DNA from: Candidatus Planktophila sp.
GTDB taxonomy: Bacteria; Actinomycetota; Actinomycetes; Nanopelagicales; Nanopelagicaceae
Length of the DNA stretch: 64,000 nucleotides
Reading direction: 5' to 3'
Assembly: GCA_030681675.1 (NCBI GenBank)
Contig: JAUXRP010000040.1
Coordinates: 1-64,000, forward strand
In this document: positions 1 through 64,000 of the stretch, one piece after another
Numbering within the stretch: position 1 is the stretch's first letter
Layout: each line of letters begins with the position of its first letter
Position numbers and translations under genes: made by a program
Notes under the pieces: generated by a model
Seen by the model: the letters and a program-made list of their open reading frames with translations, nothing else
Told to the model about the DNA's origin: nothing
Database searches by the model: none

Positions 1-65
1 CCCAAGGAGCGCGAATTGGCCGGCGCTAAAACTCATGGAGCGAGTATAGGTATCACTCAGGGGAT

Positions 66-99
66 TAATTTGTACAAATTATTCAGTATTTGGTACGAT
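66..99 (+). promoter_or_regulatory. Promoter and operator of the Phd-RelE module
   Basis: A -35 TTGTAC (70-75) and a -10 TACGAT (94-99) are 18 bp apart. The -10 ends six bases before the ATG at 106, so transcription probably starts at or next to the start codon (leaderless). A perfect 16-bp palindrome, TAATTTGTACAAATTA (66-81), covers the -35. It is the natural candidate for the autorepression operator bound by the Phd-type antitoxin or the toxin-antitoxin complex. The assignment of function is inference. Confidence 0.6.
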
Positions 100-105
100 A
101 TTTGC

Positions 106-354
106 ATGACCGATTTATCTATATCTGAAGCCCGAGCCGAACTATCTGGTGCCATTGCCTTGGCTGAAAAGCGGCCCGTTACTATCTCTAGACACGGCAA
201 GCCAATCGCAGTCCTTATTACTCCCTCACTCTATGAAAAATTTGTTGAATCAATGGAAGAGCTTGAAGACATAGTGGATTTTGATAAGGCCTCAACTGAA
301 AACGATCCATCGATTCCATGGGAGCAGGTTAAAAAGGACCTTGGATTGTTTTGA
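106..354 (+). CDS. Phd/YefM-family antitoxin
   Basis: An 82-residue antitoxin. The N-terminal half reads as a Phd/YefM DNA-binding fold: the ISEARAELSGAIALAEK segment followed by VTISRHGKPIAVLI, the strand-turn-strand typical of this family. The acidic C-terminal part should wrap the toxin. An upstream in-frame start at 16 exists, but the ATG at 106 is preferred because the family's conserved start (MTDLSISEAR-type) begins there and a promoter -10 lies just upstream. The stop TGA overlaps the TTG start of the RelE-like toxin by four bases, so the two are translationally coupled. It likely represses its own promoter via the 66-81 palindrome and neutralises the toxin. Confidence 0.85.
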   Translation: MTDLSISEARAELSGAIALAEKRPVTISRHGKPIAVLITPSLYEKFVESMEELEDIVDFDKASTENDPSIPWEQVKKDLGLF

Positions 355-602
355 GTAGATACACAATTACAGTAAAAAAACAGGCCGAGAAATATCTCCA
401 CACGCTTCCAAAGAGAGATCGATTGAGGATAATCGGAGTGATTGAACTGCTCGGCGATAACCCACTACCGCCTAAAGCTTTGAAACTCACGGGCCGAGAG
501 GGCTATCGCATCCGAGTTGGTGATTACCGGATTATCTACTCATTTAGCAGCAAGCAGTTAAGTATCCTCATCATCAAGATTGGTAATCGCAAAGCGATTT
601 AG
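351..602 (+). CDS. RelE/ParE-superfamily toxin
   Basis: An 83-residue RelE-fold toxin, predicted to cleave mRNA on the ribosome or otherwise block translation. The N-terminal helical pair (KQAEKYLHTLPKRDRLRI), the LTGREGYRIRVGDYRIIY core and the final strand LSILIIKIGNR match the family. It starts with TTG inside the antitoxin stop (TTGA overlap), a weak start that should keep toxin below antitoxin. The protein ends at IGNRKAI. Many relatives carry a His in IGHR and continue into a VYR-type C-terminus that includes a catalytic Tyr. Both are absent here, so activity may be reduced or use other residues. Family assignment is firm; activity is not shown. Confidence 0.8.
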   Translation: MSRYTITVKKQAEKYLHTLPKRDRLRIIGVIELLGDNPLPPKALKLTGREGYRIRVGDYRIIYSFSSKQLSILIIKIGNRKAI

Positions 603-645
603 GGAGTCGGTGAGTGCGTGTTTAGGGTTCGCATTTTGAGCAAAT

Positions 646-1422
646 TTATAGAACTAATTTGCAGTGGTTGAAAGAAAAAGGGCAATCATTGGGTTCATAA
701 ACTTTGTCATTGATTGCTCCCGCAACAAACCTACTCGTTGCAGGCCAATCAGTTCGAAGCCATCGTGCTACAACTAGAACACTAACCTCATTTGCTCCTA
801 AACTTCTGAGTTTGGCTGCCAATGACTGTGCGTGCGCGCCAGTAGTCCACGTATCTTCAAGAATTAGAGTATGGCCGAGAGCCCTAGAAATTGAATGCAA
901 CTCGTACTGATCTGGATTTAACTCTCTGCTTTCAGATTCTGTCGGAAGAACATATTTTGCTTCTACAAACTCTAAGTTAAACTCTTGACTAAGATATTCA
1001 GTAACTCTTCGTAGAGGGTGTGATACCCGTCCTTTAGACGAAGGTACATAGGTAATTGATTGAATTGGATTCTGAATACAATTAATGTGAAGCCCAATGG
1101 CAGTTATAATTAATAGAATGATATTCAAATAGAGTTCGCTGGGTTCTAACTCAGGATCAAAATTCTCTTTGTAGCCATGCATCAAGAGCATCGATTGAGA
1201 ATTATTATTAGCATACGCAATTGGGTAAACATGGTCTGCTAATTGGAGTCCTTGTGCGATTGACGCAACTCGAGCACTGTTACAAGCTTTACACACACTG
1301 TACCCATTCACTGGAGTTCTACACACTTCGCAAAAATCACTGCCTTGTTGAGTACCGTAGAGGTAACCACCCACAACTCTTCTCAAATAATCTGCATACG
1401 CGCTAAGCGCTTCCTTATCCAT
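646..1422 (-). CDS. ComF-like phosphoribosyltransferase, candidate ShosT-type toxin
   Basis: A 258-residue protein with two Cys pairs near the N-terminus (CEVC at about 31-34, CKAC at about 44-47, a small zinc ribbon) and a type I phosphoribosyltransferase fold. The PRPP-binding loop is LILEDTWTTGAHAQ at about 190. Cytosolic ComF proteins look similar. However, this gene starts four bases after the stop of a DprA-like gene, with no competence genes in view. PRTase + DprA-like pairs are the composition of ShosTA antiphage toxin-antitoxin systems, where the PRTase is the toxin. That role is inferred from gene pairing and the company of other toxin-antitoxin modules. A plain ComF homologue is the main alternative. 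Confidence 0.7.
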   Translation of the reverse strand: MDKEALSAYADYLRRVVGGYLYGTQQGSDFCEVCRTPVNGYSVCKACNSARVASIAQGLQLADHVYPIAYANNNSQSMLLMHGYKENFDPELEPSELYLNIILLIITAIGLHINCIQNPIQSITYVPSSKGRVSHPLRRVTEYLSQEFNLEFVEAKYVLPTESESRELNPDQYELHSISRALGHTLILEDTWTTGAHAQSLAAKLRSLGANEVSVLVVARWLRTDWPATSRFVAGAINDKVYEPNDCPFSFNHCKLVL

Positions 1423-1426
1423 GGAA

Positions 1427-2335
1427 CTAAACTATTTGAGATATTAGTTCACGAACCACTTGAGGAATAGGTTGTGAATATTCAAGAGCAAGATCAATGG
1501 CTTCAGAGACATTTTGTGCCACAAATACGCCTGGGTGCTTACTTAACTCCTTTGCCCAAAGAGTCTGGTCTACAACTCGTTGGGTTAGAATTACTGAACG
1601 ACCATGAGCAATAGCTACTCGACCTTGAATTCGAGTTCCACTATTTTCACCAGCCTCAACAATTAGACTGGCTCGACTGTAACCAGACATAACGGCATTT
1701 CTCATCGGAAATGAGTATTTAGTGGGCGAAAACCCTGGTTGGAATTGAGAAAGAACCAATCCCTCGCTAGCAATCCTGTTTTGTAAACTCATATTTGTTG
1801 GTGGATAAGAAATATCAAGACCGTTTCCGAGTATGGCAACTGTTCTCATACCATGCTTCAGCGCCTCTGTGTGCGCGCAAGTATCCACACCTAAAGCTAA
1901 TCCAGAAACTATTGTAACATCCGAATTTCTTAAACCCTTAATCAAATCTGCCACATAACTCAGTGCCCATTCCGATGGTGTTCTTGTTCCCACCACGCTC
2001 AAAGCTTGAGTCTCTACTTTCAAGATACCTTTGATCCAAATAACCGCCGGCATTTCATGAATTGTCGCTAACTGCTCTGGATAATCTGAGTCGAAACAAG
2101 AAAGCATTCTTAAGCCTGCGGTTTTTGATCTAGCAATAACATCGCTTGCATCTTCGAGCAATTTCCGGCCAATTTCATCTTCAAACAACGTGGTTGAAAA
2201 CTTCTGATCCCATACGGCGCTAATTCCTCCGGAGAGACGAATATCGTCAATTAGTTTGAACGTAGAAGTCTTCTTATCTGGTGCAATGGACATGGCCAGA
2301 AGTTGTAAGAGTTCATTTTGCGGAATCGAGCTCAT
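1427..2335 (-). CDS. DprA-like SLOG/Rossmann protein, candidate ShosA-type partner
   Basis: A 302-residue DprA/Smf relative. A helical N-terminal region (1-70) precedes the Rossmann core: VSGLALGVDTCAHTEAL, ILGNGLDISYPP, and an FPMRNAVMSG stretch equivalent to the FPxRNRiIag motif of DprA. The SGTRIQGRVAIAHGR segment with a following WAKEL/HPGVFVA region differs from the SG-TA-A...PG ending of transformation DprA. The C-terminal winged helix of long DprA proteins is absent. ATG at 2335 has a possible -10 (TATTGT on the minus strand, 2342-2347) six bases upstream. It is cotranscribed with the PRTase gene. I read it as the antitoxin/sensor of a ShosTA-type pair; a bona fide DprA is less likely. 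Confidence 0.75.
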   Translation of the reverse strand: MSSIPQNELLQLLAMSIAPDKKTSTFKLIDDIRLSGGISAVWDQKFSTTLFEDEIGRKLLEDASDVIARSKTAGLRMLSCFDSDYPEQLATIHEMPAVIWIKGILKVETQALSVVGTRTPSEWALSYVADLIKGLRNSDVTIVSGLALGVDTCAHTEALKHGMRTVAILGNGLDISYPPTNMSLQNRIASEGLVLSQFQPGFSPTKYSFPMRNAVMSGYSRASLIVEAGENSGTRIQGRVAIAHGRSVILTQRVVDQTLWAKELSKHPGVFVAQNVSEAIDLALEYSQPIPQVVRELISQIV

Positions 2336-2392
2336 GTATTAACAATATCTTCCTACACTGACTAAAGCGTTAATTGCCTGAATATTGTCCCT

Positions 2393-2482
2393 CTACCAAT
2401 AATCTCTGAGAGCGAATCGCTGACTTTGGATGTAGCCTTCAGGATCAACCTTCAAGAATCGAACTAAACAAGGCGTGCTCAA
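2393..2482 (-). other. Short ORF after the RelB antitoxin, possible toxin remnant
   Basis: A TTG codon overlaps the antitoxin's TGA stop (TTGA), the same arrangement as in the two intact modules at 351 and 12648. It opens only 29 codons before a TAG at 2393-2395. The encoded peptide is not recognisable. It may be the eroded start of the missing toxin or chance. The rest of the gap (2336-2392) holds only the presumed promoter of the DprA-like gene. Confidence 0.2.
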
Positions 2483-2742
2483 GTGTTCGCATTCAGTTCG
2501 CCAAATAGATCATTAAGGTTTTTAGATTTTTTCACCCTCCCAGCTCGTGCGGCCTTCATAGCGGCGATGGTTTTTTTGTTTGGAATAAGTGGGTCAAATG
2601 GCAGAGCTTTGTCCTGCACAACACGGATAAGCATCATTCGATAGGCATCAGAAAGGGTGAGGCCGGCGGCGGCCAAAATGTCGGCGGCTTCTTCTTTGAG
2701 TTTGCCGTTTACGCGGGCTCGAACTACTGAATCTGCAAGCAT
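2479..2742 (-). CDS. RelB/DinJ-family antitoxin without recognisable toxin
   Basis: An 87-residue protein. The N-terminus (MLADSVVRARVNGKLKEEAADILAAAGL split as strand + helix) is a ribbon-helix-helix of the RelB/DinJ type, followed by LTLSDAYRMMLIRVV and the LPFDP motif typical of DinJ. An ORF extends 20 codons upstream, but the ATG at 2742 has a GGAG about 8 bases before it and matches the family start. A perfect palindrome lies just upstream. Where the toxin should follow there are only 143 bases before the DprA-like gene, so this antitoxin is either orphaned or acts on another toxin. Confidence 0.8.
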   Translation of the reverse strand: MLADSVVRARVNGKLKEEAADILAAAGLTLSDAYRMMLIRVVQDKALPFDPLIPNKKTIAAMKAARAGRVKKSKNLNDLFGELNANT

Positions 2743-2763
2743 TATTGAGGCTCCATTTCTTGA

Positions 2764-2784
2764 TGTGGCTACATTGTAGCCACA
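2764..2784. promoter_or_regulatory. Palindromic operator upstream of the RelB/DinJ gene
   Basis: Perfect 10-bp arms, TGTGGCTACA and TGTAGCCACA, around a single T. It lies 22 bases upstream of the antitoxin ATG, where autoregulation by a ribbon-helix-helix antitoxin would occur. Binding is inferred. Confidence 0.6.
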
Positions 2785-2861
2785 ATTTGAATCTCGTGCC
2801 AAGCCGTTGGAATTGAAGATTCCAGAAGTTTCTTGACCTCGAACTGCCGAAAATAAACGAT

Positions 2862-2963
2862 AAACCTCACACGCTGACTGTTAGGTTTTATGGAAATTGA
2901 AACTCGGTTTACGCTCAATCCGCTTAAAGAGAAATGTTAAACCTAACACCCTGACTGTTAGGT
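2862..2963. repeat. Two copies of a 25-27 bp hairpin repeat
   Basis: Copy 2 (2939-2963) has perfect 9-bp arms AACCTAACA / TGTTAGGTT around CCCTGAC. Copy 1 (2862-2888) has AAACCTCACA / TGTTAGGTTT around CGCTGAC with one mismatched pair. The shared string CTGACTGTTAGGTTTTA occurs twice about 76 bp apart. They sit in the divergent gap between the antitoxin (minus) and the pullulanase (plus), so paired operator sites are more likely than terminators. The gap 2743-3071 otherwise holds the antitoxin operator and the pullulanase promoter region. Confidence 0.6.
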
Positions 2964-3031
2964 TTTAAAAGATGAAACAAATTGATTACAAGAATTGAGT
3001 AAGGGTAAAAGGATTCCCGCGCCAACAGGGC

Positions 3032-3065
3032 ACTCAGGTGAAGGGACCTGAGTACTGGTTAGATT
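3032..3065 (+). promoter_or_regulatory. Hairpin and -10 element of the pullulanase gene
   Basis: Perfect 8-bp arms ACTCAGGT (3032-3039) and ACCTGAGT (3046-3053) around GAAGGG are followed by a -10-like TAGATT (3060-3065), which ends six bases before ATG 3072. With the -10 there, the inverted repeat would occupy the -35 region and serve as an operator rather than an RNA structure. If transcription starts further upstream, it would instead be a leader hairpin. Confidence 0.4.
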
Positions 3066-3071
3066 GTGTCT

Positions 3072-5456
3072 ATGAGAATTCAACCTGGCTTTAGAACTCC
3101 CCGTACCACCTTAGTAGGGCTACTAATCACGGTCCTGGCGGGCATCGTGATGCCGGCCATTAGTTCAGCGGCAGCGCCTGATGTCGTAAAGCTAGTTGTG
3201 CACTACCAGCGCCCAGCCGGTGATTATGCAGGCTGGAACTTGTGGCTCTGGAAGAACTCATCTAATAACGCCTTAGACAAATCCATTGATCCAAAAGGAG
3301 TCCAGTTCAATGGCGATGACAGTTTTGGCAAAGTTTTAACTTTAGAGATTCCCGACATGAAGGGTTTTGACGATATTGGCATCATCGTTCGCTTGAATGA
3401 TTGGGCACAAAAAGATGTCGACGCCGATCGTTTTATCAGCGTTTTTGATGCAAATGGAAAGGCAGAAGTCTGGCTGCGCAAAGGTGATACACAGATTCAC
3501 TACTCGCTGCCAACTGAGGCGGTTAAGGAAAATCCTGCTATTGCGCAGGCAAAGATTTACGACTCGTTAGAGTTTTCAAAGAAGTACACCTATAAAGGTG
3601 ATGATTTAGGAAATACATATAGCAAAAGTAAAACTGCATTTCGCGTATGGGCACCGACAGCAACCGAGGTTTCAATGGTTACATATGCTTCGGCCGAAAG
3701 TAATGCATCAACTGGAGTTGTTGTTGCGATGAAAAGTGATGTAAATGGAACGTGGACGACATCACTAAGCGGTGATAAGAATGGTTTGATTTATAACTAC
3801 CGTGTTACAGTCGATGGGGTTATGCGCGAAGCGGTTGACCCCTATGTTCGTGCAACGACCGTTAATGGTTTACGGGGCGTCGTCGTTGATCTCTCAAAGA
3901 CAGATCCAAAAGGGTGGTCAACTAAGAAGCCAAAATTTAGCGGCAGGCCATCGGATGCCGTCGTTTACGAACTTCATGTTCGCGATCTTTCAATCGATTC
4001 ATCTAGTGGAGTTAAAGCCGTAAATGCCGGAAAGTATTTAGCCTTCACTGAGACAAAAACTAGCAAATCTGGAACTTCGACTGCAGTTGCATCGATTAAA
4101 GAGCTTGGTGTGACCCATGTTGAACTGTTGCCCGTCTTTGACTTTGCTTCGGTCGATGAAAAGAACCCTACCTTTAACTGGGGATATGACCCTCAGAATT
4201 ACAACGTCCCTGAAGGCTCTTATAGCTCAGATCCAACTAAACCGACGGTGCGTATTACTGAATTGAAATCAGCTATCCAGGCGCTTCACAATCAAGGTCT
4301 GCGCGTGAATATGGACGTTGTCTATAACCACGTCTTTGACGTTAATAGCTTTAGTCAAAACCAGATTGTTCCGGGCTACTTCTTTAGAACCGATAGCAAC
4401 GGCGCTCTGACTAATGGAAGTGGCATAGGCAACGATGTAGCGTCAGAGCGGTCGATGGTCAGTAAATTTATCGTGGATTCAGTTAAATACTGGGCAAGTG
4501 AGTACAACCTTGATGGCTTCCGCTTTGACCTAATGGGTTTAATGGATATCGATACTGTCACTGCAATTACTGCGGCTCTGAAAAAGATTGACAAGAGCAT
4601 CATCATTATCGCCGAAGGGTGGAACATGGGAACCCTGCCCGAAAAAGATCGGGCGGGGCAGATGAATATTGATCTCTTACCTGGGGTTTCGATGTTTAAT
4701 GATCAATTACGCGATGGGATTAAAGGTTCAGTCTTTGATCGTTTAGATCGAGGTTTTGCAACAGGTATCCCTGTATCGATAAACAGTGTCATGGCAGGTA
4801 TTACTGGAAACACTGCATATTCAAATGTAATCACTACTAAGTGGACAACTATTGCACCGGGACAATCTGTTAACTATGTCGAATCCCATGACAACTTAAC
4901 GTTAGCCGACAAGATTTCAGGAAGTGTTCCAAACTCAACGCCTGCACAAGTAGCGCAGATGTCACGTTTTGCATCCTCGATAGCCTTATTGGCGCAAGGG
5001 CTGCCATTTATTCAAGCTGGGCAAGAGTTTTTGCGTAGTAAAAACGGTGATGAGAATAGTTATAAATCATCTGATGCCGTGAACTCACTTAAGTGGAGCA
5101 CCAAGGCGTCGAACATAACAACATACAAGTATTTCAAGGGTTTAATCGCACTTCGCAAAGCCCACCCGGCCTTTAGAATGAAAACGGAGGCGCAGGTTAT
5201 TAAGAATCTGAAGTTCTACGCCCTTCCTAATAGTGTGATTATGTACTCGCTTACCGGTAAAGCTGTAAGGGATAGATCCGCAAGTATTGTTGTAATTCAT
5301 AATCCAAATGCAACTGCGCAAAACATCAAGCTTCCGAAAGTTGGCAAATGGTCAGTTGTTGTTGCCGGTGACAAGGCTGGAACTAAAGTAATTAGTTCAG
5401 GCACGATGGCTAGTATTAACGTTGCTGGGCAAAGCACAACTGTGCTTCAGCAATAA
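3072..5456 (+). CDS. pulA: Secreted type I pullulanase (GH13 subfamily 14)
   Basis: About 794 residues. It debranches alpha-1,6 links in pullulan, starch or glycogen outside the cell. A signal peptide (hydrophobic LVGLLITVLAGIVMPAI, cleavage after SSAAA) leads into a CBM41-like domain (VVHYQRPAGDYAGWNLWLW). Next come a CBM48-like module (TAFRVWAPTA) and the catalytic barrel with VVYELHVRDLS and the subfamily signature NWGYDPQNYNVPEGSY. Numbered from ATG 3072, the nucleophile is Asp486 (DGFRFDLMG), the acid/base Glu515 (IAEGWN) and the third Asp607 (SHDN). A GTG at 3066 in frame is an alternative start; ATG is favoured by the -10 at 3060-3065. No cell-wall anchor was seen. Confidence 0.93.
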   Translation: MRIQPGFRTPRTTLVGLLITVLAGIVMPAISSAAAPDVVKLVVHYQRPAGDYAGWNLWLWKNSSNNALDKSIDPKGVQFNGDDSFGKVLTLEIPDMKGFDDIGIIVRLNDWAQKDVDADRFISVFDANGKAEVWLRKGDTQIHYSLPTEAVKENPAIAQAKIYDSLEFSKKYTYKGDDLGNTYSKSKTAFRVWAPTATEVSMVTYASAESNASTGVVVAMKSDVNGTWTTSLSGDKNGLIYNYRVTVDGVMREAVDPYVRATTVNGLRGVVVDLSKTDPKGWSTKKPKFSGRPSDAVVYELHVRDLSIDSSSGVKAVNAGKYLAFTETKTSKSGTSTAVASIKELGVTHVELLPVFDFASVDEKNPTFNWGYDPQNYNVPEGSYSSDPTKPTVRITELKSAIQALHNQGLRVNMDVVYNHVFDVNSFSQNQIVPGYFFRTDSNGALTNGSGIGNDVASERSMVSKFIVDSVKYWASEYNLDGFRFDLMGLMDIDTVTAITAALKKIDKSIIIIAEGWNMGTLPEKDRAGQMNIDLLPGVSMFNDQLRDGIKGSVFDRLDRGFATGIPVSINSVMAGITGNTAYSNVITTKWTTIAPGQSVNYVESHDNLTLADKISGSVPNSTPAQVAQMSRFASSIALLAQGLPFIQAGQEFLRSKNGDENSYKSSDAVNSLKWSTKASNITTYKYFKGLIALRKAHPAFRMKTEAQVIKNLKFYALPNSVIMYSLTGKAVRDRSASIVVIHNPNATAQNIKLPKVGKWSVVVAGDKAGTKVISSGTMASINVAGQSTTVLQQ

Positions 5457-5468
5457 GTTGTTTGTGAA

Positions 5469-6116
5469 TTAGTCGAGGCGAACAATGCCGGTAGGCGTAC
5501 TCAGATGCACAGCAACGATTCCATTTTCACCTTCATTTTCAGCAGGTGATAGCCAAACAACTTCTACGTTACTGCCAAGTGCTGCGGCGGCATCAGAGCC
5601 CAGCCAATCAGTAATAGTCTTTTCATCTCCAGCGATTTCAACTTTTAATATCTTTGCAACGGCTTTTCCATCTGTTGATGGGTGGTGGTTTTCAGTCCAC
5701 TCAATAAAATATGGAAGTTGACGGTCCTCTAAAGTTCCAAGAACGCCAATCTGCCTCCAACGAATATCAGTTCCATCTGGTTTTGTGCGGTGACCTTCAA
5801 CTGCCGAGCGACCTAAACGAGTTTCAATTGCGGCAACATCATCGACAGCAACTACCCATGTAAGCCAACCGCCGCCTTCTGCAGCCCTTCGTGAGACGGC
5901 CATTCCAAATGGTGATGAATCTGATGCTGGGTGATCGAGTGGACATACAACTTCTATGTAGTGGCCATTTTGAAGCGGCAGTGTGAAGTTGCGAGTACCA
6001 AATCTTGGGTGGACTCCGCCATCGACGAAAGTACTGCCAAGACGCGAACCTAAGCGCTGAACAGTGTCGGCCAATTGATCATGGGAGGTTACGTATGAAA
6101 CATGGTCTAAGCGCAT
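5469..6116 (-). CDS. VOC-family glyoxalase-like protein
   Basis: A 215-residue cytosolic protein. It starts MRLDHVSYVT, the first strand of a vicinal oxygen chelate fold, and continues with GVHPRFGTRNFTLPL and an HYIEVV strand, as in the glyoxalase-like group (Pfam Glyoxalase_3). A second, more diverged half follows (LKVEIAG onward). The His in LDH, the Glu in YIEV and YFIEW are candidate metal or substrate ligands. The substrate is not known. It converges with the pullulanase gene (12 bases between stops) with no visible terminator. Family is confident; reaction is unassigned. Confidence 0.75.
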   Translation of the reverse strand: MRLDHVSYVTSHDQLADTVQRLGSRLGSTFVDGGVHPRFGTRNFTLPLQNGHYIEVVCPLDHPASDSSPFGMAVSRRAAEGGGWLTWVVAVDDVAAIETRLGRSAVEGHRTKPDGTDIRWRQIGVLGTLEDRQLPYFIEWTENHHPSTDGKAVAKILKVEIAGDEKTITDWLGSDAAAALGSNVEVVWLSPAENEGENGIVAVHLSTPTGIVRLD

Positions 6117-6286
6117 AGGTAATATCTTGCCCTATGAAATGGGGTGCTCTTTACCATAAATAGGGCGATTAGCAATGGGTTGGGCGGTGGATTTCGAGCT
6201 AACTTTTTCTGTGGTTTCACGGATGCTTTCGGTTATACGCTGAAAGGGGCGAAAATGGCTGTTTTACATACAGGTATTCAAAGAGT

Positions 6287-6309
6287 TACCCAACGATTAT
6301 CATTGGGTA
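6287..6309. promoter_or_regulatory. Operator palindrome of the Xre-RES module
   Basis: An imperfect 23-bp palindrome: arms TACCCAACGAT and ATCATTGGGTA around a central T, with one mismatched pair. It ends ten bases before the antitoxin ATG. It is the probable binding site for the Xre-type antitoxin. The preceding gap (6117-6286) shows no other feature I can support. Confidence 0.6.
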
Positions 6310-6319
6310 GGGGGTTTCT

Positions 6320-6730
6320 ATGGCCGGAGTTAAAAAAGAGAAACAAGCAGTGTCTGGAAAGCGGTCAATAAAGATTAAGGCAGATGCCGATGGCATTTAT
6401 CTGGTTAATGCCCAAATGCGCACGAAAAAATTAGCCGCAATTTTTGGTAATAACTCTCTTGCCCGAATAATTCAGGTCAACCAAAGTCAAACGTCTCGTT
6501 GGAGTGAAGGTGATGAACAAGCATCGCTTATCAATCAACAAAAACTCATCGACCTTGATTACATTATCGATCAATTATCCTTAACTTTATATCCTGATCA
6601 AATAGAACAATGGTTGCAAAATCCGAACGCACATTTAGGCGGAGCATCCCCTATCAATGTATTTCAAGTTAATGGTCTTGCCTCTGTGATTCCCGCAATA
6701 AGTGCATTGTCAACTGGGGCATTTGCATAA
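6320..6730 (+). CDS. Xre/MbcA/ParS-type antitoxin
   Basis: A 136-residue protein. A Lys-rich start is followed by a helix-turn-helix segment (KKLAAIFGNNSLARIIQVNQSQTSRW). The C-terminal domain has the WLQNPNAHLGGASPINVF pattern of the antitoxin/toxin-binding Xre C-terminal (DUF2384-type) domain that partners RES toxins. A G-rich stretch precedes ATG 6320 and the operator palindrome sits just upstream. The toxin ATG follows the TAA with no gap. Expected roles are blocking the RES active site and repressing the operon. Confidence 0.85.
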   Translation: MAGVKKEKQAVSGKRSIKIKADADGIYLVNAQMRTKKLAAIFGNNSLARIIQVNQSQTSRWSEGDEQASLINQQKLIDLDYIIDQLSLTLYPDQIEQWLQNPNAHLGGASPINVFQVNGLASVIPAISALSTGAFA

Positions 6731-7285
6731 ATGCTCGATTTATTTCGTGTCATTCCATTTGTACCAGATGCAAGGAAAGGTGAACCTGGGCATCCTCTTT
6801 ACTTTCCACCAAATCAAGGTATGGCGCGCGTTGATAACTTGAACCACTACGCCGTTGGCTATTTAGCCACAAGTGGGAGTTGTGCAGTTTCAGAGAGTTT
6901 TGGTTTTCTATCTGTATGGGATTCAATGATGCTTCGCCCAATAAAAACTCTTCCTGAAAGCCGTTGGGTGATTGCGACCTACACTCTCAAACCAGAGAGC
7001 GTTATTTTTGATATGGATGATGCAGCTAATTTGCTGAAACTGAAAATTCGACCATCTCGGGTGGTATCGCGTGATCGAGGAGTTACACAATCGTGGGCGC
7101 TGAAGGTTTATACAAATAATGGAAGTTCAGGTGTCTCGTGGTGGAGTTTTTACAATCCAGATTGGTCATGTGTTGGATTATGGGATTTATCGAAATTAAA
7201 GGTTAAAGAGATTGAAGAACTCACTTTAGAAAATCTTTGTGTGGAAGAGGCTTCGCGCGAAACGAATACCCCAATCTTTAGATAG
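6731..7285 (+). CDS. RES-domain toxin
   Basis: A 184-residue RES-family protein, predicted to degrade NAD+ as MbcT-type toxins do. Seen features are an Arg in ARVDN, the GYLATSGSCAVSESFG segment carrying the conserved Glu, and a Ser-containing SGVSWWSFYNPDW loop at the expected place. It begins directly after the antitoxin stop (TAA|ATG), with its RBS inside the antitoxin end. The length fits the family. The stop is only a few bases from the convergent hydrolase stop at 7289. Assignment rests on the fold pattern plus the Xre partner. Confidence 0.83.
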   Translation: MLDLFRVIPFVPDARKGEPGHPLYFPPNQGMARVDNLNHYAVGYLATSGSCAVSESFGFLSVWDSMMLRPIKTLPESRWVIATYTLKPESVIFDMDDAANLLKLKIRPSRVVSRDRGVTQSWALKVYTNNGSSGVSWWSFYNPDWSCVGLWDLSKLKVKEIEELTLENLCVEEASRETNTPIFR

Positions 7286-7288
7286 AAG

Positions 7289-8833
7289 TTACTGGGTGCA
7301 GGTAATGTTTTGAGTCGGAATATCGCCAGATACCAGATATGCATCTACGGCGTCATCAGTACAGGCAGAGCCCCGGCCATAGCCGGTATGGCCTTCACCG
7401 CGTAAAGTGACTAAACGAGAGCCTTTAATGTAGGCGGCAAGTGCTTTGGCCCACAAATATGGTGTCGCAGGATCTTGGGTAGTTCCGATAATCAGAACAG
7501 GGGTCGCTGTATTTTCAATTTGAGCAGAGTTGTGATCAATGGTAATCACCGTACGATTAATTCTCCGATTCAATGTGTTGCATGTGATTCCGCTAAAGGC
7601 AACATAGGGACCAAATACTGGAGCGGCCTTAGCAAACTTCGCTGAAGCCAGACGGATGGCTTCATTACTTCGAATCTGCTGCCAATCTAAGCAGTTAATA
7701 ATTATGTTGGCATCATTTTGATTGTCTTTATATGTTCCATCACTCTTTCGCCCGTTGTACCCATCGGCCAACTGAGCAAAACCCGTTCCATCTCCGAGTA
7801 ACGCTTGTGAAATTGCATTTCGTAATTGCGGCCAACCTGTTTCATCGTCATAGAGTGCGGCTGCCGTCCCTGTCACAACGAGTCCCTCTGTTATCTGACG
7901 CTTCTGCCTTGTAGTTTTATCAGTTGTTGTTAATGGTTGATTCGAAACTCTACTAAACAGATCGATAAAGAATTGTGGGGTTGCATCAATAGGCAATGGG
8001 CAGTTCTCATTTTTAAAACAATCGGTCATAAAGTTAGCGAGGGCTTTATCAAATCCAATAGCTTGAACTAATGTTTGTTGCTCAATTGAAATACCTGGAT
8101 GAATAGCTCCATCTAAAACAAAACGGCCCACTTTCTCTGGAAAATCTTGGGCATATAGAGTTCCTAAATATGTTCCATATGAAAAACCCATGTAGTTGAG
8201 TTTCGCGTCACCGAGGCTTTGGCGCAGTAGCTCCATGTCGTGGGCGGCATCGCGTGTTGAAAAGTGAGCAAGGTTGGGTACCTTATCTACACACTCATCT
8301 ATAAAGCTTTGGGTCTCAATGATCGCCTGAGCGAATTCGGCGTCGTTATCGGGCTTTGGATCACCAGATAGCAAGGCATCTTGTTCTGAGGCGTTTAGGC
8401 ATTGAATAGCCGTGGATTGGCCTACCCCACGTGGGTCAAAGCCTACGATGTCATAGCGCTCCAAGATCTCAGGGTTCAGAAGGAATTCGGCGTTAAGGGC
8501 GAATTCAATCCCGCTTACTCCAGGTCCACCTGGGTTAACGACGAGTGAACCAAGTCGCTCATGCTGATTCTGATCTCTGTAGCGAAGTACTGCAATATCG
8601 AATTCACCCAGTGAAGCATCGCTGTAGTCGATAGGAACTTTTAACGTCGCGCATTGAAAACCACCGTTACAACTTTTCCACGCTAATTTCGAAACGTCGT
8701 TGCTAGCCGTTGGAAATGGTGCCCTAGCAGTTGACGAACAACTTGAGAGTAAGAGAGCAGTTATTGCAATAACTAGCGCGCATTTATTTTTTAAGATTTC
8801 AAGACCTGTCTCTTGTTCAACGGGCAAGGACAC
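7289..8833 (-). CDS. Lipoprotein alpha/beta hydrolase, TAP-like peptidase
   Basis: A 514-residue exported hydrolase of the SlpD/tripeptidyl-aminopeptidase type. The N-terminal hydrophobic stretch ends in LLLSSC, a good lipobox, so it is probably membrane-anchored. Motifs: NPGGPGVSG (oxyanion region), GFDPRGVGQS, the nucleophile elbow MGFSYGTYLG and a C-terminal GTTQDPATPY ... LVTLRGEGHTGYG with the Asp and His of the triad. The start is GTG and overlaps the end of holB by 17 bases. Neighbours in other actinobacteria are likewise holB and tmk, so the order is ancestral. It should trim N-terminal tripeptides from external peptides. Confidence 0.85.
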   Translation of the reverse strand: MSLPVEQETGLEILKNKCALVIAITALLLSSCSSTARAPFPTASNDVSKLAWKSCNGGFQCATLKVPIDYSDASLGEFDIAVLRYRDQNQHERLGSLVVNPGGPGVSGIEFALNAEFLLNPEILERYDIVGFDPRGVGQSTAIQCLNASEQDALLSGDPKPDNDAEFAQAIIETQSFIDECVDKVPNLAHFSTRDAAHDMELLRQSLGDAKLNYMGFSYGTYLGTLYAQDFPEKVGRFVLDGAIHPGISIEQQTLVQAIGFDKALANFMTDCFKNENCPLPIDATPQFFIDLFSRVSNQPLTTTDKTTRQKRQITEGLVVTGTAAALYDDETGWPQLRNAISQALLGDGTGFAQLADGYNGRKSDGTYKDNQNDANIIINCLDWQQIRSNEAIRLASAKFAKAAPVFGPYVAFSGITCNTLNRRINRTVITIDHNSAQIENTATPVLIIGTTQDPATPYLWAKALAAYIKGSRLVTLRGEGHTGYGRGSACTDDAVDAYLVSGDIPTQNITCTQ

Positions 8834-9998
8834 ACATTAGAGCTTCGATGGTTAGGAGTGGCGCAGCATTGTGGCTCAAGTTCGTGCGTGCCTCCATAAT
8901 TGCATTGATCTTATGTATCGTCATGTGCGCCTTAGTGTTTTTAGCATATGTGGTGATCTGATGTTCGATCTCTTTGTTTATTAATGCATCAACGCTACCG
9001 GCTTGCACCATCATGACATCGCGGTAGAAAGTCGCAATATCCAGAAGCGCAGCATCAAGGCTATCTCGAACCATTCGTGTGCTACGAGTTTTTTGCTCTT
9101 TCTCTAACTCTTTAATTGCTTTGCTGGCGCCGCTTGCCATACCGCGACCGGTTGCACCTTTTCCATAAGCAAGGGATAAAGCATCTAACTCACTCTGGTT
9201 ACGCTCATCAGCTGATGTTTGTGCCTGTTCCGTTGCTAGATCGATCAGCGTTTGGGCCGCTGCAAAGGCCGATGAGATTCCTTTCAATGAAAGCGGAAGT
9301 TTCATAATCGTGGTGCGGGTGTTGCGCACCGCTTCGTTCTTAGCTAAATATTTCGCACGACCGATATGTCCTTGACTTACGCGGGCGGCAAAGTCAGCCA
9401 TCGCCGGATTGATTCCATCGCGGTTTTCCAGAACCCGTGCAACGGCGGCAGTCGAAGGTGTAACTAACTGCACGTGACGGCATCGGCTACGAATCGTCGG
9501 CAAAACATCATGCAAAGTCGGTGCACACAAAAGCCAGACCGTGCGGCTGCCAGGCTCCTCAATCGCTTTTAGTAGCGCGTTTGCCGCAGATTCGGTTAGT
9601 CGATCAGCATCTTCCATCACTACTATTCGCCAGCCGCCCATCGAAGGCGCCCATGCAACGCGGGCTAGGAGTTCGCGCACCTCATCAACCTTGATCGATA
9701 AACCCTCTGTACGCACAACCTCAACATCGGGGTGTGCGCCATGTACGACGCTGCGACAGGCATTGCATACTCCGCAGCCATCGTTTGGACAAACAAGGGC
9801 CTGAGCAAAAGCTATAGCGGCCGTTGATCGGCCAGATCCTGGCGGACCGGTAAAGAGCCAGGCATGGACCATCTGGTTATTTATTCCCTCTTCAGAGTTG
9901 CTCTCGCCGTTTCTTGTTGAGGCTACTGCCTTCTGTAAAATTTCAACCACATGGGCTTGTCCAACTAAATTCTCGTAAACGCTCGTTATTGAGCTCAC
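8817..9998 (-). CDS. holB: DNA polymerase III subunit delta'
   Basis: A 393-residue clamp-loader subunit. It has a P-loop-like GPPGSGRST at about 50, a zinc-binding CPNDGCGVCNAC, a Walker B-like EDADRL and the SRC motif (IRSRCRHV) shared by clamp-loader AAA+ proteins. The C-terminal helical part is typical of actinobacterial delta'. The ATG overlaps the stop of the MFS/tmk gene by four bases, so replication and dTMP synthesis genes are coupled. Confidence 0.92.
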   Translation of the reverse strand: MSSITSVYENLVGQAHVVEILQKAVASTRNGESNSEEGINNQMVHAWLFTGPPGSGRSTAAIAFAQALVCPNDGCGVCNACRSVVHGAHPDVEVVRTEGLSIKVDEVRELLARVAWAPSMGGWRIVVMEDADRLTESAANALLKAIEEPGSRTVWLLCAPTLHDVLPTIRSRCRHVQLVTPSTAAVARVLENRDGINPAMADFAARVSQGHIGRAKYLAKNEAVRNTRTTIMKLPLSLKGISSAFAAAQTLIDLATEQAQTSADERNQSELDALSLAYGKGATGRGMASGASKAIKELEKEQKTRSTRMVRDSLDAALLDIATFYRDVMMVQAGSVDALINKEIEHQITTYAKNTKAHMTIHKINAIMEARTNLSHNAAPLLTIEALMCVLAR

Positions 9999-12196
9999 TT
10001 CTTGGTGGCCGCCTTTTTCACTACAGGCTTCTTGCCCGCCTTTGTGGCAGATTTTCTTACCGCTTGAGTACTGCTCTTCACGGCTTTCGTTGCACTTGCT
10101 GAAGTCCTTTGAGCTGTACTCCTAACCGCTTTATTAACTGCGCGTATTGGACGCAGCAATAGTGCGCCTTTATCTTCTCGGGCGTTGCGCTTAAGTGCGG
10201 CTATCTCACTGACACGAGAGATAATTGCAGTATGTATTTCATCAATCGATTGATTGCCATCGACAATGAAATATCGTTCTGGATCTAAGAGTGAGAGTTG
10301 TATGAACTCCTGTCGAACACGTTCGTGAAAATCTAAGGGTTGTGATTCCAAACGATCTTTGTTGTGTAAACGCGCCAGGCCTATTTCTGCTGGTAGGTCG
10401 ATGATTATTGTAAGCGTTGGAAATAGAGACTCTGTTGCCCAGCGCGAAATTCGAGCGACTTCTCCAGGCTCTAAAATTCGACCCGCGCCTTGATATGCAA
10501 TCGATGAATCAAAGTATCGATCACTAATGACCACATCGCCTCTGGCAAGGGCTGGGCGTATAACCTTAAAGACATGGTTTGCGCGATCGGCGGCATACAA
10601 CAAAGCCTCAGCCCTTGGACTGATGTCGCCAGTTGAGTGAGAGAGTAAAATCTTTCGAATCTCAATTCCTAAATCACTTCCCCCAGGTTCGCGGGATAAA
10701 ACAACGCTTTCGCCCTCTTGTTCTAACCATGCTTTCAATAACTTCGCTTGCGTAGATTTTCCAATGCCTTCGCCGCCTTCAAAGGCGATGAATATTCCCT
10801 TGGTTGGTTCGCCAGTAATACTGCCAAGTTCACCTTTAAGTGCATTTGAAATATCTGACCAGAGAGAGATATTTGGGCGATCTTTCATTTGATGATATGA
10901 GGCCATACCGATTAACGAAGCGATAAGACCGGCAAGGAGAATTGTTACCGAGGCTCCGTTATAACTTACCTGTGTGTTTTGAAATCTAAATGTGTTTTGA
11001 CCAACTGCGGCGGCGATCAAGGGGGCAATAGCTAAAACGCCTACTAAAACCACGCGGATCAGGCTTTGCACGAAGGCAAAAGTCCGTCCGCGAACATCGT
11101 CAGCGACCTCCATACCTAGCATCGTGAAGCCAGTGACCCATGAAATTCCACTGAAAGCGCCTAATGTAATAACGGTAAATACGGCAAGAACTAGGTTAGG
11201 GATAGCCGCAAGTACAACGAGAAAAAGGCCAGCGATTGTTAGTGATGCGCCAAATAATCGTCTCCGAGAAAACTGTGCAAAAATCTTAGGACCAAATGCA
11301 ATACCGCCAGCTAAACCGGTAAAAACTGCGCCAAAAAGTACGCCATAGGCGGCTTCTCCTCCACCTAAATCTCCAACAAAAGTTCGGGCTAAACCGATAA
11401 CCGCGCCGGCGGCGATAAATGCGCCAACCATTCCAACGACCAAGCCGCGAATAATTTTAGATGAACTAACGGCCTTCCAGCCTTCAAGTAAGGATTTAAG
11501 AATTCCAGTTTCGGTGGCATGTTTTGCTGCAGCACCCTTAGGGATTTCATGTAAGTTGAAAATTGTAAATGCGGCGAAAGCGAAGCTAGCTGCATTTACA
11601 TACAGTGCAACATCAACGGCCGTTGCACTAAAACCCGGAATGATTGCGACAAAGGCCGATGTAAAGAGCGAGAGTAGAGTAAATAGAGCTGCGGCAATTG
11701 GCGCAGTGCCATATGCGGCAAGCAAAGAGACTTGATTAGCCGACTCTAATTTTTCACGCGGAACAAGATTTGGAACAGATGCCTCTTTAGCCGGCGACCA
11801 AAAGAGCGTTACGCATTCCACTAAAATAGTTGCCGTGTATAACCAAAAATAATTTTGTGCCAGTGGTATGGAAATGTACAGTGCAGAGCGTATAACATCA
11901 CACGCGACCATTAATTTACGCCGATCAAAGCGATCGGCGATTACACCCGCGATTGGACCTAAGAAAACCGCGGGTAATAATCGTGCAATGAATACACCAG
12001 CAATGGCAAAGTTCGCTGTTGTGTAATCTCCGCCAGAGAGTTGTTGAGCTAACGCTGTTGTTGCTAAAAGGCCCAGCCAATCACCAAGTGAGGAAAAGAC
12101 CATCGAGTTCCAGAGTTTTCGAAAGGGCCTAATCGCTAGAACACCCCTTGTTAGATCCTGCGCCGGAGCGGCAGGGTTTGGCAGAGTTCTAGACAT
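9995..12196 (-). CDS. tmk: Fusion of MFS transporter and dTMP kinase
   Basis: 733 residues. The first about 440 form an MFS membrane domain (about 12 helices; ADRFDRRKLM loop). At about residue 464 a complete thymidylate kinase begins: P-loop GGEGIGKST, the DR(Y/F) segment SDRYFDSSIAYQG, REPGG, and a LID region near RLESQPLDFHERV. A Lys/Ala/Thr-rich basic tail (about 675-733) ends the protein. The kinase makes dTDP from dTMP. The transporter substrate is unknown. Similar MFS-kinase fusions occur at this locus in other actinobacteria, so I regard it as real rather than a sequencing artefact. Confidence 0.92.
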   Translation of the reverse strand: MSRTLPNPAAPAQDLTRGVLAIRPFRKLWNSMVFSSLGDWLGLLATTALAQQLSGGDYTTANFAIAGVFIARLLPAVFLGPIAGVIADRFDRRKLMVACDVIRSALYISIPLAQNYFWLYTATILVECVTLFWSPAKEASVPNLVPREKLESANQVSLLAAYGTAPIAAALFTLLSLFTSAFVAIIPGFSATAVDVALYVNAASFAFAAFTIFNLHEIPKGAAAKHATETGILKSLLEGWKAVSSSKIIRGLVVGMVGAFIAAGAVIGLARTFVGDLGGGEAAYGVLFGAVFTGLAGGIAFGPKIFAQFSRRRLFGASLTIAGLFLVVLAAIPNLVLAVFTVITLGAFSGISWVTGFTMLGMEVADDVRGRTFAFVQSLIRVVLVGVLAIAPLIAAAVGQNTFRFQNTQVSYNGASVTILLAGLIASLIGMASYHQMKDRPNISLWSDISNALKGELGSITGEPTKGIFIAFEGGEGIGKSTQAKLLKAWLEQEGESVVLSREPGGSDLGIEIRKILLSHSTGDISPRAEALLYAADRANHVFKVIRPALARGDVVISDRYFDSSIAYQGAGRILEPGEVARISRWATESLFPTLTIIIDLPAEIGLARLHNKDRLESQPLDFHERVRQEFIQLSLLDPERYFIVDGNQSIDEIHTAIISRVSEIAALKRNAREDKGALLLRPIRAVNKAVRSTAQRTSASATKAVKSSTQAVRKSATKAGKKPVVKKAATKK

Positions 12197-12242
12197 GGCG
12201 CGAAGTCTATCGGGGCGTACTGATGCGACCTATAGAGGCTCA

Positions 12243-12265
12243 AACCCCCTTATTTAAAGGGGGTT
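12243..12265. other. Perfect G/C-arm hairpin between tmk and vapB
   Basis: Perfect 9-bp arms AACCCCCTT and AAGGGGGTT around ATTTA. It lies in the divergent gap between the MFS/tmk start and the vapB operator. No gene ends here, so a terminator makes little sense. An operator or insulator is possible. Confidence 0.45.
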
Positions 12266-12271
12266 ATCAGG

Positions 12272-12299
12272 TGTAGCACAAATATACTTTTGTGCTACA
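12272..12299 (+). promoter_or_regulatory. VapBC operator overlapping the -10
   Basis: Perfect 11-bp arms TGTAGCACAAA (12272-12282) and TTTGTGCTACA (12289-12299) flank the six bases TATACT (12283-12288), which read as a -10 element. The antitoxin ATG is at 12307. Protein bound to both arms would sit on the promoter, giving tight autorepression. Confidence 0.7.
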
Positions 12300-12306
12300 G
12301 TGAACC

Positions 12307-12651
12307 ATGACCACAGCGGCAAAAAAAACAAAGAAGTCAGGACCTTCTGAGAAAAGTGCAGAAGCAACTATCACTACACAAACAGTCGGCGTTCGCGAAC
12401 TTCGCCAATCGGCATCAAAAATATTAGATCAAGTAAAAGATGGCGTTGTATTTGAAATCACAGAGCATGGAGTTCCAGTTGCTCGATTGGTTCCAATTAC
12501 TAAATCTCTCTATGAGGAATATATCGCTGCAGGATTAATCATTCCTGCAGAAAATCCCATAACACATTTCGAGGTACCAACGTTCAAATTGAAGGGTAAG
12601 AAAACTTCCACTGAACTTCTTATGGAGATTCGCGCAGAGGCACGCTATTGA
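12307..12651 (+). CDS. Phd/YefM-type antitoxin of a VapBC pair
   Basis: 114 residues. A Lys-rich lead (1-22) precedes the Phd-like DNA-binding fold VGVRELRQSASKILDQV followed by VFEITEHGVPVARLVP. The C-terminal part (FKLKGKKTSTELLMEIRAEARY) likely binds the PIN toxin. It overlaps the toxin start by four bases (TTGA). The module sits between topA and tmk, which are neighbours in many actinobacteria, so it is an insertion in a conserved block. Confidence 0.85.
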   Translation: MTTAAKKTKKSGPSEKSAEATITTQTVGVRELRQSASKILDQVKDGVVFEITEHGVPVARLVPITKSLYEEYIAAGLIIPAENPITHFEVPTFKLKGKKTSTELLMEIRAEARY

Positions 12652-13040
12652 GTTGGTACGCAGATAGCTCTGCGCTTCTTAAGCTGCTAATTGTAGAGAA
12701 GGAGTCCGTTGCCTTAACAGATTTTATTGATTTCACAATAAAGAGTTCTGTTTTAACTCGAGTAGAGGTGATTCGTACACTTCACAAAATTGCTCCGGAA
12801 AAGATCACTGACGCTCAAATAATTCTTGATGGAATTGATTTGACTCCTGTAAATCCCGCTATCCTGAATGTAGCTGAAAACTTCTCTCCTTCAATAACTC
12901 TGAAATCATTAGATGCACTCCATATAGCAACAGTGATCTTCTTAGATAAATCAGTTGAGGGTGTTATAACGTATGACAAAGCCATGATTAAGAACGCTAA
13001 AGAACTAGGGATTAAAGTTATATCCCCTGGTATGAAGTAG
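12648..13040 (+). CDS. PIN-domain toxin (VapC family)
   Basis: 130 residues. The PIN ribonuclease core is visible: WYADSSALLKL with the first acidic residue, the Glu in LTRVEVIRTL, and the distal acidic pair in LKSLDALHIATVIFL and VITYDKAMI. These four acidic positions coordinate Mg2+ in the family. Expected to cleave tRNA or rRNA when free of antitoxin. It starts with TTG within the antitoxin stop. Its stop abuts the topA stop (13041) with no gap. Confidence 0.87.
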   Translation: MSWYADSSALLKLLIVEKESVALTDFIDFTIKSSVLTRVEVIRTLHKIAPEKITDAQIILDGIDLTPVNPAILNVAENFSPSITLKSLDALHIATVIFLDKSVEGVITYDKAMIKNAKELGIKVISPGMK

Positions 13041-15818
13041 TTACTCTGCATTTTTCGTTATCGCTTTTCCTGACGCAGCTTTTTTCGCCGCCTTCTTAGC
13101 GCCAGCTTTCTTTATAACATTCTTAGTAAGTGTTGGTGCGGTGTCGCCCTTCTTTGGCTTCGCAGCCGCCTTCTTCCGGGATTTTTTAGGCGAAGGTCCG
13201 TTTTCGGCCTCCCAGGCTCGGCGACCCGCTAGGAGCTCTAATCCACGCTCAAGAGTCATGCCCTCTGCCGTATCGCCTCGGCGAAGCGTTGCATTTGTTT
13301 CACCGTCTGTGACATACATGCCGAAACGTCCATCTTTAATAATTAATGGTTTCGCGCTTACTGGATCCACGCCTAACTCTTTAACTGGCGGTTTAGCCAC
13401 ACCACGGCGTCGCTCTTTAGGTTTCGAATAAATTTCTAGCGCTTCATCCAGAGTCAATGAAAATAATTGATCTTCAGAGGTCAACGTGCGGCTATCAACA
13501 CCAGCCTTTAAGTACGGCCCATAACGTCCGTTTTGCACTGTAATCTCATCGCCAGCTGAATTTGTTCCTAGGGTTCGCGGAAGTGCGAGAAGTTGTAGCG
13601 CATCTTCATAGGTAACGGTGTCAAGTGTCATTGTGGAAAGAAGTGATGCAGTTTTAGCTTTAGGTGCATCGGCCTTCTTTCGCTTCTTTTTTCCAGTTGC
13701 AGTCAACTCTGGTTCAACAACGGGTAGAACTTCAGTGATGTATGGACCAAAGCGTCCGCTCTTTGCAATCACAGGAAATCCAGTTGCAGGATCAATTCCT
13801 AGATCGCGCTCACCTGATGGTGCCTCTAATAACTCAATTGCTTTTGCAAGTGTTAACTCATCGGGTGCTAATGACTCAGGGATATTTGCTAACTTACGCT
13901 CTTCATCGGGCAAGTTCTCTTGCAAATATGCACCGTATCGACCTACACGAATTTCAATCGTGTCAGATAAGTTCATGGTGTTAGTTGCTCGTGCATCAAT
14001 AACACCAAGGTCTGCAGATAATTCATTTAATCCTGGCTGTCCATCGACACCATAAAAGAAATCCCGCAGCCAATCCACGCGTCCAGCTTCACCGGAGGCA
14101 ATCTTGTCTAGATCCTCTTCCATGCTGGCGGTAAACTCATAATCAACTAGCTTTGTGAAGTGCGTTTCAAGCAGACCAGTTACTGAAAAAGCTAAGAAAG
14201 TTGGCACCAATGCGCGGCCACGCTTATAGACATAACCACGATCTTGAATCGTTTGAATAATCGATGCAAAAGTCGATGGGCGGCCAATACCGAGCTCTTC
14301 TAACTTCTTAACAAGGGTCGGTTCGGTATAACGGGCTGGGGACTTGGTTTCATGGCCTTCGCAGGTGTATTCATTAACTTTAACGGTTTGGCCAAGCGCC
14401 ATCGCAGGTAGGCGCTTACCTTCGCTCTCTTCCTCTTTGTTTTCTTCAGTGTTGATTTCATCATAGGCCGCTAAGAAGCCGGCAAAAGTAATCACCGATC
14501 CATTAGCGCGGAAGATAGTTGCTTTGCCGTCATTTGTTTGTGCATCAAAGTCAACACGCATCTGTAGTTTCTTTGCATCGGCCATCTGCGATGCAACGGT
14601 GCGTTTCCAGATTAAGTCATAGAGTGCGAACTCATCACGTGATAGTTCTGAGGCTAACTCTCCAGGGGTTTTAAAGCTTTCTCCCGCTGGGCGGATGGCT
14701 TCATGCGCCTCTTGTGCATTTTTAGTTTTACCTTGATATATGCGTGGGCTATCTGCAACATGATCAGCGCCATAGAGTGCTTTTGCAGCCTTGCGTGCCG
14801 CATCGATAGCTTGAGCAGATAAGTTGACGCTATCGGTACGCATGTAAGTGATGTAACCGTTTTCATATAAACGTTGCGCGATGCGCATTGTTATCTGTGC
14901 ACCCCAACCAAGTCGGCTGCCCGCATCTTGTTGCATCGTCGATGTTGTAAAAGGTGGCTTAGGGCGCTCGGTTCGTGGGCTTTCCTCCATTGACTTAACA
15001 ATGAGCGATGAGGATTTAAGTGAACCAACTAACTGCTTAGCACCGGTTTCATCGAGTAATAAAATATTGTCAAGAGATTTTTCTTTTACCGCTCCATCGG
15101 CACCAAAGTCACTTGTTGACGCAACTTTTTTCCCGTCAACTTCTAATAAACGTGCGTTAAAACCCAGCGCCGTGATTGCCGCTAAATCCCACCAGCCCGA
15201 TGAGATAAAGGCCATGCGTTCGCGCTCTTTCTCAACGATTAAACGCGTTGCAACGGATTGCACACGCCCAGCTGAAATTCTCGGCATAACTTTTTTCCAT
15301 AAAACAGGTGAGAGTCGGTAACCAAATAAACGATCCAGTACGCGGCGAGTTTCCTGAGCATCGATTAAGTGGTAATCCAAGTCGCGGGTATTTTCAACGG
15401 CCGATTGAATCGCCTCTTTAGTGATCTCGTTAAAGACCATGCGCTTAATCGGCACTTTGGGTTGCAGGACCTCGACTAGGTGCCAGGCGATAGCTTCGCC
15501 TTCGCGATCCTCATCCGTTGCCAGAATTAATTCTTCGGCGTTTTTCATGAGCTCTTTTAACTCAGCGACCTTGGCCCGCTTATCTGGGTTAATGACATAT
15601 AGGGGGGCGAAATCGTTTTCGATATCGACGCCCTCTTTAGCCCAAGCGATTTTTTTATACTCTTTTGGGATATCGGCTGCACGCTGAGGGAGATCACGTA
15701 TATGCCCGACGCTAGCCTCGACGACGTATCCGTCGCCGAGGTAGGCGCCAATCTTCCTGGCCTTTGCCGGTGATTCGACAATCACCAACTTAATCAGGTC
15801 AGTTTTTACTTTTGCCAT
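13041..15818 (-). CDS. topA: DNA topoisomerase I
   Basis: A 925-residue type IA topoisomerase that relaxes negative supercoils. The N-terminal TOPRIM begins KLVIVESPAKARKIG with DEDREGEAIAWHL. The active-site tyrosine is Tyr325 in YITYMRTDS. Several C-terminal Topo_C repeats (GRYGAYLQ, GRFGPYITE, GRYGPYLKAG, GRFGMYVTDG) are followed by a Lys/Ala-rich tail, as in other actinobacterial TopA, which lacks the zinc fingers of the E. coli enzyme. The stop directly touches the VapC stop. Confidence 0.96.
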   Translation of the reverse strand: MAKVKTDLIKLVIVESPAKARKIGAYLGDGYVVEASVGHIRDLPQRAADIPKEYKKIAWAKEGVDIENDFAPLYVINPDKRAKVAELKELMKNAEELILATDEDREGEAIAWHLVEVLQPKVPIKRMVFNEITKEAIQSAVENTRDLDYHLIDAQETRRVLDRLFGYRLSPVLWKKVMPRISAGRVQSVATRLIVEKERERMAFISSGWWDLAAITALGFNARLLEVDGKKVASTSDFGADGAVKEKSLDNILLLDETGAKQLVGSLKSSSLIVKSMEESPRTERPKPPFTTSTMQQDAGSRLGWGAQITMRIAQRLYENGYITYMRTDSVNLSAQAIDAARKAAKALYGADHVADSPRIYQGKTKNAQEAHEAIRPAGESFKTPGELASELSRDEFALYDLIWKRTVASQMADAKKLQMRVDFDAQTNDGKATIFRANGSVITFAGFLAAYDEINTEENKEEESEGKRLPAMALGQTVKVNEYTCEGHETKSPARYTEPTLVKKLEELGIGRPSTFASIIQTIQDRGYVYKRGRALVPTFLAFSVTGLLETHFTKLVDYEFTASMEEDLDKIASGEAGRVDWLRDFFYGVDGQPGLNELSADLGVIDARATNTMNLSDTIEIRVGRYGAYLQENLPDEERKLANIPESLAPDELTLAKAIELLEAPSGERDLGIDPATGFPVIAKSGRFGPYITEVLPVVEPELTATGKKKRKKADAPKAKTASLLSTMTLDTVTYEDALQLLALPRTLGTNSAGDEITVQNGRYGPYLKAGVDSRTLTSEDQLFSLTLDEALEIYSKPKERRRGVAKPPVKELGVDPVSAKPLIIKDGRFGMYVTDGETNATLRRGDTAEGMTLERGLELLAGRRAWEAENGPSPKKSRKKAAAKPKKGDTAPTLTKNVIKKAGAKKAAKKAASGKAITKNAE

Positions 15819-15852
15819 GTAGTCCTTTTAGTCGAGGAAGTGCGAGCTCTGT

Positions 15853-18135
15853 TTAGTTCAGAATCGCTGTTGCTTGGCGACGGTTGCGAATCAAAGCGGC
15901 GATGATGACAAGGGTTGCCCCAATGCCGATCAACGTGCTGATGATTGTGCTTCCGCCGAGGGCTAGAGAGACGATCGCTGGAGTAATGAGAAGTCCAACT
16001 AAGTTCATTACCTTAATCAGTGGGTTAATCGCTGGGCCTGCAGTGTCCTTGAAAGGATCTCCAACAGTGTCGCCAATGATTGTTGCAGCATGTGCATCAC
16101 TATTTTTTCCTCCGTGATGTCCATCTTCAACCATCTTCTTCGCGTTATCCCACGCACCGCCTGAGTTAGAGAGAAAGACTGCCATCAGAGTTCCCGTACC
16201 AATTGCACCGGCCAGGTATGCACCAAGTGCGCCAACGCCAAGACCGAAGCCAACTGCGATAGGTGCCATGACTGCAAGCAGACCTGGAGTTGCTAATTCA
16301 CGTAGTGAGTCGCGAGTACAGATATCGACAACACGACCGTAATCAGGCTTTTCTGTACCCTTCATGATTCCAGGGTGTTCAATGAACTGTTTACGAACTT
16401 CAACAACAACTGCTCCCGCTGCTCGCGATACTGCATTGACAGCAAGACCTGAGAACAAGAAGACAACTGCCGCGCCGATAATTAATCCAACTAAGTTGCG
16501 TGGATTAGCAACATCGAGAACTCCTTGGTACTGAAGTGCAAGATCTACACTCTTTTGTCCAGCATCGAGAACGGCTTGTTTAATTGCATCGGTGAATGCC
16601 CCGAACAAAGCAGTAGCTGCAAGAACTGCAGTTGCAATTGCAATTCCCTTAGTAATCGCCTTGGTTGTGTTACCTACAGCGTCAAGGGAGGTAAGAATCT
16701 TTGAGCCTTCGCCCTCGACATCGCCAGACATTTCGGCGATACCCTGTGCGTTATCTGAAATTGGACCGAATGTATCCATAGCCACGATTACGCCAACCGT
16801 TGTAAGTAAACCTGTACCAGCGAGTGCGATTGCAAGAAGTGAGAGAACAATACTTCCACCGCCAAGCAAGAAGGCGCCGAATACTGCAGATGCAATTAAG
16901 ATTGCACTGTAAACAGCTGATTCAAAACCGACTGAAATACCAGCCAAAATCACGGTTGCTGCGCCGGTTTCAGAGGATGCGGCAACGTCATTTACTGGAC
17001 GCTTACCTGTCTCAGTGAAGTAACCGGTAAGAACCTGAATTGCTGCAGCAAGTGCGATACCAATTAATACCGCACCGATTGCGAGTACTCGAGGATTTGT
17101 ATTACCAGCCGCAGTTACTGCATCTGGCGTTAAACCTGTGAGTAGTTTGAAATCAGATGGTAGGTATGTAAATGTTGCGAGCGCAGTTAAACCTGCACTA
17201 ATGATGGCTGAAATAAAGAATGAACGGTTTATAGCGCTCATCGCTGATTTATCAGTACTGCGAAGTTTTGTTAGGAAGATTCCTATTACCGCAGTGACGG
17301 TTCCGATTGCTGGAACGATTAATGGATAGATAAGTCCAGCATCACCGAAAGCGGCTTTACCGAGAATCAGCGCGGCAACGAGAGTTACCGCATATGACTC
17401 GAACAAATCTGCGGCCATTCCAGCGCAGTCTCCGACGTTATCTCCAACATTGTCAGCGATCGTCGCCGCGTTGCGCGGGTCATCCTCTGGAATATTTTTC
17501 TCAACTTTACCAACTAGGTCCGCACCAACATCTGCGGCCTTAGTAAAGATTCCGCCACCAACGCGCATAAACATCGCGAGCATCGCTGCGCCAAAGCCGA
17601 AGCCCTCAAGAACCGATGGTGCATTTTCGCGGTAGATAATGACAACAAGTGAGGCGCCGATAAGACCAAGACCCACCGTGGTCATACCAACGACTCCGCC
17701 AGTGCGGAAAGCGATTTGAACGGCCTTCTGATCATCCTGATGACGTGCTGCATCTGCAACGCGTACATTTGCGCGAACTGCAAGCCACATGCCGTTGTAA
17801 CCGACCAAAGCAGAAAACGCCGCACCGACTAGGAAGAAGATTGATCGACCGATACGAATTTCGGCATCTCCGGGAAGTGCGAATAGAAGTACGAAGACGA
17901 TTGCTACAAAATAAGAAAGAGTTCGGAACTGGCGTGATAAGAAAGCGGCAGCTCCCTCTTGAACCGCCTCTGCGATTTCACGCATCTTGGCTGTGCCATC
18001 AGATGCGGCCAAAACCTGCGCGCGTAATGCGTAGGCAATACCTAACGCCCCGAGCGAAATCGCAAGGACTACATAGACGAGATTGAGGTTTGATCCAGTT
18101 ACTTGTACGAGTGATACGGTGCTTGAAGCACGCAT
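15853..18135 (-). CDS. hppA: Membrane proton-pumping pyrophosphatase
   Basis: A 760-residue, about 16-helix integral pump coupling PPi hydrolysis to cation export. Signature sites: KAADVGADLVGKVE, the DNVGDNVGDCAGMAADL metal-binding loop, and GDTVGDPFKDTAGPAINP near the C-terminus. At the K+-dependence position the protein has Lys492 in GNTTKAITKG, which marks the K+-independent, H+-pumping subgroup. The start ATG has a strong GGAGGAGA SD sequence. It recovers energy from PPi released by biosynthesis, useful for an oligotroph. The 18136-18266 gap holds this SD and the promoters of hppA and the GH1 gene. Confidence 0.95.
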   Translation of the reverse strand: MRASSTVSLVQVTGSNLNLVYVVLAISLGALGIAYALRAQVLAASDGTAKMREIAEAVQEGAAAFLSRQFRTLSYFVAIVFVLLFALPGDAEIRIGRSIFFLVGAAFSALVGYNGMWLAVRANVRVADAARHQDDQKAVQIAFRTGGVVGMTTVGLGLIGASLVVIIYRENAPSVLEGFGFGAAMLAMFMRVGGGIFTKAADVGADLVGKVEKNIPEDDPRNAATIADNVGDNVGDCAGMAADLFESYAVTLVAALILGKAAFGDAGLIYPLIVPAIGTVTAVIGIFLTKLRSTDKSAMSAINRSFFISAIISAGLTALATFTYLPSDFKLLTGLTPDAVTAAGNTNPRVLAIGAVLIGIALAAAIQVLTGYFTETGKRPVNDVAASSETGAATVILAGISVGFESAVYSAILIASAVFGAFLLGGGSIVLSLLAIALAGTGLLTTVGVIVAMDTFGPISDNAQGIAEMSGDVEGEGSKILTSLDAVGNTTKAITKGIAIATAVLAATALFGAFTDAIKQAVLDAGQKSVDLALQYQGVLDVANPRNLVGLIIGAAVVFLFSGLAVNAVSRAAGAVVVEVRKQFIEHPGIMKGTEKPDYGRVVDICTRDSLRELATPGLLAVMAPIAVGFGLGVGALGAYLAGAIGTGTLMAVFLSNSGGAWDNAKKMVEDGHHGGKNSDAHAATIIGDTVGDPFKDTAGPAINPLIKVMNLVGLLITPAIVSLALGGSTIISTLIGIGATLVIIAALIRNRRQATAILN

Positions 18136-18266
18136 AAGTTCTCCTCCATTGGAGTTTCAGGACGCCTAGTCGAGTTAGTTGGCGCGAAGACTAGGGAAGT
18201 TTAAGCACAAAAGGGGTAAAAAGTGAAAACATACATATCTTATTAACCACGTTATAGGCTCATGCC

Positions 18267-19637
18267 ATGAGTTTTCCAACTGATTTCATCTGGGGTGCGG
18301 CTACTTCGAGCTATCAAATCGAGGGCGCTGCCCAAGAAGATGGGCGGGGGGTCTCGATCTGGGATACATTCTCAAAAACTCCGGGCAAAGTGGCACATGG
18401 AGATACGGGCGATGTCGCCAATGACCATTACCACCGCTACCCCCAAGATATCGCCTTAATGAAGGAGATTGGCCTGCAGGGTTATCGTTTTTCATTTGCC
18501 TGGCCTCGAATGTTTCCACTAGGCGATGGGGTGAGGGAAGAACGTGGCTTTGATTTCTACGATCGATTGATCGATAGCCTGCTTGAAGCCGGTATCGAGC
18601 CTTTGGCAACGTTGTATCACTGGGATTTACCACAGGCGCTGGAAAATAAAGGTGGCTGGGTTAATCGCGACATCGTTAGCCGATTTGCTGATTATTCAAC
18701 GGCCGTCGTCGAGCATTTTGGCGATCGTGTTAAGAAATTTACCCCAATCAATGAGCCTTGGGTCGTCGCCTGGCTCGGACATGGCATTGGTATCCATGCA
18801 CCGGGAATAAAGGATCGAGCATCTGCATTTGCCGTTGCACATCACACGGTGCTGGCCCATGCTGCATCAACGAATGCAATGCGTGCGGTTCGAAGTGATA
18901 TTTTAACTGGTCCAGTTCTAAACCAAGCTAACTACGTTCCCGATGATGCGAATGATCCCTTCCAAGCACATACTGCAGAAGTATTAGATGCAGTACAAAA
19001 TCGATTCTGGATGGATGCATTTATGTATGGGAGTTATCCCGAGATTTTATTGAAAAAGTTTGGCGCAGAGTTAAGTGCAGTCATAAAGGAGGGCGACCTG
19101 CAAGCGGCAAGAGTCAAAAATGATTTCATTGGAATTAACTTTTACTTCGATAGTCGAGTCGGAGCTGAAGTTGAGGGTTTAGATCAATGGCACTCAATCT
19201 CATCTCTATTTGTGGCTGCTAGTAATGAAACTCCGAGTGGCCCATTGACCGATATGGGTTGGCCTCTAACACCAGAGGGTTTAGAGAATTTACTAGTGCG
19301 TTGGCATAAAGAACACGGTGACAAACTGCCAGATTTATATATTACTGAAAATGGCGTGGCATATGGCGATGGACCAGATAGTGAGGGTCGAATTAGGGAT
19401 CTTCGTCGAATCGACTACCTCCGTACTCATTTGAAGGCCGTTTCAAAGGCTATTGATCAAGGTGCCCCGGTTAAGGGTTATTACCAATGGTCACTCATGG
19501 ATAACTTTGAATGGGCACTTGGATATGAAAAGCGATTTGGAATTGTATACGTCGATTTTGACACACAGGAGCGAATCATTAAGGATTCAGGCTATTGGTA
19601 CCGAGATCAGATTTTAAATAATGGAGCAGTCATATAA
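18267..19637 (+). CDS. Family GH1 beta-glucosidase
   Basis: A 456-residue intracellular glycosidase with no signal peptide. The start FPTDFIWGAATSSYQIEGA is the GH1 N-terminal signature. The acid/base is Glu163 in TPINEPWV and the nucleophile Glu361 in YITENG. A C-terminal DNFEWALGYEKRFG forms part of the aglycone/glucose site. A TATAGG eight bases before the ATG suggests leaderless transcription. It converges with a sugar ABC importer, so the likely task is hydrolysing imported cellobiose or related beta-glucosides. Beta-galactosidase or fucosidase side activity cannot be excluded. Confidence 0.93.
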   Translation: MSFPTDFIWGAATSSYQIEGAAQEDGRGVSIWDTFSKTPGKVAHGDTGDVANDHYHRYPQDIALMKEIGLQGYRFSFAWPRMFPLGDGVREERGFDFYDRLIDSLLEAGIEPLATLYHWDLPQALENKGGWVNRDIVSRFADYSTAVVEHFGDRVKKFTPINEPWVVAWLGHGIGIHAPGIKDRASAFAVAHHTVLAHAASTNAMRAVRSDILTGPVLNQANYVPDDANDPFQAHTAEVLDAVQNRFWMDAFMYGSYPEILLKKFGAELSAVIKEGDLQAARVKNDFIGINFYFDSRVGAEVEGLDQWHSISSLFVAASNETPSGPLTDMGWPLTPEGLENLLVRWHKEHGDKLPDLYITENGVAYGDGPDSEGRIRDLRRIDYLRTHLKAVSKAIDQGAPVKGYYQWSLMDNFEWALGYEKRFGIVYVDFDTQERIIKDSGYWYRDQILNNGAVI

Positions 19638-19645
19638 AGTGAGGC

Positions 19646-20560
19646 TCAGGACTTAACTGATCCCGCAAGCAATCCACGCACGAAATAGCGCTGCAGTGAG
19701 AAGAAGACAATCAACGGAATGATGATTGAAACAAGTGCGGCAGGTGCGACGTTTTCCCAGTGAGAGCCAAGAGAGCCGCCTAAGTTGGCAAGATGCAATG
19801 TCAATGGTGCGACATCATCGGTTCCACCAGCAAAAACAAGTGCCACTAAGAGATCATTCCAAATCCATAAGAATTGGAAAATCGCAATCGATGCAACTGC
19901 TGGTAATGAGAGCGGCAATATAATCCGACGGAAAACATCAAAGTGATTAGCGCCATCAATTCGCGCGGCCTCAAGTAACTCCCTTGGAAGAGCTGCGACA
20001 AAGTTATGTAATAAGTAAATTACCAGTGGCAGACCAAACATTGTGTGAGGCAACCAGACTGCAGCTAATGTTCCGACAATATTTAACTGTGGAAAAATTG
20101 TTATACCGAATAACTGCACGCCAGTTGCAAAAAAAGTAAGCAACGGCAAGAGTGAGAGTTGCAGTGGAACACCTTGCAATGCAAAGAGGCCATAGAAAAC
20201 ATGGTCACTGAAACGGAAGGGTATCCAAGCAAGTGCATATGCAGCCATCAAACCAAAGCCAACTGATAGCAGAACTGCTGGAATAGTAATTGCGAGTGAG
20301 TTAACGGCAAATGGGATCATTCCCTGTTCGCCAACCGTGCCCCCGCTTTCAAATAACACTGCCCGAAAATTATCGAAAGTGAAGGATGGGTTTGTAAAAG
20401 AGTTCCACCAACCACTTGAAACTATGTCCTCTTTCTTACGGAATGATGTGACGAGCAAACCAAAGGTCGGGACTGTCCACAAGAGTGCAATAACTGTAAC
20501 AATGAGCGATGCAATCGGTGAGGTGAATGGGCGATTAGCTCCGGGTGCTTTAGTAGCCAT
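19646..20560 (-). CDS. Sugar ABC transporter permease (MalG-like)
   Basis: A 304-residue inner-membrane permease with about six helices. The EAA loop reads LEAARIDGANHFDVFRRI, the contact site for the ATPase. It belongs to the CUT1 carbohydrate family. The start overlaps the stop of the MalF-like gene by one base (TGATG). No ATPase gene is present in this operon, so a shared MsiK-type ATPase from elsewhere is expected, as in other actinobacteria. Confidence 0.9.
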   Translation of the reverse strand: MATKAPGANRPFTSPIASLIVTVIALLWTVPTFGLLVTSFRKKEDIVSSGWWNSFTNPSFTFDNFRAVLFESGGTVGEQGMIPFAVNSLAITIPAVLLSVGFGLMAAYALAWIPFRFSDHVFYGLFALQGVPLQLSLLPLLTFFATGVQLFGITIFPQLNIVGTLAAVWLPHTMFGLPLVIYLLHNFVAALPRELLEAARIDGANHFDVFRRIILPLSLPAVASIAIFQFLWIWNDLLVALVFAGGTDDVAPLTLHLANLGGSLGSHWENVAPAALVSIIIPLIVFFSLQRYFVRGLLAGSVKS

Positions 20561-21552
20561 CAGTGCTTCCTCTCCTGACGCAATGAGCGAATGTTGTAAT
20601 ACGTAATCGGAATTACGCCGAGAAAGATAAGTACCGCAAGGGCTGAGCCTCTGCCATAGTTCAAATAGACAAAGTTCTCATCAAACATCCGATTAGATAA
20701 AACATCGGTTTTGAAGTTTCCGCCGGTCATTGTATGAATTACATCAAAGAGCTTGAGGGTACCAACCATTGCCGTCGTTAGAACGACGATAATTGTTGTG
20801 CGCACCATTGGGACGGTAATAGTCCTGAATAATTTGATTCCAGTTGCACCATCGAGTTGAGCAGCTTCTTCAATTTCAGAGGGGATTCCTTTGATTGCCG
20901 CTGATAAAATAACCATCGCAAAGCCAGTAAATCCCCACACATAGACAACCATTAAAAACAAATTATTCCATGGGTACCACAACAGCAGATGCTTTACATC
21001 GAAGTTAAGCCAAACAAAAAATTGGCCAATCAAACCTGTTTGCGGAGCATCTTGTTCTTGATATGAGTACATCAAATTCCAGATTAAAGATCCACCTACG
21101 AATGAAATCGCCATGGGCATGAAAATTAAAGACTTTGCAAGCGCTTCACGTTTCATCTTATTAAGCATTGTTGCAAGTGAAATTCCTAAAGTTGTGACAA
21201 TGGCGGGGCAGATAACAACCCAAGCGATTGTGTTCATAAATGCTAATCGGATATCCGGATCTTTTACAGCGTTTGTGTAATTAGCTAGCCCCACCCACTT
21301 AGAGGAGTCGGCATTTTTGAAGGATTCAATAAATGTTTGGATCGCAGGGATACCCAAACCAGTCATTACTAAAATTAGAGCTGGAACTAGGAAAAGTGCC
21401 AAAGCTAGATTATTTTGTTTCTTACCTTTTATTCGCGCGCCTGCAGCAAATGCGATTCCATAAAAACCAAAGAAAATAATGAGCACAGTGAGAATCTGAA
21501 CAATCTTCGGCCAAGAACTGGCATACAAAGTTGACCAAGTAATCACAGGCAA
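20560..21552 (-). CDS. Sugar ABC transporter permease (MalF-like)
   Basis: A 330-residue partner permease with about eight hydrophobic stretches including two at the N-terminus. Its EAA loop is IEEAAQLDGATGIKLFRTI. It precedes the MalG-like gene with a one-base overlap and follows the binding-protein gene after a 112-base gap containing a strong stem-loop. The substrate is probably a beta-glucoside, judging by the convergent GH1 gene; this is inference. Confidence 0.9.
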   Translation of the reverse strand: MPVITWSTLYASSWPKIVQILTVLIIFFGFYGIAFAAGARIKGKKQNNLALALFLVPALILVMTGLGIPAIQTFIESFKNADSSKWVGLANYTNAVKDPDIRLAFMNTIAWVVICPAIVTTLGISLATMLNKMKREALAKSLIFMPMAISFVGGSLIWNLMYSYQEQDAPQTGLIGQFFVWLNFDVKHLLLWYPWNNLFLMVVYVWGFTGFAMVILSAAIKGIPSEIEEAAQLDGATGIKLFRTITVPMVRTTIIVVLTTAMVGTLKLFDVIHTMTGGNFKTDVLSNRMFDENFVYLNYGRGSALAVLIFLGVIPITYYNIRSLRQERKH

Positions 21553-21606
21553 ACTCTCGTTTCTCTTCTATCTCTCACATTGAAATCTTTCACAGTGTAA
21601 TTGAGA

Positions 21607-21638
21607 AACTAGGGCCTACCAAGAGGTAGGCCCTAGTT
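21607..21638 (-). terminator. Strong stem-loop between binding protein and permeases
   Basis: Perfect 14-bp arms AACTAGGGCCTACC and GGTAGGCCCTAGTT with the loop AAGA on the plus strand. It lies between the binding-protein stop and the permease start, all on the minus strand. Read in that direction the tail after the stem is weak (TTTCTC), so it probably works as a partial terminator or 3' RNA stabiliser, keeping binding protein in excess. Confidence 0.8.
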
Positions 21639-21664
21639 TTTTACAACTTCGAGCTAATTGCTAT

Positions 21665-22969
21665 TTACCAGTTTGCATCAATTGCTGCTGCAACATCCTT
21701 CATTGACTTACCTTCTGCGTAGAACTTCGTCATTTCCTTCCAGAAAGCGCCGTTAACTGCAGTTGGCATCAAATCTGATGCATCGAACACAATCGAACCC
21801 TTCTTTGATTGAAGTGATTGTGCAACAACCTTGAGCACTGGATCTGAGTATGCAGATAGTGGAATTCCACTGTTGGCAGATGTCCATCCGCCAAGCTTTG
21901 CACGCTCAGTTCCGTAAGCTGGTGAAGAGAAGTAAGCCTGCACTGCTGCAACTTCCTTCTTCTTGCTGAAGGCAACTGGGAATTCAGCGCCACCTTCGAT
22001 TGGCTTACCAAACTTGTTGTTTGTTGGAGGCAAATAGAAAGCATTTGCATCTCCATTTGGTCCAAATGTAGTTCCGGCTGGGAACATTGATGAATAGAAA
22101 GATGCCTGCTGCAACATTCCGCATGTGCCATCTTTAAGTCCTGGTACGCCAGCATCTTGGAACTTACGAGTTGCAACTGATTGCAAATTTCCAACTTGGC
22201 TCTCTGTACCTAACCATGCTTGCATCTTGGCCATTACGCCCTGCATCTCTGGGGATGAGAACTTGAGCTTGCCTTTCCACCATAAGTTGTACTTATCGGG
22301 ACCAAGTTCACGAAGCGCCATCTGTTCGATCCAGTCAGTTGAAGGCCAACCAGTTGCTGCGCCTGATTCAATACCAGCACACCAAGGAAGTTTTCCTGCA
22401 GCTTTGAACTTCGCACCAATTGCATCCATCTGTGCCCAAGTAGTTGGGACGGTTGCACCGATTGCTTTGAACTGTGCAGGTGAGTACCAAACAAGTGATT
22501 TAGATGAGGCACCGAATGGTGCTCCGTAAACTTTGCCCTTGACAGTCGTAAATGACTTCCATGCAGAGTTGTAATACTTGTTTAGATTTGCAAGTGTCTG
22601 TCCAGTTATTGGAATTGCTTTTCCAGTTGCAACCATTGTTGTTATGAGACCTGGTTGAGGAATAATTGCAATATCAGGAGCGTTTCCACCCTTTACTCGA
22701 ACAGGTAGAAGTGTTTCAAACTGATCAGTTCCTTCGTATGCAATTTTGATTCCTGTACACTTCGTGAAGTGTGAAAATACTTTGGTCATGACAGATGCTT
22801 CGGGATCACGAATACCTGCGAATACTTTGACCGTCACATTCTTAAATTTTCCGAACTGCTTAAAGTCAGCGCAATAAGCAGGTGCTGCAGTTGCAGCAGG
22901 TGTTAAAAGTGTCGTTGCTGCAAGAGCGAGAGCACCTACAACAGCTGAGAGTTTCAAGGTTTTTTTCAT
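21665..22969 (-). CDS. Sugar-binding protein of an ABC importer
   Basis: A 434-residue extracytoplasmic solute-binding protein (family 1). The signal peptide is KLSAVVGALALAATTLLTP, with cleavage likely near ATAA. The next Cys (PAYC) does not fit a lipobox, so the protein may not be lipid-anchored in the usual way. The VKVFAGIRDPEASVMTKV start, PDIAIIPQPG and YGAPFGASSKSLVWY are typical CUT1 binding-protein segments. It is the first gene of the importer operon. The upstream gap (22970-23155) shows no operator I could recognise. Confidence 0.88.
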   Translation of the reverse strand: MKKTLKLSAVVGALALAATTLLTPAATAAPAYCADFKQFGKFKNVTVKVFAGIRDPEASVMTKVFSHFTKCTGIKIAYEGTDQFETLLPVRVKGGNAPDIAIIPQPGLITTMVATGKAIPITGQTLANLNKYYNSAWKSFTTVKGKVYGAPFGASSKSLVWYSPAQFKAIGATVPTTWAQMDAIGAKFKAAGKLPWCAGIESGAATGWPSTDWIEQMALRELGPDKYNLWWKGKLKFSSPEMQGVMAKMQAWLGTESQVGNLQSVATRKFQDAGVPGLKDGTCGMLQQASFYSSMFPAGTTFGPNGDANAFYLPPTNNKFGKPIEGGAEFPVAFSKKKEVAAVQAYFSSPAYGTERAKLGGWTSANSGIPLSAYSDPVLKVVAQSLQSKKGSIVFDASDLMPTAVNGAFWKEMTKFYAEGKSMKDVAAAIDANW

Positions 22970-23155
22970 ATCGCCTTTTCTTTCAGGGGGTCATTGGTCC
23001 GGAATCCTTGTGAAATCCGCGTCCCATGGGGTGCTCAAGTCTCATCACATTTGTAGCTAAAAGCAATGAAAACGCCATGTAAACTGAGCGTGCCAATGCA
23101 ACAATTTCATAACTAGTTTTTGGCCTCTCCTCCGTCGTGAGGTAGCCTGAGTTCA

Positions 23156-23794
23156 ATGAATCTCTTTGATGCACACTCGATTGTCGCCGATCTTGGATTA
23201 GCTGGAGTCCTCGCAATTATCTTCGCTGAAACTGGGCTACTTGTCGGTCTGGCCTTTCCTGGCGACTCGCTCCTATTTATCGCCGGAATTGCGGCGTCGG
23301 GTTCGGGGGCGGCAATCTTGGGAAATGCGCAACTATCTGCGGTTGCACTTTTTGTTGGCGCTCCCTTTGCGGCAACCGTTGGCGGCCTAGTAGGTTATTT
23401 CTTTGGTGAAAAATACGGTCGTAAATTTTTTGATCGCCCAGACGGCCGATTCTTTAATCACCAAAAAGTTATTACTACTGAAAAATGGATTCGCAAGTAC
23501 GGGATAGGTAAAGCGCTTATCTTCGCTCGATTTGTTCCATTTGTCCGGACATTAATTAATCCAATGTGTGGCGTTATTGGTGTTGCTAAGAGAAAATTCT
23601 TTTTATATAATGCGCTCGGTGCGGTGATTTGGACACAGGGAGTCATTGGCCTTGGTTTCGTGCTTGGAGAAAAACTCGAAGGTTCGGTAGATGCTTATTT
23701 ATTGCCAGTCATCGGCTTAATTATATTTTTAAGTTTAATTCCGGTATTTATTGAAATATTTCGTGAGTGGCAGACACGCAAACATCACAAGTAA
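23156..23794 (+). CDS. DedA-family membrane protein
   Basis: 212 residues. SNARE-associated/VTT (DedA) family, now linked to lipid-carrier flipping and envelope homeostasis. Seen: the re-entrant FAETGLLVGLAFPGDSLLF motif, the GYFFGEKYGRKFF segment with the conserved Gly and Arg/Lys pattern, and FARFVPFVRTLINPMCGVI with the paired Arg and Pro of the family. A TAGCCT eight bases upstream of the ATG suggests a leaderless transcript. It ends five bases before the convergent pyrE stop. Confidence 0.88.
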   Translation: MNLFDAHSIVADLGLAGVLAIIFAETGLLVGLAFPGDSLLFIAGIAASGSGAAILGNAQLSAVALFVGAPFAATVGGLVGYFFGEKYGRKFFDRPDGRFFNHQKVITTEKWIRKYGIGKALIFARFVPFVRTLINPMCGVIGVAKRKFFLYNALGAVIWTQGVIGLGFVLGEKLEGSVDAYLLPVIGLIIFLSLIPVFIEIFREWQTRKHHK

Positions 23795-23798
23795 TGTA

Positions 23799-24386
23799 TT
23801 AAAGACCCAAATCCTCTAACTGAAAAGCTGCGCGGTATTCGTATCCCGCTGCTTTAATCTTTGGTGCCGCGCCGCGTTCGACAATTACTGCGACACCAAC
23901 AACGATTGCACCGGCTTCAAGGAGGGCATCGACCGCCATTAAAACTGATCCACCGGTTGTTGATGTATCTTCCACGGCCAATACGCGCTTTCCCTTTACA
24001 TCAGGACCTTCAATTCGACGTTGTAAGCCATGGGCCTTCTCCGCTTTACGAACAACAAAAGCGTCAATCCTCTTTCCTTGCTGGGCAGCAACATGCATCA
24101 TCGCCGTTGCAACGGGATCGGCTCCAAGTGTTAATCCTCCGACGGCCTCGTAATTCAAATCCTTTGTGAGCTCTAACATCACCTCGCCAACTAAGGGTGC
24201 GGCTTCGTGATCAAGGGTGACGCGGCGAAGATCTACGTAGTAGTCAGCCTCTTTACCTGAGGAGAGGATGACTTTGCCATGCACCACGGCTTTTTTTACA
24301 ATCTGATCTCTTAACGCCTCGCGTGAACTCATGCGGGCGAGCCTACTATCTCGTAGCAAAACCTTGTGAGTTCTTTGTGGGTTCAT
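23799..24386 (-). CDS. pyrE: Orotate phosphoribosyltransferase
   Basis: A 195-residue (or shorter) pyrimidine enzyme converting orotate + PRPP to OMP. The PRPP loop is LAVEDTSTTGGSV, the substrate part is SSGKEADYYVDLR, and VGGLTLGADPVA and FVVRKAEKAHG carry the catalytic-loop residues. The first ATG is at 24386. A second at 24332 (MSSREALRDQI) begins where the family normally starts and may be the true start. It stands alone, away from other pyr genes in this window. Confidence 0.92.
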   Translation of the reverse strand: MNPQRTHKVLLRDSRLARMSSREALRDQIVKKAVVHGKVILSSGKEADYYVDLRRVTLDHEAAPLVGEVMLELTKDLNYEAVGGLTLGADPVATAMMHVAAQQGKRIDAFVVRKAEKAHGLQRRIEGPDVKGKRVLAVEDTSTTGGSVLMAVDALLEAGAIVVGVAVIVERGAAPKIKAAGYEYRAAFQLEDLGL

Positions 24387-24430
24387 CTACATCAAGTTAA
24401 AACGTAATGTTTTGCCCCTAAAGTCACCCC

Positions 24431-25729
24431 ATGGATGCACGGCGTCTTGAGACATCGCGATTATTTGACCGCTTTGGTTTTGGTCCCCGTCCGGGCGAAT
24501 ATGCGCAGGCGTTAAAAGATGGTGTAGCGACTGTACGGGTTCGATTAACAACTATTCCAGACACCACAACCAATCTCTTACCCGTGATTGAACCCGAAAT
24601 TATTGATCTAGGAAGGTATCCGGCAGCAAACTCCCCAGAGGTTGTTCCATTTGCAATCGCGATGCGAAGTCAGGCTCAAGCGATGAGTTTATGGTGGTTG
24701 GATTTAATGGCATTGAATGAACATGGCCTGCTTGAGCGCATGGTCTGGTTTTGGCATGGACATTGGGCGACTTCCATTGAAAAATTGAATTTTCCCTTAC
24801 CGATGTTCAAACAAAATAAAGTCTTTCGAACACATGCACTTGGCGATTTTAATGCGATGGTTAAGGCGATGCTCAATGATGGTGCATTACAGTTTTGGTT
24901 AGACGGTCAGGACAACACCGTTAAAGCCCCTAATGAAAACTTAGGCCGCGAACTTATGGAGCTATTTGTTCTCGGAGTAAATCGATATACCGAAGATGAT
25001 GTCAAAGCGATATCGCGTGTGCTCACTGGATATCAAGTTGTACGCAGTAATGGAACTGTAACAATTAATCAAAATCGCCGGGATACAAATCCCGTAACTT
25101 TGTTAGGTAAAACTGGTGTATTTACCGGCGACACACTTAGTGATTTCCTAGTAGCTCGAGATGATTGTGCAATATTTATTTCAGAGCGGTTGTGGTATCG
25201 ATTTATTTCTAGCACCGAAGTTATGCCAGCAGACTTCTCAGCAAAAGAAGCATTCGCGGGGCGAAATATCACGGCCGCCGTTCAGGCAATGGCGGCAGAT
25301 TCTGCAATGCGAGATCCTAAAAATTCGCTGGTTAAATCTCCCGTTGAATGGTTTATCTCTGCTTGTCGTGCACTCGAATTAACTCCATCTCAACTACAAA
25401 CGCCCGCTCAATTAAATGGTTTTTTAGATAAATTAGGTCAAGTTCCATTTAAACCACCAAACGTGGGTGGTTGGCCAGCGGGTGAGGCTTGGTTATCCTC
25501 GGCCACTTCTCAATATCGATTGGCATTTGCCTCCTGGCTTGTCAAACAGAGTGGTTTAACCGCACTTACTGCGATTCCTCGGGAGTTAAGAGTTCGAGGA
25601 AGTGCCGACTGGTTAGGTGTACCTGAATGGAGCTCTCGAACTCAATCTGCTCTACGGAGCGCACTCGATGATCCAGTTCAGTTTGCCCTCCTGGCTTTAT
25701 GCAGTCCTGAATACATAGTGAGTGCTTAG
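24431..25729 (+). CDS. DUF1800 family protein
   Basis: A 432-residue member of the DUF1800 group. It shows the family layout: an N-terminal helix (ETSRLFDRFGFGPRPGEY), MVWFWHGHWATS, the central NENLGRELMELFVLGVNRYTEDDV signature and a terminal FKPPNVGGWPAGEAW motif. No Sec signal is obvious. TAAAGT six bases before the ATG suggests leaderless transcription. The function is unknown. It is paired with a Tat-exported DUF1501 protein five bases downstream, a pairing seen in many bacteria, so the two probably act as one unit. Confidence 0.85.
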   Translation: MDARRLETSRLFDRFGFGPRPGEYAQALKDGVATVRVRLTTIPDTTTNLLPVIEPEIIDLGRYPAANSPEVVPFAIAMRSQAQAMSLWWLDLMALNEHGLLERMVWFWHGHWATSIEKLNFPLPMFKQNKVFRTHALGDFNAMVKAMLNDGALQFWLDGQDNTVKAPNENLGRELMELFVLGVNRYTEDDVKAISRVLTGYQVVRSNGTVTINQNRRDTNPVTLLGKTGVFTGDTLSDFLVARDDCAIFISERLWYRFISSTEVMPADFSAKEAFAGRNITAAVQAMAADSAMRDPKNSLVKSPVEWFISACRALELTPSQLQTPAQLNGFLDKLGQVPFKPPNVGGWPAGEAWLSSATSQYRLAFASWLVKQSGLTALTAIPRELRVRGSADWLGVPEWSSRTQSALRSALDDPVQFALLALCSPEYIVSA

Positions 25730-25737
25730 GAGCAGTG

Positions 25738-26973
25738 ATGGATACGATTTCGCGACGCAGGTTTCTAAAATTAACTACTGGCGCAGTTGCAGTGGGAGTC
25801 ACCGCGAATTTTTTAACCTTTGATGAAATCGCTGAGGCGGCAATTGACCGCCCTCTCGCAGCCGGTACACCAATTGTCGTCGTTGTAACTTTGTACGGTG
25901 GAAACGATGGTCTAAATACTGTTATTCCTTATAAAGATCCAATCTATTTTTCTTCGAGACCAGATATTTCTTATCAGGCAGAAACAATGTTGCCACTTGA
26001 TTCCGAACTAGCTCTAAATCCGTCAATGACAGGAATAAAAAACCTGTGGGATCAAAATAAGGTAGCTATTGTTCGCGGAGTTGGCTATCCAAAATCTGAT
26101 CGCTCACATTTTTCATCTATGGCAAAGTGGCAGACTGCATCTCCCGGCAAGGCGGTTAATAGTGGCTGGTTAGGCCGTTGGTTAGATTCTCAACCCGAAG
26201 ATCCAATGCTCGCAATCTCTTTAGGATCTGTGCTGCCGCCAATGCTTTCCGGAACAAAGATTTCCGGATCAGCGCTACCGTTGGGTGGATTAGTAATACC
26301 AAAGGGTGCTTTTGCCTCTCAATGTATTAAACTTTCAAAACCTGCACCAACTGATTCAAAGTTAATGGCAGCGGCGGCAACCTCAATGCGAAATCTCTTT
26401 TCGGTTTCAACGGCAATACAACCGATATTAAAAGCACCGGCGCCAGTCGCAGTTGACTTGCCAACGGTAAATGGTGGTAATGCAGGTGGAGGAAGTGATC
26501 TGTCACAACAGTTAGATGTGGTTGCGAAATTAATTGCTGCAGGATCGCCAACTAAAGTTTGGTCAGTCTCATTGGGAGGTTTCGATACACATGCTAATGA
26601 GGCCAACGCTCAGGCCGCACTGCTCGGTGTGGTCTCTTCATCTCTAACTCGATTTATGAGTCAGCTCAAATCAACTTCACGATTAAATGACGTCACGGTA
26701 ATGGTCTACAGCGAGTTTGGTCGCAGAGTAAAGGGCAATGCATCCCAAGGAACCGATCACGGGACATCTGGGCCAATGTTCCTAATAGGTGAAAAGGTTA
26801 AGGGCGGTTTTTATGGTGACCAGCCAGCATTATCGAAGCTTGTCGATGGAGATTTGGCAGTGACGACGGATTTCAGAGATGTATATGCCACGATTCTAGA
26901 ATCGGTTTTGAAAACACCCGCCGAACAAATTCTTGGTAAATGGTCAGGCAGGACCGCTTTTTCAACTGCTTGA
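25738..26973 (+). CDS. DUF1501 family protein with Tat signal
   Basis: About 411 residues. The N-terminus SRRRFLKLTTGAVAVGV is a twin-arginine signal, so the folded protein is exported. The body resembles the sulfatase/alkaline-phosphatase-like DUF1501 family: VVVTLYGGNDGLNTVIPY, SDRSHFSSMAKW, SLGGFDTHANE and YSEFGRRVKGNASQGTDHGTSGPMF divided along the chain. The Asp/His residues in the last two could bind metal. An in-frame GTG lies three bases earlier; ATG 25738 with AGGAG upstream is preferred. The role is unknown; it is coupled to the DUF1800 gene. Confidence 0.85.
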   Translation: MDTISRRRFLKLTTGAVAVGVTANFLTFDEIAEAAIDRPLAAGTPIVVVVTLYGGNDGLNTVIPYKDPIYFSSRPDISYQAETMLPLDSELALNPSMTGIKNLWDQNKVAIVRGVGYPKSDRSHFSSMAKWQTASPGKAVNSGWLGRWLDSQPEDPMLAISLGSVLPPMLSGTKISGSALPLGGLVIPKGAFASQCIKLSKPAPTDSKLMAAAATSMRNLFSVSTAIQPILKAPAPVAVDLPTVNGGNAGGGSDLSQQLDVVAKLIAAGSPTKVWSVSLGGFDTHANEANAQAALLGVVSSSLTRFMSQLKSTSRLNDVTVMVYSEFGRRVKGNASQGTDHGTSGPMFLIGEKVKGGFYGDQPALSKLVDGDLAVTTDFRDVYATILESVLKTPAEQILGKWSGRTAFSTA

Positions 26974-26987
26974 GGGTTTATTGATCT

Positions 26988-26996
26988 TTATCCACA
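26988..26996 (+). promoter_or_regulatory. Isolated DnaA-box match
   Basis: TTATCCACA, a perfect DnaA box, in the 74-base gap before the BrnT-like gene. One such site alone may be chance; it also sits inside a small inverted repeat (CTTTAT / ATAAAG). Confidence 0.35.
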
Positions 26997-27015
26997 TATA
27001 AAGTATAAAACTCTC

Positions 27016-27044
27016 TTGATTCTTTGTGTGGCTCATAATATAAT
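27016..27044 (+). promoter_or_regulatory. Promoter of the BrnT-like/RHH module
   Basis: -35 TTGATT (27016-27021), 17-bp spacer and a consensus -10 TATAAT (27039-27044). The gene's ATG at 27048 is so close that the mRNA must be leaderless or begin within the first codons. Confidence 0.65.
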
Positions 27045-27047
27045 GGT

Positions 27048-27284
27048 ATGAATCTAAACTTCACCCAATCGGCACGCAAGCATCGAATAGGTAAGGCCAG
27101 AGCGGTCTTTGTTATCGAGACAATGCAACCGATTCGAGTCCATGGAGATTCAGGTGATCCTGATCGACTGATTTGGATTGGCCCTGATAATCGAGGTTTG
27201 ATTTTGGAGATCGAAGCTCTTGTTTTGTCAGATTGCATTCTAGTTATACACGTGATGCCGCATCGATTTAGAAGGGGTAAATGA
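27048..27284 (+). CDS. BrnT-like small toxin candidate
   Basis: A 78-residue basic protein. KHRIGKARAVFVIETMQPIRVHG followed by RLIWIGPDNRGLILEIEAL and a final VIHVMPHRFRR follows the strand order of BrnT/RelE-like toxins. The family's C-terminal His/Arg is kept. It is followed after one base by a ribbon-helix-helix protein, giving the toxin-first order of BrnTA. I recognise the architecture rather than a named family; a non-toxic regulator is possible. Confidence 0.6.
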   Translation: MNLNFTQSARKHRIGKARAVFVIETMQPIRVHGDSGDPDRLIWIGPDNRGLILEIEALVLSDCILVIHVMPHRFRRGK

Positions 27285-27285
27285 G

Positions 27286-27597
27286 ATGGTTGCCAAAGCT
27301 AAACCTAATATAAAGTCGTCGGCGAGGTCTCGCTACGTTGATTTAGAGCATGAAATAATTCTTGATAGAAATGGAAAGCGCGTAACAAGCGCGTATGTAG
27401 AGAGAATACTAAAAAAGGATCTCGGCGTGATTATTGGTCGGCCCTCTTTGACCGGTCCAAAAATACACTCTCCTGAAATTAAGGCAAGAGTTCCAAAGAA
27501 ACTTAAAGTTGCACTTGAAAGAGAAGCTAAGCGCCGCGGGGAAACTGCATCCTCGATTATCAGAGAGGCATTGGAAAAATACTTAAAATCTGCTTAG
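27286..27597 (+). CDS. Ribbon-helix-helix (CopG-type) antitoxin candidate
   Basis: 103 residues. The C-terminal third (IKARVPKKLKVALEREAKRRGE then ASSIIREALEKYL) is a clear ribbon-helix-helix DNA-binding domain. The N-terminal 60 residues (RYVDLEHEIILDRNGKRVTSAYVERIL) are unusual and may contact the toxin. It lies one base after the BrnT-like gene. Its end overlaps the convergent hspR stop by four bases. Confidence 0.7.
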   Translation: MVAKAKPNIKSSARSRYVDLEHEIILDRNGKRVTSAYVERILKKDLGVIIGRPSLTGPKIHSPEIKARVPKKLKVALEREAKRRGETASSIIREALEKYLKSA

Positions 27598-27983
27598 TTT
27601 TCGTCTTTGTAAAGGATTACTTCGGTGCGATTTCGACGCATTAAGCCTTTAGGTGGATTCGCATCTATTAAAGCATCGACTTCAATACGCAACTGCGCAA
27701 CTTCAATCGCCATATTGGCCATCGCAGACTCCAAATCAATAATTCTCTTTATCCCTGCGTGATTAATGCCTTCGCCAACTAATCTTTGTACCGCACGAAG
27801 TAATGCAATATCACGCAGTGAATATCGACGGTTGCGACCCTCGGTGCGATTTGGAGAAACTAAACCTAATCGATCATATTGGCGCAGAGTTTGAGGATGT
27901 AGACCAGAGATTTCTGCGGCGACAGATATCACATAAACGGCGGCGTCATCGTCTAGCGAATTATTTTTAGTATTCTCGCTCAT
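27594..27983 (-). CDS. hspR: Heat-shock repressor HspR (MerR family)
   Basis: 129 residues. The MerR helix-turn-helix ([31 protein letters not shown]) is followed by [26 protein letters not shown], as in HspR. It is the last gene of the dnaK operon and overlaps dnaJ by four bases. In actinobacteria HspR with DnaK as corepressor binds HAIR sites. Two such sites lie upstream of dnaK here (31345-31388), so the circuit is complete within the window. Confidence 0.92.
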
Positions 27984-28903
27984 ACTTTTGCCTTAGCGAT
28001 TAAATCGGCGCGTACATTTTGATGCGCCGTCTCTTGAGCAAATACTTTTAGCGCTTCTAGCGCTTTGCCATCAACGCGTTGTGGAACCTGAACATCAACG
28101 CACACGAGAAGATCTCCTGTCGTTGAGCCTTTGGTTATTCCGCGACCTTTAACTCTAAGGGTGCGACCATTAGATGTTCCTGGTGCAATACGAACAGTGA
28201 CATCGTCACCACTCATCGTCGGCACTTTTATATCAGCGCCAAGTGCGGCTTCGGCAAAAGTGACCGGTAAAGTCAGAGTTAAGTTTTCGCCTTTTCGTGC
28301 AAATATTGCATGAGGTTTTACGTGCAAGAGAATAAATAAGTCACCCGGACCAGCTTCGCCCTCAGCTCCTTTGCCTTTGACTCGAATCTTGGCGCCATCG
28401 TTAACTCCCGCCGGCACACGTGCCGTGATGTTTTGTGTCGCTCCGCGATCGGTTGCTAAGCGCAGATCCAACGTTGTGCCAAAAATCGATTCACGAAATG
28501 TAATCGTCGCTTCGGTCTGTAAATCCTGACCCTTACGTGGACCGCGGCGACCACCGCCGAACAAATTAGCGAAGATATCCTGTGGATTTCCGCCGCCGAA
28601 GATATCGTTGAAATCTCCACCTTGCTGGCCTTGTCCCCCGCCCATCGGCGCGCGGAATCCGCCGCGCTCATAGAGCGAGCGCGCTTCGTCATATTCGGCC
28701 CGTTTTTTAGCATCTGACAAGATCTCATAGGCCTCAGATATGCCCTTGAACTTCTCTTCCTTTACGGCGTCGCCCTTGTTTTTATCGGGGTGAAGCTCTC
28801 GCGCTAGCGAGCGATATTTTTTCTTGATTTCATCGGCGCCAGCTTTCTTATCTACTCCGAGAACCTTATAAAAGTCCTTTTCATATAGGTCTTTGGCGGC
28901 CAT
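27980..28903 (-). CDS. dnaJ: DnaJ-type co-chaperone lacking the zinc finger
   Basis: 307 residues. J-domain ([22 protein letters not shown] with the HPD tripeptide in ELHPDKNKG), then a Gly/Phe-rich linker ([16 protein letters not shown]), then the two C-terminal beta domains. The four CxxCxGxG zinc repeats of class A DnaJ are absent, so this is a class B (CbpA/DnaJ2-like) protein even though it occupies the dnaJ slot of the operon. It stimulates DnaK ATPase and delivers clients. Overlaps with hspR; six bases from grpE. Confidence 0.9.
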
Positions 28904-28909
28904 GAATAA

Positions 28910-29407
28910 TTACTCTCCGGTTGGATCGGTTACAGAGACACGGGCGGGGCGCAGAATTCGCTCTTTGTATTTATAGCCAGGCTGCAAAATCTTTGAAGCG
29001 GTCGCAACAGCAACATCTGCTGATGTATCGTGCATGAGCGCTTCGTGAATCTGTGGGTCAAAGACTTCACCTTCGGTACCGTATTTTTCAAGACCTATGC
29101 GTGCTGTGATCGCATTAAGTTGATCGGCAACGGCTTTAAATCCACCCGTGAGTTCACCATGTTGTTCTGCGCGATCAACATCATCGAGCAAGGCCAAGAG
29201 CTCGGTAAGTACCGCACCGATTGCCATTTCATGCGCTAATGAACGATCACGCTCAACTCGCTTTCGATAGTTGGCATACTCTGCTTGGAGCCGTTGTAAA
29301 TCATAGGTGAGAGTAACCACCGGATCAGTTACTTGATCCGGTGTTACATCTTCAACTATTTCATCTACTTGATCTACAGGTTGCGTTATTTCGCTCTCTG
29401 TTGTCAC
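28910..29407 (-). CDS. grpE: Nucleotide exchange factor GrpE
   Basis: 165 residues. An acidic N-terminus, a long coiled-coil (LQRLQAEYANYRKRVERDRSLA) and the C-terminal GTEGEVFDPQIHEALM ... ILQPGYKYKERILRPARVSV signature that contacts DnaK and releases ADP. It lies between dnaK and dnaJ. Confidence 0.95.
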   Translation of the reverse strand: MTTESEITQPVDQVDEIVEDVTPDQVTDPVVTLTYDLQRLQAEYANYRKRVERDRSLAHEMAIGAVLTELLALLDDVDRAEQHGELTGGFKAVADQLNAITARIGLEKYGTEGEVFDPQIHEALMHDTSADVAVATASKILQPGYKYKERILRPARVSVTDPTGE

Positions 29408-29431
29408 TTACATACACCAATTCCAAAACTC

Positions 29432-29445
29432 GACACTTTTGTGTC
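29432..29445 (-). other. Small hairpin after dnaK stop
   Basis: GACAC / GTGTC around TTTT directly after the dnaK TGA and before grpE. It may reduce read-through or mark mRNA processing so that DnaK is made in excess. Five base pairs only, so low weight. Confidence 0.3.
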
Positions 29446-31287
29446 TCATTTAGCTGGCTCTTCGTCAATTACCTCAGCATCTTCAACGCCATCTTCATGC
29501 GCTGCGCTTTCACTCTCAGAAGCACCAGCTGCTGCGGCACCGGCATAAAGGGCTGCACCTAGAGCTTGACTAACAGTTGCAACTTTTTCAGTTGCACTCT
29601 TGATCATTTCGAAGTTAGAACCACCGAGAGCGGTCTGCAGTTCGGTAAGAGCTGCCTCTGTCTCAGTCTTCTTTTCGAGTGCATCGCCTTCGCTGAGTTT
29701 TTCCTCATTATCTTTAATAAACTTCTGAGTTGAGTAAAGAAGTGAGTCACCAGCGTTGCGGATTTCAGCCTCTTCTTTGCGCTGACGATCTTCTTCAGCA
29801 TGTGATTCGGCATCCTCCATCATGCGTGAGATCTCATCTTTTGAAAGCGCTGAGCCACCAGTAATAGTCATGCTCTGCTCTTTACCAGTACCAAGATCCT
29901 TAGCCGATACGTGAACGATCCCGTTGGCATCGATGTCAAAAGTAACTTCGATCTGTGGGACTCCACGTGGGGCAGGTGGCAGACCAGTGAGTTCGAACAT
30001 GCCCAATTTCTTGTTATAAGCCGCCATTTCGCGCTCACCCTGATAGGCCTGAATCTGTACCGCTGGCTGATTATCATCGGCAGTTGTAAATACTTCACTG
30101 CGCTTTGTAGGAATCGTTGTATTGCGCTCGATCAATCGAGTCATTACTCCGCCCTTAGTTTCGATACCGAGAGATAGTGGTGTTACATCAAGGAGTAGAA
30201 CATCCTTAACTTCACCCTTTAATACACCGGCTTGTAAAGAGGCTCCAACGGCTACGACCTCATCAGGGTTTACACCCTTATTTGGCTCTTTTCCGCCAGT
30301 CAGCTCTTTTACAAGTTCAACAACTGCTGGCATACGAGTTGATCCACCAACAAGTACAACACTTTGAATCTTGCTAATTGGAATTCCGGCATCTTTTAAT
30401 ACTGCCTGGAATGGCTTCTTGCAACGATCAAGTAATGATCCTGTTAACTGTTGGAACTGTGCGCGCGTAATGGTCTCATCCATGAACAGTGGATTTTTCC
30501 CAGCATCAACGGTGATATATGGAAGGTTAATCGATGCAGATTGTGAGGACGAAAGTTCGATCTTTGCTTTCTCTGCAGCTTCACGAATACGTTGCATCGC
30601 CATCTTGTCTTTAGTTAAATCAATTCCGTTTTGTGAACCAAAGTTTTGTACTAAGAAGTCAACGAGAGCTTGATCCCAGTCATCTCCACCTAAGTGGTTA
30701 TCGCCATTGGTTGCCTTGACTTCAACAACGCCGTCTCCGATTTCAAGAAGTGATACGTCGAAAGTTCCGCCACCTAAGTCAAAGACAAGAATCGTCTGCT
30801 CTTGTTCGGCTTTATCTAAACCATATGCGAGCGCTGCAGCTGTTGGCTCGTTGATGATGCGCAAAACGTTGAGGCCTGCAATTTCACCGGCCTCTTTTGT
30901 TGCCTGGCGCTGTGCATCATTAAAATATGCAGGCACGGTAATAACCGCATCTGTCACAGTTTCACCTAAGTACGATTCAGCATCACGCTTTAGCTTCTGC
31001 AATACGCGGGCTGAAATCTCTTGTGCTGTGTACTTTTTGCCATCGATATCAATTGACCAGTTAGTACCCATGTGACGCTTCACTGAGCGGATCGTGCGAT
31101 CGACGTTAGTCACCGATTGGCGCTTAGCCACCTCACCGACGAGGACCTCGCCATTTTTTGCGAAGGCCACAATCGACGGTGTCGTTCGGGCGCCTTCAGC
31201 ATTGGCGATAACGGTAGGTTCGCCACCCTCTAGGACCGATACGCAACTATTTGTCGTTCCGAGGTCGATTCCAACTGCTCTAGCCAT
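29446..31287 (-). CDS. dnaK: Hsp70 chaperone DnaK
   Basis: 613 residues. ATPase signatures [33 protein letters not shown] and [17 protein letters not shown], linker [12 protein letters not shown], then the substrate domain and a lid. The tail is rich in Ala and acidic residues and ends EVIDEEPAK. The SD is AAAGGAGC. First gene of the dnaK-grpE-dnaJ-hspR operon, with HspR operators 58-101 bases upstream of the ATG. Confidence 0.98.
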
Positions 31288-31344
31288 TTATAACGCTCCT
31301 TTTATCTCGCTCGAGCCTGGGATAGGGTCGAGGCCTGCTTTAAA

Positions 31345-31365
31345 CTTGAGTCCATCCTACTCAAA
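31345..31365. promoter_or_regulatory. HAIR operator for HspR, site 1
   Basis: CTTGAGT-N7-ACTCAAA, 13 of 14 positions of the HAIR consensus CTTGAGT-N7-ACTCAAG. Located about 60 bases upstream of dnaK, whose operon encodes HspR. Confidence 0.85.
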
Positions 31366-31367
31366 AG

Positions 31368-31388
31368 GTTGAGTTGAAGCGACTCAGG
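31368..31388. promoter_or_regulatory. HAIR operator for HspR, site 2
   Basis: GTTGAGT-N7-ACTCAGG, 12 of 14 consensus positions, two bases after site 1. The centre-to-centre distance is 23 bp, about two helical turns, so both sites lie on one face of the DNA. Confidence 0.75.
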
Positions 31389-31540
31389 TTTGTTACTTAT
31401 GTAAACCTAGAGGGTGATGGGTTTATTCCCCTTCTGGCTGGGCTGGGCTTTCGGTGGTCGCCACTATTCTTGTGAAGTTGCTTCACTGTTCATTTTCAAT
31501 TCTCCGTGGGTATCGGGTGATTTTTAGGGGGGTCGGGGCA

Positions 31541-32758
31541 ATGCCACATTTAATAAGCCGGAAGATAAAGAATGGCTTTCTCCTGACCCGTGGAATCTCG
31601 TCTTTGTTAGCTCTCGTATTCTCGCTTTATTACAGTAAATCGCTGGGTATAGAAAAGCGATCTCTTGTCACCTTGATGCTTGTTGTCATTGTGATTGTGA
31701 TGGTCGCACTCACTTCTGGAATTGGATTGACCTTTCGCAAATTCACTGTTTCAAACCCTGAATTTATTTCACTCTCCGCTTACTTATACACAAATCTGAT
31801 TCTGGCCTTCTTAGTTTCAGGATTTTCTATAGGCGTACTTCTTCTGTACTCGGCTTCGAATGTTTCGATTCCAACGACTCTTCTGTATTTAGCAGCTATC
31901 TATGCTTTTCTTGGAGCTTTGGATTTTAACTTTCACCAAGGCTTAATTGCGTATGGATTATTTAAGATTGCATCCATCCTTGATCTACTAACCATTGTCA
32001 TTCAAATTTCTGTATTTTTTCTATTTTCTCTTTCAAACCAAGTAAGTATTGCCGCTTCGTTGTTTACCTCATTGATTATTTCTTACATCACTTCAGTTGT
32101 TTCCTCTGCTCTTATTCTACTGGTTCACACCAATGCAAGTATTACGCCTTCCTGGAAAGAAATTGGCCTTCTAATCAAAACTTCAACCCCATTCCATATT
32201 GTCGGCATCGCAAGTGGTTTTGCCGACAGAATTGATCGAATTGTCATTGCATGGTTTCTACCACTTGGAGTTCTAGGAAAATTTGCAGTCGGAACAAGTC
32301 TTTTGACTTACTTACGTTTTTTACCAGAAGCATTTTCACGATTGATTGTCAGCGGACAAAGTAGCTTTTCATTGAGTACCTACAAATTGATTGGTAAATC
32401 TTGGTTCGCACGTTTAATTATTGGAGTTTTTATATCTTCAGTTTTCGCCGCTTTTTCCCAAATTTTGATCGTAGTAGTTCTTGGAAAAGATTGGTTAGTC
32501 CCATTTATCGTGCTGCTAGGGTTTTCAACACAAGAGCTAATTCGAGGTTATTTTCAAATAAGAATCTCAGCACTTGTTGCTGAAGGTCGGGAAAATGTTG
32601 TGGCAAAGTTGTCATTTCTATTAATTGCATTCTCGACAATATTCAGTCTAATTGGCGTAAAATTGGCCGGTTTAATAGGTGTGCCTATTGGTATAGCGGT
32701 TACTTATTTAATATTAATAATTTTTTCCTACAAAAAACTAAACGGAATTGCTAAATGA
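31541..32758 (+). CDS. Polysaccharide flippase (Wzx-like)
   Basis: About 405 residues with 10-12 hydrophobic helices. It resembles oligosaccharide flippases of the MOP superfamily (GFADRIDRIVIAWFLPLGVLGKFAVG is the typical mid-protein segment, given here as separate helices around residues 225-250). The ORF runs back to 31454, but the ATG at 31541 has a G-rich SD and begins MPHLISRKIKNG, a normal short lead before helix 1. It overlaps the GT2 gene by four bases. It would flip a lipid-linked glycan across the membrane. The upstream gap (31389-31540) shows nothing beyond the SD. Confidence 0.8.
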   Translation: MPHLISRKIKNGFLLTRGISSLLALVFSLYYSKSLGIEKRSLVTLMLVVIVIVMVALTSGIGLTFRKFTVSNPEFISLSAYLYTNLILAFLVSGFSIGVLLLYSASNVSIPTTLLYLAAIYAFLGALDFNFHQGLIAYGLFKIASILDLLTIVIQISVFFLFSLSNQVSIAASLFTSLIISYITSVVSSALILLVHTNASITPSWKEIGLLIKTSTPFHIVGIASGFADRIDRIVIAWFLPLGVLGKFAVGTSLLTYLRFLPEAFSRLIVSGQSSFSLSTYKLIGKSWFARLIIGVFISSVFAAFSQILIVVVLGKDWLVPFIVLLGFSTQELIRGYFQIRISALVAEGRENVVAKLSFLLIAFSTIFSLIGVKLAGLIGVPIGIAVTYLILIIFSYKKLNGIAK

Positions 32759-33711
32759 GTCCAACAGTTTCGGTAATCATTCCACTCTATAACAAGGAGA
32801 AGTGGATTGAAAAAACCTTATCTTCCCTATTGAACCAGAGCTTTACCGATTGGGAAGCAATCATTGTTGACGATGGTTCTACCGACAGTAGTGTCGAGGT
32901 TGTGGAGGAATTCATTCTAAAGAATCCAGGAAATTGGGTTCTAATAAAGAATCGAAATGCTGGTCAATGTCGAACCAGAAATTCAGGAATAGCAAAGGCG
33001 ACAGGTGAATATGTTGCTTTCCTTGATGCCGATGATATTTGGTCAAAAAATAAACTGTTTGATCAAGTTCAAGTATTAAGAAAAAATAGCGATGTATCTC
33101 TAGTTATATGCCCCTACCTGATTTTTAGCGACACAAATAGAATCACTAACTTCAGGCTTGTTTTGCATAAGAATACCAAGGTGCTACTTAACCGCTGGTT
33201 AAGAATGCAGGGTTATGGTGCCGGCACAGAGTCAACTGGCATGACTCGCACTTCAATTTTAAGAGAGGTCGGTGGATTTGATGAAAACCTATCAACATCG
33301 GCCGGACTCTATTTAACTATCGAGTTGGCAAATCGAGGTCGCGTTGTATTTTCTAATAAATCTCTGATGGCTTACAGAATTCACACCGGACAATGGCACT
33401 CAAATACCGAAATTTTGTCAAGGGATATGGCAGCACTTAGAACCCGACCAATAAAAATAATGGGTAAGGTTCCAAAGGCGTTCGATTCTTGGCACTCGGC
33501 CTATATAGAAATCGCGAAAACCAGGCAAAATGGTCGGCTGCTAAGCACTCTATTCTCGGGCAATATTCTCAGCAAGACATTTCTGGTTCGCTGGGTACTT
33601 GCACTCAATATCTTGTCGAGAAACGTATCTTCTCGTATTCGTGGCAAATTCGCCAAACAAATTTGCCATTTTTCGCCTGTAGAATTTCAAGATTTTACCT
33701 CTAGGTTTTAG
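32755..33711 (+). CDS. Family 2 glycosyltransferase
   Basis: A 318-residue GT-A enzyme. VSVIIPLYNKEKWIEKTL, VDDGSTDSS and FLDADDIW (the DxD region) are classic GT2 motifs. The C-terminal part carries basic and hydrophobic helices. It is translationally coupled to the flippase. The donor sugar is unknown. Its last 11 bases overlap the convergent deacetylase gene. Confidence 0.9.
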   Translation: MSPTVSVIIPLYNKEKWIEKTLSSLLNQSFTDWEAIIVDDGSTDSSVEVVEEFILKNPGNWVLIKNRNAGQCRTRNSGIAKATGEYVAFLDADDIWSKNKLFDQVQVLRKNSDVSLVICPYLIFSDTNRITNFRLVLHKNTKVLLNRWLRMQGYGAGTESTGMTRTSILREVGGFDENLSTSAGLYLTIELANRGRVVFSNKSLMAYRIHTGQWHSNTEILSRDMAALRTRPIKIMGKVPKAFDSWHSAYIEIAKTRQNGRLLSTLFSGNILSKTFLVRWVLALNILSRNVSSRIRGKFAKQICHFSPVEFQDFTSRF

Positions 33712-34615
33712 TCTTTAATTTACTTCTTAAAATTAAAATCGCTATCGCCCCGAAAAGGCTAGCCTTTGACCGAATCGAGTTATTCATATCGATTCTCGGC
33801 ACAATCGGTACATTTCCAATTTTTCTCCAAGTAGATCCTGAGAAAATCAACTCATAACCTTCTTCGATAATTAGTTTTATTTTTTCATCATCCATTTGAC
33901 CGTGAGGAGAGGCAAAATATGGTTTCATTTTATGTATTTCATGAAAATTTGTTGCGTTTACATAGAGGTTCTCTTTAATTTCCTCTTGGGTAAGACTATT
34001 GCCATACCAGTGATTCAGAAAATGATCTCCCAGGGATACTCGGTTTAACGAAATTAGCTCCTTTAACTCCTCTTCGTTCAGATATGGTCCAGAAAAATCC
34101 TTCAAACTCTCCAATTCAACATTGGAAAGTTTTGATAACAATTCTCTCATTACTTTTGGTTTCGACTCAGACCATTTGATTTCCTGTGCTGACTGGATGG
34201 CTCTAAAATGTATCAATGCTGATGAGTTGAATTGTCCATAAATAGTCTCAAGATTAAGTAGATGGATAGATGGAATCCCTAATACCTCCAAAGTTTTTGC
34301 CGCCCCTAACGCTCCTTTATACCCATCATCAAACGTGATAAGACATCCTGACTTGCTAATCCAAAGTTTGTCTTCCAATGGGTCAATCAACTTAAAATTG
34401 GCAGTCAATAAGGCAATCTGCTTCTTGAAATTCTTGTTACTTGAATAAGTATTTGTTAATCGTGCATGTCCTCTTGGGGTATCGCCAACCTCGTGGAAAA
34501 CAAAAGCGATAATTCTTGACTTGTGCCCTGGTGCACCTATGAGCAAATACGCACATCCTATTATCCGCTTTGCAAGGTTGAGAATCTTGCGTCTTAGCAT
34601 TTGCCCTGGATTCAC
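33701..34615 (-). CDS. Polysaccharide deacetylase-like protein
   Basis: 304 residues. The NodB-type TFDDGYKGAL metal-site motif, the GDHFLNHWYGN stretch in place of the HxxxH motif, and FASPHGQMDDEKIKLI downstream fit the polysaccharide deacetylase (CE4-like) superfamily. A hydrophobic stretch near residues 12-28 may anchor it to the membrane. The likely role is to trim N-acetyl groups on the glycan made by this cassette. Convergent with the GT2 gene. Confidence 0.72.
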   Translation of the reverse strand: MNPGQMLRRKILNLAKRIIGCAYLLIGAPGHKSRIIAFVFHEVGDTPRGHARLTNTYSSNKNFKKQIALLTANFKLIDPLEDKLWISKSGCLITFDDGYKGALGAAKTLEVLGIPSIHLLNLETIYGQFNSSALIHFRAIQSAQEIKWSESKPKVMRELLSKLSNVELESLKDFSGPYLNEEELKELISLNRVSLGDHFLNHWYGNSLTQEEIKENLYVNATNFHEIHKMKPYFASPHGQMDDEKIKLIIEEGYELIFSGSTWRKIGNVPIVPRIDMNNSIRSKASLFGAIAILILRSKLKTKT

Positions 34616-34621
34616 TTTGGA

Positions 34622-35755
34622 TTAGCCATTGTCACTCCAACCAATGTGAAAATCCCCAAACTCTGATGCATTATCAGAATCGGAATTTCTAAAATCTTTG
34701 CTGATTACTGAAACCCTTTTCCGAGGAAAAATGCCTAGTGATAGTTGTTTTACGTTGGCGGGCCGCCCATGCTCCCAAAAAGAAATAGTTTCGGTGTTTC
34801 GATTGTATGAGCGCAATTTTGAGATAAATAGAGAAAGGCTCCTTTGGATTTTTTCATCAGAGAAAAGCCAGTCAGAGACTACAAAACTACTTACTCCGGA
34901 TGATCTAAGGACCTCGGTAGAAATGAAAACTCCTCTTTTAGCCCCTTTGACAGTCACCTGAAAGAATCGATATTTCTGATTAGGATGCAGAACGTATCGA
35001 TGGTAGAGAACTTGATAATTATTCACCAGGTATATTTTATTCGGATTATGTTCAGTGACGTAAATTCCTTTATTGTAATTTTCTAAGAATTCGAAATTAG
35101 ATATCTCATATAGTGAATTCTTTCCGAGTATTAAGTAGCTAAGTCCGCGAGTATATATTTGAACTATAGATTGAGATATATTTAATATCCAACGGATTCT
35201 CTTTAGTGGTGCAAACTCTGGAGTCAATATTACTTTTGAATATATATTGCCCTTGTCAATTTCCTTGAATTTCAGTCGTTTAAGATATGGAGGTTTCGAG
35301 TTTTCATTAGGCGTGCCATAAATAAAATGAACGCCATTCAATTTCGCACGAGCAATTGTTTCACTAACTAGTCTTCCAAATATACTAACTGTATAATATT
35401 TGTCCGTATCTGTACCAGGAGGTCGAGGTGAAATGCATTTACCGTTTTTGCGGAAATTAGGGTGGGTGAATGTGTCGCCAATTTCAATAGCTTCTATTAA
35501 TTTGTCATTTTCAATAAGAATTTTCCGTGTTCCTGAGGCTGTGCCTACTACCAACCCATTACTCATGGCGACTGTTAGAAATCCTTTCCCAGCCGGATTA
35601 CCTGAACCCAGCTTCCAGGTAAATAATTCTGGAGTGCATTTTGGATAGAAAACTCCTGGGAAATGTTCGTTAAAGAAATCAGAGACCAGTTGCAATCCAG
35701 ATGGATCTAGGTCATCTAGCGACCTAACTTCCCAATCTTGATTAAGGAGATCCAT
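34622..35755 (-). CDS. GNAT-like acyltransferase
   Basis: About 377 residues. The first half shows a GNAT-like fold: FLTVAMSNGLVVGTASGTRK, then IEIGDTFTHPNFRKNGK (acetyl-CoA-binding segment) and FIYGTPNENSKPPYLKRLKF. The second half is a diverged repeat (VKGAKRGVFISTEVLR). Similar proteins occur in capsule clusters. ATG 35755 is preferred over an upstream GTG at 35773 because AGGGA lies at normal distance. It is followed by the deacetylase gene after six bases. Specific function not recognised. Confidence 0.6.
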   Translation of the reverse strand: MDLLNQDWEVRSLDDLDPSGLQLVSDFFNEHFPGVFYPKCTPELFTWKLGSGNPAGKGFLTVAMSNGLVVGTASGTRKILIENDKLIEAIEIGDTFTHPNFRKNGKCISPRPPGTDTDKYYTVSIFGRLVSETIARAKLNGVHFIYGTPNENSKPPYLKRLKFKEIDKGNIYSKVILTPEFAPLKRIRWILNISQSIVQIYTRGLSYLILGKNSLYEISNFEFLENYNKGIYVTEHNPNKIYLVNNYQVLYHRYVLHPNQKYRFFQVTVKGAKRGVFISTEVLRSSGVSSFVVSDWLFSDEKIQRSLSLFISKLRSYNRNTETISFWEHGRPANVKQLSLGIFPRKRVSVISKDFRNSDSDNASEFGDFHIGWSDNG

Positions 35756-35818
35756 TTTTAGTTTCCCTAACACTGGTGAGCCCGAAATTTACTAGTTTAT
35801 TGGACTATTCTATCCAAC

Positions 35819-37873
35819 ATGTCCCATCTATTTGTCTACCAATTTGTCGCTTACGGAATAACGGTTATAGGCCTTGCCCTCATGGGGGTTCGGACTCGGC
35901 AATTAATTGGAATTTATAAGAAAGGTCAGCCCGACCCAACGAGAAGCAATGATCGTGGCAGGCGCTTGCGCATGGCATTTGGAGAGATTTTTGGTCACAC
36001 CAAGATGTTTAACTTCACGGTTGTGGGTTTTGCCCACTGGTTCGTCATGATTGGCTTTGTTGTTTTGTTTGGAACACTGATTACCGCTTATGGACAATTA
36101 ATTACTCCGGAGTTTGCACTGCCAATCATCGGCCATTTATGGATATATGAATACTTTACTGAGCTAATTGCATGGGCAACAGGTGTTGGAATTCTCGTGT
36201 TGATCGGCATTCGTCAATTCACGCGAATTACAAAGAAAGATCGGACATCTCGTTTTTATGGTTCAGGAATGCTCAAGGGTTATTACGTAGAGGCAACGAT
36301 TCTTGTAATCGTTTTTTGTGTAATTGCATTGCGTGGCTTAGAGGGTGCTTTATCTGATGAGGTTGATTGGAACCGACATTATGTGACAACGTGGTTTTTA
36401 GCCTCAATGCTGAAGTCATGGACATTGGGTCAACTCACTTCAGCGGTGCAGCTGATTGCAATGATAAAAATTGTTGTGTCGATGGCTTGGTTTATTGTTA
36501 TCGCTAGCAACTTAACAATGGGTGTTGCATGGCATCGATTCTTAGCACCATTTAATATCTTTTTTCGACGCAATGCCGATGGCAAATCTTCACTTGGTCC
36601 ACTACCTGCGATGTTGTCACATGGTGAGGTTATTAATTTTGAAGATCCAAAAGATGACGATGTCTTTGGACTTGGTACCCGTGCCGATATAACGTGGAAG
36701 GGTCTGTTGGACATGACTTCGTGCACGGAGTGTGGCCGTTGTCAGTCTCAATGCCCAGCCTGGCACACTGAAAAACCGCTTTCTCCAAAGCTTTTAATCA
36801 TGGCAATGCGCGATCATGCCTTTGCTAAAACAGTTGAAAATGAGGCGATGGCAGGCGAAGGTGCACCTATTTCACTTGATGTTTTGTGGTCTTGCACAAC
36901 CTGCGGTGCTTGCGTTAATGAATGTCCTGTTGATATTGAACACATTGATCACATTGTTAATATGCGCCGCTTCCAAGTATTAGTTGAATCAAACTTTCCA
37001 AGTGAGCTCGGTGGAACTTTCCGAAACTTAGAACAAACCGGTAATCCTTGGGGTGCAAATAAAAATGATCGTGAGGCATGGATCGCCGAATGTGATTTTC
37101 CAATTCGAGTCGTTGAAGGTACGTTGCCCGATGAAGTTGAGTATTTATTTTGGGTGGGTTGTGCAGGGGCTTATGACGAACGTGCAAAGAAAACTACTAA
37201 AGCAGTTGCAGAACTTCTTTACATGGCCGGAGTTAACTTTGCAGTCCTTGGCAAAAAAGAGACGTGTACTGGTGATCCTGCACGTCGAGCTGGCAATGAA
37301 TTTCTCTATCAGATCTTGGCTGCGGAAAATATCGAAACATTTAAAGAGGTCTTTGCTGGACGTAGTAAGGGAACAAAGAGGGTCGTTGTTACTTGTCCGC
37401 ACTGCTTCACAACTATTGGTCGCGATTATGCACAAAGCGGTTTTGAGTTGGAGATGCTTCACCACACGCAGCTACTCAATCAACTTCTGCGCGAGAAAAA
37501 GTTGTTACCAATTAAAATGAGCCACACTGCGATGACTTATCACGACCCTTGCTACTTGGGCCGTCACAATGAAATTTATCAACCTCCCCGCGAACTACTG
37601 GAAGCAACTGGCGTTGAAATCTCTGAGATGCCACGCAACAAAGAGCGCTCATTCTGCTGTGGTGCTGGTGGTGGCCGTATGTGGATGGAGGAGAAGTTGG
37701 GGAGCCAGATCAACCTCAACCGTGTCGATGAAGCGATAGCGACCGGGGCAAAAGAGTTAGCCGTGGCCTGTCCCTTCTGTCGTGTGATGACTAGCGATGG
37801 AATCACGGCCCGAGGCTCCGATGTTGAGGTCCTAGACGTTGCCCAAGTTCTTTTGCGCTCGGTCAAAGAGTAG
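35819..37873 (+). CDS. etfD: EtfD-type membrane Fe-S oxidoreductase
   Basis: 684 residues. Five or six N-terminal helices form a nitrate-reductase-gamma-like haem domain. Two 4Fe-4S motifs follow (CTECGRCQSQCPAW and CTTCGACVNECPVD), then two cysteine-rich CCG domains (WVGCAGAYDERAKK, and HDPCYLGRHNEIY ... FCCGAGGGRMW). This layout matches the actinobacterial ETF-oxidising membrane protein (EtfD, earlier called FadF). It would pass electrons from acyl-CoA dehydrogenases via ETF to quinone. TATTCT eight bases before the ATG suggests a leaderless transcript. Heterodisulfide-reductase-like or glycolate-oxidase-like roles are the alternatives. Confidence 0.85.
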   Translation: MSHLFVYQFVAYGITVIGLALMGVRTRQLIGIYKKGQPDPTRSNDRGRRLRMAFGEIFGHTKMFNFTVVGFAHWFVMIGFVVLFGTLITAYGQLITPEFALPIIGHLWIYEYFTELIAWATGVGILVLIGIRQFTRITKKDRTSRFYGSGMLKGYYVEATILVIVFCVIALRGLEGALSDEVDWNRHYVTTWFLASMLKSWTLGQLTSAVQLIAMIKIVVSMAWFIVIASNLTMGVAWHRFLAPFNIFFRRNADGKSSLGPLPAMLSHGEVINFEDPKDDDVFGLGTRADITWKGLLDMTSCTECGRCQSQCPAWHTEKPLSPKLLIMAMRDHAFAKTVENEAMAGEGAPISLDVLWSCTTCGACVNECPVDIEHIDHIVNMRRFQVLVESNFPSELGGTFRNLEQTGNPWGANKNDREAWIAECDFPIRVVEGTLPDEVEYLFWVGCAGAYDERAKKTTKAVAELLYMAGVNFAVLGKKETCTGDPARRAGNEFLYQILAAENIETFKEVFAGRSKGTKRVVVTCPHCFTTIGRDYAQSGFELEMLHHTQLLNQLLREKKLLPIKMSHTAMTYHDPCYLGRHNEIYQPPRELLEATGVEISEMPRNKERSFCCGAGGGRMWMEEKLGSQINLNRVDEAIATGAKELAVACPFCRVMTSDGITARGSDVEVLDVAQVLLRSVKE

Positions 37874-37947
37874 GTACAGCTCAAACCCAGGCCTAGTTAT
37901 ACGCTGAATCTCAGGAAACTCACAGTTTTTAGGGGCACTCTGTAGCC

Positions 37948-38661
37948 ATGACTACAACCGCTGAAAAGACCATGCAACGAATTCTCGTTGTCGATGATGA
38001 ATCAAGTATTAGCGAACTCATCTCAACCAGCCTTCGCTTTGTCGGCTTTGATGTCCGCACCGCCGCAAATGGTGCTCAAGCTCTGGCGATTGCTGAGGAG
38101 TTTAAGCCGCATGCGATGGTTTTAGATGTCATGTTGCCAGATCTAGATGGATTTGCAGTCTGTAAAGCGATTCGCAATGAGGGCGTGAGTACGGGCGTAC
38201 TTTTTCTCACGGCAAAAGATGGCATGGAGGATAAAGTAAAGGGTTTAACTCTTGGTGGCGATGATTACATGACTAAACCTTTTTCACTTGAAGAGTTAGT
38301 TGCACGTCTTCGTGCACTTCTGCGTCGCACCGGTATAACAGAGATTGAAATTGATGATGAGAAGATGCGCTTTGCAGATCTTGAGTTAGATGAGGCAACG
38401 CATGAGGTTCGCCGTGCTGGCAACTTACTTGATCTATCACCCACTGAGTTTGCATTAATTCGCTATTTAATTATTAATGCTGATCGTGTAGTTTCTAAAT
38501 CTCAGATTTTAGATCACGTATGGCAGTACGATTTTCGTGGAGATGCAGGAATCGTAGAAACATATATTTCATATCTACGAAAGAAAATCGATGCTTTTGA
38601 TCCTCCGCTGATTCACACTGTACGAGGTGTTGGTTATCGTTTACGGATGCCGCCAAAGTAA
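37948..38661 (+). CDS. OmpR-family response regulator
   Basis: 237 residues. Receiver domain with RILVVDDESS, phosphoacceptor Asp60 in VLDVMLPD, Thr in FLTAKD and the Lys in MTKPF. The winged-helix domain (LDLSPTEFALIRYL ... GYRLRMPP) follows. The sensor kinase gene begins three bases after its stop. Closest in layout to MprA/TcrA-type regulators of actinobacteria. Target genes not evident. Confidence 0.93.
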   Translation: MTTTAEKTMQRILVVDDESSISELISTSLRFVGFDVRTAANGAQALAIAEEFKPHAMVLDVMLPDLDGFAVCKAIRNEGVSTGVLFLTAKDGMEDKVKGLTLGGDDYMTKPFSLEELVARLRALLRRTGITEIEIDDEKMRFADLELDEATHEVRRAGNLLDLSPTEFALIRYLIINADRVVSKSQILDHVWQYDFRGDAGIVETYISYLRKKIDAFDPPLIHTVRGVGYRLRMPPK

Positions 38662-38664
38662 GTA

Positions 38665-40140
38665 ATGAACTCTCCGATTCGTAACTGGTCACTACGTAAC
38701 CGTTTAACCGTTGGCGTCTTGCTTCTTTCTGCAATCGGATTTATTGGCGCTGGTTTAACATCGCAATTTCTGCTACGTAGTTACTTAATGAGTCAGGTAG
38801 ATGAACAACTCAATAGCGTAATTGGTGGAACAACCAACCGCGTAAATGCTGCTGGAATCGTTAATGATGACGAGGTAAACCCTAAACACTCCGAAGATGA
38901 TGAACATATGCCAATGAGAGCTGCAGCTCCTATGACGCCTTTGAATCGAGTACCAACATCTATCTCTGTCACTGTTTTGGATCCCTTTGGAAATCTTATT
39001 GGCGGAATTGGTGGAGATTTAAATACCAATCGAATAGCCGATTATCTAAAAGGGATGATTCCCAGCCAGGTCGCAACTTTTGGAAGTAAACCCTTTACCG
39101 TTGAAGCGCCTGGAGCTGATTTTCGAGTTGTAACCCGTGTGCTTCCATCTGCAATGGGCTCTGTTGTAGTTGCACAATCCCTCAGTGATTTCGAGAGAAC
39201 GGCCAATCGAATTGGTCGGGTTTTTCTATTTATAGGTTTTATAGTTTTGTTCCTCATTGGATTTGCAGCTCGCCAAGTAATCAAATTAAGTATGAAACCC
39301 CTTGAGGCCGTTGAGTTGACCGCTGAAAAGATTGCGGCGGGAGATCTCTCTGCTCGCCTTGATAACTTCGAACCCGATACTGAGGTAGGTCGCTTGAGTA
39401 CCTCCTTAAATACAATGCTTGGACGGATTGAAGAGTCATTTGCGATCCGAACTGAAAGCGAGGACAAGCTTCGACGTTTCGTAGCCGATGCCAGTCACGA
39501 GCTTCGTACGCCTTTAACTGCGATTCGAGGTTTTGCCGAACTTCATAGACAAGGCGCGGTTCCAGAAGGCGAAAAAACTAAAGAGCTCATCAGTCGCATT
39601 GAAAAAGAATCAATTCGTATGGGTGCATTAGTTGAAGATCTATTGCTACTTGCTCGCATAGATCAATCGCGTCAGATGGAGTTTAAACCCGTTGATCTCG
39701 TTCATGTCATTGAAGAGACAGTTGCTTCAGCGAGAGCCGCCGGTCCATCTCATCCAATAGATGTCGATATTCCAAGTGAGCTATACACACTCGGTGACTC
39801 TGATCGTATTTACCAAGTGATAACCAATCTCCTTGCTAATGCACGAATTCATACCCCAGAGGGCACGGCGATAACTGTCATTGCTCGCGCCGATGATGAT
39901 GGTGCATATCTGAGTGTTGCCGATAATGGCCCCGGTTTAAGTGAAGCCGACCAGAAAAGAATTTTTGAGCGTTTTTTCCGTGCAGACCCATCACGACAGA
40001 GAAATAGAAACGAAGGTAGCGGGCTTGGTTTATCAATTGTTGACGCCGTAATGGCCGCCCATGGCGGAAAAGTCAGCGTCACATCAAAACCAGGTGAAGG
40101 CGCTACTTTTACCTTGTTTTTTCCAAATGCTAAGGCTTAA
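38665..40140 (+). CDS. Sensor histidine kinase
   Basis: 491 residues. Two transmembrane helices (about 14-36 and 184-206) enclose an extracytoplasmic sensor region. HAMP domain, HisKA with His278 in DASHELRTPLTAIRG, then HATPase with NLLANARIHTP, DNGPGLS and GSGLGLSIV boxes. It would phosphorylate the regulator encoded just upstream. The signal is unknown. Confidence 0.94.
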   Translation: MNSPIRNWSLRNRLTVGVLLLSAIGFIGAGLTSQFLLRSYLMSQVDEQLNSVIGGTTNRVNAAGIVNDDEVNPKHSEDDEHMPMRAAAPMTPLNRVPTSISVTVLDPFGNLIGGIGGDLNTNRIADYLKGMIPSQVATFGSKPFTVEAPGADFRVVTRVLPSAMGSVVVAQSLSDFERTANRIGRVFLFIGFIVLFLIGFAARQVIKLSMKPLEAVELTAEKIAAGDLSARLDNFEPDTEVGRLSTSLNTMLGRIEESFAIRTESEDKLRRFVADASHELRTPLTAIRGFAELHRQGAVPEGEKTKELISRIEKESIRMGALVEDLLLLARIDQSRQMEFKPVDLVHVIEETVASARAAGPSHPIDVDIPSELYTLGDSDRIYQVITNLLANARIHTPEGTAITVIARADDDGAYLSVADNGPGLSEADQKRIFERFFRADPSRQRNRNEGSGLGLSIVDAVMAAHGGKVSVTSKPGEGATFTLFFPNAKA

Positions 40141-40149
40141 CCTGCTTTT

Positions 40150-41046
40150 TTAGCTCAACGCCTCCATGGCTTTGAGAACTGCAATCCGTTCAGCGATTGG
40201 CGGATGGGTAGAGAATAACTTGGAAACTGCCTTCCCATCCAATGGTGACTCAATCCAAATGTGCGCAACTGATGTTGATTTCTGGCGCACGACAGTTGAA
40301 TCCGATGCAAGTACTTCTAGCGCACTTCGCAGACCAGCGGGATTGCGGGTGAAGGCAACTGCCGTTGCATCGGCGAGTGATTCACGTTTGCGCGAAATTG
40401 CTGATTTTAAAAGTATGGCGGCAAGTGGAGCGAGAATGAGAATTAGAAGTGAAATGATTAAAAGAATTGGATTTCCATTACTGTCTCGATCCCGACGTCC
40501 TCCACCAAACCACATCATTCGAGTCATCATGTCACTCAAAATCGCAATCGCGCCAGCAGTTGTCGCAGCCACGGCAGATACCAAAGTATCTCGATTGGCA
40601 ACATGAGCCAGCTCGTGGGCGATGACGCCTTGAAGTTGATCTCGATCCATCGCCTCCAAAATTCCAGTAGTGAATGCGATGAGTGCATGCTCAGGATTTC
40701 TCCCAGTTGCAAAGGCATTAGGAGCACTATCCACCACTATTGCTACTTTAGGCATAGGTAAACCACTTGCGATTGTTACCTCTTGAATTAAGTTAAATAG
40801 TTTTGGATTATCTGACTCTTGAATTAACTTAGCCCCAGTCATTGTTATTACTAACTTGTCGGCGCCATAGTACGAACCCCATACTGAAATCAGCGCTATT
40901 CCAACTGCAATTGGAACGATGCCCGCTGAAGATGTTCCGAAATAAGTTAGAGCTGCATAGACAACGAGCCAGACAAGCACGGCCATGCCGACAAGCAGAC
41001 CAACTGTTTTACGCTTATTGGCGGCCTGTTGTGTTCTGAAGTTCAT
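40150..41046 (-). CDS. htpX: Zinc metalloprotease HtpX (M48)
   Basis: A 298-residue membrane protease with two N-terminal helices, the HEXXH zinc site in IAHELAHVANRD, and a third ligand Glu in SRKRESLADATA. The loop FATGRNPEHALIAFT is a family hallmark. It degrades damaged membrane proteins. Five bases downstream of lemA; the lemA-htpX order is common. Confidence 0.93.
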   Translation of the reverse strand: MNFRTQQAANKRKTVGLLVGMAVLVWLVVYAALTYFGTSSAGIVPIAVGIALISVWGSYYGADKLVITMTGAKLIQESDNPKLFNLIQEVTIASGLPMPKVAIVVDSAPNAFATGRNPEHALIAFTTGILEAMDRDQLQGVIAHELAHVANRDTLVSAVAATTAGAIAILSDMMTRMMWFGGGRRDRDSNGNPILLIISLLILILAPLAAILLKSAISRKRESLADATAVAFTRNPAGLRSALEVLASDSTVVRQKSTSVAHIWIESPLDGKAVSKLFSTHPPIAERIAVLKAMEALS

Positions 41047-41051
41047 TTAAA

Positions 41052-41609
41052 TTAGAAAGTAACTTTTGGCGCGTTACGATCCTGAGGATCTTCAACCTCG
41101 TAAAACTCGCGCTCAGTCACTTTTGCAAAACCGGCAAAGAAATTAGTGGGTACCGTTTTTACAGCGGTATTGAGCGAACGCACATTGTCGTTATAGAACT
41201 GACGGCTAAATGCTACTTTGTTTTCAGTCGTTGATAGCTCTTCTTGTAACGCCAAAAAGTTTGTTGACGCCTTTAAATCTGGATAGGCCTCGGCAACAGC
41301 CAGTAAACCACGCAGAGCTTGTGTGAGCATTCCATCGGCGGCTGCAACATCGGCAACCGTGGTTGCAGTCGTTGCCTTCGCACGTGCCGTAACAACTGCA
41401 TCAAAGGTTGACTGCTCGTGCTTGGCATATCCTTTAACGGTTTCAACCAAGTTAGGAATTAAATCGGCACGACGCTTTAACTGAACCTCGATCTGAGCCC
41501 ACGCCTCATCGACACTAATGTTGAGACGAATCAGGCGGTTGTATTGAGCAACAAAAAAGATTGCTAGAAGAGCAATGACACCAATAATTACAATTATTTC
41601 CATAGCCAA
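41052..41609 (-). CDS. lemA: LemA family protein
   Basis: 185 residues. One N-terminal helix, then the LemA helical domain: YNRLIRLNISVDEAWAQIEVQ and RRADLIPNLVETVKGYAKHE. The function is poorly known, often paired with HtpX as here. It abuts the stop of the upstream membrane-protein gene. Confidence 0.92.
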   Translation of the reverse strand: MAMEIIVIIGVIALLAIFFVAQYNRLIRLNISVDEAWAQIEVQLKRRADLIPNLVETVKGYAKHEQSTFDAVVTARAKATTATTVADVAAADGMLTQALRGLLAVAEAYPDLKASTNFLALQEELSTTENKVAFSRQFYNDNVRSLNTAVKTVPTNFFAGFAKVTEREFYEVEDPQDRNAPKVTF

Positions 41610-42926
41610 TTAAACCGCCTTTTCGGCGATTTCATTCCCATAGATCGGCTTTTTCCCAGCTGCGATAATCGAGGCAATTAACAGCAAGACGGCCCAGAGA
41701 ATGAGAGACTTATGCCTAAAGGCTGTACCCATATTCCCTTCGTAAGATCCAGCGCCAATGCTGTAAAGGGTGAGAAAGATCAGCGAAGGTGCGAGGGGGC
41801 CGAAAAATGTAACTTTACGTTTTTTAATCAACATTACAATGATAAAGATAAATGCGCCCAACCAAAGGATGTTTTCGAGAGCTCCAAAAAGGCTAGAAGC
41901 GCTGGTCACATCCAGGCCAATCAACGGTCGAAAGAGGAATGTTGAGGCCATATATGGTGCGCGCCAAGCGATGCAGAAATATGTATCAAAGTTTGTTGAT
42001 GGTCGATTCACCAATGCCAAACCATCTCTTGGACAACTTTGAGTGACTATTACAGAAGCGGCATCCAATTGATTGACCTGTTGCTTATAGACGGTAATTT
42101 CGGCAGCGGTTTTTAATATATTAATTATTTTGTTGCTTGTTGAGGCAATTATACCTGGTGTGGTGGCAGTTGTTCCAGGTGTAACTGTTGGTACGAGTGT
42201 AACAGTTGTTCCTGAAACACCTAGCACTATAGAGGCTAAAACTACTGGAATTAGAAATAGTGCTGTTTTCTTCCTTACATTCGCAAGCAGGAAGATCAGA
42301 AAGGTTATTCCTAACACCCAGCCGACTTGAGGCCTAGAGCTAAAAGTGAAAACTGTTGCAGCAACTAACACTAAAACCGCTTTAAGAGATAGCCTCTTCT
42401 GAAGGTGGAAAATCCAGTAAAGTGAGGCAAAAGCGCTGAGAGCCCAAAACTCTACTGCGCTTTCTCGAAGCCCTAAGAGTGACCAGACAAAGTGGCTAGG
42501 CAGAAAAGCGAAAACCACAAAAAGTGCAACCACTAAATTGCTATTTTTTTCCACATAATCTGCGACAGCAACTTGTTTATCAACCGTCTTTAAGAAGATA
42601 TAAATTATAAGTACTAAAGTTAAAAACCCATAGATTGCCGCTGTTAACCTCACTGAATACAAAGGTGTTATGCCAAGTTGATTAAAAAATGCAGCGGGCC
42701 AAAATAAGGCTCGCCCCGATAGATATAAACCCTCTCCATACAGTGGAAAATCTTTTGCAGGGAAGCCTTGTTCTGTCCAATCTGCGACAGCACCATAGGT
42801 TCCTTCATCTGGACCTAGAAAACTTGGAGTATTTGGAAGTAGAAGGAATCCAACTACACGAGCAAAAAACGAACAAAAGATAATTGCGTAGAGTTTTCCT
42901 CTTAATGTAGTAAGTCGACTCCTCAT
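41610..42926 (-). CDS. Multi-pass membrane glycosyltransferase-like protein
   Basis: 438 residues with about ten helices. LGPDEGTYGAVADW after the first helix resembles the acidic loop of GT-C (GT39/ArnT-like) enzymes that use polyprenyl-phosphate sugars. No family-specific signature allows a firm name. Adjacent to lemA-htpX with no gap, so probably cotranscribed. Confidence 0.6.
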   Translation of the reverse strand: MRSRLTTLRGKLYAIIFCSFFARVVGFLLLPNTPSFLGPDEGTYGAVADWTEQGFPAKDFPLYGEGLYLSGRALFWPAAFFNQLGITPLYSVRLTAAIYGFLTLVLIIYIFLKTVDKQVAVADYVEKNSNLVVALFVVFAFLPSHFVWSLLGLRESAVEFWALSAFASLYWIFHLQKRLSLKAVLVLVAATVFTFSSRPQVGWVLGITFLIFLLANVRKKTALFLIPVVLASIVLGVSGTTVTLVPTVTPGTTATTPGIIASTSNKIINILKTAAEITVYKQQVNQLDAASVIVTQSCPRDGLALVNRPSTNFDTYFCIAWRAPYMASTFLFRPLIGLDVTSASSLFGALENILWLGAFIFIIVMLIKKRKVTFFGPLAPSLIFLTLYSIGAGSYEGNMGTAFRHKSLILWAVLLLIASIIAAGKKPIYGNEIAEKAV

Positions 42927-42944
42927 TGCTCCACAACTTTCGCT

Positions 42945-43523
42945 TTAATCAAGCTTTGACTTATGGAAGTTTAAGAATGAGCGGCTGGCCGTTGGCCCAC
43001 GCTGACCTTGATAGCGAGAACCATATTTTTCGCTGCCATATGGATGCTCTGCTGGGGATGAGAGTTTAATGAGGCAGAGTTGGCCAATCTTCATGCCGGG
43101 AAATAATTTAACGGGAAGATTTGCCACATTGGAGAGCTCGAGCGTGATGTGTCCACTAAAACCAGGATCGATAAAGCCGGCAGTAGAGTGTGTGAGCAGA
43201 CCGAGACGACCAAGTGATGATTTCCCCTCTAAACGTCCTGCGATGTCGTCGGGCAGAGTAATCACTTCATAGGTGCTAGCTAAAACAAACTCGCCGGGAT
43301 GCAAGATAAAGGGCTCGCTGCCTTCAGCTACTACTTCGCGGGTCAACTCGGCCTGTTCGATCGATGGATCAATGACGCTGTATTTATGATTTTCAAAGAC
43401 TCGGAAAAATTTGTCTAAGCGCACATCCACCGAAGATGGCTGGATCATGGATTCAGAAAAGGGCTCACAGCCCACTCGTCCTGAGGCGATTTCCGCCCGT
43501 ATGTCGCGATCACTAAGTAGCAC
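42945..43523 (-). CDS. dcd: dCTP deaminase
   Basis: 192 residues. Motifs [38 protein letters not shown] split around residues 110-130, and [12 protein letters not shown] match Dcd. Actinobacterial members are often bifunctional, giving dUMP directly; that is probable but not provable from sequence alone. The start codon is GTG. It feeds dUMP to thymidylate synthesis. Confidence 0.93.
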
Positions 43524-43624
43524 GCGCAGAACCCTATCCCTTTAACGCTCTATTTCCGAGGCAAACACATATGAAGCACCGTTTTAGGCTTGCATAAGTT
43601 ACTGGTGGGTAGCAAAATCACCCC

Positions 43625-45448
43625 ATGAGCCATTACAGCGCCAATCTCCGCGATATTGAATTCTGCCTCTTTGATCTGCTTGAGCGCGACAAAGTTATGG
43701 GTACCTCGCTCTACTCCGATGTCGATCGCGATACTGCGATGGGCATGCTTGAGGAGATGAAGCGTTTGTGTGAAAACGATCTTGCCGAATCTTTTATTGA
43801 GGGCGATCGTCTTGGAACTGTTTTTAATAAAGAAACTGGCGATGTAACTGTTCCGGCTAGCTTTAAAAAATCTTACGATGCATATGTCGATGGTGAATGG
43901 TGGCGGCTCGATGCTCCCGTTGATCTTGGTGGAATGAAAATTCCGCCATCGGTACGGTGGGCAATCGCCGAGATGGTTTTAGGTTCGAACCCAGCAGTTC
44001 ACATTTACGCATCGGGTTACGCCTTTGCACATGTTGCATATGTTCTCGGTACTCCTGAACAAAAGCAGATTGCAAAACTAATGATTGATCATCATTGGGG
44101 CGCAACTATGCAGTTAACCGAACCCGATGCAGGCTCAGATGTTGGCGCTGGTCGAAGCAAGGCCGTGCAGCAAAAAGATGGAACGTGGCACATCACTGGA
44201 ACAAAACGTTTTATTACATCGGGAGATGCCGATCTTTATGAAAACATTGTGCACTTTGTTCTTGCACGCCGCGAAGGTGGTGGGCCTGGTACAAAGGGAC
44301 TTTCGCTATTTCTAATTCCAAAGTTTATGTTTGATCAAAAGACCGGTGAACTCGGAAAACGCAACGGTATTTTCGTAACAAACGTTGAGAAGAAGATGGG
44401 TCTGAATGTTTCGTCGACATGTGAAATGAATTTGGGAGAACATGAACCGGCAGTTGGTTATTTACTCGGTGATGTCCATCAAGGTATAGCGCAGATGTTT
44501 AAAGTTATTGAGTTTGCGCGGATGATGGTTGGTACTAAAGCGATTGCAACGTTATCTGCTGGCTATCAGCAAGCACTTAGCTACGCCAAAGTGCGTGTGC
44601 AAGGCGGTGACATGAAGGTTATGAACGATAAAGCTAGTCCCCGTGTCACGATTATTCATCACCCCGATGTACGCCGATCATTAATGGTTCAAAAGTCATA
44701 CTCTGAAGGTATGCGGGCGTTAGTGCTGTATACCGCCTCAATTCAAGATGAGATTGAGCTTGCCGAACTAGAAGGTGATGCCGACCGCCTTGCCGACATG
44801 ATTGCGCGTAATGATTTAATGCTTCCAGTTGTGAAGGGCTACGGCTCTGAAAAGTCCTGGACAATTCTTGGAACTGAATCCTTGCAAACATTTGGAGGCT
44901 CGGGCTTTACGCAAGACTGGCCATTAGAACAGTACGTTCGCGATGCAAAAATCGATACTTTGTATGAAGGAACAACTGCAATTCAAGGCTTAGATTTCTT
45001 CTTCCGCAAGATTGTTAAAGATGGCGGTCGCGCGATAGGCCTGCTTGGTAAAGAGATTCAAAAGTTCGCTGAATCTGGCGGCGCTCATACTCAAGAAAAA
45101 GCCGCGCTCTTTACCGCACTCGGCAATCTCAATGGAATCATCTCAGTTCTCATCACTCATGCCATGGAATCACAGGAAGATCCAGAGAAGATTTATACCG
45201 TTGGTTTAAACACCTCTCGATGCCTTATGGCAGTTGGCGATATTATTACCGCTTGGTTATTGATTCGTCAGGCCGATATCGCCGCGGAAAAACTACCGAA
45301 TGCAGGAAAAGATAGCGATTTCTATACAGGAAAGATTGCATCCGCACAGTTCTTTGTCACTAACTTTTTGCCACAGATCGCCGCTGATCGTGTGATAGTT
45401 GAGGCAACTAATGGTTCAATCATGAATATTCCAGAAAGCGCCTTTTAA
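43625..45448 (+). CDS. Long-form acyl-CoA dehydrogenase
   Basis: 607 residues, with the extra C-terminal domain of FadE5-type enzymes. FAD/substrate motif MQLTEPDAGSDVGAG, the TKRFITSGDADL segment, and the catalytic base Glu448 in LYEGTTAIQG. It oxidises long acyl-CoA and passes electrons to ETF; the EtfD gene in the window (35819) is the matching quinone entry point. The start ATG follows CAAAATCACCCC, a context also seen at the DUF1800 start. Confidence 0.92.
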   Translation: MSHYSANLRDIEFCLFDLLERDKVMGTSLYSDVDRDTAMGMLEEMKRLCENDLAESFIEGDRLGTVFNKETGDVTVPASFKKSYDAYVDGEWWRLDAPVDLGGMKIPPSVRWAIAEMVLGSNPAVHIYASGYAFAHVAYVLGTPEQKQIAKLMIDHHWGATMQLTEPDAGSDVGAGRSKAVQQKDGTWHITGTKRFITSGDADLYENIVHFVLARREGGGPGTKGLSLFLIPKFMFDQKTGELGKRNGIFVTNVEKKMGLNVSSTCEMNLGEHEPAVGYLLGDVHQGIAQMFKVIEFARMMVGTKAIATLSAGYQQALSYAKVRVQGGDMKVMNDKASPRVTIIHHPDVRRSLMVQKSYSEGMRALVLYTASIQDEIELAELEGDADRLADMIARNDLMLPVVKGYGSEKSWTILGTESLQTFGGSGFTQDWPLEQYVRDAKIDTLYEGTTAIQGLDFFFRKIVKDGGRAIGLLGKEIQKFAESGGAHTQEKAALFTALGNLNGIISVLITHAMESQEDPEKIYTVGLNTSRCLMAVGDIITAWLLIRQADIAAEKLPNAGKDSDFYTGKIASAQFFVTNFLPQIAADRVIVEATNGSIMNIPESAF

Positions 45449-45465
45449 ACCACTACTCTTGCAGG

Positions 45466-46386
45466 GTGTTTACGAAATTCAAGGGGGAGATTCTCACTCT
45501 CTTAGGTGCGGTTCTCTTTTCCTTTAATGGAATCGTTGCGAAGTTAATTCTTACCGACGGAGTTTCGTCGATGCGCCTCACGCAAGTGCGCTGTGGCGGC
45601 GCCTTTATTATTCTTGGAAGTTATATTTTCTTGCGCTACCGTGAAAAACTGCGTACGACTCTGGCCGAGCTTCCACATTTAGCGATTTATGGAGTAGTTG
45701 GGTTTTTAGCGGTCCAGGCCCTTTATTTCGTGGCCATCTCGCGCTTGCACGTGAGTATCGGCTTAATTATGGAGTTCACCGCACCTATTTGGATTGTTCT
45801 GTGGTTGCGATATGTGAAAAAGAAGTACGTGCCCCCACTGATGTGGATCGCTATTTTTATGGCCTTTAGTGGCCTTGTCTTGATCGCCCAGGTGTGGAGA
45901 AGAAGTACGTTAGATCCGATTGGTGTTATTGCCGCCCTTGCCGATGGAATCATGTTGGCTACATTCTTCCTGCTGGGGGAAAAACTTACAGCTAAGCGCG
46001 ATGTCGAATCGCTTATGGTCTACGGCTTTGGTTTTGCAACTTTAGCTTTAGCAATCACAATGCCTTTGTGGTCATTTCCAACTGAAATCTTTACTCAGAG
46101 TATGAATTTACAGGGTCGCTTTGCCGCTTACAACGTCTCTGGATGGGTGCTGATCGCTTGGGTCATCATCATGGGCACAATCGTTCCGTACTTACTTGTT
46201 GTTAATGGATTAAAGCTTTTGTCGGCATCAACGAGCAGTGTTATGGGAATGGCCGAGCCGGTATTAGCTGGGGTTTTTGCATGGATCTGGTTGTCGGAAA
46301 ATTGGGGCGCAATTCAATTAATTGGTGGAGTAGTGGTGATTATTGGAATTGTATTGGCCGATAAAGCCCGAACTGCCGCACATTAA
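45466..46386 (+). CDS. EamA-family transporter
   Basis: 306 residues with ten predicted helices in two EamA repeats (LGAVLFSFNGIVAKLIL at the start and LLSASTSSVMGMAEPVLAG in the second). Drug/metabolite transporter superfamily, often amino-acid or metabolite exporters. GTG start, 18 bases after the acyl-CoA dehydrogenase stop. Substrate unknown. Confidence 0.85.
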   Translation: MFTKFKGEILTLLGAVLFSFNGIVAKLILTDGVSSMRLTQVRCGGAFIILGSYIFLRYREKLRTTLAELPHLAIYGVVGFLAVQALYFVAISRLHVSIGLIMEFTAPIWIVLWLRYVKKKYVPPLMWIAIFMAFSGLVLIAQVWRRSTLDPIGVIAALADGIMLATFFLLGEKLTAKRDVESLMVYGFGFATLALAITMPLWSFPTEIFTQSMNLQGRFAAYNVSGWVLIAWVIIMGTIVPYLLVVNGLKLLSASTSSVMGMAEPVLAGVFAWIWLSENWGAIQLIGGVVVIIGIVLADKARTAAH

Positions 46387-46412
46387 TTGTTAATTAGCTA
46401 ATTTCCAGCTAG

Positions 46413-47861
46413 CTAATTTCTTAAACTGTTGTCGTCCGGAGCCACTGCTTCGCGCTGTTGAGTCCAGTCTGTACCAGAGCCAGGGTTCTGAGGCATGTCA
46501 TAGAAGCGTGCATAGTGCAGTTGCGCCGAGACTGTAATTGTGCGCGTAGGTCCGTTACGGTGCTTAGCTACGATTAAATCAGCTTCACCTGTTCGGTTAG
46601 CTTGATCGTACATATCGTCGCGGTGTAACAAGATAACTACATCGGCATCTTGTTCGATCGAACCGGATTCACGTAAATCAGAGAGCATTGGTTTTTTATC
46701 GCTGCGCTGTTCGGGAGAACGGTTGAGCTGTGAAATCGCGATAACTGGAATATCTAACTCTTTAGCCATTAACTTTAAGTGACGTGAAAATTCAGAGACC
46801 TCTTGCTGACGGTTTTCAACTTTTTTGCCCGAAGACATCAGCTGTAAGTAGTCAATTACAATGAGTTTAAGGTTGTGGCGCTGCTTTAGACGACGGGCCT
46901 TTGCCCTAATCTCCATCATGGAAAGGTTAGGCGAGTCATCGATAAATAATGGTGCCTCTGATATTTCACCCATTCGGCGCGCAAGACGCGACCACTCATC
47001 ATCGGATAATGTACCTGCGCGAATATTATTTAAGCCAACGCGTGCTTCGGCCGATAACATACGCATGGTAATTTCAGATTTCGACATTTCAAGAGAAAAA
47101 ATAACCGATGTTAAACCATTTGTAATTGATGCATGGCGGGCAATATCTAAACCTAGTGTTGACTTGCCCATTGCAGGACGTGCAGCGAGAATAATCATGT
47201 TGCCTGGATGGAAGCCATGGGTTAACGCATCGAGATCTTTAAAGCCAGTCTTAATACCTTCAACACCAATGCCTTTAGATATCGCCTCAATCTCATCGAG
47301 TGCCTGTGGTAATAACGTTGAGAGTTGAACGTAATCCTCTGATGATCGACGTTCGGTAACTGCATAAACTTCGGCTTGTGCTTGGTCGACCATGTCATCG
47401 ACTTCACCTTCGGATGTATAACCCAGTTGCACAATCTTTGTGCCAGCTTCAACCAATCGGCGCATGATTGCATGCTCGCGAACAATCTTTGCGTAATACC
47501 CCGCATTGGCTGCCGTTGGTACCGATGAGATAAGTGTATGAAGGTACGGCGCACCACCGGCACGTGCAATATCTCCGCGCTTAGTTAGCTCTGCTGAAAC
47601 CGTAACGGCATCTGCGGGTTCGCCGCGGCCATACAAATCGATAATCGCATCATAAATTAACTCGTGTGCAGGTCGATAAAAATCACGATCGCGAATAATC
47701 TCAATTACATCGGCGATCGCATCTTTTGATAACAACATTCCACCGAGAACTGACTGTTCTGCAATTAAATCTTGAGGTGGTGTTCGTTCGAACTCGGTAC
47801 CAATGGAGGAGATACTCAGATCGCGAGATGGACGGTTGTTTGGAAGTTCTGCGATGCTCAC
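46413..47861 (-). CDS. dnaB: Replicative DNA helicase DnaB
   Basis: 482 residues. N-terminal primase-interaction domain (PPQDLIAEQSVLGGMLLSKDA), RecA-like core with Walker A ARPAMGKSTLG, Walker B LIVIDYLQLM and the SQLNRSPE arginine region. An in-frame TTG at 47909 opens the ORF, but GTG 47861 has GGGAGG eight bases upstream and is the likely start. It unwinds the fork. A cluster of DnaA-box-like sites lies in the 273-base upstream gap. Confidence 0.95.
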   Translation of the reverse strand: MSIAELPNNRPSRDLSISSIGTEFERTPPQDLIAEQSVLGGMLLSKDAIADVIEIIRDRDFYRPAHELIYDAIIDLYGRGEPADAVTVSAELTKRGDIARAGGAPYLHTLISSVPTAANAGYYAKIVREHAIMRRLVEAGTKIVQLGYTSEGEVDDMVDQAQAEVYAVTERRSSEDYVQLSTLLPQALDEIEAISKGIGVEGIKTGFKDLDALTHGFHPGNMIILAARPAMGKSTLGLDIARHASITNGLTSVIFSLEMSKSEITMRMLSAEARVGLNNIRAGTLSDDEWSRLARRMGEISEAPLFIDDSPNLSMMEIRAKARRLKQRHNLKLIVIDYLQLMSSGKKVENRQQEVSEFSRHLKLMAKELDIPVIAISQLNRSPEQRSDKKPMLSDLRESGSIEQDADVVILLHRDDMYDQANRTGEADLIVAKHRNGPTRTITVSAQLHYARFYDMPQNPGSGTDWTQQREAVAPDDNSLRN

Positions 47862-47954
47862 GCGTATAGCCTCCCACTGACCACTGACGTCCTGACTCCG
47901 TGTGCTCAACTTAAATGCGAGCCCCTATCGCATGCGAGAAACTCTTTGAGGCCA

Positions 47955-48104
47955 TGGGGATAAGGTGTGGAGAAAGGGGTGGATAAGCGAGTTTTTCTGT
48001 GCAGGAAGCGGTGGATGGACTGTGGATAAGCCCTCGGTCAGACTGTATTTTTCAACAAAGATGCAGGTCAGAGGCGATTTCTATACACACAGGCCTGTGG
48101 AGAA
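47955..48104 (-). promoter_or_regulatory. Cluster of DnaA-box-like sites upstream of dnaB
   Basis: One perfect DnaA box (TTATCCACA on the minus strand, 48021-48029) and four single-mismatch copies at 47955-47963, 47966-47974, 47978-47986 and 48096-48104. All have the same orientation. The first three are spaced 11 and 12 bp start to start, close to one helical turn. A DnaA-controlled dnaB promoter or DnaA-titrating region is the simplest reading. Confidence 0.55.
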
Positions 48105-48134
48105 AAGTATTTTTGCCCATCTTGCATCGTGAGA

Positions 48135-50579
48135 TTACGTGCGTATTCGCGCATTATCTGGATCGAAAAGAGGCTCGGCTGCGATCACTCCTGGGGACCA
48201 TATCCCAAAGAGCTCAACATCAACGGCCGTTCCTGGCTCAGAGTATTCGACTGGCAGATAGGCATAGGCGATGGCTTTATTAATTGTGTAGCCCTGACCA
48301 CCGGATTTAATTCGTCCAACTATTTCATTTTCAATTCGAATTGGCTCAGAACCAAAGGGAACCGATGTTATGTCATCGAAAGTAATTGCAACCAGCTTTC
48401 TTGTTTGATTCTCCTTAGCGGCCACTGCTGCCGCTTTTCCGTGGAAGTTTTCCTTCTTCAGCGAAACTGCAAAGCCAAGGCCCGCCTCATAAGGATTAGT
48501 TTCAGTATTAATCTCACCTGCCCATGCCCGATAACCTTTTTCTAAACGTAAGGATTCAATTGCACGATAACCACAGGGGATTAAACCTAAATCTTGTCCA
48601 GCATCAATAATCTCTTTCCATAGAGTTAATCCATCGGCAACCGGTGCATAAATCTCCCAACCGAGTTCGCCAACATATGTAATTCGAGTTGCACGAACTT
48701 TTATATCAGCGAGAGTAATTTCCTGAGAACTCATAAATGGAAAAGCGCTGTGATTTAAATCGGAAGTTGTTAGTGATTGCAAAATCGCACGAGAATTTGG
48801 TCCCATGATTCCAAAGCAGGTTAAATCTTGAGTGATATTTGTAATCTCGACCTCATCAAAATTAAACTCTCGACGGATTTTTTCTAGCCAACCAAAATCA
48901 TGTGTAGCAAAAGCTGTACCTGTCACAATCATGAACTCGTTGTCGCCAGTTTGTGTAACGGTGTAATCAGATTCGATTCCGCCCTTTGAATTGAGTGCTT
49001 GCGTGTAAACAGTTTTGCCAACCCCTTTAACTACGTTATTGGCGCATGCAAAATTAAGAAATTCATTCGCTTGTCGACCAGTAATGCGGGCTTTAGCAAA
49101 ACTCGACTCATCAAATAAGCCTGCAGCGTTTCGTGTTGCATGGTGTTCTACTTGAACAGCTGGCGACCAGTTTATTCCGAGCCATCCGATTGGGCGTAGC
49201 GCTTCATCGCCGCTATTGGTTGAGTAGTAATTAACGCGCTCCCACGCGGCTTTTTCACCAAAAACTGCGCCATTATCGCTGTGCCACTGATAGACAGGGG
49301 ATGTGAATTTTGGTCGTGCGCTTTTTCGCTCTTCACCAGGGTAATGAATGTCGTAATACTCTTCATAGTTTTCAGTAATGCGCTGCAAAGTAAAATCAGG
49401 TGATTCATATGATGCACCAAAGCGTTTAATATCCATATGCCATAAGTCCATGGTTGGTTCGCCGGCAACGATCCATTCAGCAACGACTTTCCCAATTCCA
49501 CCAGCGCCAGCGATTCCGTGGGCGCAGAAACCAGCGGCAACGAAAAACCCTCCCACCGAGGTTTCACCTAAGCAGAACTCATTATCGGGAGTAAAGCCTT
49601 CGGGGCCGTTGATAAAGTTTTTAATCCCAACTTCTGCCATTTTCGGTACGCGCTTTTGTGAAGCTTCAGCGATGTCGTAAAATCGATCCCAATCTTCAGG
49701 CAGTAATGTATTGTTAAAGTTTGCCGGAATATCATCTACATTATTGTAATCGGCCGACCACGCCTTTGAATTTCTCTCGTACCCGCCCATAAGCAAACCC
49801 GATACCTCTTGACGAAAGTAGATGAGGTTGTCTGGATCGCGCAGTGATGGCAGGAATGGTGCATCCTCGGCCATAAAGTTATCGGTAATTAAATATTGAT
49901 GACTCATTGGCACTATAGGGATTCGTACGTCCACCATTCGGCCGATCTGTGGTGCATACATTCCGCCGCAGTTAACAACTATCTCGCATTCGATCTCACC
50001 TTTATCGGTGACAACACTGCTGACTCGACCCTTCATTGTTCTAATTTCTAGAACACGGGTATGGGTAAATATCTGCACACCGTTCTTGCGTGCACCCGCC
50101 GCCAGCGCCATCGCTAACTGGGAGGGATCTACTTGGCCATCTGAGCCCATATAACAGGCACCAACAACGCCATCTAAATCGATAAGTGGAAATAGATTCT
50201 GCGCCTCTTGAGGCGAGATCTCATGTAAATCCAGACCAAATGTCTTGGCCCATCCAATTTGGCGGCGAATCTCTTGCATGCGCTCAGGTGAGGAGGCCAA
50301 TTTAATGCTGCCACACTCGCGCCAGCTTGGTGGGGTATCTGTTGCTTGAAGTTTTCGATATAAATCTACGGAGTGCATATTCATTAACGTCAGAGTTGGG
50401 TCGGCACGCAGTTGACCGACCAGGCCGGCGCTATGAAAAGTAGATCCGCTTGTTAATTCATTGCGATCTAGGAGAACTACATCTTTCTCACCAAGTTCGG
50501 CTAAATGATAGGCAACAGAGGTACCACCAACGCCGCCTCCGATAATGACGATTTTTGCTCTGCTCGGCGCTACTGACAT
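48135..50579 (-). CDS. FAD-dependent dimethylglycine/sarcosine dehydrogenase-like protein with aminomethyltransferase domain
   Basis: About 814 residues. FAD-binding GGGVGGTSVAYHLAELG near the start (DAO family), an FAO_M-like middle around residues 375-430, then a GCV_T folate-binding domain (GLFDESSFAKARITG ... YVGELGWEIYAP) and its C-terminal barrel. Such proteins demethylate dimethylglycine or sarcosine and hand the C1 unit to tetrahydrofolate. The ORF can be extended to 50687, but that would overlap the divergent gene; ATG 50579 begins the standard N-terminus. The exact N-methyl substrate is uncertain. Confidence 0.85.
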   Translation of the reverse strand: MSVAPSRAKIVIIGGGVGGTSVAYHLAELGEKDVVLLDRNELTSGSTFHSAGLVGQLRADPTLTLMNMHSVDLYRKLQATDTPPSWRECGSIKLASSPERMQEIRRQIGWAKTFGLDLHEISPQEAQNLFPLIDLDGVVGACYMGSDGQVDPSQLAMALAAGARKNGVQIFTHTRVLEIRTMKGRVSSVVTDKGEIECEIVVNCGGMYAPQIGRMVDVRIPIVPMSHQYLITDNFMAEDAPFLPSLRDPDNLIYFRQEVSGLLMGGYERNSKAWSADYNNVDDIPANFNNTLLPEDWDRFYDIAEASQKRVPKMAEVGIKNFINGPEGFTPDNEFCLGETSVGGFFVAAGFCAHGIAGAGGIGKVVAEWIVAGEPTMDLWHMDIKRFGASYESPDFTLQRITENYEEYYDIHYPGEERKSARPKFTSPVYQWHSDNGAVFGEKAAWERVNYYSTNSGDEALRPIGWLGINWSPAVQVEHHATRNAAGLFDESSFAKARITGRQANEFLNFACANNVVKGVGKTVYTQALNSKGGIESDYTVTQTGDNEFMIVTGTAFATHDFGWLEKIRREFNFDEVEITNITQDLTCFGIMGPNSRAILQSLTTSDLNHSAFPFMSSQEITLADIKVRATRITYVGELGWEIYAPVADGLTLWKEIIDAGQDLGLIPCGYRAIESLRLEKGYRAWAGEINTETNPYEAGLGFAVSLKKENFHGKAAAVAAKENQTRKLVAITFDDITSVPFGSEPIRIENEIVGRIKSGGQGYTINKAIAYAYLPVEYSEPGTAVDVELFGIWSPGVIAAEPLFDPDNARIRT

Positions 50580-50593
50580 AGACACGCCTTCAA

Positions 50594-51523
50594 ATGTATC
50601 CTGAACAGGTGAGTGATGCCAGTGAGTTAGAGCGTGAATTTGCTCAACTCTTTGACAAGGTTGAAAGGTTGCGCTCTCGAATTTCAATTAGTGAACTCTC
50701 AGGTGGCCTAACTAATCGGAATTTTCTCATTCAGACTCCAGAGGAAAAATTCGTCGCCCGCGTATCTAGCAACTCTTCCTCACTTTTATCAATTGATCGT
50801 GGCTCTGAGTTTATTAATTCGACGATCGCCGGAAAAGGCGGAGTAGGTGCGCAAGTTCTAGATTATCTACCGGGCGAAGGGCTTTTGCTCATCTCCTATA
50901 TTAAAGGCAAGACATTTGGCCCGGATGATGTCGCTTCAAATCTGAGCCGTATTGCAGAAAGTTTACGTAATTTACATTCACTTGATCTCTTTGATCATGA
51001 ATTTAACATGTTCACCACTCAGAGGAACTACTTAGGTATCGTGGAATCACAGGGATTTAGAATGCCTGATGGCTACTTAAACTTTGGACCACAGGTTGAT
51101 GAGATAAAAAAGGCTTTTACGGTTTTATTTGACGGTCTTGTCCCATGTAACAACGACTTGCTGCCGGGCAACTTCATTGATGATGGTGAAAAGATTTGGT
51201 TAATCGACTACGAATACTCAGGAAATAATGATGCCTGTTTTGAGATTGGCAATGTCTGGGCTGAAGCATTCTTACCTTTAGATGCTCTGGAAGATTTAGT
51301 AACTGCCTACTATGGGCAATATCGCCCCGATAAAGTCGCACGCGCTTGGCTGTGGGCATTAATGGCAAAGTATGGGTGGAGTTTGTGGGCATCGATTCAA
51401 AGTTCAGTCTCAGATCTCGACTTTGATTTCTGGGAGTGGGGAATGGCTAAATACGATCTAGCTCGAAGTGAGTTTACAGGCGGGTATTTTCGAGATGCGT
51501 TAGTCCAAGTAACGGAGAAATAA
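50594..51523 (+). CDS. Choline-kinase-like phosphotransferase
   Basis: 309 residues. A LicA/APH-type kinase: LSGGLTNRNFLIQ (ATP-side loop), the catalytic NNDLLPGNFIDD, and WLIDYEYSGNNDACFEIGN with the metal-binding Asp. The His usual before the catalytic loop is replaced by Cys-Asn. Its start codon is only 14 bases from that of the divergent FAD-GCV_T gene, so the two share a control region, suggesting choline- or methylamine-related use. Other small-alcohol kinases remain possible. Confidence 0.8.
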   Translation: MYPEQVSDASELEREFAQLFDKVERLRSRISISELSGGLTNRNFLIQTPEEKFVARVSSNSSSLLSIDRGSEFINSTIAGKGGVGAQVLDYLPGEGLLLISYIKGKTFGPDDVASNLSRIAESLRNLHSLDLFDHEFNMFTTQRNYLGIVESQGFRMPDGYLNFGPQVDEIKKAFTVLFDGLVPCNNDLLPGNFIDDGEKIWLIDYEYSGNNDACFEIGNVWAEAFLPLDALEDLVTAYYGQYRPDKVARAWLWALMAKYGWSLWASIQSSVSDLDFDFWEWGMAKYDLARSEFTGGYFRDALVQVTEK

Positions 51524-51605
51524 AAAAACCCGCCGTATAGAGCCGGTTGGAGGTTTAGCCTTATTAATTGCCAACTAATCGAAGTGAACAAGAGGCCAGA
51601 GCTTT

Positions 51606-52094
51606 CTAGAAAATTGGAAACTTATCTAGAAGCTTCTGCGCAACTTCGACGATCTCTTTCGCTTTTTCTAAATCTTCACGAACATCCTGCTCAGTTAGCT
51701 CTGGTTCGGAGACTGAAGGGTATTCACTATTATGGCGAGACCTCCTCAATCTATTGAATGTTGCCATAACTCGACCCATTGGGGGATCAATTTGTGCTTT
51801 GAGTGCCTGGTAAATGACCACGTGACCTCCAACTGAAGTGGGCCGTAAACCTTGGACCTCAAGAACTGCGGTGAGAGACTTTCTTGCCGCATCGTAAAGA
51901 AGGGCGTAAGCGCCTTCTGTGTCTTCACTGGCCGTTAGATCACACGAGCTCAGGTGATTCCTAGATTGTGCTAATAGTCGCTCAGCATGTTCTCGGCTAG
52001 CGACAACCCTCTGCAACTTTCCGCTCACAATAAAATCATCGACCACTTCGCGCCCCTGATCCCATCTCGGCAGTAGTGACGTACTGCCGCTCAC
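51606..52094 (-). CDS. HEPN-domain toxin candidate
   Basis: 162 residues, all helical. ALLYDAARKSLTAVLEVQGLRP is typical of HEPN nucleases and RLRRSRHNSEYP provides the R-x(4-6)-H motif. GTG start overlapping the MNT stop by four bases (GTGA). Expected ribonuclease toxin, silenced by the nucleotidyltransferase partner. The gap between its stop and the kinase gene (51524-51605) has no clear feature. Confidence 0.82.
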   Translation of the reverse strand: MSGSTSLLPRWDQGREVVDDFIVSGKLQRVVASREHAERLLAQSRNHLSSCDLTASEDTEGAYALLYDAARKSLTAVLEVQGLRPTSVGGHVVIYQALKAQIDPPMGRVMATFNRLRRSRHNSEYPSVSEPELTEQDVREDLEKAKEIVEVAQKLLDKFPIF

Positions 52095-52675
52095 TCGGTT
52101 TTCTCATTCAATGTGAGAGGCACTAGTGGTTTAGCTCGTACTGTCTTCAGGAACGAACCATCGCCTTTTTTCCAGGCCTGCAACGACACCCTCCTTATGT
52201 TGACTTCCCGATATAGTTGAAGTTCGGCACGCTCGGCGGTGGATTGAAGCTCGTCAAGATCGGCGTTACCAACTACTAAAACATCAATGTCGGCGGGCAC
52301 TGGTCCGCTCTCGCCTGAGTACCGAGCTGCCCAAGAACCGTAAATGTAAGCAGAAACAATCCCTGCAACGCCCGCTAGTTCTTTATTGAGGACTGGAAGT
52401 GGACCATGTGTTACAGCGAGCAGGTCAGATAAGGGTTTGAATATTATTGACTCCTTCGAAGCTCTAACGAGGCGAGAATTGCCCTCTTTTCGGTCCTGAA
52501 TAAAACCAGTCCTTACCAGCCTAGCCACCTCATGCTGCATCCCTGGTACCGAGCTGCCAACTAACTTCGCTGCATCTGTAACGCTAAACTCCTTATCGGG
52601 GTTTAGAAATAACAACGCCAATAAATCAGCTTGAGTCCTTGACCTGAGCAACGGGAGTAGTTGAGAAACTTTCAT
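52091..52675 (-). CDS. MNT nucleotidyltransferase antitoxin with N-terminal HTH
   Basis: 194 residues. Residues 1-75 form a winged helix-turn-helix (LLALLFLNPDKEFSVTDAAKLV, then HEVARLVRTGFIQ). The minimal nucleotidyltransferase follows with YGSWAARYSG and the metal-binding ADIDVLVVG (GS...DxD). In HEPN-MNT systems the MNT protein inactivates HEPN by adding AMP. Here the fused DNA-binding domain should also repress the operon. The start ATG lies inside a perfect 40-bp palindrome and transcription is likely leaderless. Confidence 0.85.
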   Translation of the reverse strand: MKVSQLLPLLRSRTQADLLALLFLNPDKEFSVTDAAKLVGSSVPGMQHEVARLVRTGFIQDRKEGNSRLVRASKESIIFKPLSDLLAVTHGPLPVLNKELAGVAGIVSAYIYGSWAARYSGESGPVPADIDVLVVGNADLDELQSTAERAELQLYREVNIRRVSLQAWKKGDGSFLKTVRAKPLVPLTLNEKTE

Positions 52676-52707
52676 AACTCTTAATGTACATTAAGAGTTA
52701 TGAAAGT
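52668..52707. promoter_or_regulatory. Perfect 40-bp palindrome over promoter and start codon of the HEPN-MNT operon
   Basis: Two 20-base arms, ACTTTCATAACTCTTAATGT and its exact reverse complement, meet without a spacer. On the minus strand the palindrome includes the end of a -35 (TTGACT), the -10 (TACATT, 16-bp spacer) and the start codon seven bases after the -10. Probable operator for the HTH part of the MNT protein. The rest of the gap to rplI (52708-52838) has no feature I can support. Confidence 0.85.
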
Positions 52708-52838
52708 CAAGTATCTGGTCTGATGAGGCTCGAGTGGTAGGGGCGAGCTTGTCCGCTACACCCAATCTGTTCTTCTACAGCTAAGTGAGTCGGTTAGAAC
52801 CACCGCTCAAGATGATCAAAGCTAGTCCTTATAAATTA

Positions 52839-53285
52839 CTATTCGGCAGCGACGATAACGGTTGCAGTTGCAACAATACTGTGGCCAAGTGAGATTTTGA
52901 CAGTGTGATTGCCAACCTTCTTGATGTGGCCAGGAAGTTTGATCGCATGACGGTCGATATCTAAACCAACTGCTGCCTTTATGGCTGTTGCAACATCCTT
53001 GTCTGTTACTGAGCCGAAAAGAACGCCTTTAGTGCCAACTTTTACCTTTGCAGTAATAGTTGCCGATTCAAGCTTCGCTTTAATCTCTTTAGCGTGGTCG
53101 ATGTCGCGGACTTCACGAGCAGAACGCGCACGGCGAATGCTCTGGATCTGCTTTTCGCCACCAATTGACCATGCAATTGCATTTCCATTTGGAACTAAGA
53201 AGTTGCGCGCAAAGCCATCTTTAACAGTTACGACATCGCCTGCAGAACCTAAGCCTGCAACTTCACGAGTAAGGATGAGTTTCAT
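52839..53285 (-). CDS. rplI: Ribosomal protein L9
   Basis: 148 residues. N-terminal MKLILTREVAGLGSAGDVVTVKDGFARNFL-type start (split here as strand and loop), long connecting helix, C-terminal domain around GVLFGSVTDKDVA. Last of the rpsF-ssb-rpsR-rplI operon. Confidence 0.97.
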   Translation of the reverse strand: MKLILTREVAGLGSAGDVVTVKDGFARNFLVPNGNAIAWSIGGEKQIQSIRRARSAREVRDIDHAKEIKAKLESATITAKVKVGTKGVLFGSVTDKDVATAIKAAVGLDIDRHAIKLPGHIKKVGNHTVKISLGHSIVATATVIVAAE

Positions 53286-53298
53286 AAGTGATTCCCCC

Positions 53299-53586
53299 TT
53301 ATTTCGCTGAAGATGTGTAAGGAAGTAATGCTACTTCACGACTGTTTTTAACTGCGGTTGCGATCGAGCGTTGGTGCTGTGTGCATGCACCTGTAACGCG
53401 ACGAGCGCGGATTTTGCCGCGGTCCGAGATGTACTTACGAAGGGTCGCAATATCTTTGTAATCGATATATGTGACCTTCTGCTGGCAGAAGCTGCATGGC
53501 TTCTTTTTAAACTTTTTATTCAGGGCAGCGGCTTTTGCGCCCTTGTTCTTCGGCTCGCGTAGAGCCTTATTATTTCTTGCTCCCAT
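53299..53586 (-). CDS. rpsR: Ribosomal protein S18
   Basis: 95 residues. [18 protein letters not shown] and [15 protein letters not shown] place three Cys and a His as in zinc-binding (C+) S18. Basic N-terminal extension (NKKFKKK). Fits between ssb and rplI. Confidence 0.96.
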
Positions 53587-53657
53587 TGTGGTGCTCCTTT
53601 TCGGGCCCTAGCCTCATTAAAAAATTAAATTGACTAGGAATGGATGGATAGGTGGAT

Positions 53658-54164
53658 TTAAAACGGTGGCTCGTCGGTAGTTGAGGTTCCCCAACCACCG
53701 CCAGCTGCTGGCGTTGATGATGCTGCAGCCCATGGATCTTCGGTAAATGAATCGCTCGCAGCTGGTGCTGTGAATCCACCACTTGTACCGGCAGCGCGTT
53801 GGGTCTTTGTTACCTTAGCGGTTGCGTTACGTAGTGATGGTCCGACTTCATCAACTTCTACCTCAAAGACTGTGCGCTTTTCGCCCTCTTTAGTTTCATA
53901 AGAACGTTGCTTCAATCGACCAGAGAGGATGACACGCATTCCCTTTGTCAGTGACTCGGCAACATTTTCAGCTGCTTGACGCCAGATCTGACACTGTAGA
54001 AAAAGACTCTCGCCATCTTTCCACTCATTAGTTTGCCTATCTAAATAGCGAGGTGTTGACGCAACGCGAAACTTTGCAACGGCCGCACCTGATGGTGTGA
54101 AACGTAGCTCCGGATCGTCAACTAAGTTGCCAATCATTGTGATTGTTGTATCTCCTGCTGCCAT
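53658..54164 (-). CDS. ssb: Single-stranded DNA-binding protein
   Basis: 168 residues. OB-fold ([28 protein letters not shown] split over strands), Ala/Ser/Gly-rich linker and the conserved acidic tip DEPPF that recruits partners. Between rpsF and rpsR, as in most bacteria. Confidence 0.96.
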
Positions 54165-54210
54165 TTTTATTCCAATCTCTTTCTCGATTATCTACTGGTG
54201 GAGTCCGTGC

Positions 54211-54498
54211 TTATTTTTCTGGGCGTATAACTTTGGTGCGCAGAATCGCTTCATTCAAGTTGAGTTGACGATCTAACTCTTTGATTGCAGCTGGTTCGCA
54301 GTTCATATCAATAACTGCGTAAATACCTTCGCCTTTTTTCATGATTTCAAATGACATACGGCGACGGCCCCACAAGTCGAGCTTGTTGACGGTTCCGCCG
54401 GAGTCTTTAATAATCTTTAAGTATGTTTCTAGGCTTGGTGTGACTGTACGTTCTTCAAGTTCTGGATCAAGAATGACCATAAGTTCGTAGTGACGCAT
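54211..54498 (-). CDS. rpsF: Ribosomal protein S6
   Basis: 95 residues. [17 protein letters not shown] start, [19 protein letters not shown] and a final [10 protein letters not shown]. First gene of the ribosomal/ssb operon. A leader hairpin upstream may mask its SD. Confidence 0.97.
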
Positions 54499-54510
54499 GC
54501 GTTAACCCGA

Positions 54511-54554
54511 CCTCCTCTGGACTAAGACGGCCACGGTATTTCCGTGACAGGAGG
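54511..54554 (-). promoter_or_regulatory. rpsF leader hairpin, probable S6:S18 autoregulatory RNA
   Basis: On the minus-strand RNA, CCTCCT pairs with AGGAGG, the presumed rpsF SD, while an inner CACGG/CCGTG stem closes a five-base loop. The 3' side of the asymmetric internal loop begins GCCG. rpsF leaders controlled by the S6:S18 complex have this design: a hairpin with an internal loop containing CCG. The AGGAGG lies 12 bases before ATG. Confidence 0.55.
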
Positions 54555-54597
54555 GTTAGTGCTTCTTGGGCCGACATTAAATGCTGGTTCAAGAGGG

Positions 54598-55788
54598 TTA
54601 AGGGTAGGGCTTGGAGGCTTCAAAGAGTAAATCGAAGAGGGAGCCCTGTGGATTTCGCGCTTGTAGGGCTCTTTTTCCAAGAATCCAGATCAAATACAGG
54701 GTCGTCGCGATTCGAAGGAGTGTGAAAGCGGCATATCCGCCGGCAGGTAGACCAAAGGTGGCTCCTGTGACACTGGCTAGATGTTGCCAGATGGCGATGT
54801 GGTACAGAACTTCACCACCCTGCCACATCCAAAAAGCCGGGAGATCTTTTGTACTCGTTAGCGCAATTACAGCGAGTGGGGTCAACCATAAAACATATTG
54901 GGGCGAATACACCTTGCTAGCAACCATCACAGTTGCCAGCACGATGAAGGCGACAGATGCAAGGGTTGGGGTGGACTTAATTTCGAAGAGAAAGATTGCG
55001 ATTGAAGTTATCCCAATCAACAAAATTAGTAAAGAGAGATAATTTAGATTAGCAAGGTTTAATCCAAGTTGATTGAATGCTAACCAGATTGAGCCCCAGT
55101 CGGCTCCACGTTCCAAGTTAAGTTTATAGAAGCGCCACCAGCCAGTTGGCGTGGTTAAAGCAAAGGGAAGATTTATCACTAGCCAGACTAAAGCCGTTGT
55201 TATCAAGTATTTCAATAACTCTTTTACACGGTTTTGGCGCCACAAAATAAAAGCAATAGGTAAAAGTAAAAAGATAGGTAGAAACTTTGTGGATATAGAT
55301 ATACCGATGGCCAATGCACTTAATAGGTATGATTTTCTATCGAACCAATATATCGCCAGCACCATTGTAATAATCGCCCATAAATCCCAGTTAATAAATA
55401 GGGATGCGATCATTGCTGGTGCCAGAGGTAATAGATAACTAAATTCGGGTTTCATTTTCCTAATCAGTAAAACTAGTCCAATAAATAAAAACGCTAGGAA
55501 AATTACGTTGAGGTTAAAGTAAGCTATTGGTGAATCTACAAATATTGCTGTTACAAACATAACCATGCCAGTTAAAACTGGATACTCAACTGAATTCAAT
55601 TCGCTTGTATAGGGCCAATCATTTTTATCTAAACCGCGCGCACCAAAGAGTGAAGGTAAATCACTATAACAGGCGTGCACATATTGATCTGGTGTCGCCC
55701 ACGTTGTGCTTTCGCAATGAGAGAACTTTGCAAAAGAAATGAGTGAGGCTAAAACAGCTAAGACGAGGATCGCTCTAAAACGTAACAC
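54598..55788 (-). CDS. GT87-like membrane mannosyltransferase
   Basis: 396 residues, about ten to twelve helices, resembling GT87 polyprenol-phosphate-mannose-dependent alpha-mannosyltransferases. WDLWAIITMVLAIYWF and GISISTKFLPIFLLLP fit the family loops. It lies between ponA and rpsF, where actinobacteria keep a GT87 gene. Two bases from ponA, so cotranscribed. Acceptor probably a lipoglycan; inferred. Confidence 0.72.
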   Translation of the reverse strand: MLRFRAILVLAVLASLISFAKFSHCESTTWATPDQYVHACYSDLPSLFGARGLDKNDWPYTSELNSVEYPVLTGMVMFVTAIFVDSPIAYFNLNVIFLAFLFIGLVLLIRKMKPEFSYLLPLAPAMIASLFINWDLWAIITMVLAIYWFDRKSYLLSALAIGISISTKFLPIFLLLPIAFILWRQNRVKELLKYLITTALVWLVINLPFALTTPTGWWRFYKLNLERGADWGSIWLAFNQLGLNLANLNYLSLLILLIGITSIAIFLFEIKSTPTLASVAFIVLATVMVASKVYSPQYVLWLTPLAVIALTSTKDLPAFWMWQGGEVLYHIAIWQHLASVTGATFGLPAGGYAAFTLLRIATTLYLIWILGKRALQARNPQGSLFDLLFEASKPYP

Positions 55789-55790
55789 AG

Positions 55791-57752
55791 TTAAGGTGTT
55801 GGCGTCAGTAATGGTGGTGGCGGTGGGGGTGTTGTAGGCGGTGTTGTAGGCGGTGGTGTTGGTGGTGGCGTTTCACTAGTCGTCATGACTATTGGTTCAA
55901 GTCCGCCAATATTTGATGGGGCTGGAAAATTTAATACTTTTTGCTTTTTTAATGCACCCTTCATAAAAGCAGTCCAAATTTTTGCCGGAAAAGTTCCGCC
56001 GGTAACGGAGGTAAGCCCGCCGATTCCGTTGAGCGATTCAGATGCACTATCTCTAAAAAGTGCGACCGATGCCGCTAATTGTGGGGTATACGCACTAAAC
56101 CAGGCCGATGCATTTGACTGAGATGTTCCGGTCTTGCCTGCAGCTGGACGCCCTAAAGCAAGGGCCGCCCCACCGGTTCCACCTGTTACTACTGCTTTAA
56201 GTGCATATGTTAAATCGGCTATGACCTCTTTTGAAAATACCTCTTGTGTTTCAGGTTTTGCCTCATAGAGAACGCCTCTGTTTGGTCCAATGACTTGGGC
56301 AACTAAATATGGTTTTGATTTTATGCCCTCGGCGGCAAAGGTTGCATATGCATTAGCAACATCAATGACGCGTGGACTTGCCACGCCTAAGACCACAGAT
56401 GGGGTTGGCATCATTGCAACAGAATCTGGAATTCCAGCACGCCGGGCGACATCGATAAAAGCGTTTGGACCAATTTTAATTCCGAGTGGGACAAAGACTG
56501 TATTAACTGAGTGTTGTGTTGCAAAGAGCAAACTTATTTGACCCCAACTCTCATTCCCGTAATTTGAAACTTCATAAGGCTTTCCGGCGTTATCAAATGT
56601 TTGTGGTGAATCCCCATTCCACATAGAGGTAAGGGGTATCCCTTGTTCTAGCGCGGCAATAATTGCAAAGGGTTTAAAAGTTGATCCTGCCAATGCAATT
56701 GATTGAGTCGCATCACTTAACTGGCGCGCAAGGTAATCTCGGCCACCGTATAAGGCGACAATTTCGCCTGTACCAGGTCTAATTGCCACAAGACCTATAC
56801 GTAAATTATCTGGGGCTTTTTTTGGATAATACTTATTCACCGCATCGACTGCAGATTGTTGAGCTCTTTGTTCGAGGGTTGTTTTGATTACAAGTCCGCC
56901 AACTAATAGTTGGTCTTGAGTGAATCCGAGTTTAGCTAACTCTTTTTGCACTGCCTCAATAATGTGACCTTTTGGTCCACTCAACTGCCCAGAGGTAGAT
57001 CGTGGTGCGATCTCCGGTAATTTCATAGAGTTAAAGGATTTTTTATCCAACCAGCCAGCCTCGAGCATTCCATTCTTTACATAGTCGAATCGAGCCATTA
57101 GTCGTGCCTTATTGCCCTCTTGAAATGCGGGATCATATAAACCGGGCGAGCGCAAGATAGATGCAATCACTGCAGCTTGAGCATCGGTTAATTGGCCCAC
57201 GTTGCGATTGAAATACTGTTGAGCCGCAGTCATAACACCGTATGAACCACGGCCGAAATAGATTGTATTTAAGTAGTTTTCAAAAATTTGATCTTTTGAT
57301 AACTGGTTCTCTAACTTGATTGATATTACGAGCTCTTTTATTTTACGTTGAATCGTGCGACTGGGAGTTAAGAATGCAGTCTTTGCGTATTGCTGCGTGA
57401 TTGTTGATCCGCCTTGCACAGACCCGCCTTTTAGATTATTAAATGCAGCACGTAAAATACCCGTGATACTAAACGCGCGGTTTGAATAGAAGTTGCGATC
57501 TTCAGCAGCTAGCACTGCGTGACGTACATTCAGTGGGATTTTCGCTAATGGCAAAATCTGACGATTTTGTGTGCCTACTCGACCAATCTCGGTGCCGTTT
57601 GCATATTTAATAATGGTTGATTGACTATTGACATAGGCATTTGGGTCTGGAATTTCAACGGTAAAATAAGCTAGGGCAAAAAGAACCGCTCCAGCAATAA
57701 AACCAAAGCCGGCCACAAAGACCGTGGTTCTAATGAGCAGTTTGCGTAGCAT
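55791..57752 (-). CDS. ponA: Class A penicillin-binding protein
   Basis: 653 residues. One N-terminal helix, transglycosylase (GT51) with AAEDRNFYSNRAFS and GGSTITQQYAKTAFL, then a transpeptidase with the active-site Ser in GSTFKPFAII and KTGTSQSNASAW. The C-terminal tail is almost only Pro and Thr, as in actinobacterial PonA. It polymerises and cross-links peptidoglycan. Confidence 0.95.
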   Translation of the reverse strand: MLRKLLIRTTVFVAGFGFIAGAVLFALAYFTVEIPDPNAYVNSQSTIIKYANGTEIGRVGTQNRQILPLAKIPLNVRHAVLAAEDRNFYSNRAFSITGILRAAFNNLKGGSVQGGSTITQQYAKTAFLTPSRTIQRKIKELVISIKLENQLSKDQIFENYLNTIYFGRGSYGVMTAAQQYFNRNVGQLTDAQAAVIASILRSPGLYDPAFQEGNKARLMARFDYVKNGMLEAGWLDKKSFNSMKLPEIAPRSTSGQLSGPKGHIIEAVQKELAKLGFTQDQLLVGGLVIKTTLEQRAQQSAVDAVNKYYPKKAPDNLRIGLVAIRPGTGEIVALYGGRDYLARQLSDATQSIALAGSTFKPFAIIAALEQGIPLTSMWNGDSPQTFDNAGKPYEVSNYGNESWGQISLLFATQHSVNTVFVPLGIKIGPNAFIDVARRAGIPDSVAMMPTPSVVLGVASPRVIDVANAYATFAAEGIKSKPYLVAQVIGPNRGVLYEAKPETQEVFSKEVIADLTYALKAVVTGGTGGAALALGRPAAGKTGTSQSNASAWFSAYTPQLAASVALFRDSASESLNGIGGLTSVTGGTFPAKIWTAFMKGALKKQKVLNFPAPSNIGGLEPIVMTTSETPPPTPPPTTPPTTPPPPPPLLTPTP

Positions 57753-57761
57753 TAGTTAAGG

Positions 57762-58175
57762 CTACCGTGCTGCGTAATCTTCGTCCTCAAGAGTGCGTAC
57801 TTTTCGAGGCGCTTTACGCTCCCTGCCATCTCCTAAGATAAAAGAGACACATAGGTGGTTCCACAAACACTCCTTACACACTTCAACGACATAAACCCTA
57901 AATTCACCAAACTCGCTCTCCATGGCACGAAGCTCCTGGGGTGACTTAATGCGCCCTGAGTATTGGCCGAGTTGTTCTCCGAAGGTGTATCCAAGCTCTA
58001 CTAGTGAGTTTTTCTTACAGACCGGGCAGTTTCGGGCAACCTTTTCACCGTGCCATTTCGCTGCTCTCACCAAATAAGGGTCGGCATCGCAAGCATCGAT
58101 AGCTCCACGAAAGAGCGCAAGAAGAGTCGCTCGCTTATCAAGTGAATAATCGATGTACGAACGTTGCGATTTCAT
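57762..58175 (-). CDS. DUF5318 zinc-ribbon protein
   Basis: 137 residues. RSYIDYSLDKRATLLALFRG start and two Cys pairs, CPVC and CKEC, likely a zinc ribbon; the centre RVYVVEVCKECLWNHL is the conserved DUF5318 core found only in actinobacteria. Function unknown. Upstream of ponA by nine bases. Confidence 0.85.
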   Translation of the reverse strand: MKSQRSYIDYSLDKRATLLALFRGAIDACDADPYLVRAAKWHGEKVARNCPVCKKNSLVELGYTFGEQLGQYSGRIKSPQELRAMESEFGEFRVYVVEVCKECLWNHLCVSFILGDGRERKAPRKVRTLEDEDYAAR

Positions 58176-58218
58176 AGAGGATAAGAATAAACCAAGTTCT
58201 GCGACTACGCTCTTTCTT

Positions 58219-59490
58219 ATGGGTTTTAAGGAACTGATTAAACATCCAAGGTTCTCTCGCTTACTTGCTATTCGATGGTCAGGTCAGACCACCGATGGTG
58301 TTTTTCAAAGCGCATTGGCCTCATTTATTCTTTTTTCCCCGAATCGACAGGCAAATGCACTTAGTGCGGCGATGGGTTTTGCGGTGGTGTTATTGCCATA
58401 TTCAATAGTTGGGCCTTTTGTTGGAACCCTTCTTGATCGTATTTCAAGACAGCGAGCCCTTCTATTTTCTAATCTCTTACGCTCTCTTACTCTTTTAGTA
58501 GTTGCTCTCATTATCTTTAGTGGAACTTCTGGCGCAACCTTAACTGTTGCAGTCTTAATTGCTTTCGGTATCAATCGATTGATACTTGCAGCGCTATCCG
58601 CAGGTTTACCGCTGCTTATTGACACCAAGTCGCTGATAACGGCCAATGCAATTGCCGTCACCGGTGGTTCACTTCTCGTCGTACTTGGTGGAGGAATTGG
58701 TGTTGGTGTTCGAGCATTATTTGATTCTAGAGTTCTTGCCAATCATGCCGATGCGTTGCTTGTTTTAATTGCAAGTTGTGGATATTTAATATCCGCGATA
58801 TTGGCAGGGCGATTAAAGAGATATGAAATTGGGCCGCTAAAGCATGAGATAGAGGCATCAAGTTTTTTCCAAGGTTTAAGAGATATGCGTGAGGGTTTCC
58901 AATTTCTAGCTAAAAACTCTGATGCCGCTCGTGGGATTCTAGCGACCGCAGTTCATCGAGGTGGATTAACTGCACTAACTTTAACTGCACTGTTGCTGGA
59001 GAGAAATACTTTTAACGACCCAAGTAAACCTGAAGATGGTTTAGCAGGTTTCGGTATTGCGCTTACAGTGGCAGGCGTTGGGCTTTTTTGCGGTGCATTT
59101 CTCGCACCTTTTGGCGTTTCTAAAGTCGGCCGACATTTATGGATTAAATATGCAATGTTTGCAAGTGCAGCCGGTCCATTAATCCTTGCTATGTGGCAAA
59201 CTCAAATCGCTTTGGCTCTGACCGCTTTTTTTACCGCCTTCTTCGGCCAAAATTTGAAAGTAACAAATGATGCCTTAGTCCAATCAAAGATTGATGATTA
59301 TTACCGAGGGCGTGTTTTTGCTGTTTATGATGTGGTGGTCAATGGCGCAATTGTTTCAGGTGGTCTAATCGCTGCGCTTTTACTGCCTCAATCCGGAGTT
59401 TCGGCCGTTGTTCCATTGTGTGTGAGTGTGGCCTATCTACTCGTAGCTTTGCGACTACTTCGGAGCTCGGTTTTTCCACCAATTAAGTAG
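58219..59490 (+). CDS. MFS transporter
   Basis: About 423 residues, 12 helices. GPFVGTLLDRISRQRALLFSNLLR holds the family's loop 2-3 motif (split here by the helix). The ORF opens at 58153 within the divergent DUF5318 gene; ATG 58219 starts a normal N-terminus and has TACGCT eight bases upstream, fitting leaderless transcription. Substrate unknown. Its 3' end overlaps cca by 36 bases in opposite orientation. Confidence 0.83.
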   Translation: MGFKELIKHPRFSRLLAIRWSGQTTDGVFQSALASFILFSPNRQANALSAAMGFAVVLLPYSIVGPFVGTLLDRISRQRALLFSNLLRSLTLLVVALIIFSGTSGATLTVAVLIAFGINRLILAALSAGLPLLIDTKSLITANAIAVTGGSLLVVLGGGIGVGVRALFDSRVLANHADALLVLIASCGYLISAILAGRLKRYEIGPLKHEIEASSFFQGLRDMREGFQFLAKNSDAARGILATAVHRGGLTALTLTALLLERNTFNDPSKPEDGLAGFGIALTVAGVGLFCGAFLAPFGVSKVGRHLWIKYAMFASAAGPLILAMWQTQIALALTAFFTAFFGQNLKVTNDALVQSKIDDYYRGRVFAVYDVVVNGAIVSGGLIAALLLPQSGVSAVVPLCVSVAYLLVALRLLRSSVFPPIK

Positions 59491-60891
59491 CTCGGCAGTA
59501 GCTTTTTCTTCACCAATTGAACCTTGATCAAGCCGTAGCTCCATTAAGAAATCCATTGCTGCACCGACTTCTCGTGAAGGTTTTAGGTTGAGAATCTCCA
59601 TTACTTGAGCACCATCTAAGTCGGGGCGAATCTTTGACAACTCTTCTTGCTCCATCAAAATTTTGATGCGCGCCTCAAGTGAGTCATATATGCCTGAGAG
59701 TCGAACTGCTTTAGCTAAATTTCGCGTCGTGCAATCTGCACGGGTAAGTACATGCAGATGTATTAATAGTTCTCCGGCATCGCGTATATATCTGCGCACC
59801 GCTGAATCGGTCCATTCTCCATCTCCGTAGCCATGAAAACGTAAATGGAGCGCGGTTAATGTTTCAACGGCGTCGATAGTGTTGCGATCAAATCGAAGTT
59901 CCTGTAATCGTTTTTTGGCTAATCGCGCTCCCACAACTTCATGGTGGTGAAATGAGACGCCACCGCCCTTGATAAAACTCCGTGTCTTAGGTTTACCTAT
60001 GTCATGTAAGAGTGCAGCCAATCGAATCACTAAGTTAGGTCCCTGTAGACGATCCTCTTGTGTGATGGCCTGCTCTAATACCGTGATGGAGTGTTCGTAC
60101 ACATCTTTGTGGTGATGATGCTCATCAACTTCCAACCGTAACTTCGGGATTTCAGGTATTACTAGGTCAGCTAATCCAGTGTCTACTAAAATTGTAATTC
60201 CGATACGCGGATTTCTAGACATTAAAATTTTTATGAATTCATCTCTCACTCTTTCGGCGGAAACAATCGAAATGCGAGGGGCTAAGTTTTTCATCGCTGT
60301 TATGACTTCAGGGTCGATGTCAAAATCCAATTGGCTGGCAAATCGCGCTGCACGCATCATGCGCAATGGGTCGTCGTTAAACGAGTCACTTGGTCTACCT
60401 GACGTTCGTAATATTTTTTTTGCTAAATCTTGTAAACCGTCAAAAGGATCAAAGAATTGTGGAGAAATACCAGTTAGTTCTAACGCCATTGAATTGACCG
60501 TGAAATCTCGCCGAGACAAGTCTCCAAGAATATCTTTACCGTATTCGACTTTGGGATTACGAGAATCTAAGAGATAGTTTTCGCTGCGATAAGTAGTGAC
60601 CTCAACAGTTGTGTCCGCACGTTTTCCAGCCACGGTTCCAAAAGCGATTCCGGTTTCCCAAACGCTTTCAGCCCATCCTTGCAAAATCATTTTTGATTGT
60701 TGCGGTAGAGCATTTGTCGTAAAATCTAAATCATTACCAAGCCGCCCTAAAATCGCATCTCGTACAGGGCCACCGACAAGTGCCAATGTAAAGCCTTTAT
60801 CTTTAAAGGCTTGAGCTAAAGAGCTTGCTAATGGGGCGCGTTCTACGAGAGAACGGATCGCTAACTCGCCTGCCGCCCCCAATGCACTAGT
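59455..60891 (-). CDS. cca: CCA tRNA nucleotidyltransferase
   Basis: About 478 residues. Head domain with LVGGPVRDAILGRLGNDLDFTT (metal-binding DxD), RRDFTVNSMAL and the amino-acid template region, then an HD domain (AALLHDIGKPKTRS). Adds CCA to tRNA 3' ends. The ORF could run from 60939; GTG 60891 is chosen because it gives the normal short lead and avoids overlap with the divergent nudix gene. This start is tentative. Confidence 0.9.
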   Translation of the reverse strand, partial: TSALGAAGELAIRSLVERAPLASSLAQAFKDKGFTLALVGGPVRDAILGRLGNDLDFTTNALPQQSKMILQGWAESVWETGIAFGTVAGKRADTTVEVTTYRSENYLLDSRNPKVEYGKDILGDLSRRDFTVNSMALELTGISPQFFDPFDGLQDLAKKILRTSGRPSDSFNDDPLRMMRAARFASQLDFDIDPEVITAMKNLAPRISIVSAERVRDEFIKILMSRNPRIGITILVDTGLADLVIPEIPKLRLEVDEHHHHKDVYEHSITVLEQAITQEDRLQGPNLVIRLAALLHDIGKPKTRSFIKGGGVSFHHHEVVGARLAKKRLQELRFDRNTIDAVETLTALHLRFHGYGDGEWTDSAVRRYIRDAGELLIHLHVLTRADCTTRNLAKAVRLSGIYDSLEARIKILMEQEELSKIRPDLDGAQVMEILNLKPSREVGAAMDFLMELRLDQGSIGEEKATAELLNWWKNRAPK

Positions 60892-60926
60892 CACAATAAG
60901 TAAGGTTAGAGCAGTACTCTTGCTCC

Positions 60927-61496
60927 ATGAACCCGGCACCTGGTGCGGGCAGCGATGGTATTAAAAAGAAGCGGAAGCGCAAGCGCTCCGCTAACCGCGG
61001 CCCCCAAACTCCTCATAAGCCATCTGCCTCTACTCCGGTAAAGCCTGCCATTAAACGCCATTACTCCAAACGTGTAGATGAAGTCAGTGCGGGTGGATTG
61101 GTCATCGATTCAACTGGAGAGCAAGGGCTTCTCATTGGTCGAATTGATCATAAAGATGCCAGTGGCACTCGACTTCTATGGTCTCTTCCAAAGGGACATA
61201 TTGAAGAAGGTGAAACCCCTGAACAGGCAGCGATCCGTGAAGTTGCAGAGGAAACGGGAATAACTTCACTAATTTCTAGACCTTTAGGAGTTATTGATTT
61301 TTGGTTTATGGCCGGTGGTAAGAGAATTCATAAAACAGTTCATCACTTCTTATTCACAGAAGTGGGTGGTGTGTTAATGCCACAAGAGAGTGAGGTCGAT
61401 GATGTCTCATGGTTTCCGTTGGGAGAAATCATTGAACGCCTCGCTTATCCTGATGAAAAGAAATTAATTGCCCGAAGTGGCGAGTTAAAAATATGA
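60927..61496 (+). CDS. Nudix hydrolase
   Basis: 189 residues. A Lys/Arg/Pro-rich N-terminal 45 residues precedes the nudix fold. Nudix box: GHIEEGETPEQAAIREVAEE followed by TGI. Likely hydrolyses a nucleoside-diphosphate derivative; substrate unknown. TACTCT seven bases before ATG suggests leaderless mRNA. First gene of the nudix - DUF6049-like - murJ series; overlaps the next gene by four bases. Confidence 0.9.
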   Translation: MNPAPGAGSDGIKKKRKRKRSANRGPQTPHKPSASTPVKPAIKRHYSKRVDEVSAGGLVIDSTGEQGLLIGRIDHKDASGTRLLWSLPKGHIEEGETPEQAAIREVAEETGITSLISRPLGVIDFWFMAGGKRIHKTVHHFLFTEVGGVLMPQESEVDDVSWFPLGEIIERLAYPDEKKLIARSGELKI

Positions 61497-62608
61497 GGAA
61501 ATTAATATTTATTCTACTTTCACTTTTCTTTCTGTTCATAACTTTACCTTTCGCCTCCGCCGAAGGATCTGTTGTGCGCATTACGAGCACTGTGCATCAA
61601 AATTTCACGGGAGAATTTGTCAATGATGATCTTGCTCAAGAACTAACTCCTTCTGGGAGATTAGGTCAGTTGGTATTTACACCTTTTAAGGAATCAAAAA
61701 TCTGGGCGGTTGATCCGGCTTTGATTGATGAAGTTATAGCGATGACAGGTAATTACATTCTTGTTGGAGGCGCTACTCCAAGTGGCAAGGGAATTGCCCT
61801 CTCGTGGCTAACTCAATTGAGGGAAATTACGAGTAATAATGAAGTTATTGCTTTAGCATATGGAAATCCAGATGTAGTGCTTGCCAAACGCTTAGCTCCA
61901 AGTGAGTTACGGGCGTATTTTGCTTATGGGAAAACTGCTCTGGAATTAGCTTTAGGGCGCAACGTCGGCAGTGAGCCAAACCAACTCTGGAACGTTGGAA
62001 CATCAAAAATGAGCAGTGAATTAAGTAGAGCCTACGGTGAATCGCGAAAAGATTTAACCCGTTTATCAAGGGTCGTCAGCTCGCCTGAGCTCGTACAACT
62101 GCGCATGAGTTTGGCGCGATTATTATCGCCATCACTCAAAGTTAAGGAGCAAGCCGCGTTTTCAGTTAATGCGCGTATTGCAGTTGATGCGCAGGTTCAA
62201 AAACTTCGGATAGTTAGGGGTAAATACCAACTCACTACTGAGATGAGCTCTCTTCCAGTAACAGTGATTAATGAGTTTCCGGTTGAGGTCACGGTGAATA
62301 TACGCATGGTGGCAGGAAATGCGCGAATCATTGTCGATAGCTTTACGGGAGTGGTACTACCTGCTCTTTCTAAGCTCCAACTAGAACTCAACGCCTTTGT
62401 AATTGCACCCGGCCAAACAGTTGTTCTTGCTCAGATTACAGATGCTCTCGGAATTAGTGTGGTGCCTTCAGCGGTTTTAGAGCTTAATGCGACGGTTATC
62501 GATTCGCGGGTAACCTGGTTCACGACTGGAGCGGCAATACTTCTCTTATTGGCTGCAATTGCTCAAAGTGTACGTCGAATAAAGAGGGGGCGACAAAGTG
62601 AAATCTAA
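61493..62608 (+). CDS. Short DUF6049-like secreted membrane protein
   Basis: 371 residues. Signal-like helix (LIFILLSLFFLFITLPFASA), an extracytoplasmic body and a single C-terminal helix (WFTTGAAILLLLAAIAQSV) with a basic tail. Position between nudix and murJ matches the DUF6049 protein of other actinobacteria, but those are about twice as long. Sequence similarity is weak, so the call rests on context. Overlaps murJ start by 11 bases. Confidence 0.6.
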   Translation: MRKLIFILLSLFFLFITLPFASAEGSVVRITSTVHQNFTGEFVNDDLAQELTPSGRLGQLVFTPFKESKIWAVDPALIDEVIAMTGNYILVGGATPSGKGIALSWLTQLREITSNNEVIALAYGNPDVVLAKRLAPSELRAYFAYGKTALELALGRNVGSEPNQLWNVGTSKMSSELSRAYGESRKDLTRLSRVVSSPELVQLRMSLARLLSPSLKVKEQAAFSVNARIAVDAQVQKLRIVRGKYQLTTEMSSLPVTVINEFPVEVTVNIRMVAGNARIIVDSFTGVVLPALSKLQLELNAFVIAPGQTVVLAQITDALGISVVPSAVLELNATVIDSRVTWFTTGAAILLLLAAIAQSVRRIKRGRQSEI

Positions 62609-64000
62609 CGAGCTATTTCGAGCCTCTGGAATCATGGCGCTTGGAACAATTATTTCTCGAATCACTGGATTTATTCGAGGTATTTTGATTGTGGCAGTTC
62701 TGGGTACGACATTGTTGGCTGACACATACAACGTGGCAAATACCATGCCAAATATTCTTTACAACTTACTTGTTGGTGGGGCACTTACAGCGATATTTAT
62801 TCCACAATTAGTTCGCTCATTTGATCAAGAAGATGGTGGGGATGGTTTTGCTTCTCGCTTAATTACAACTATTTCTCTTATATTAATGGTCTTGGTTGTA
62901 GTTGGAGTTTATTTTGCGCCGGCCCTTGTGCGTCTCTATGCCCCTGAATTCTTTACTCCGGGCTTTGAAAGCGAAAAAGAAATTGCGATTGCATTCACTC
63001 GTTATTGTTTACCGCAAATTTTTTTCCTTGGACTCTTCACCATGCTTGGACAAGTTGCAAATGCTCGAGGATCTTTTGGTCCACTTATGTGGGCTCCAAT
63101 TGCTAATAACATCGTTGGCATAATTTTATTTGGCAGTTTTTTATTTTTCTCCTCTGAGATTGCAGTTTCGACGATTACTTCAACTCAAATCCTAATTTTA
63201 GGTTGGGGTACAACTATTAGTGTTGTGGTTCAAGCACTGGTCTTGTTGCCGGTCATTAAGCGCTTAGGTATCAAATTACGCCCGCAGTGGGGTCTAGCAG
63301 GTCTTGGAAAATCCTTTGGTTTGGCGGGGTGGACTTTGCTATATGTTTTAATTTCACAACTCGGTTATCTTGTAACAGTAAATGTTGCTACAAGCGCAGC
63401 GGTGCGAAGTGCCCAAGAGGGTGTGGTTCGAGGAGTCGGATATACCCCTTATACATACGCTTATTTCGTAATGTTATTGCCTTATTCAATCGTCACCATC
63501 TCTATAATCACGGCGATATTGCCACACCTGTCTCGTTTGGCCCTTGCTAAAGACAGTGAAGAGGTTCGCCTTCAGTTGATACGAGCTATTAAGTTAGTTG
63601 GGGTCATTACGATTCCTAGCGCCGTTGCCTTTCTATTTTTCGGTCCCTTAATCACCGAGGTGATTTTTATTGGGGTGCCCGTAGAGGATTCGAGATACAT
63701 CGGTTTTGTTTTATCAGCGTTGAGCTTTGGGCTCGTAGCATTTTCTATTAATTTAATTCTAATCCGAGGCTTTAATGCCTTTGAAGACACCCGTACACAA
63801 GTAATTTCTATACTTCTCATCAATGTGATCTCTGTGGCGCTCTCATATCTCTTCCTTAATATTCTCAAGAATCAATGGGTGACTATCGGTCTTGGGGTGG
63901 CTTTTTCTATTAGTTACATCGTCGGCCTGTTGATTACTCTCTCGCTCTTGAAAAGACATACTGGTCCGCTCAAGATCAGGGATTTCTTTGGGCAACATCT
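62598..64000 (+). CDS. murJ: Lipid II flippase MurJ (5' part, runs off the window)
   Basis: A GTG start at 62598 opens a frame that stays open to the window end (467 codons seen). The protein begins KSNELFRASGIMALGTIISR with RITGFIRGILI, the MurJ/MviN N-terminus, and continues ADTYNVANTMPNILYNLLVGG. About twelve helices are visible. It flips lipid II for peptidoglycan synthesis. Starts inside the previous gene's end. The 3' end is missing only because the window ends. Confidence 0.93.
   Translation, partial: MKSNELFRASGIMALGTIISRITGFIRGILIVAVLGTTLLADTYNVANTMPNILYNLLVGGALTAIFIPQLVRSFDQEDGGDGFASRLITTISLILMVLVVVGVYFAPALVRLYAPEFFTPGFESEKEIAIAFTRYCLPQIFFLGLFTMLGQVANARGSFGPLMWAPIANNIVGIILFGSFLFFSSEIAVSTITSTQILILGWGTTISVVVQALVLLPVIKRLGIKLRPQWGLAGLGKSFGLAGWTLLYVLISQLGYLVTVNVATSAAVRSAQEGVVRGVGYTPYTYAYFVMLLPYSIVTISIITAILPHLSRLALAKDSEEVRLQLIRAIKLVGVITIPSAVAFLFFGPLITEVIFIGVPVEDSRYIGFVLSALSFGLVAFSINLILIRGFNAFEDTRTQVISILLINVISVALSYLFLNILKNQWVTIGLGVAFSISYIVGLLITLSLLKRHTGPLKIRDFFGQH

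Follow-up and report, generated by a model that had tools for sequence, protein, structure and literature searches.

The stretch of DNA analysed here (the window, 64,000 nucleotides of a Candidatus Planktophila genome) raises the question of what five predicted DnaA boxes, all pointing the same way, are doing in front of dnaB, the gene of the replicative helicase. To our knowledge, little is understood of how bacteria adjust the supply of helicase to initiation. Freshwater bacteria with small genomes and a conserved DnaA array on dnaB provide a case in which control of the helicase gene by the initiator can be tested, and this control is possibly joined to control by DNA damage. In mycobacteria, according to the excerpts of PMC5720831 used here, homologues of helicase loaders or of DnaA regulators have not been identified. 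The array turned out to be real and conserved, and its kind is already known. What is new beside the known kind is the strict order of the boxes, on one face of the helix and in one direction, and the PafBC-type promoter-like element alongside.

Results

The array and its density

All five boxes of the original prediction, one perfect and four with one mismatch within 150 bases, were found at the places it gave, on the strand of dnaB (Table 1). The three proximal boxes follow each other at 11 and 12 bp from start to start, which leaves gaps of 2 and 3 bp, and both resulting pairs (47955/47966 and 47966/47978) were recovered by the tandem-box pattern search described below. According to the excerpts of PMC11317965, the box pairs preferred by E. 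coli DnaA are separated by 2 or 3 bp, and by this yardstick the window does contain tandem boxes. The array is thus like the E. coli double-box targets, with the difference that pairs are found at targets such as purH, whereas dnaB has a longer array here. The weak in-register repeat next to the perfect box is matched by related ATCCAC columns in the alignment of relatives. As for the gene itself, the GTG start was inferred from the conserved TGAGCATC and from the starts in relatives; the mechanical open reading frame opens earlier, at TTG 47909.

Table 1. Features of the dnaB locus and the position of dnaA (window coordinates unless the contig, C40, is given)
Feature	Position	Strand	Remarks
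dnaB, replicative DNA helicase	46413..47861	-	Pfam DnaB_C 7.9e-108, DnaB 2.3e-34
Intergenic control region of dnaB	47862..48134	-	from dnaB start to stop of upstream DAO/GCV_T gene
PafBC-type promoter-like element CGTCAGTG-N8-GAGGCT	47868..47889	-	6 nt before start codon; one mismatch
DnaA box TTATCCCCA	47955-47963	-	1 mismatch; aligned with relatives
DnaA box TTCTCCACA	47966-47974	-	1 mismatch; 2-bp gap to box at 47955
DnaA box TTATCCACC	47978-47986	-	1 mismatch; 3-bp gap to box at 47966
Weak in-register repeat CCATCCACC	48010-48018	-	tentative; 3 mismatches; 2 bp from perfect box
Perfect DnaA box TTATCCACA	48021-48029	-	possible anchor
Distal DnaA box TTCTCCACA	48096-48104	-	CCACA columns with major-base frequencies 0.69-1.00
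Conserved distal block, inverted repeat TNTCA-N5-TGAGA + [TA]A-NN-TT	48104..48134	-	abuts distal box; from alignment
dnaA	C40:72734-74176		Pfam Bac_DnaA, Bac_DnaA_C; dnaN next

For the clustering counts a box was defined as TTATCCACA with at most one mismatch. The whole window holds 23 such boxes against 14.4 expected, a number reached by 2 of 100 shuffles. The genome assembly (1.83 Mb in 46 contigs) has 426 boxes compared with 408 for the pattern read backwards; since boxes are not enriched genome-wide, it is the clustering alone that is special. Our genome-wide statements rest on pattern searches and on C40:1-401900, a 402-kb region that includes the window and makes up 22% of the genome. 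Among its 120 boxes the densest same-strand cluster is the one upstream of dnaB, with five in 150 bp. The dnaA-dnaN region has five in 150 bp and six in 250 bp, on both strands, and rpmH-dnaA has three and four, respectively; nowhere else in the region are there more than two per 150 bp. In 20,000 trials of random placement the maximum was four same-strand boxes in 150 bp and never five, and the Poisson expectation for five is about 1.6e-6 per genome. The cluster is therefore denser than chance. The original prediction presupposed that one-mismatch sites would be sparser at other positions, and within the 402 kb examined they are.

Conservation, phasing and linkage to dnaB

We examined the regions upstream of dnaB in 67 loci, taken from the 80 closest DnaB relatives among the matches listed. 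Among these relatives (75-98% identity for L010-L080) are records under the names Candidatus Planktophila and Nanopelagicaceae. Nine more distant loci were left out, together with two in which the locus has no N-terminus (L076 and L079, excluded from all upstream counts) and two with less than 300 bp upstream (L064 and L077, excluded from box counts and phasing). Nine of the records (L012, L022, L025, L032, L035, L039, L040, L052 and L075) are public metagenome-assembled genomes with titles such as Streptomyces griseus, Bifidobacterium breve or Clavibacter, which are at odds with the 81-94% identity of their DnaB to that of a Planktophila-like genome; they are probably mislabelled.

In the 300 bp upstream of dnaB the 67 loci, which share ancestry and are not independent, contain 224 forward and 2 reverse boxes, compared with a background of 0.031 forward and 0.015 reverse boxes per 300 bp in the remaining 508 kb of the same loci. 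At least two forward boxes are present in 66 of the 67, so that the cluster is kept in close relatives, as the original prediction needed it to be. The distances between boxes fit a 10.7-bp period (R=0.82 for 291 pairs, null maximum 0.21), and the fit hardly changes if only the 40 distinct spacing patterns are used (R=0.80). Box columns in the alignment have a mean major-base frequency of 0.83 (n=45) versus 0.58 for the 192 other intergenic columns. Upstream of dnaB, 38 of the 67 loci have rplI (a match within 900 bp), 18 have the DAO/GCV_T gene and 11 have neither. Since the upstream gene varies while the array persists, the array goes with dnaB. The proximal box lies 51-193 bp from the dnaB start, with weak phasing relative to it (R=0.44, 67 loci). 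Because of this variable distance and weak phasing, it is doubtful whether bound DnaA would contact RNA polymerase at the proximal promoter.

Tandem boxes in the genus and in the class

The tandem pattern TTMYCCMCM-N2-3-TTMYCCMCM gave 27 matches, spread over 14 of the 25 genus genomes, our own included. All 27 are either at dnaB (16) or at dnaA or dnaA-dnaN (11); 26 have a locus of their own and the remaining one sits 12 bp from one of them. As the pattern derives from the box variants present at oriC and dnaB, the matches at these places are partly built in, but their absence elsewhere in the genus is not. The pattern was absent from 11 of the 25 genomes, several of which are incomplete, but G005 and G007 do contain dnaB. 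Read backwards as a control, it matched once in the genus and once in the class genomes.

At the class level the tandem pattern was found in 3 of 16 genomes, with four matches, and tblastn of the 3-kb loci around these four detected no dnaA, dnaN or dnaB. L158 (G026:C12:168502-168534) has three tandem DnaA boxes in another actinobacterial family; in its 3-kb locus no match to dnaA, dnaN or dnaB was seen. We also searched for single boxes (TTRTCCACA, one mismatch) within 450 bp upstream of the conserved N-terminal motif of DnaB. In sixteen class-level loci there are 37 boxes in forward and 11 in reverse orientation, against a background of 0.034 per strand, while four further loci have 0, 2, 1 and 2 forward boxes and one reverse box in all. 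The association of boxes with dnaB thus holds in 19 of the 20 parsed loci, L107 having no boxes; three of the 23 loci fall outside the count (L113 was misparsed, L106 and L114 unparsed), and L105 duplicates L081. The boxes are fewer and less regular in this wider set than in the close group.

A PafBC-type promoter-like element

Besides the boxes, the aligned upstream regions share another conserved element, TGTCAGTG-N8-nAnnnT, a short distance ahead of the start codon. Going by its sequence, the putative core promoter of dnaB resembles the PafBC (RecA-independent DNA-damage) type, also named RecA-NDp. In 67 of 70 regions the octamer differs from TGTCAGTG at no more than two positions, and in 46 it is exact (best match in the last 80 bp); the hexamer eight bases past it has A as its second base in 65 of the 67 and T as its sixth in 66. 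A strict arrangement, octamer (at most two mismatches)-N8-nAnnnT beginning 28 or 29 bases before the start, is present in 65 of the 70 regions, the window among them: 53 are in register 28, which leaves six bases to the start, and 12 in register 29. The hexamer reads nAnnnT rather than TAnnnT, the first T of the -10 not being kept. A stretch resembling a ribosome-binding site overlaps the element in 50 of the 70 regions, where the overlapping bases could serve translation instead, and was not seen in the other 20. The start of L045 was misplaced by the parse, which makes its place both among these 20 and among the non-matching loci an artefact. The position of the element beside the start codon suggests a leaderless dnaB mRNA.

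The PafBC motif is printed in the excerpts of PMC8151990 as TGTCGG-N10-TAnnnT and variants, and the dnaB element fits it in part. Shared with PafBC-dependent promoters as described there are the TGTCRGTG-like octamer, the N8 spacer and the A and T at hexamer positions 2 and 6. A PafB/PafC-like pair (WYL+WCX, and HTH_PafC+WYL+WCX) is encoded before tatC, and recA (Pfam RecA 5.9e-144) carries the motif with TACTTT upstream; the genome also encodes a LexA-type protein. What differs is that the first base of the -10 here is usually not T and that the -10 overlaps the ribosome-binding-site-like stretch in most loci. Taken alone, the copy in the window is not significant, there being eight one-mismatch matches in the window versus 3.8 expected. 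The exact motif is not enriched genome-wide either (seven matches, and seven in the control): one match is the recA promoter, one is intergenic (C40:345929) and five are inside open frames. The intergenic match adjoins what by eye is a likely tRNA. In M. tuberculosis, dnaB is reported to be partially dependent on PafBC under mitomycin C, and yet it is still overexpressed in a recA-deleted, PafBC-depleted strain, which was tied to a putative SOS box (excerpts of PMC8151990). Since these data are mixed, we offer PafBC input at dnaB of Planktophila as a proposal.

Discussion

Probable DnaA control of dnaB and its alternatives

We consider the array to be, probably, a DnaA oligomerization array that controls dnaB. 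Several DnaA molecules, most likely in the ATP form, would line up next to one another along one face of the helix, and the one perfect box may anchor the weaker ones at gaps of 2-3 bp, as in E. coli double-box targets. Bound DnaA would set the transcription of dnaB, so that helicase supply would follow the initiation potential of the cell, and through a leaderless promoter of the PafBC type dnaB might answer both to initiation and to DNA damage. Published work points the same way. DnaA binds upstream of dnaB in vitro in M. tuberculosis and in vivo in M. smegmatis (IDAP-seq and ChIP-seq), and the mycobacterial dnaB site ranks in the top five for DnaA, as do oriC and rpmH-dnaA (excerpts of PMC7738170); these three are also the ones that stand out in our 402 kb. 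Here, in contrast to mycobacteria, binding is deduced from the sequence; the boxes of the array all face one way and are in helical phase. The dnaB gene of Caulobacter crescentus belongs to the DnaA regulon (Hottes 2005, cited in PMC8203912) and likewise has predicted boxes upstream (excerpts of PMC8203912); this organism, unlike ours, is an alphaproteobacterium, and the likeness concerns predicted boxes. The excerpts of PMC13270200 contain nothing on the control of dnaB. Considering the double-box form of the array together with the published DnaA binding and regulon membership at dnaB, DnaA control of dnaB is favoured. The original suggestion that DnaA could control dnaB is thereby supported in part, by conservation, by phasing, by linkage under at least three upstream contexts and by mycobacterial DnaA binding.

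Chance clustering, or sites of a different protein, might be suspected because four of the five boxes are imperfect. However, random placement, conservation, phasing and the use of the same box variants in oriC make this most improbable. Still harder to entertain is a second replication origin, even if the number and density of boxes at dnaB are comparable to those at oriC: the dnaB intergenic region is not AT-rich (GC 0.50, compared with 0.43 for dnaA-dnaN and 0.45 for the window), every box of its array points one way, and the genome already has an origin-like region at dnaA-dnaN. The AT-rich unwinding element and dnaA/dnaN context of an oriC were not found at the dnaB region. The original prediction was therefore right that this is not an obvious oriC, but its reason, that no dnaA or dnaN is nearby, merely reflects the window edge. 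Both genes are indeed absent from the window and were not seen for that reason; dnaA, however, is only 24.6 kb from the array, 8.7 kb past the edge. In two one-contig genomes (G014 and G015) dnaA is at the start of the contig and dnaB 22-25 kb before its end. GC skew along C40 did not turn clearly at either dnaA or dnaB and is not decisive. Another observation near the origin is a pair of perfect DnaA boxes, 13 bp from start to start, 9 kb past dnaA-dnaN (L120, C40:83110-83131).

The proximity to dnaA is also what could make the array mainly a site of titration or nucleotide switching, similar to datA or DARS, with its position at dnaB being incidental. At 24.6 kb from dnaA, a set of several boxes would be duplicated soon after initiation, and the variable distance from array to start needs no promoter contact. 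Titration is possible, as the original prediction had it, but we regard it as an unlikely main role: the array has merely some five boxes, its proximal box keeps within the stated range of the dnaB start despite the changing upstream gene, and in M. tuberculosis dnaB expression is reported to be linked to the binding, with DnaA I282T binding more weakly upstream of dnaB and dnaB being under-expressed (excerpts of PMC7738170). By analogy, the same data slightly favour activation as the sign of the DnaA effect. The opposite sign would mean that DnaA represses dnaB, the array acting as a roadblock and the distal block as a promoter whose transcripts start at the distal box. The block with its [TA]A-NN-TT is conserved and abuts that box, the main array would then sit downstream of the start, and in several bacteria DnaA is reported to autoregulate dnaA by binding the dnaA promoter (excerpts of PMC8203912). 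On the other hand, the alignment has no recognisable -35 for a distal promoter, and the I282T data suggest activation, which leaves repression a plausible though somewhat doubtful variant of DnaA control. The distal block is possibly a second promoter or an operator, and DnaA might act on such a distal promoter. The right arm of the inverted repeat is degenerate in the window. As a regulon marker the palindrome TCTCA-N5-TGAGA was dropped, since its counts in the genomes are like those of the control.

If DnaA control of dnaB is taken as the working explanation, a broader and distinctly tentative proposal can be made for Nanopelagicales and perhaps for Actinomycetes. In these bacteria dnaB might be a dedicated output of DnaA, which would have only two tandem-box targets, dnaA/oriC and dnaB, and an ATP-DnaA filament combined with a PafBC promoter might form a two-input circuit. 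Such a circuit, if real, would tune helicase supply to both initiation and DNA damage.

Neighbourhood of dnaB

In the window, four genes (48135-52675) lie between rplI and dnaB. Two of them overlap (51606-52675), and one encodes a HEPN-domain protein according to Pfam. Its partner, a protein of 194 aa with no Pfam match, looks by eye like a winged-helix nucleotidyltransferase, so the two are possibly a gene pair of the HEPN/MNT type.
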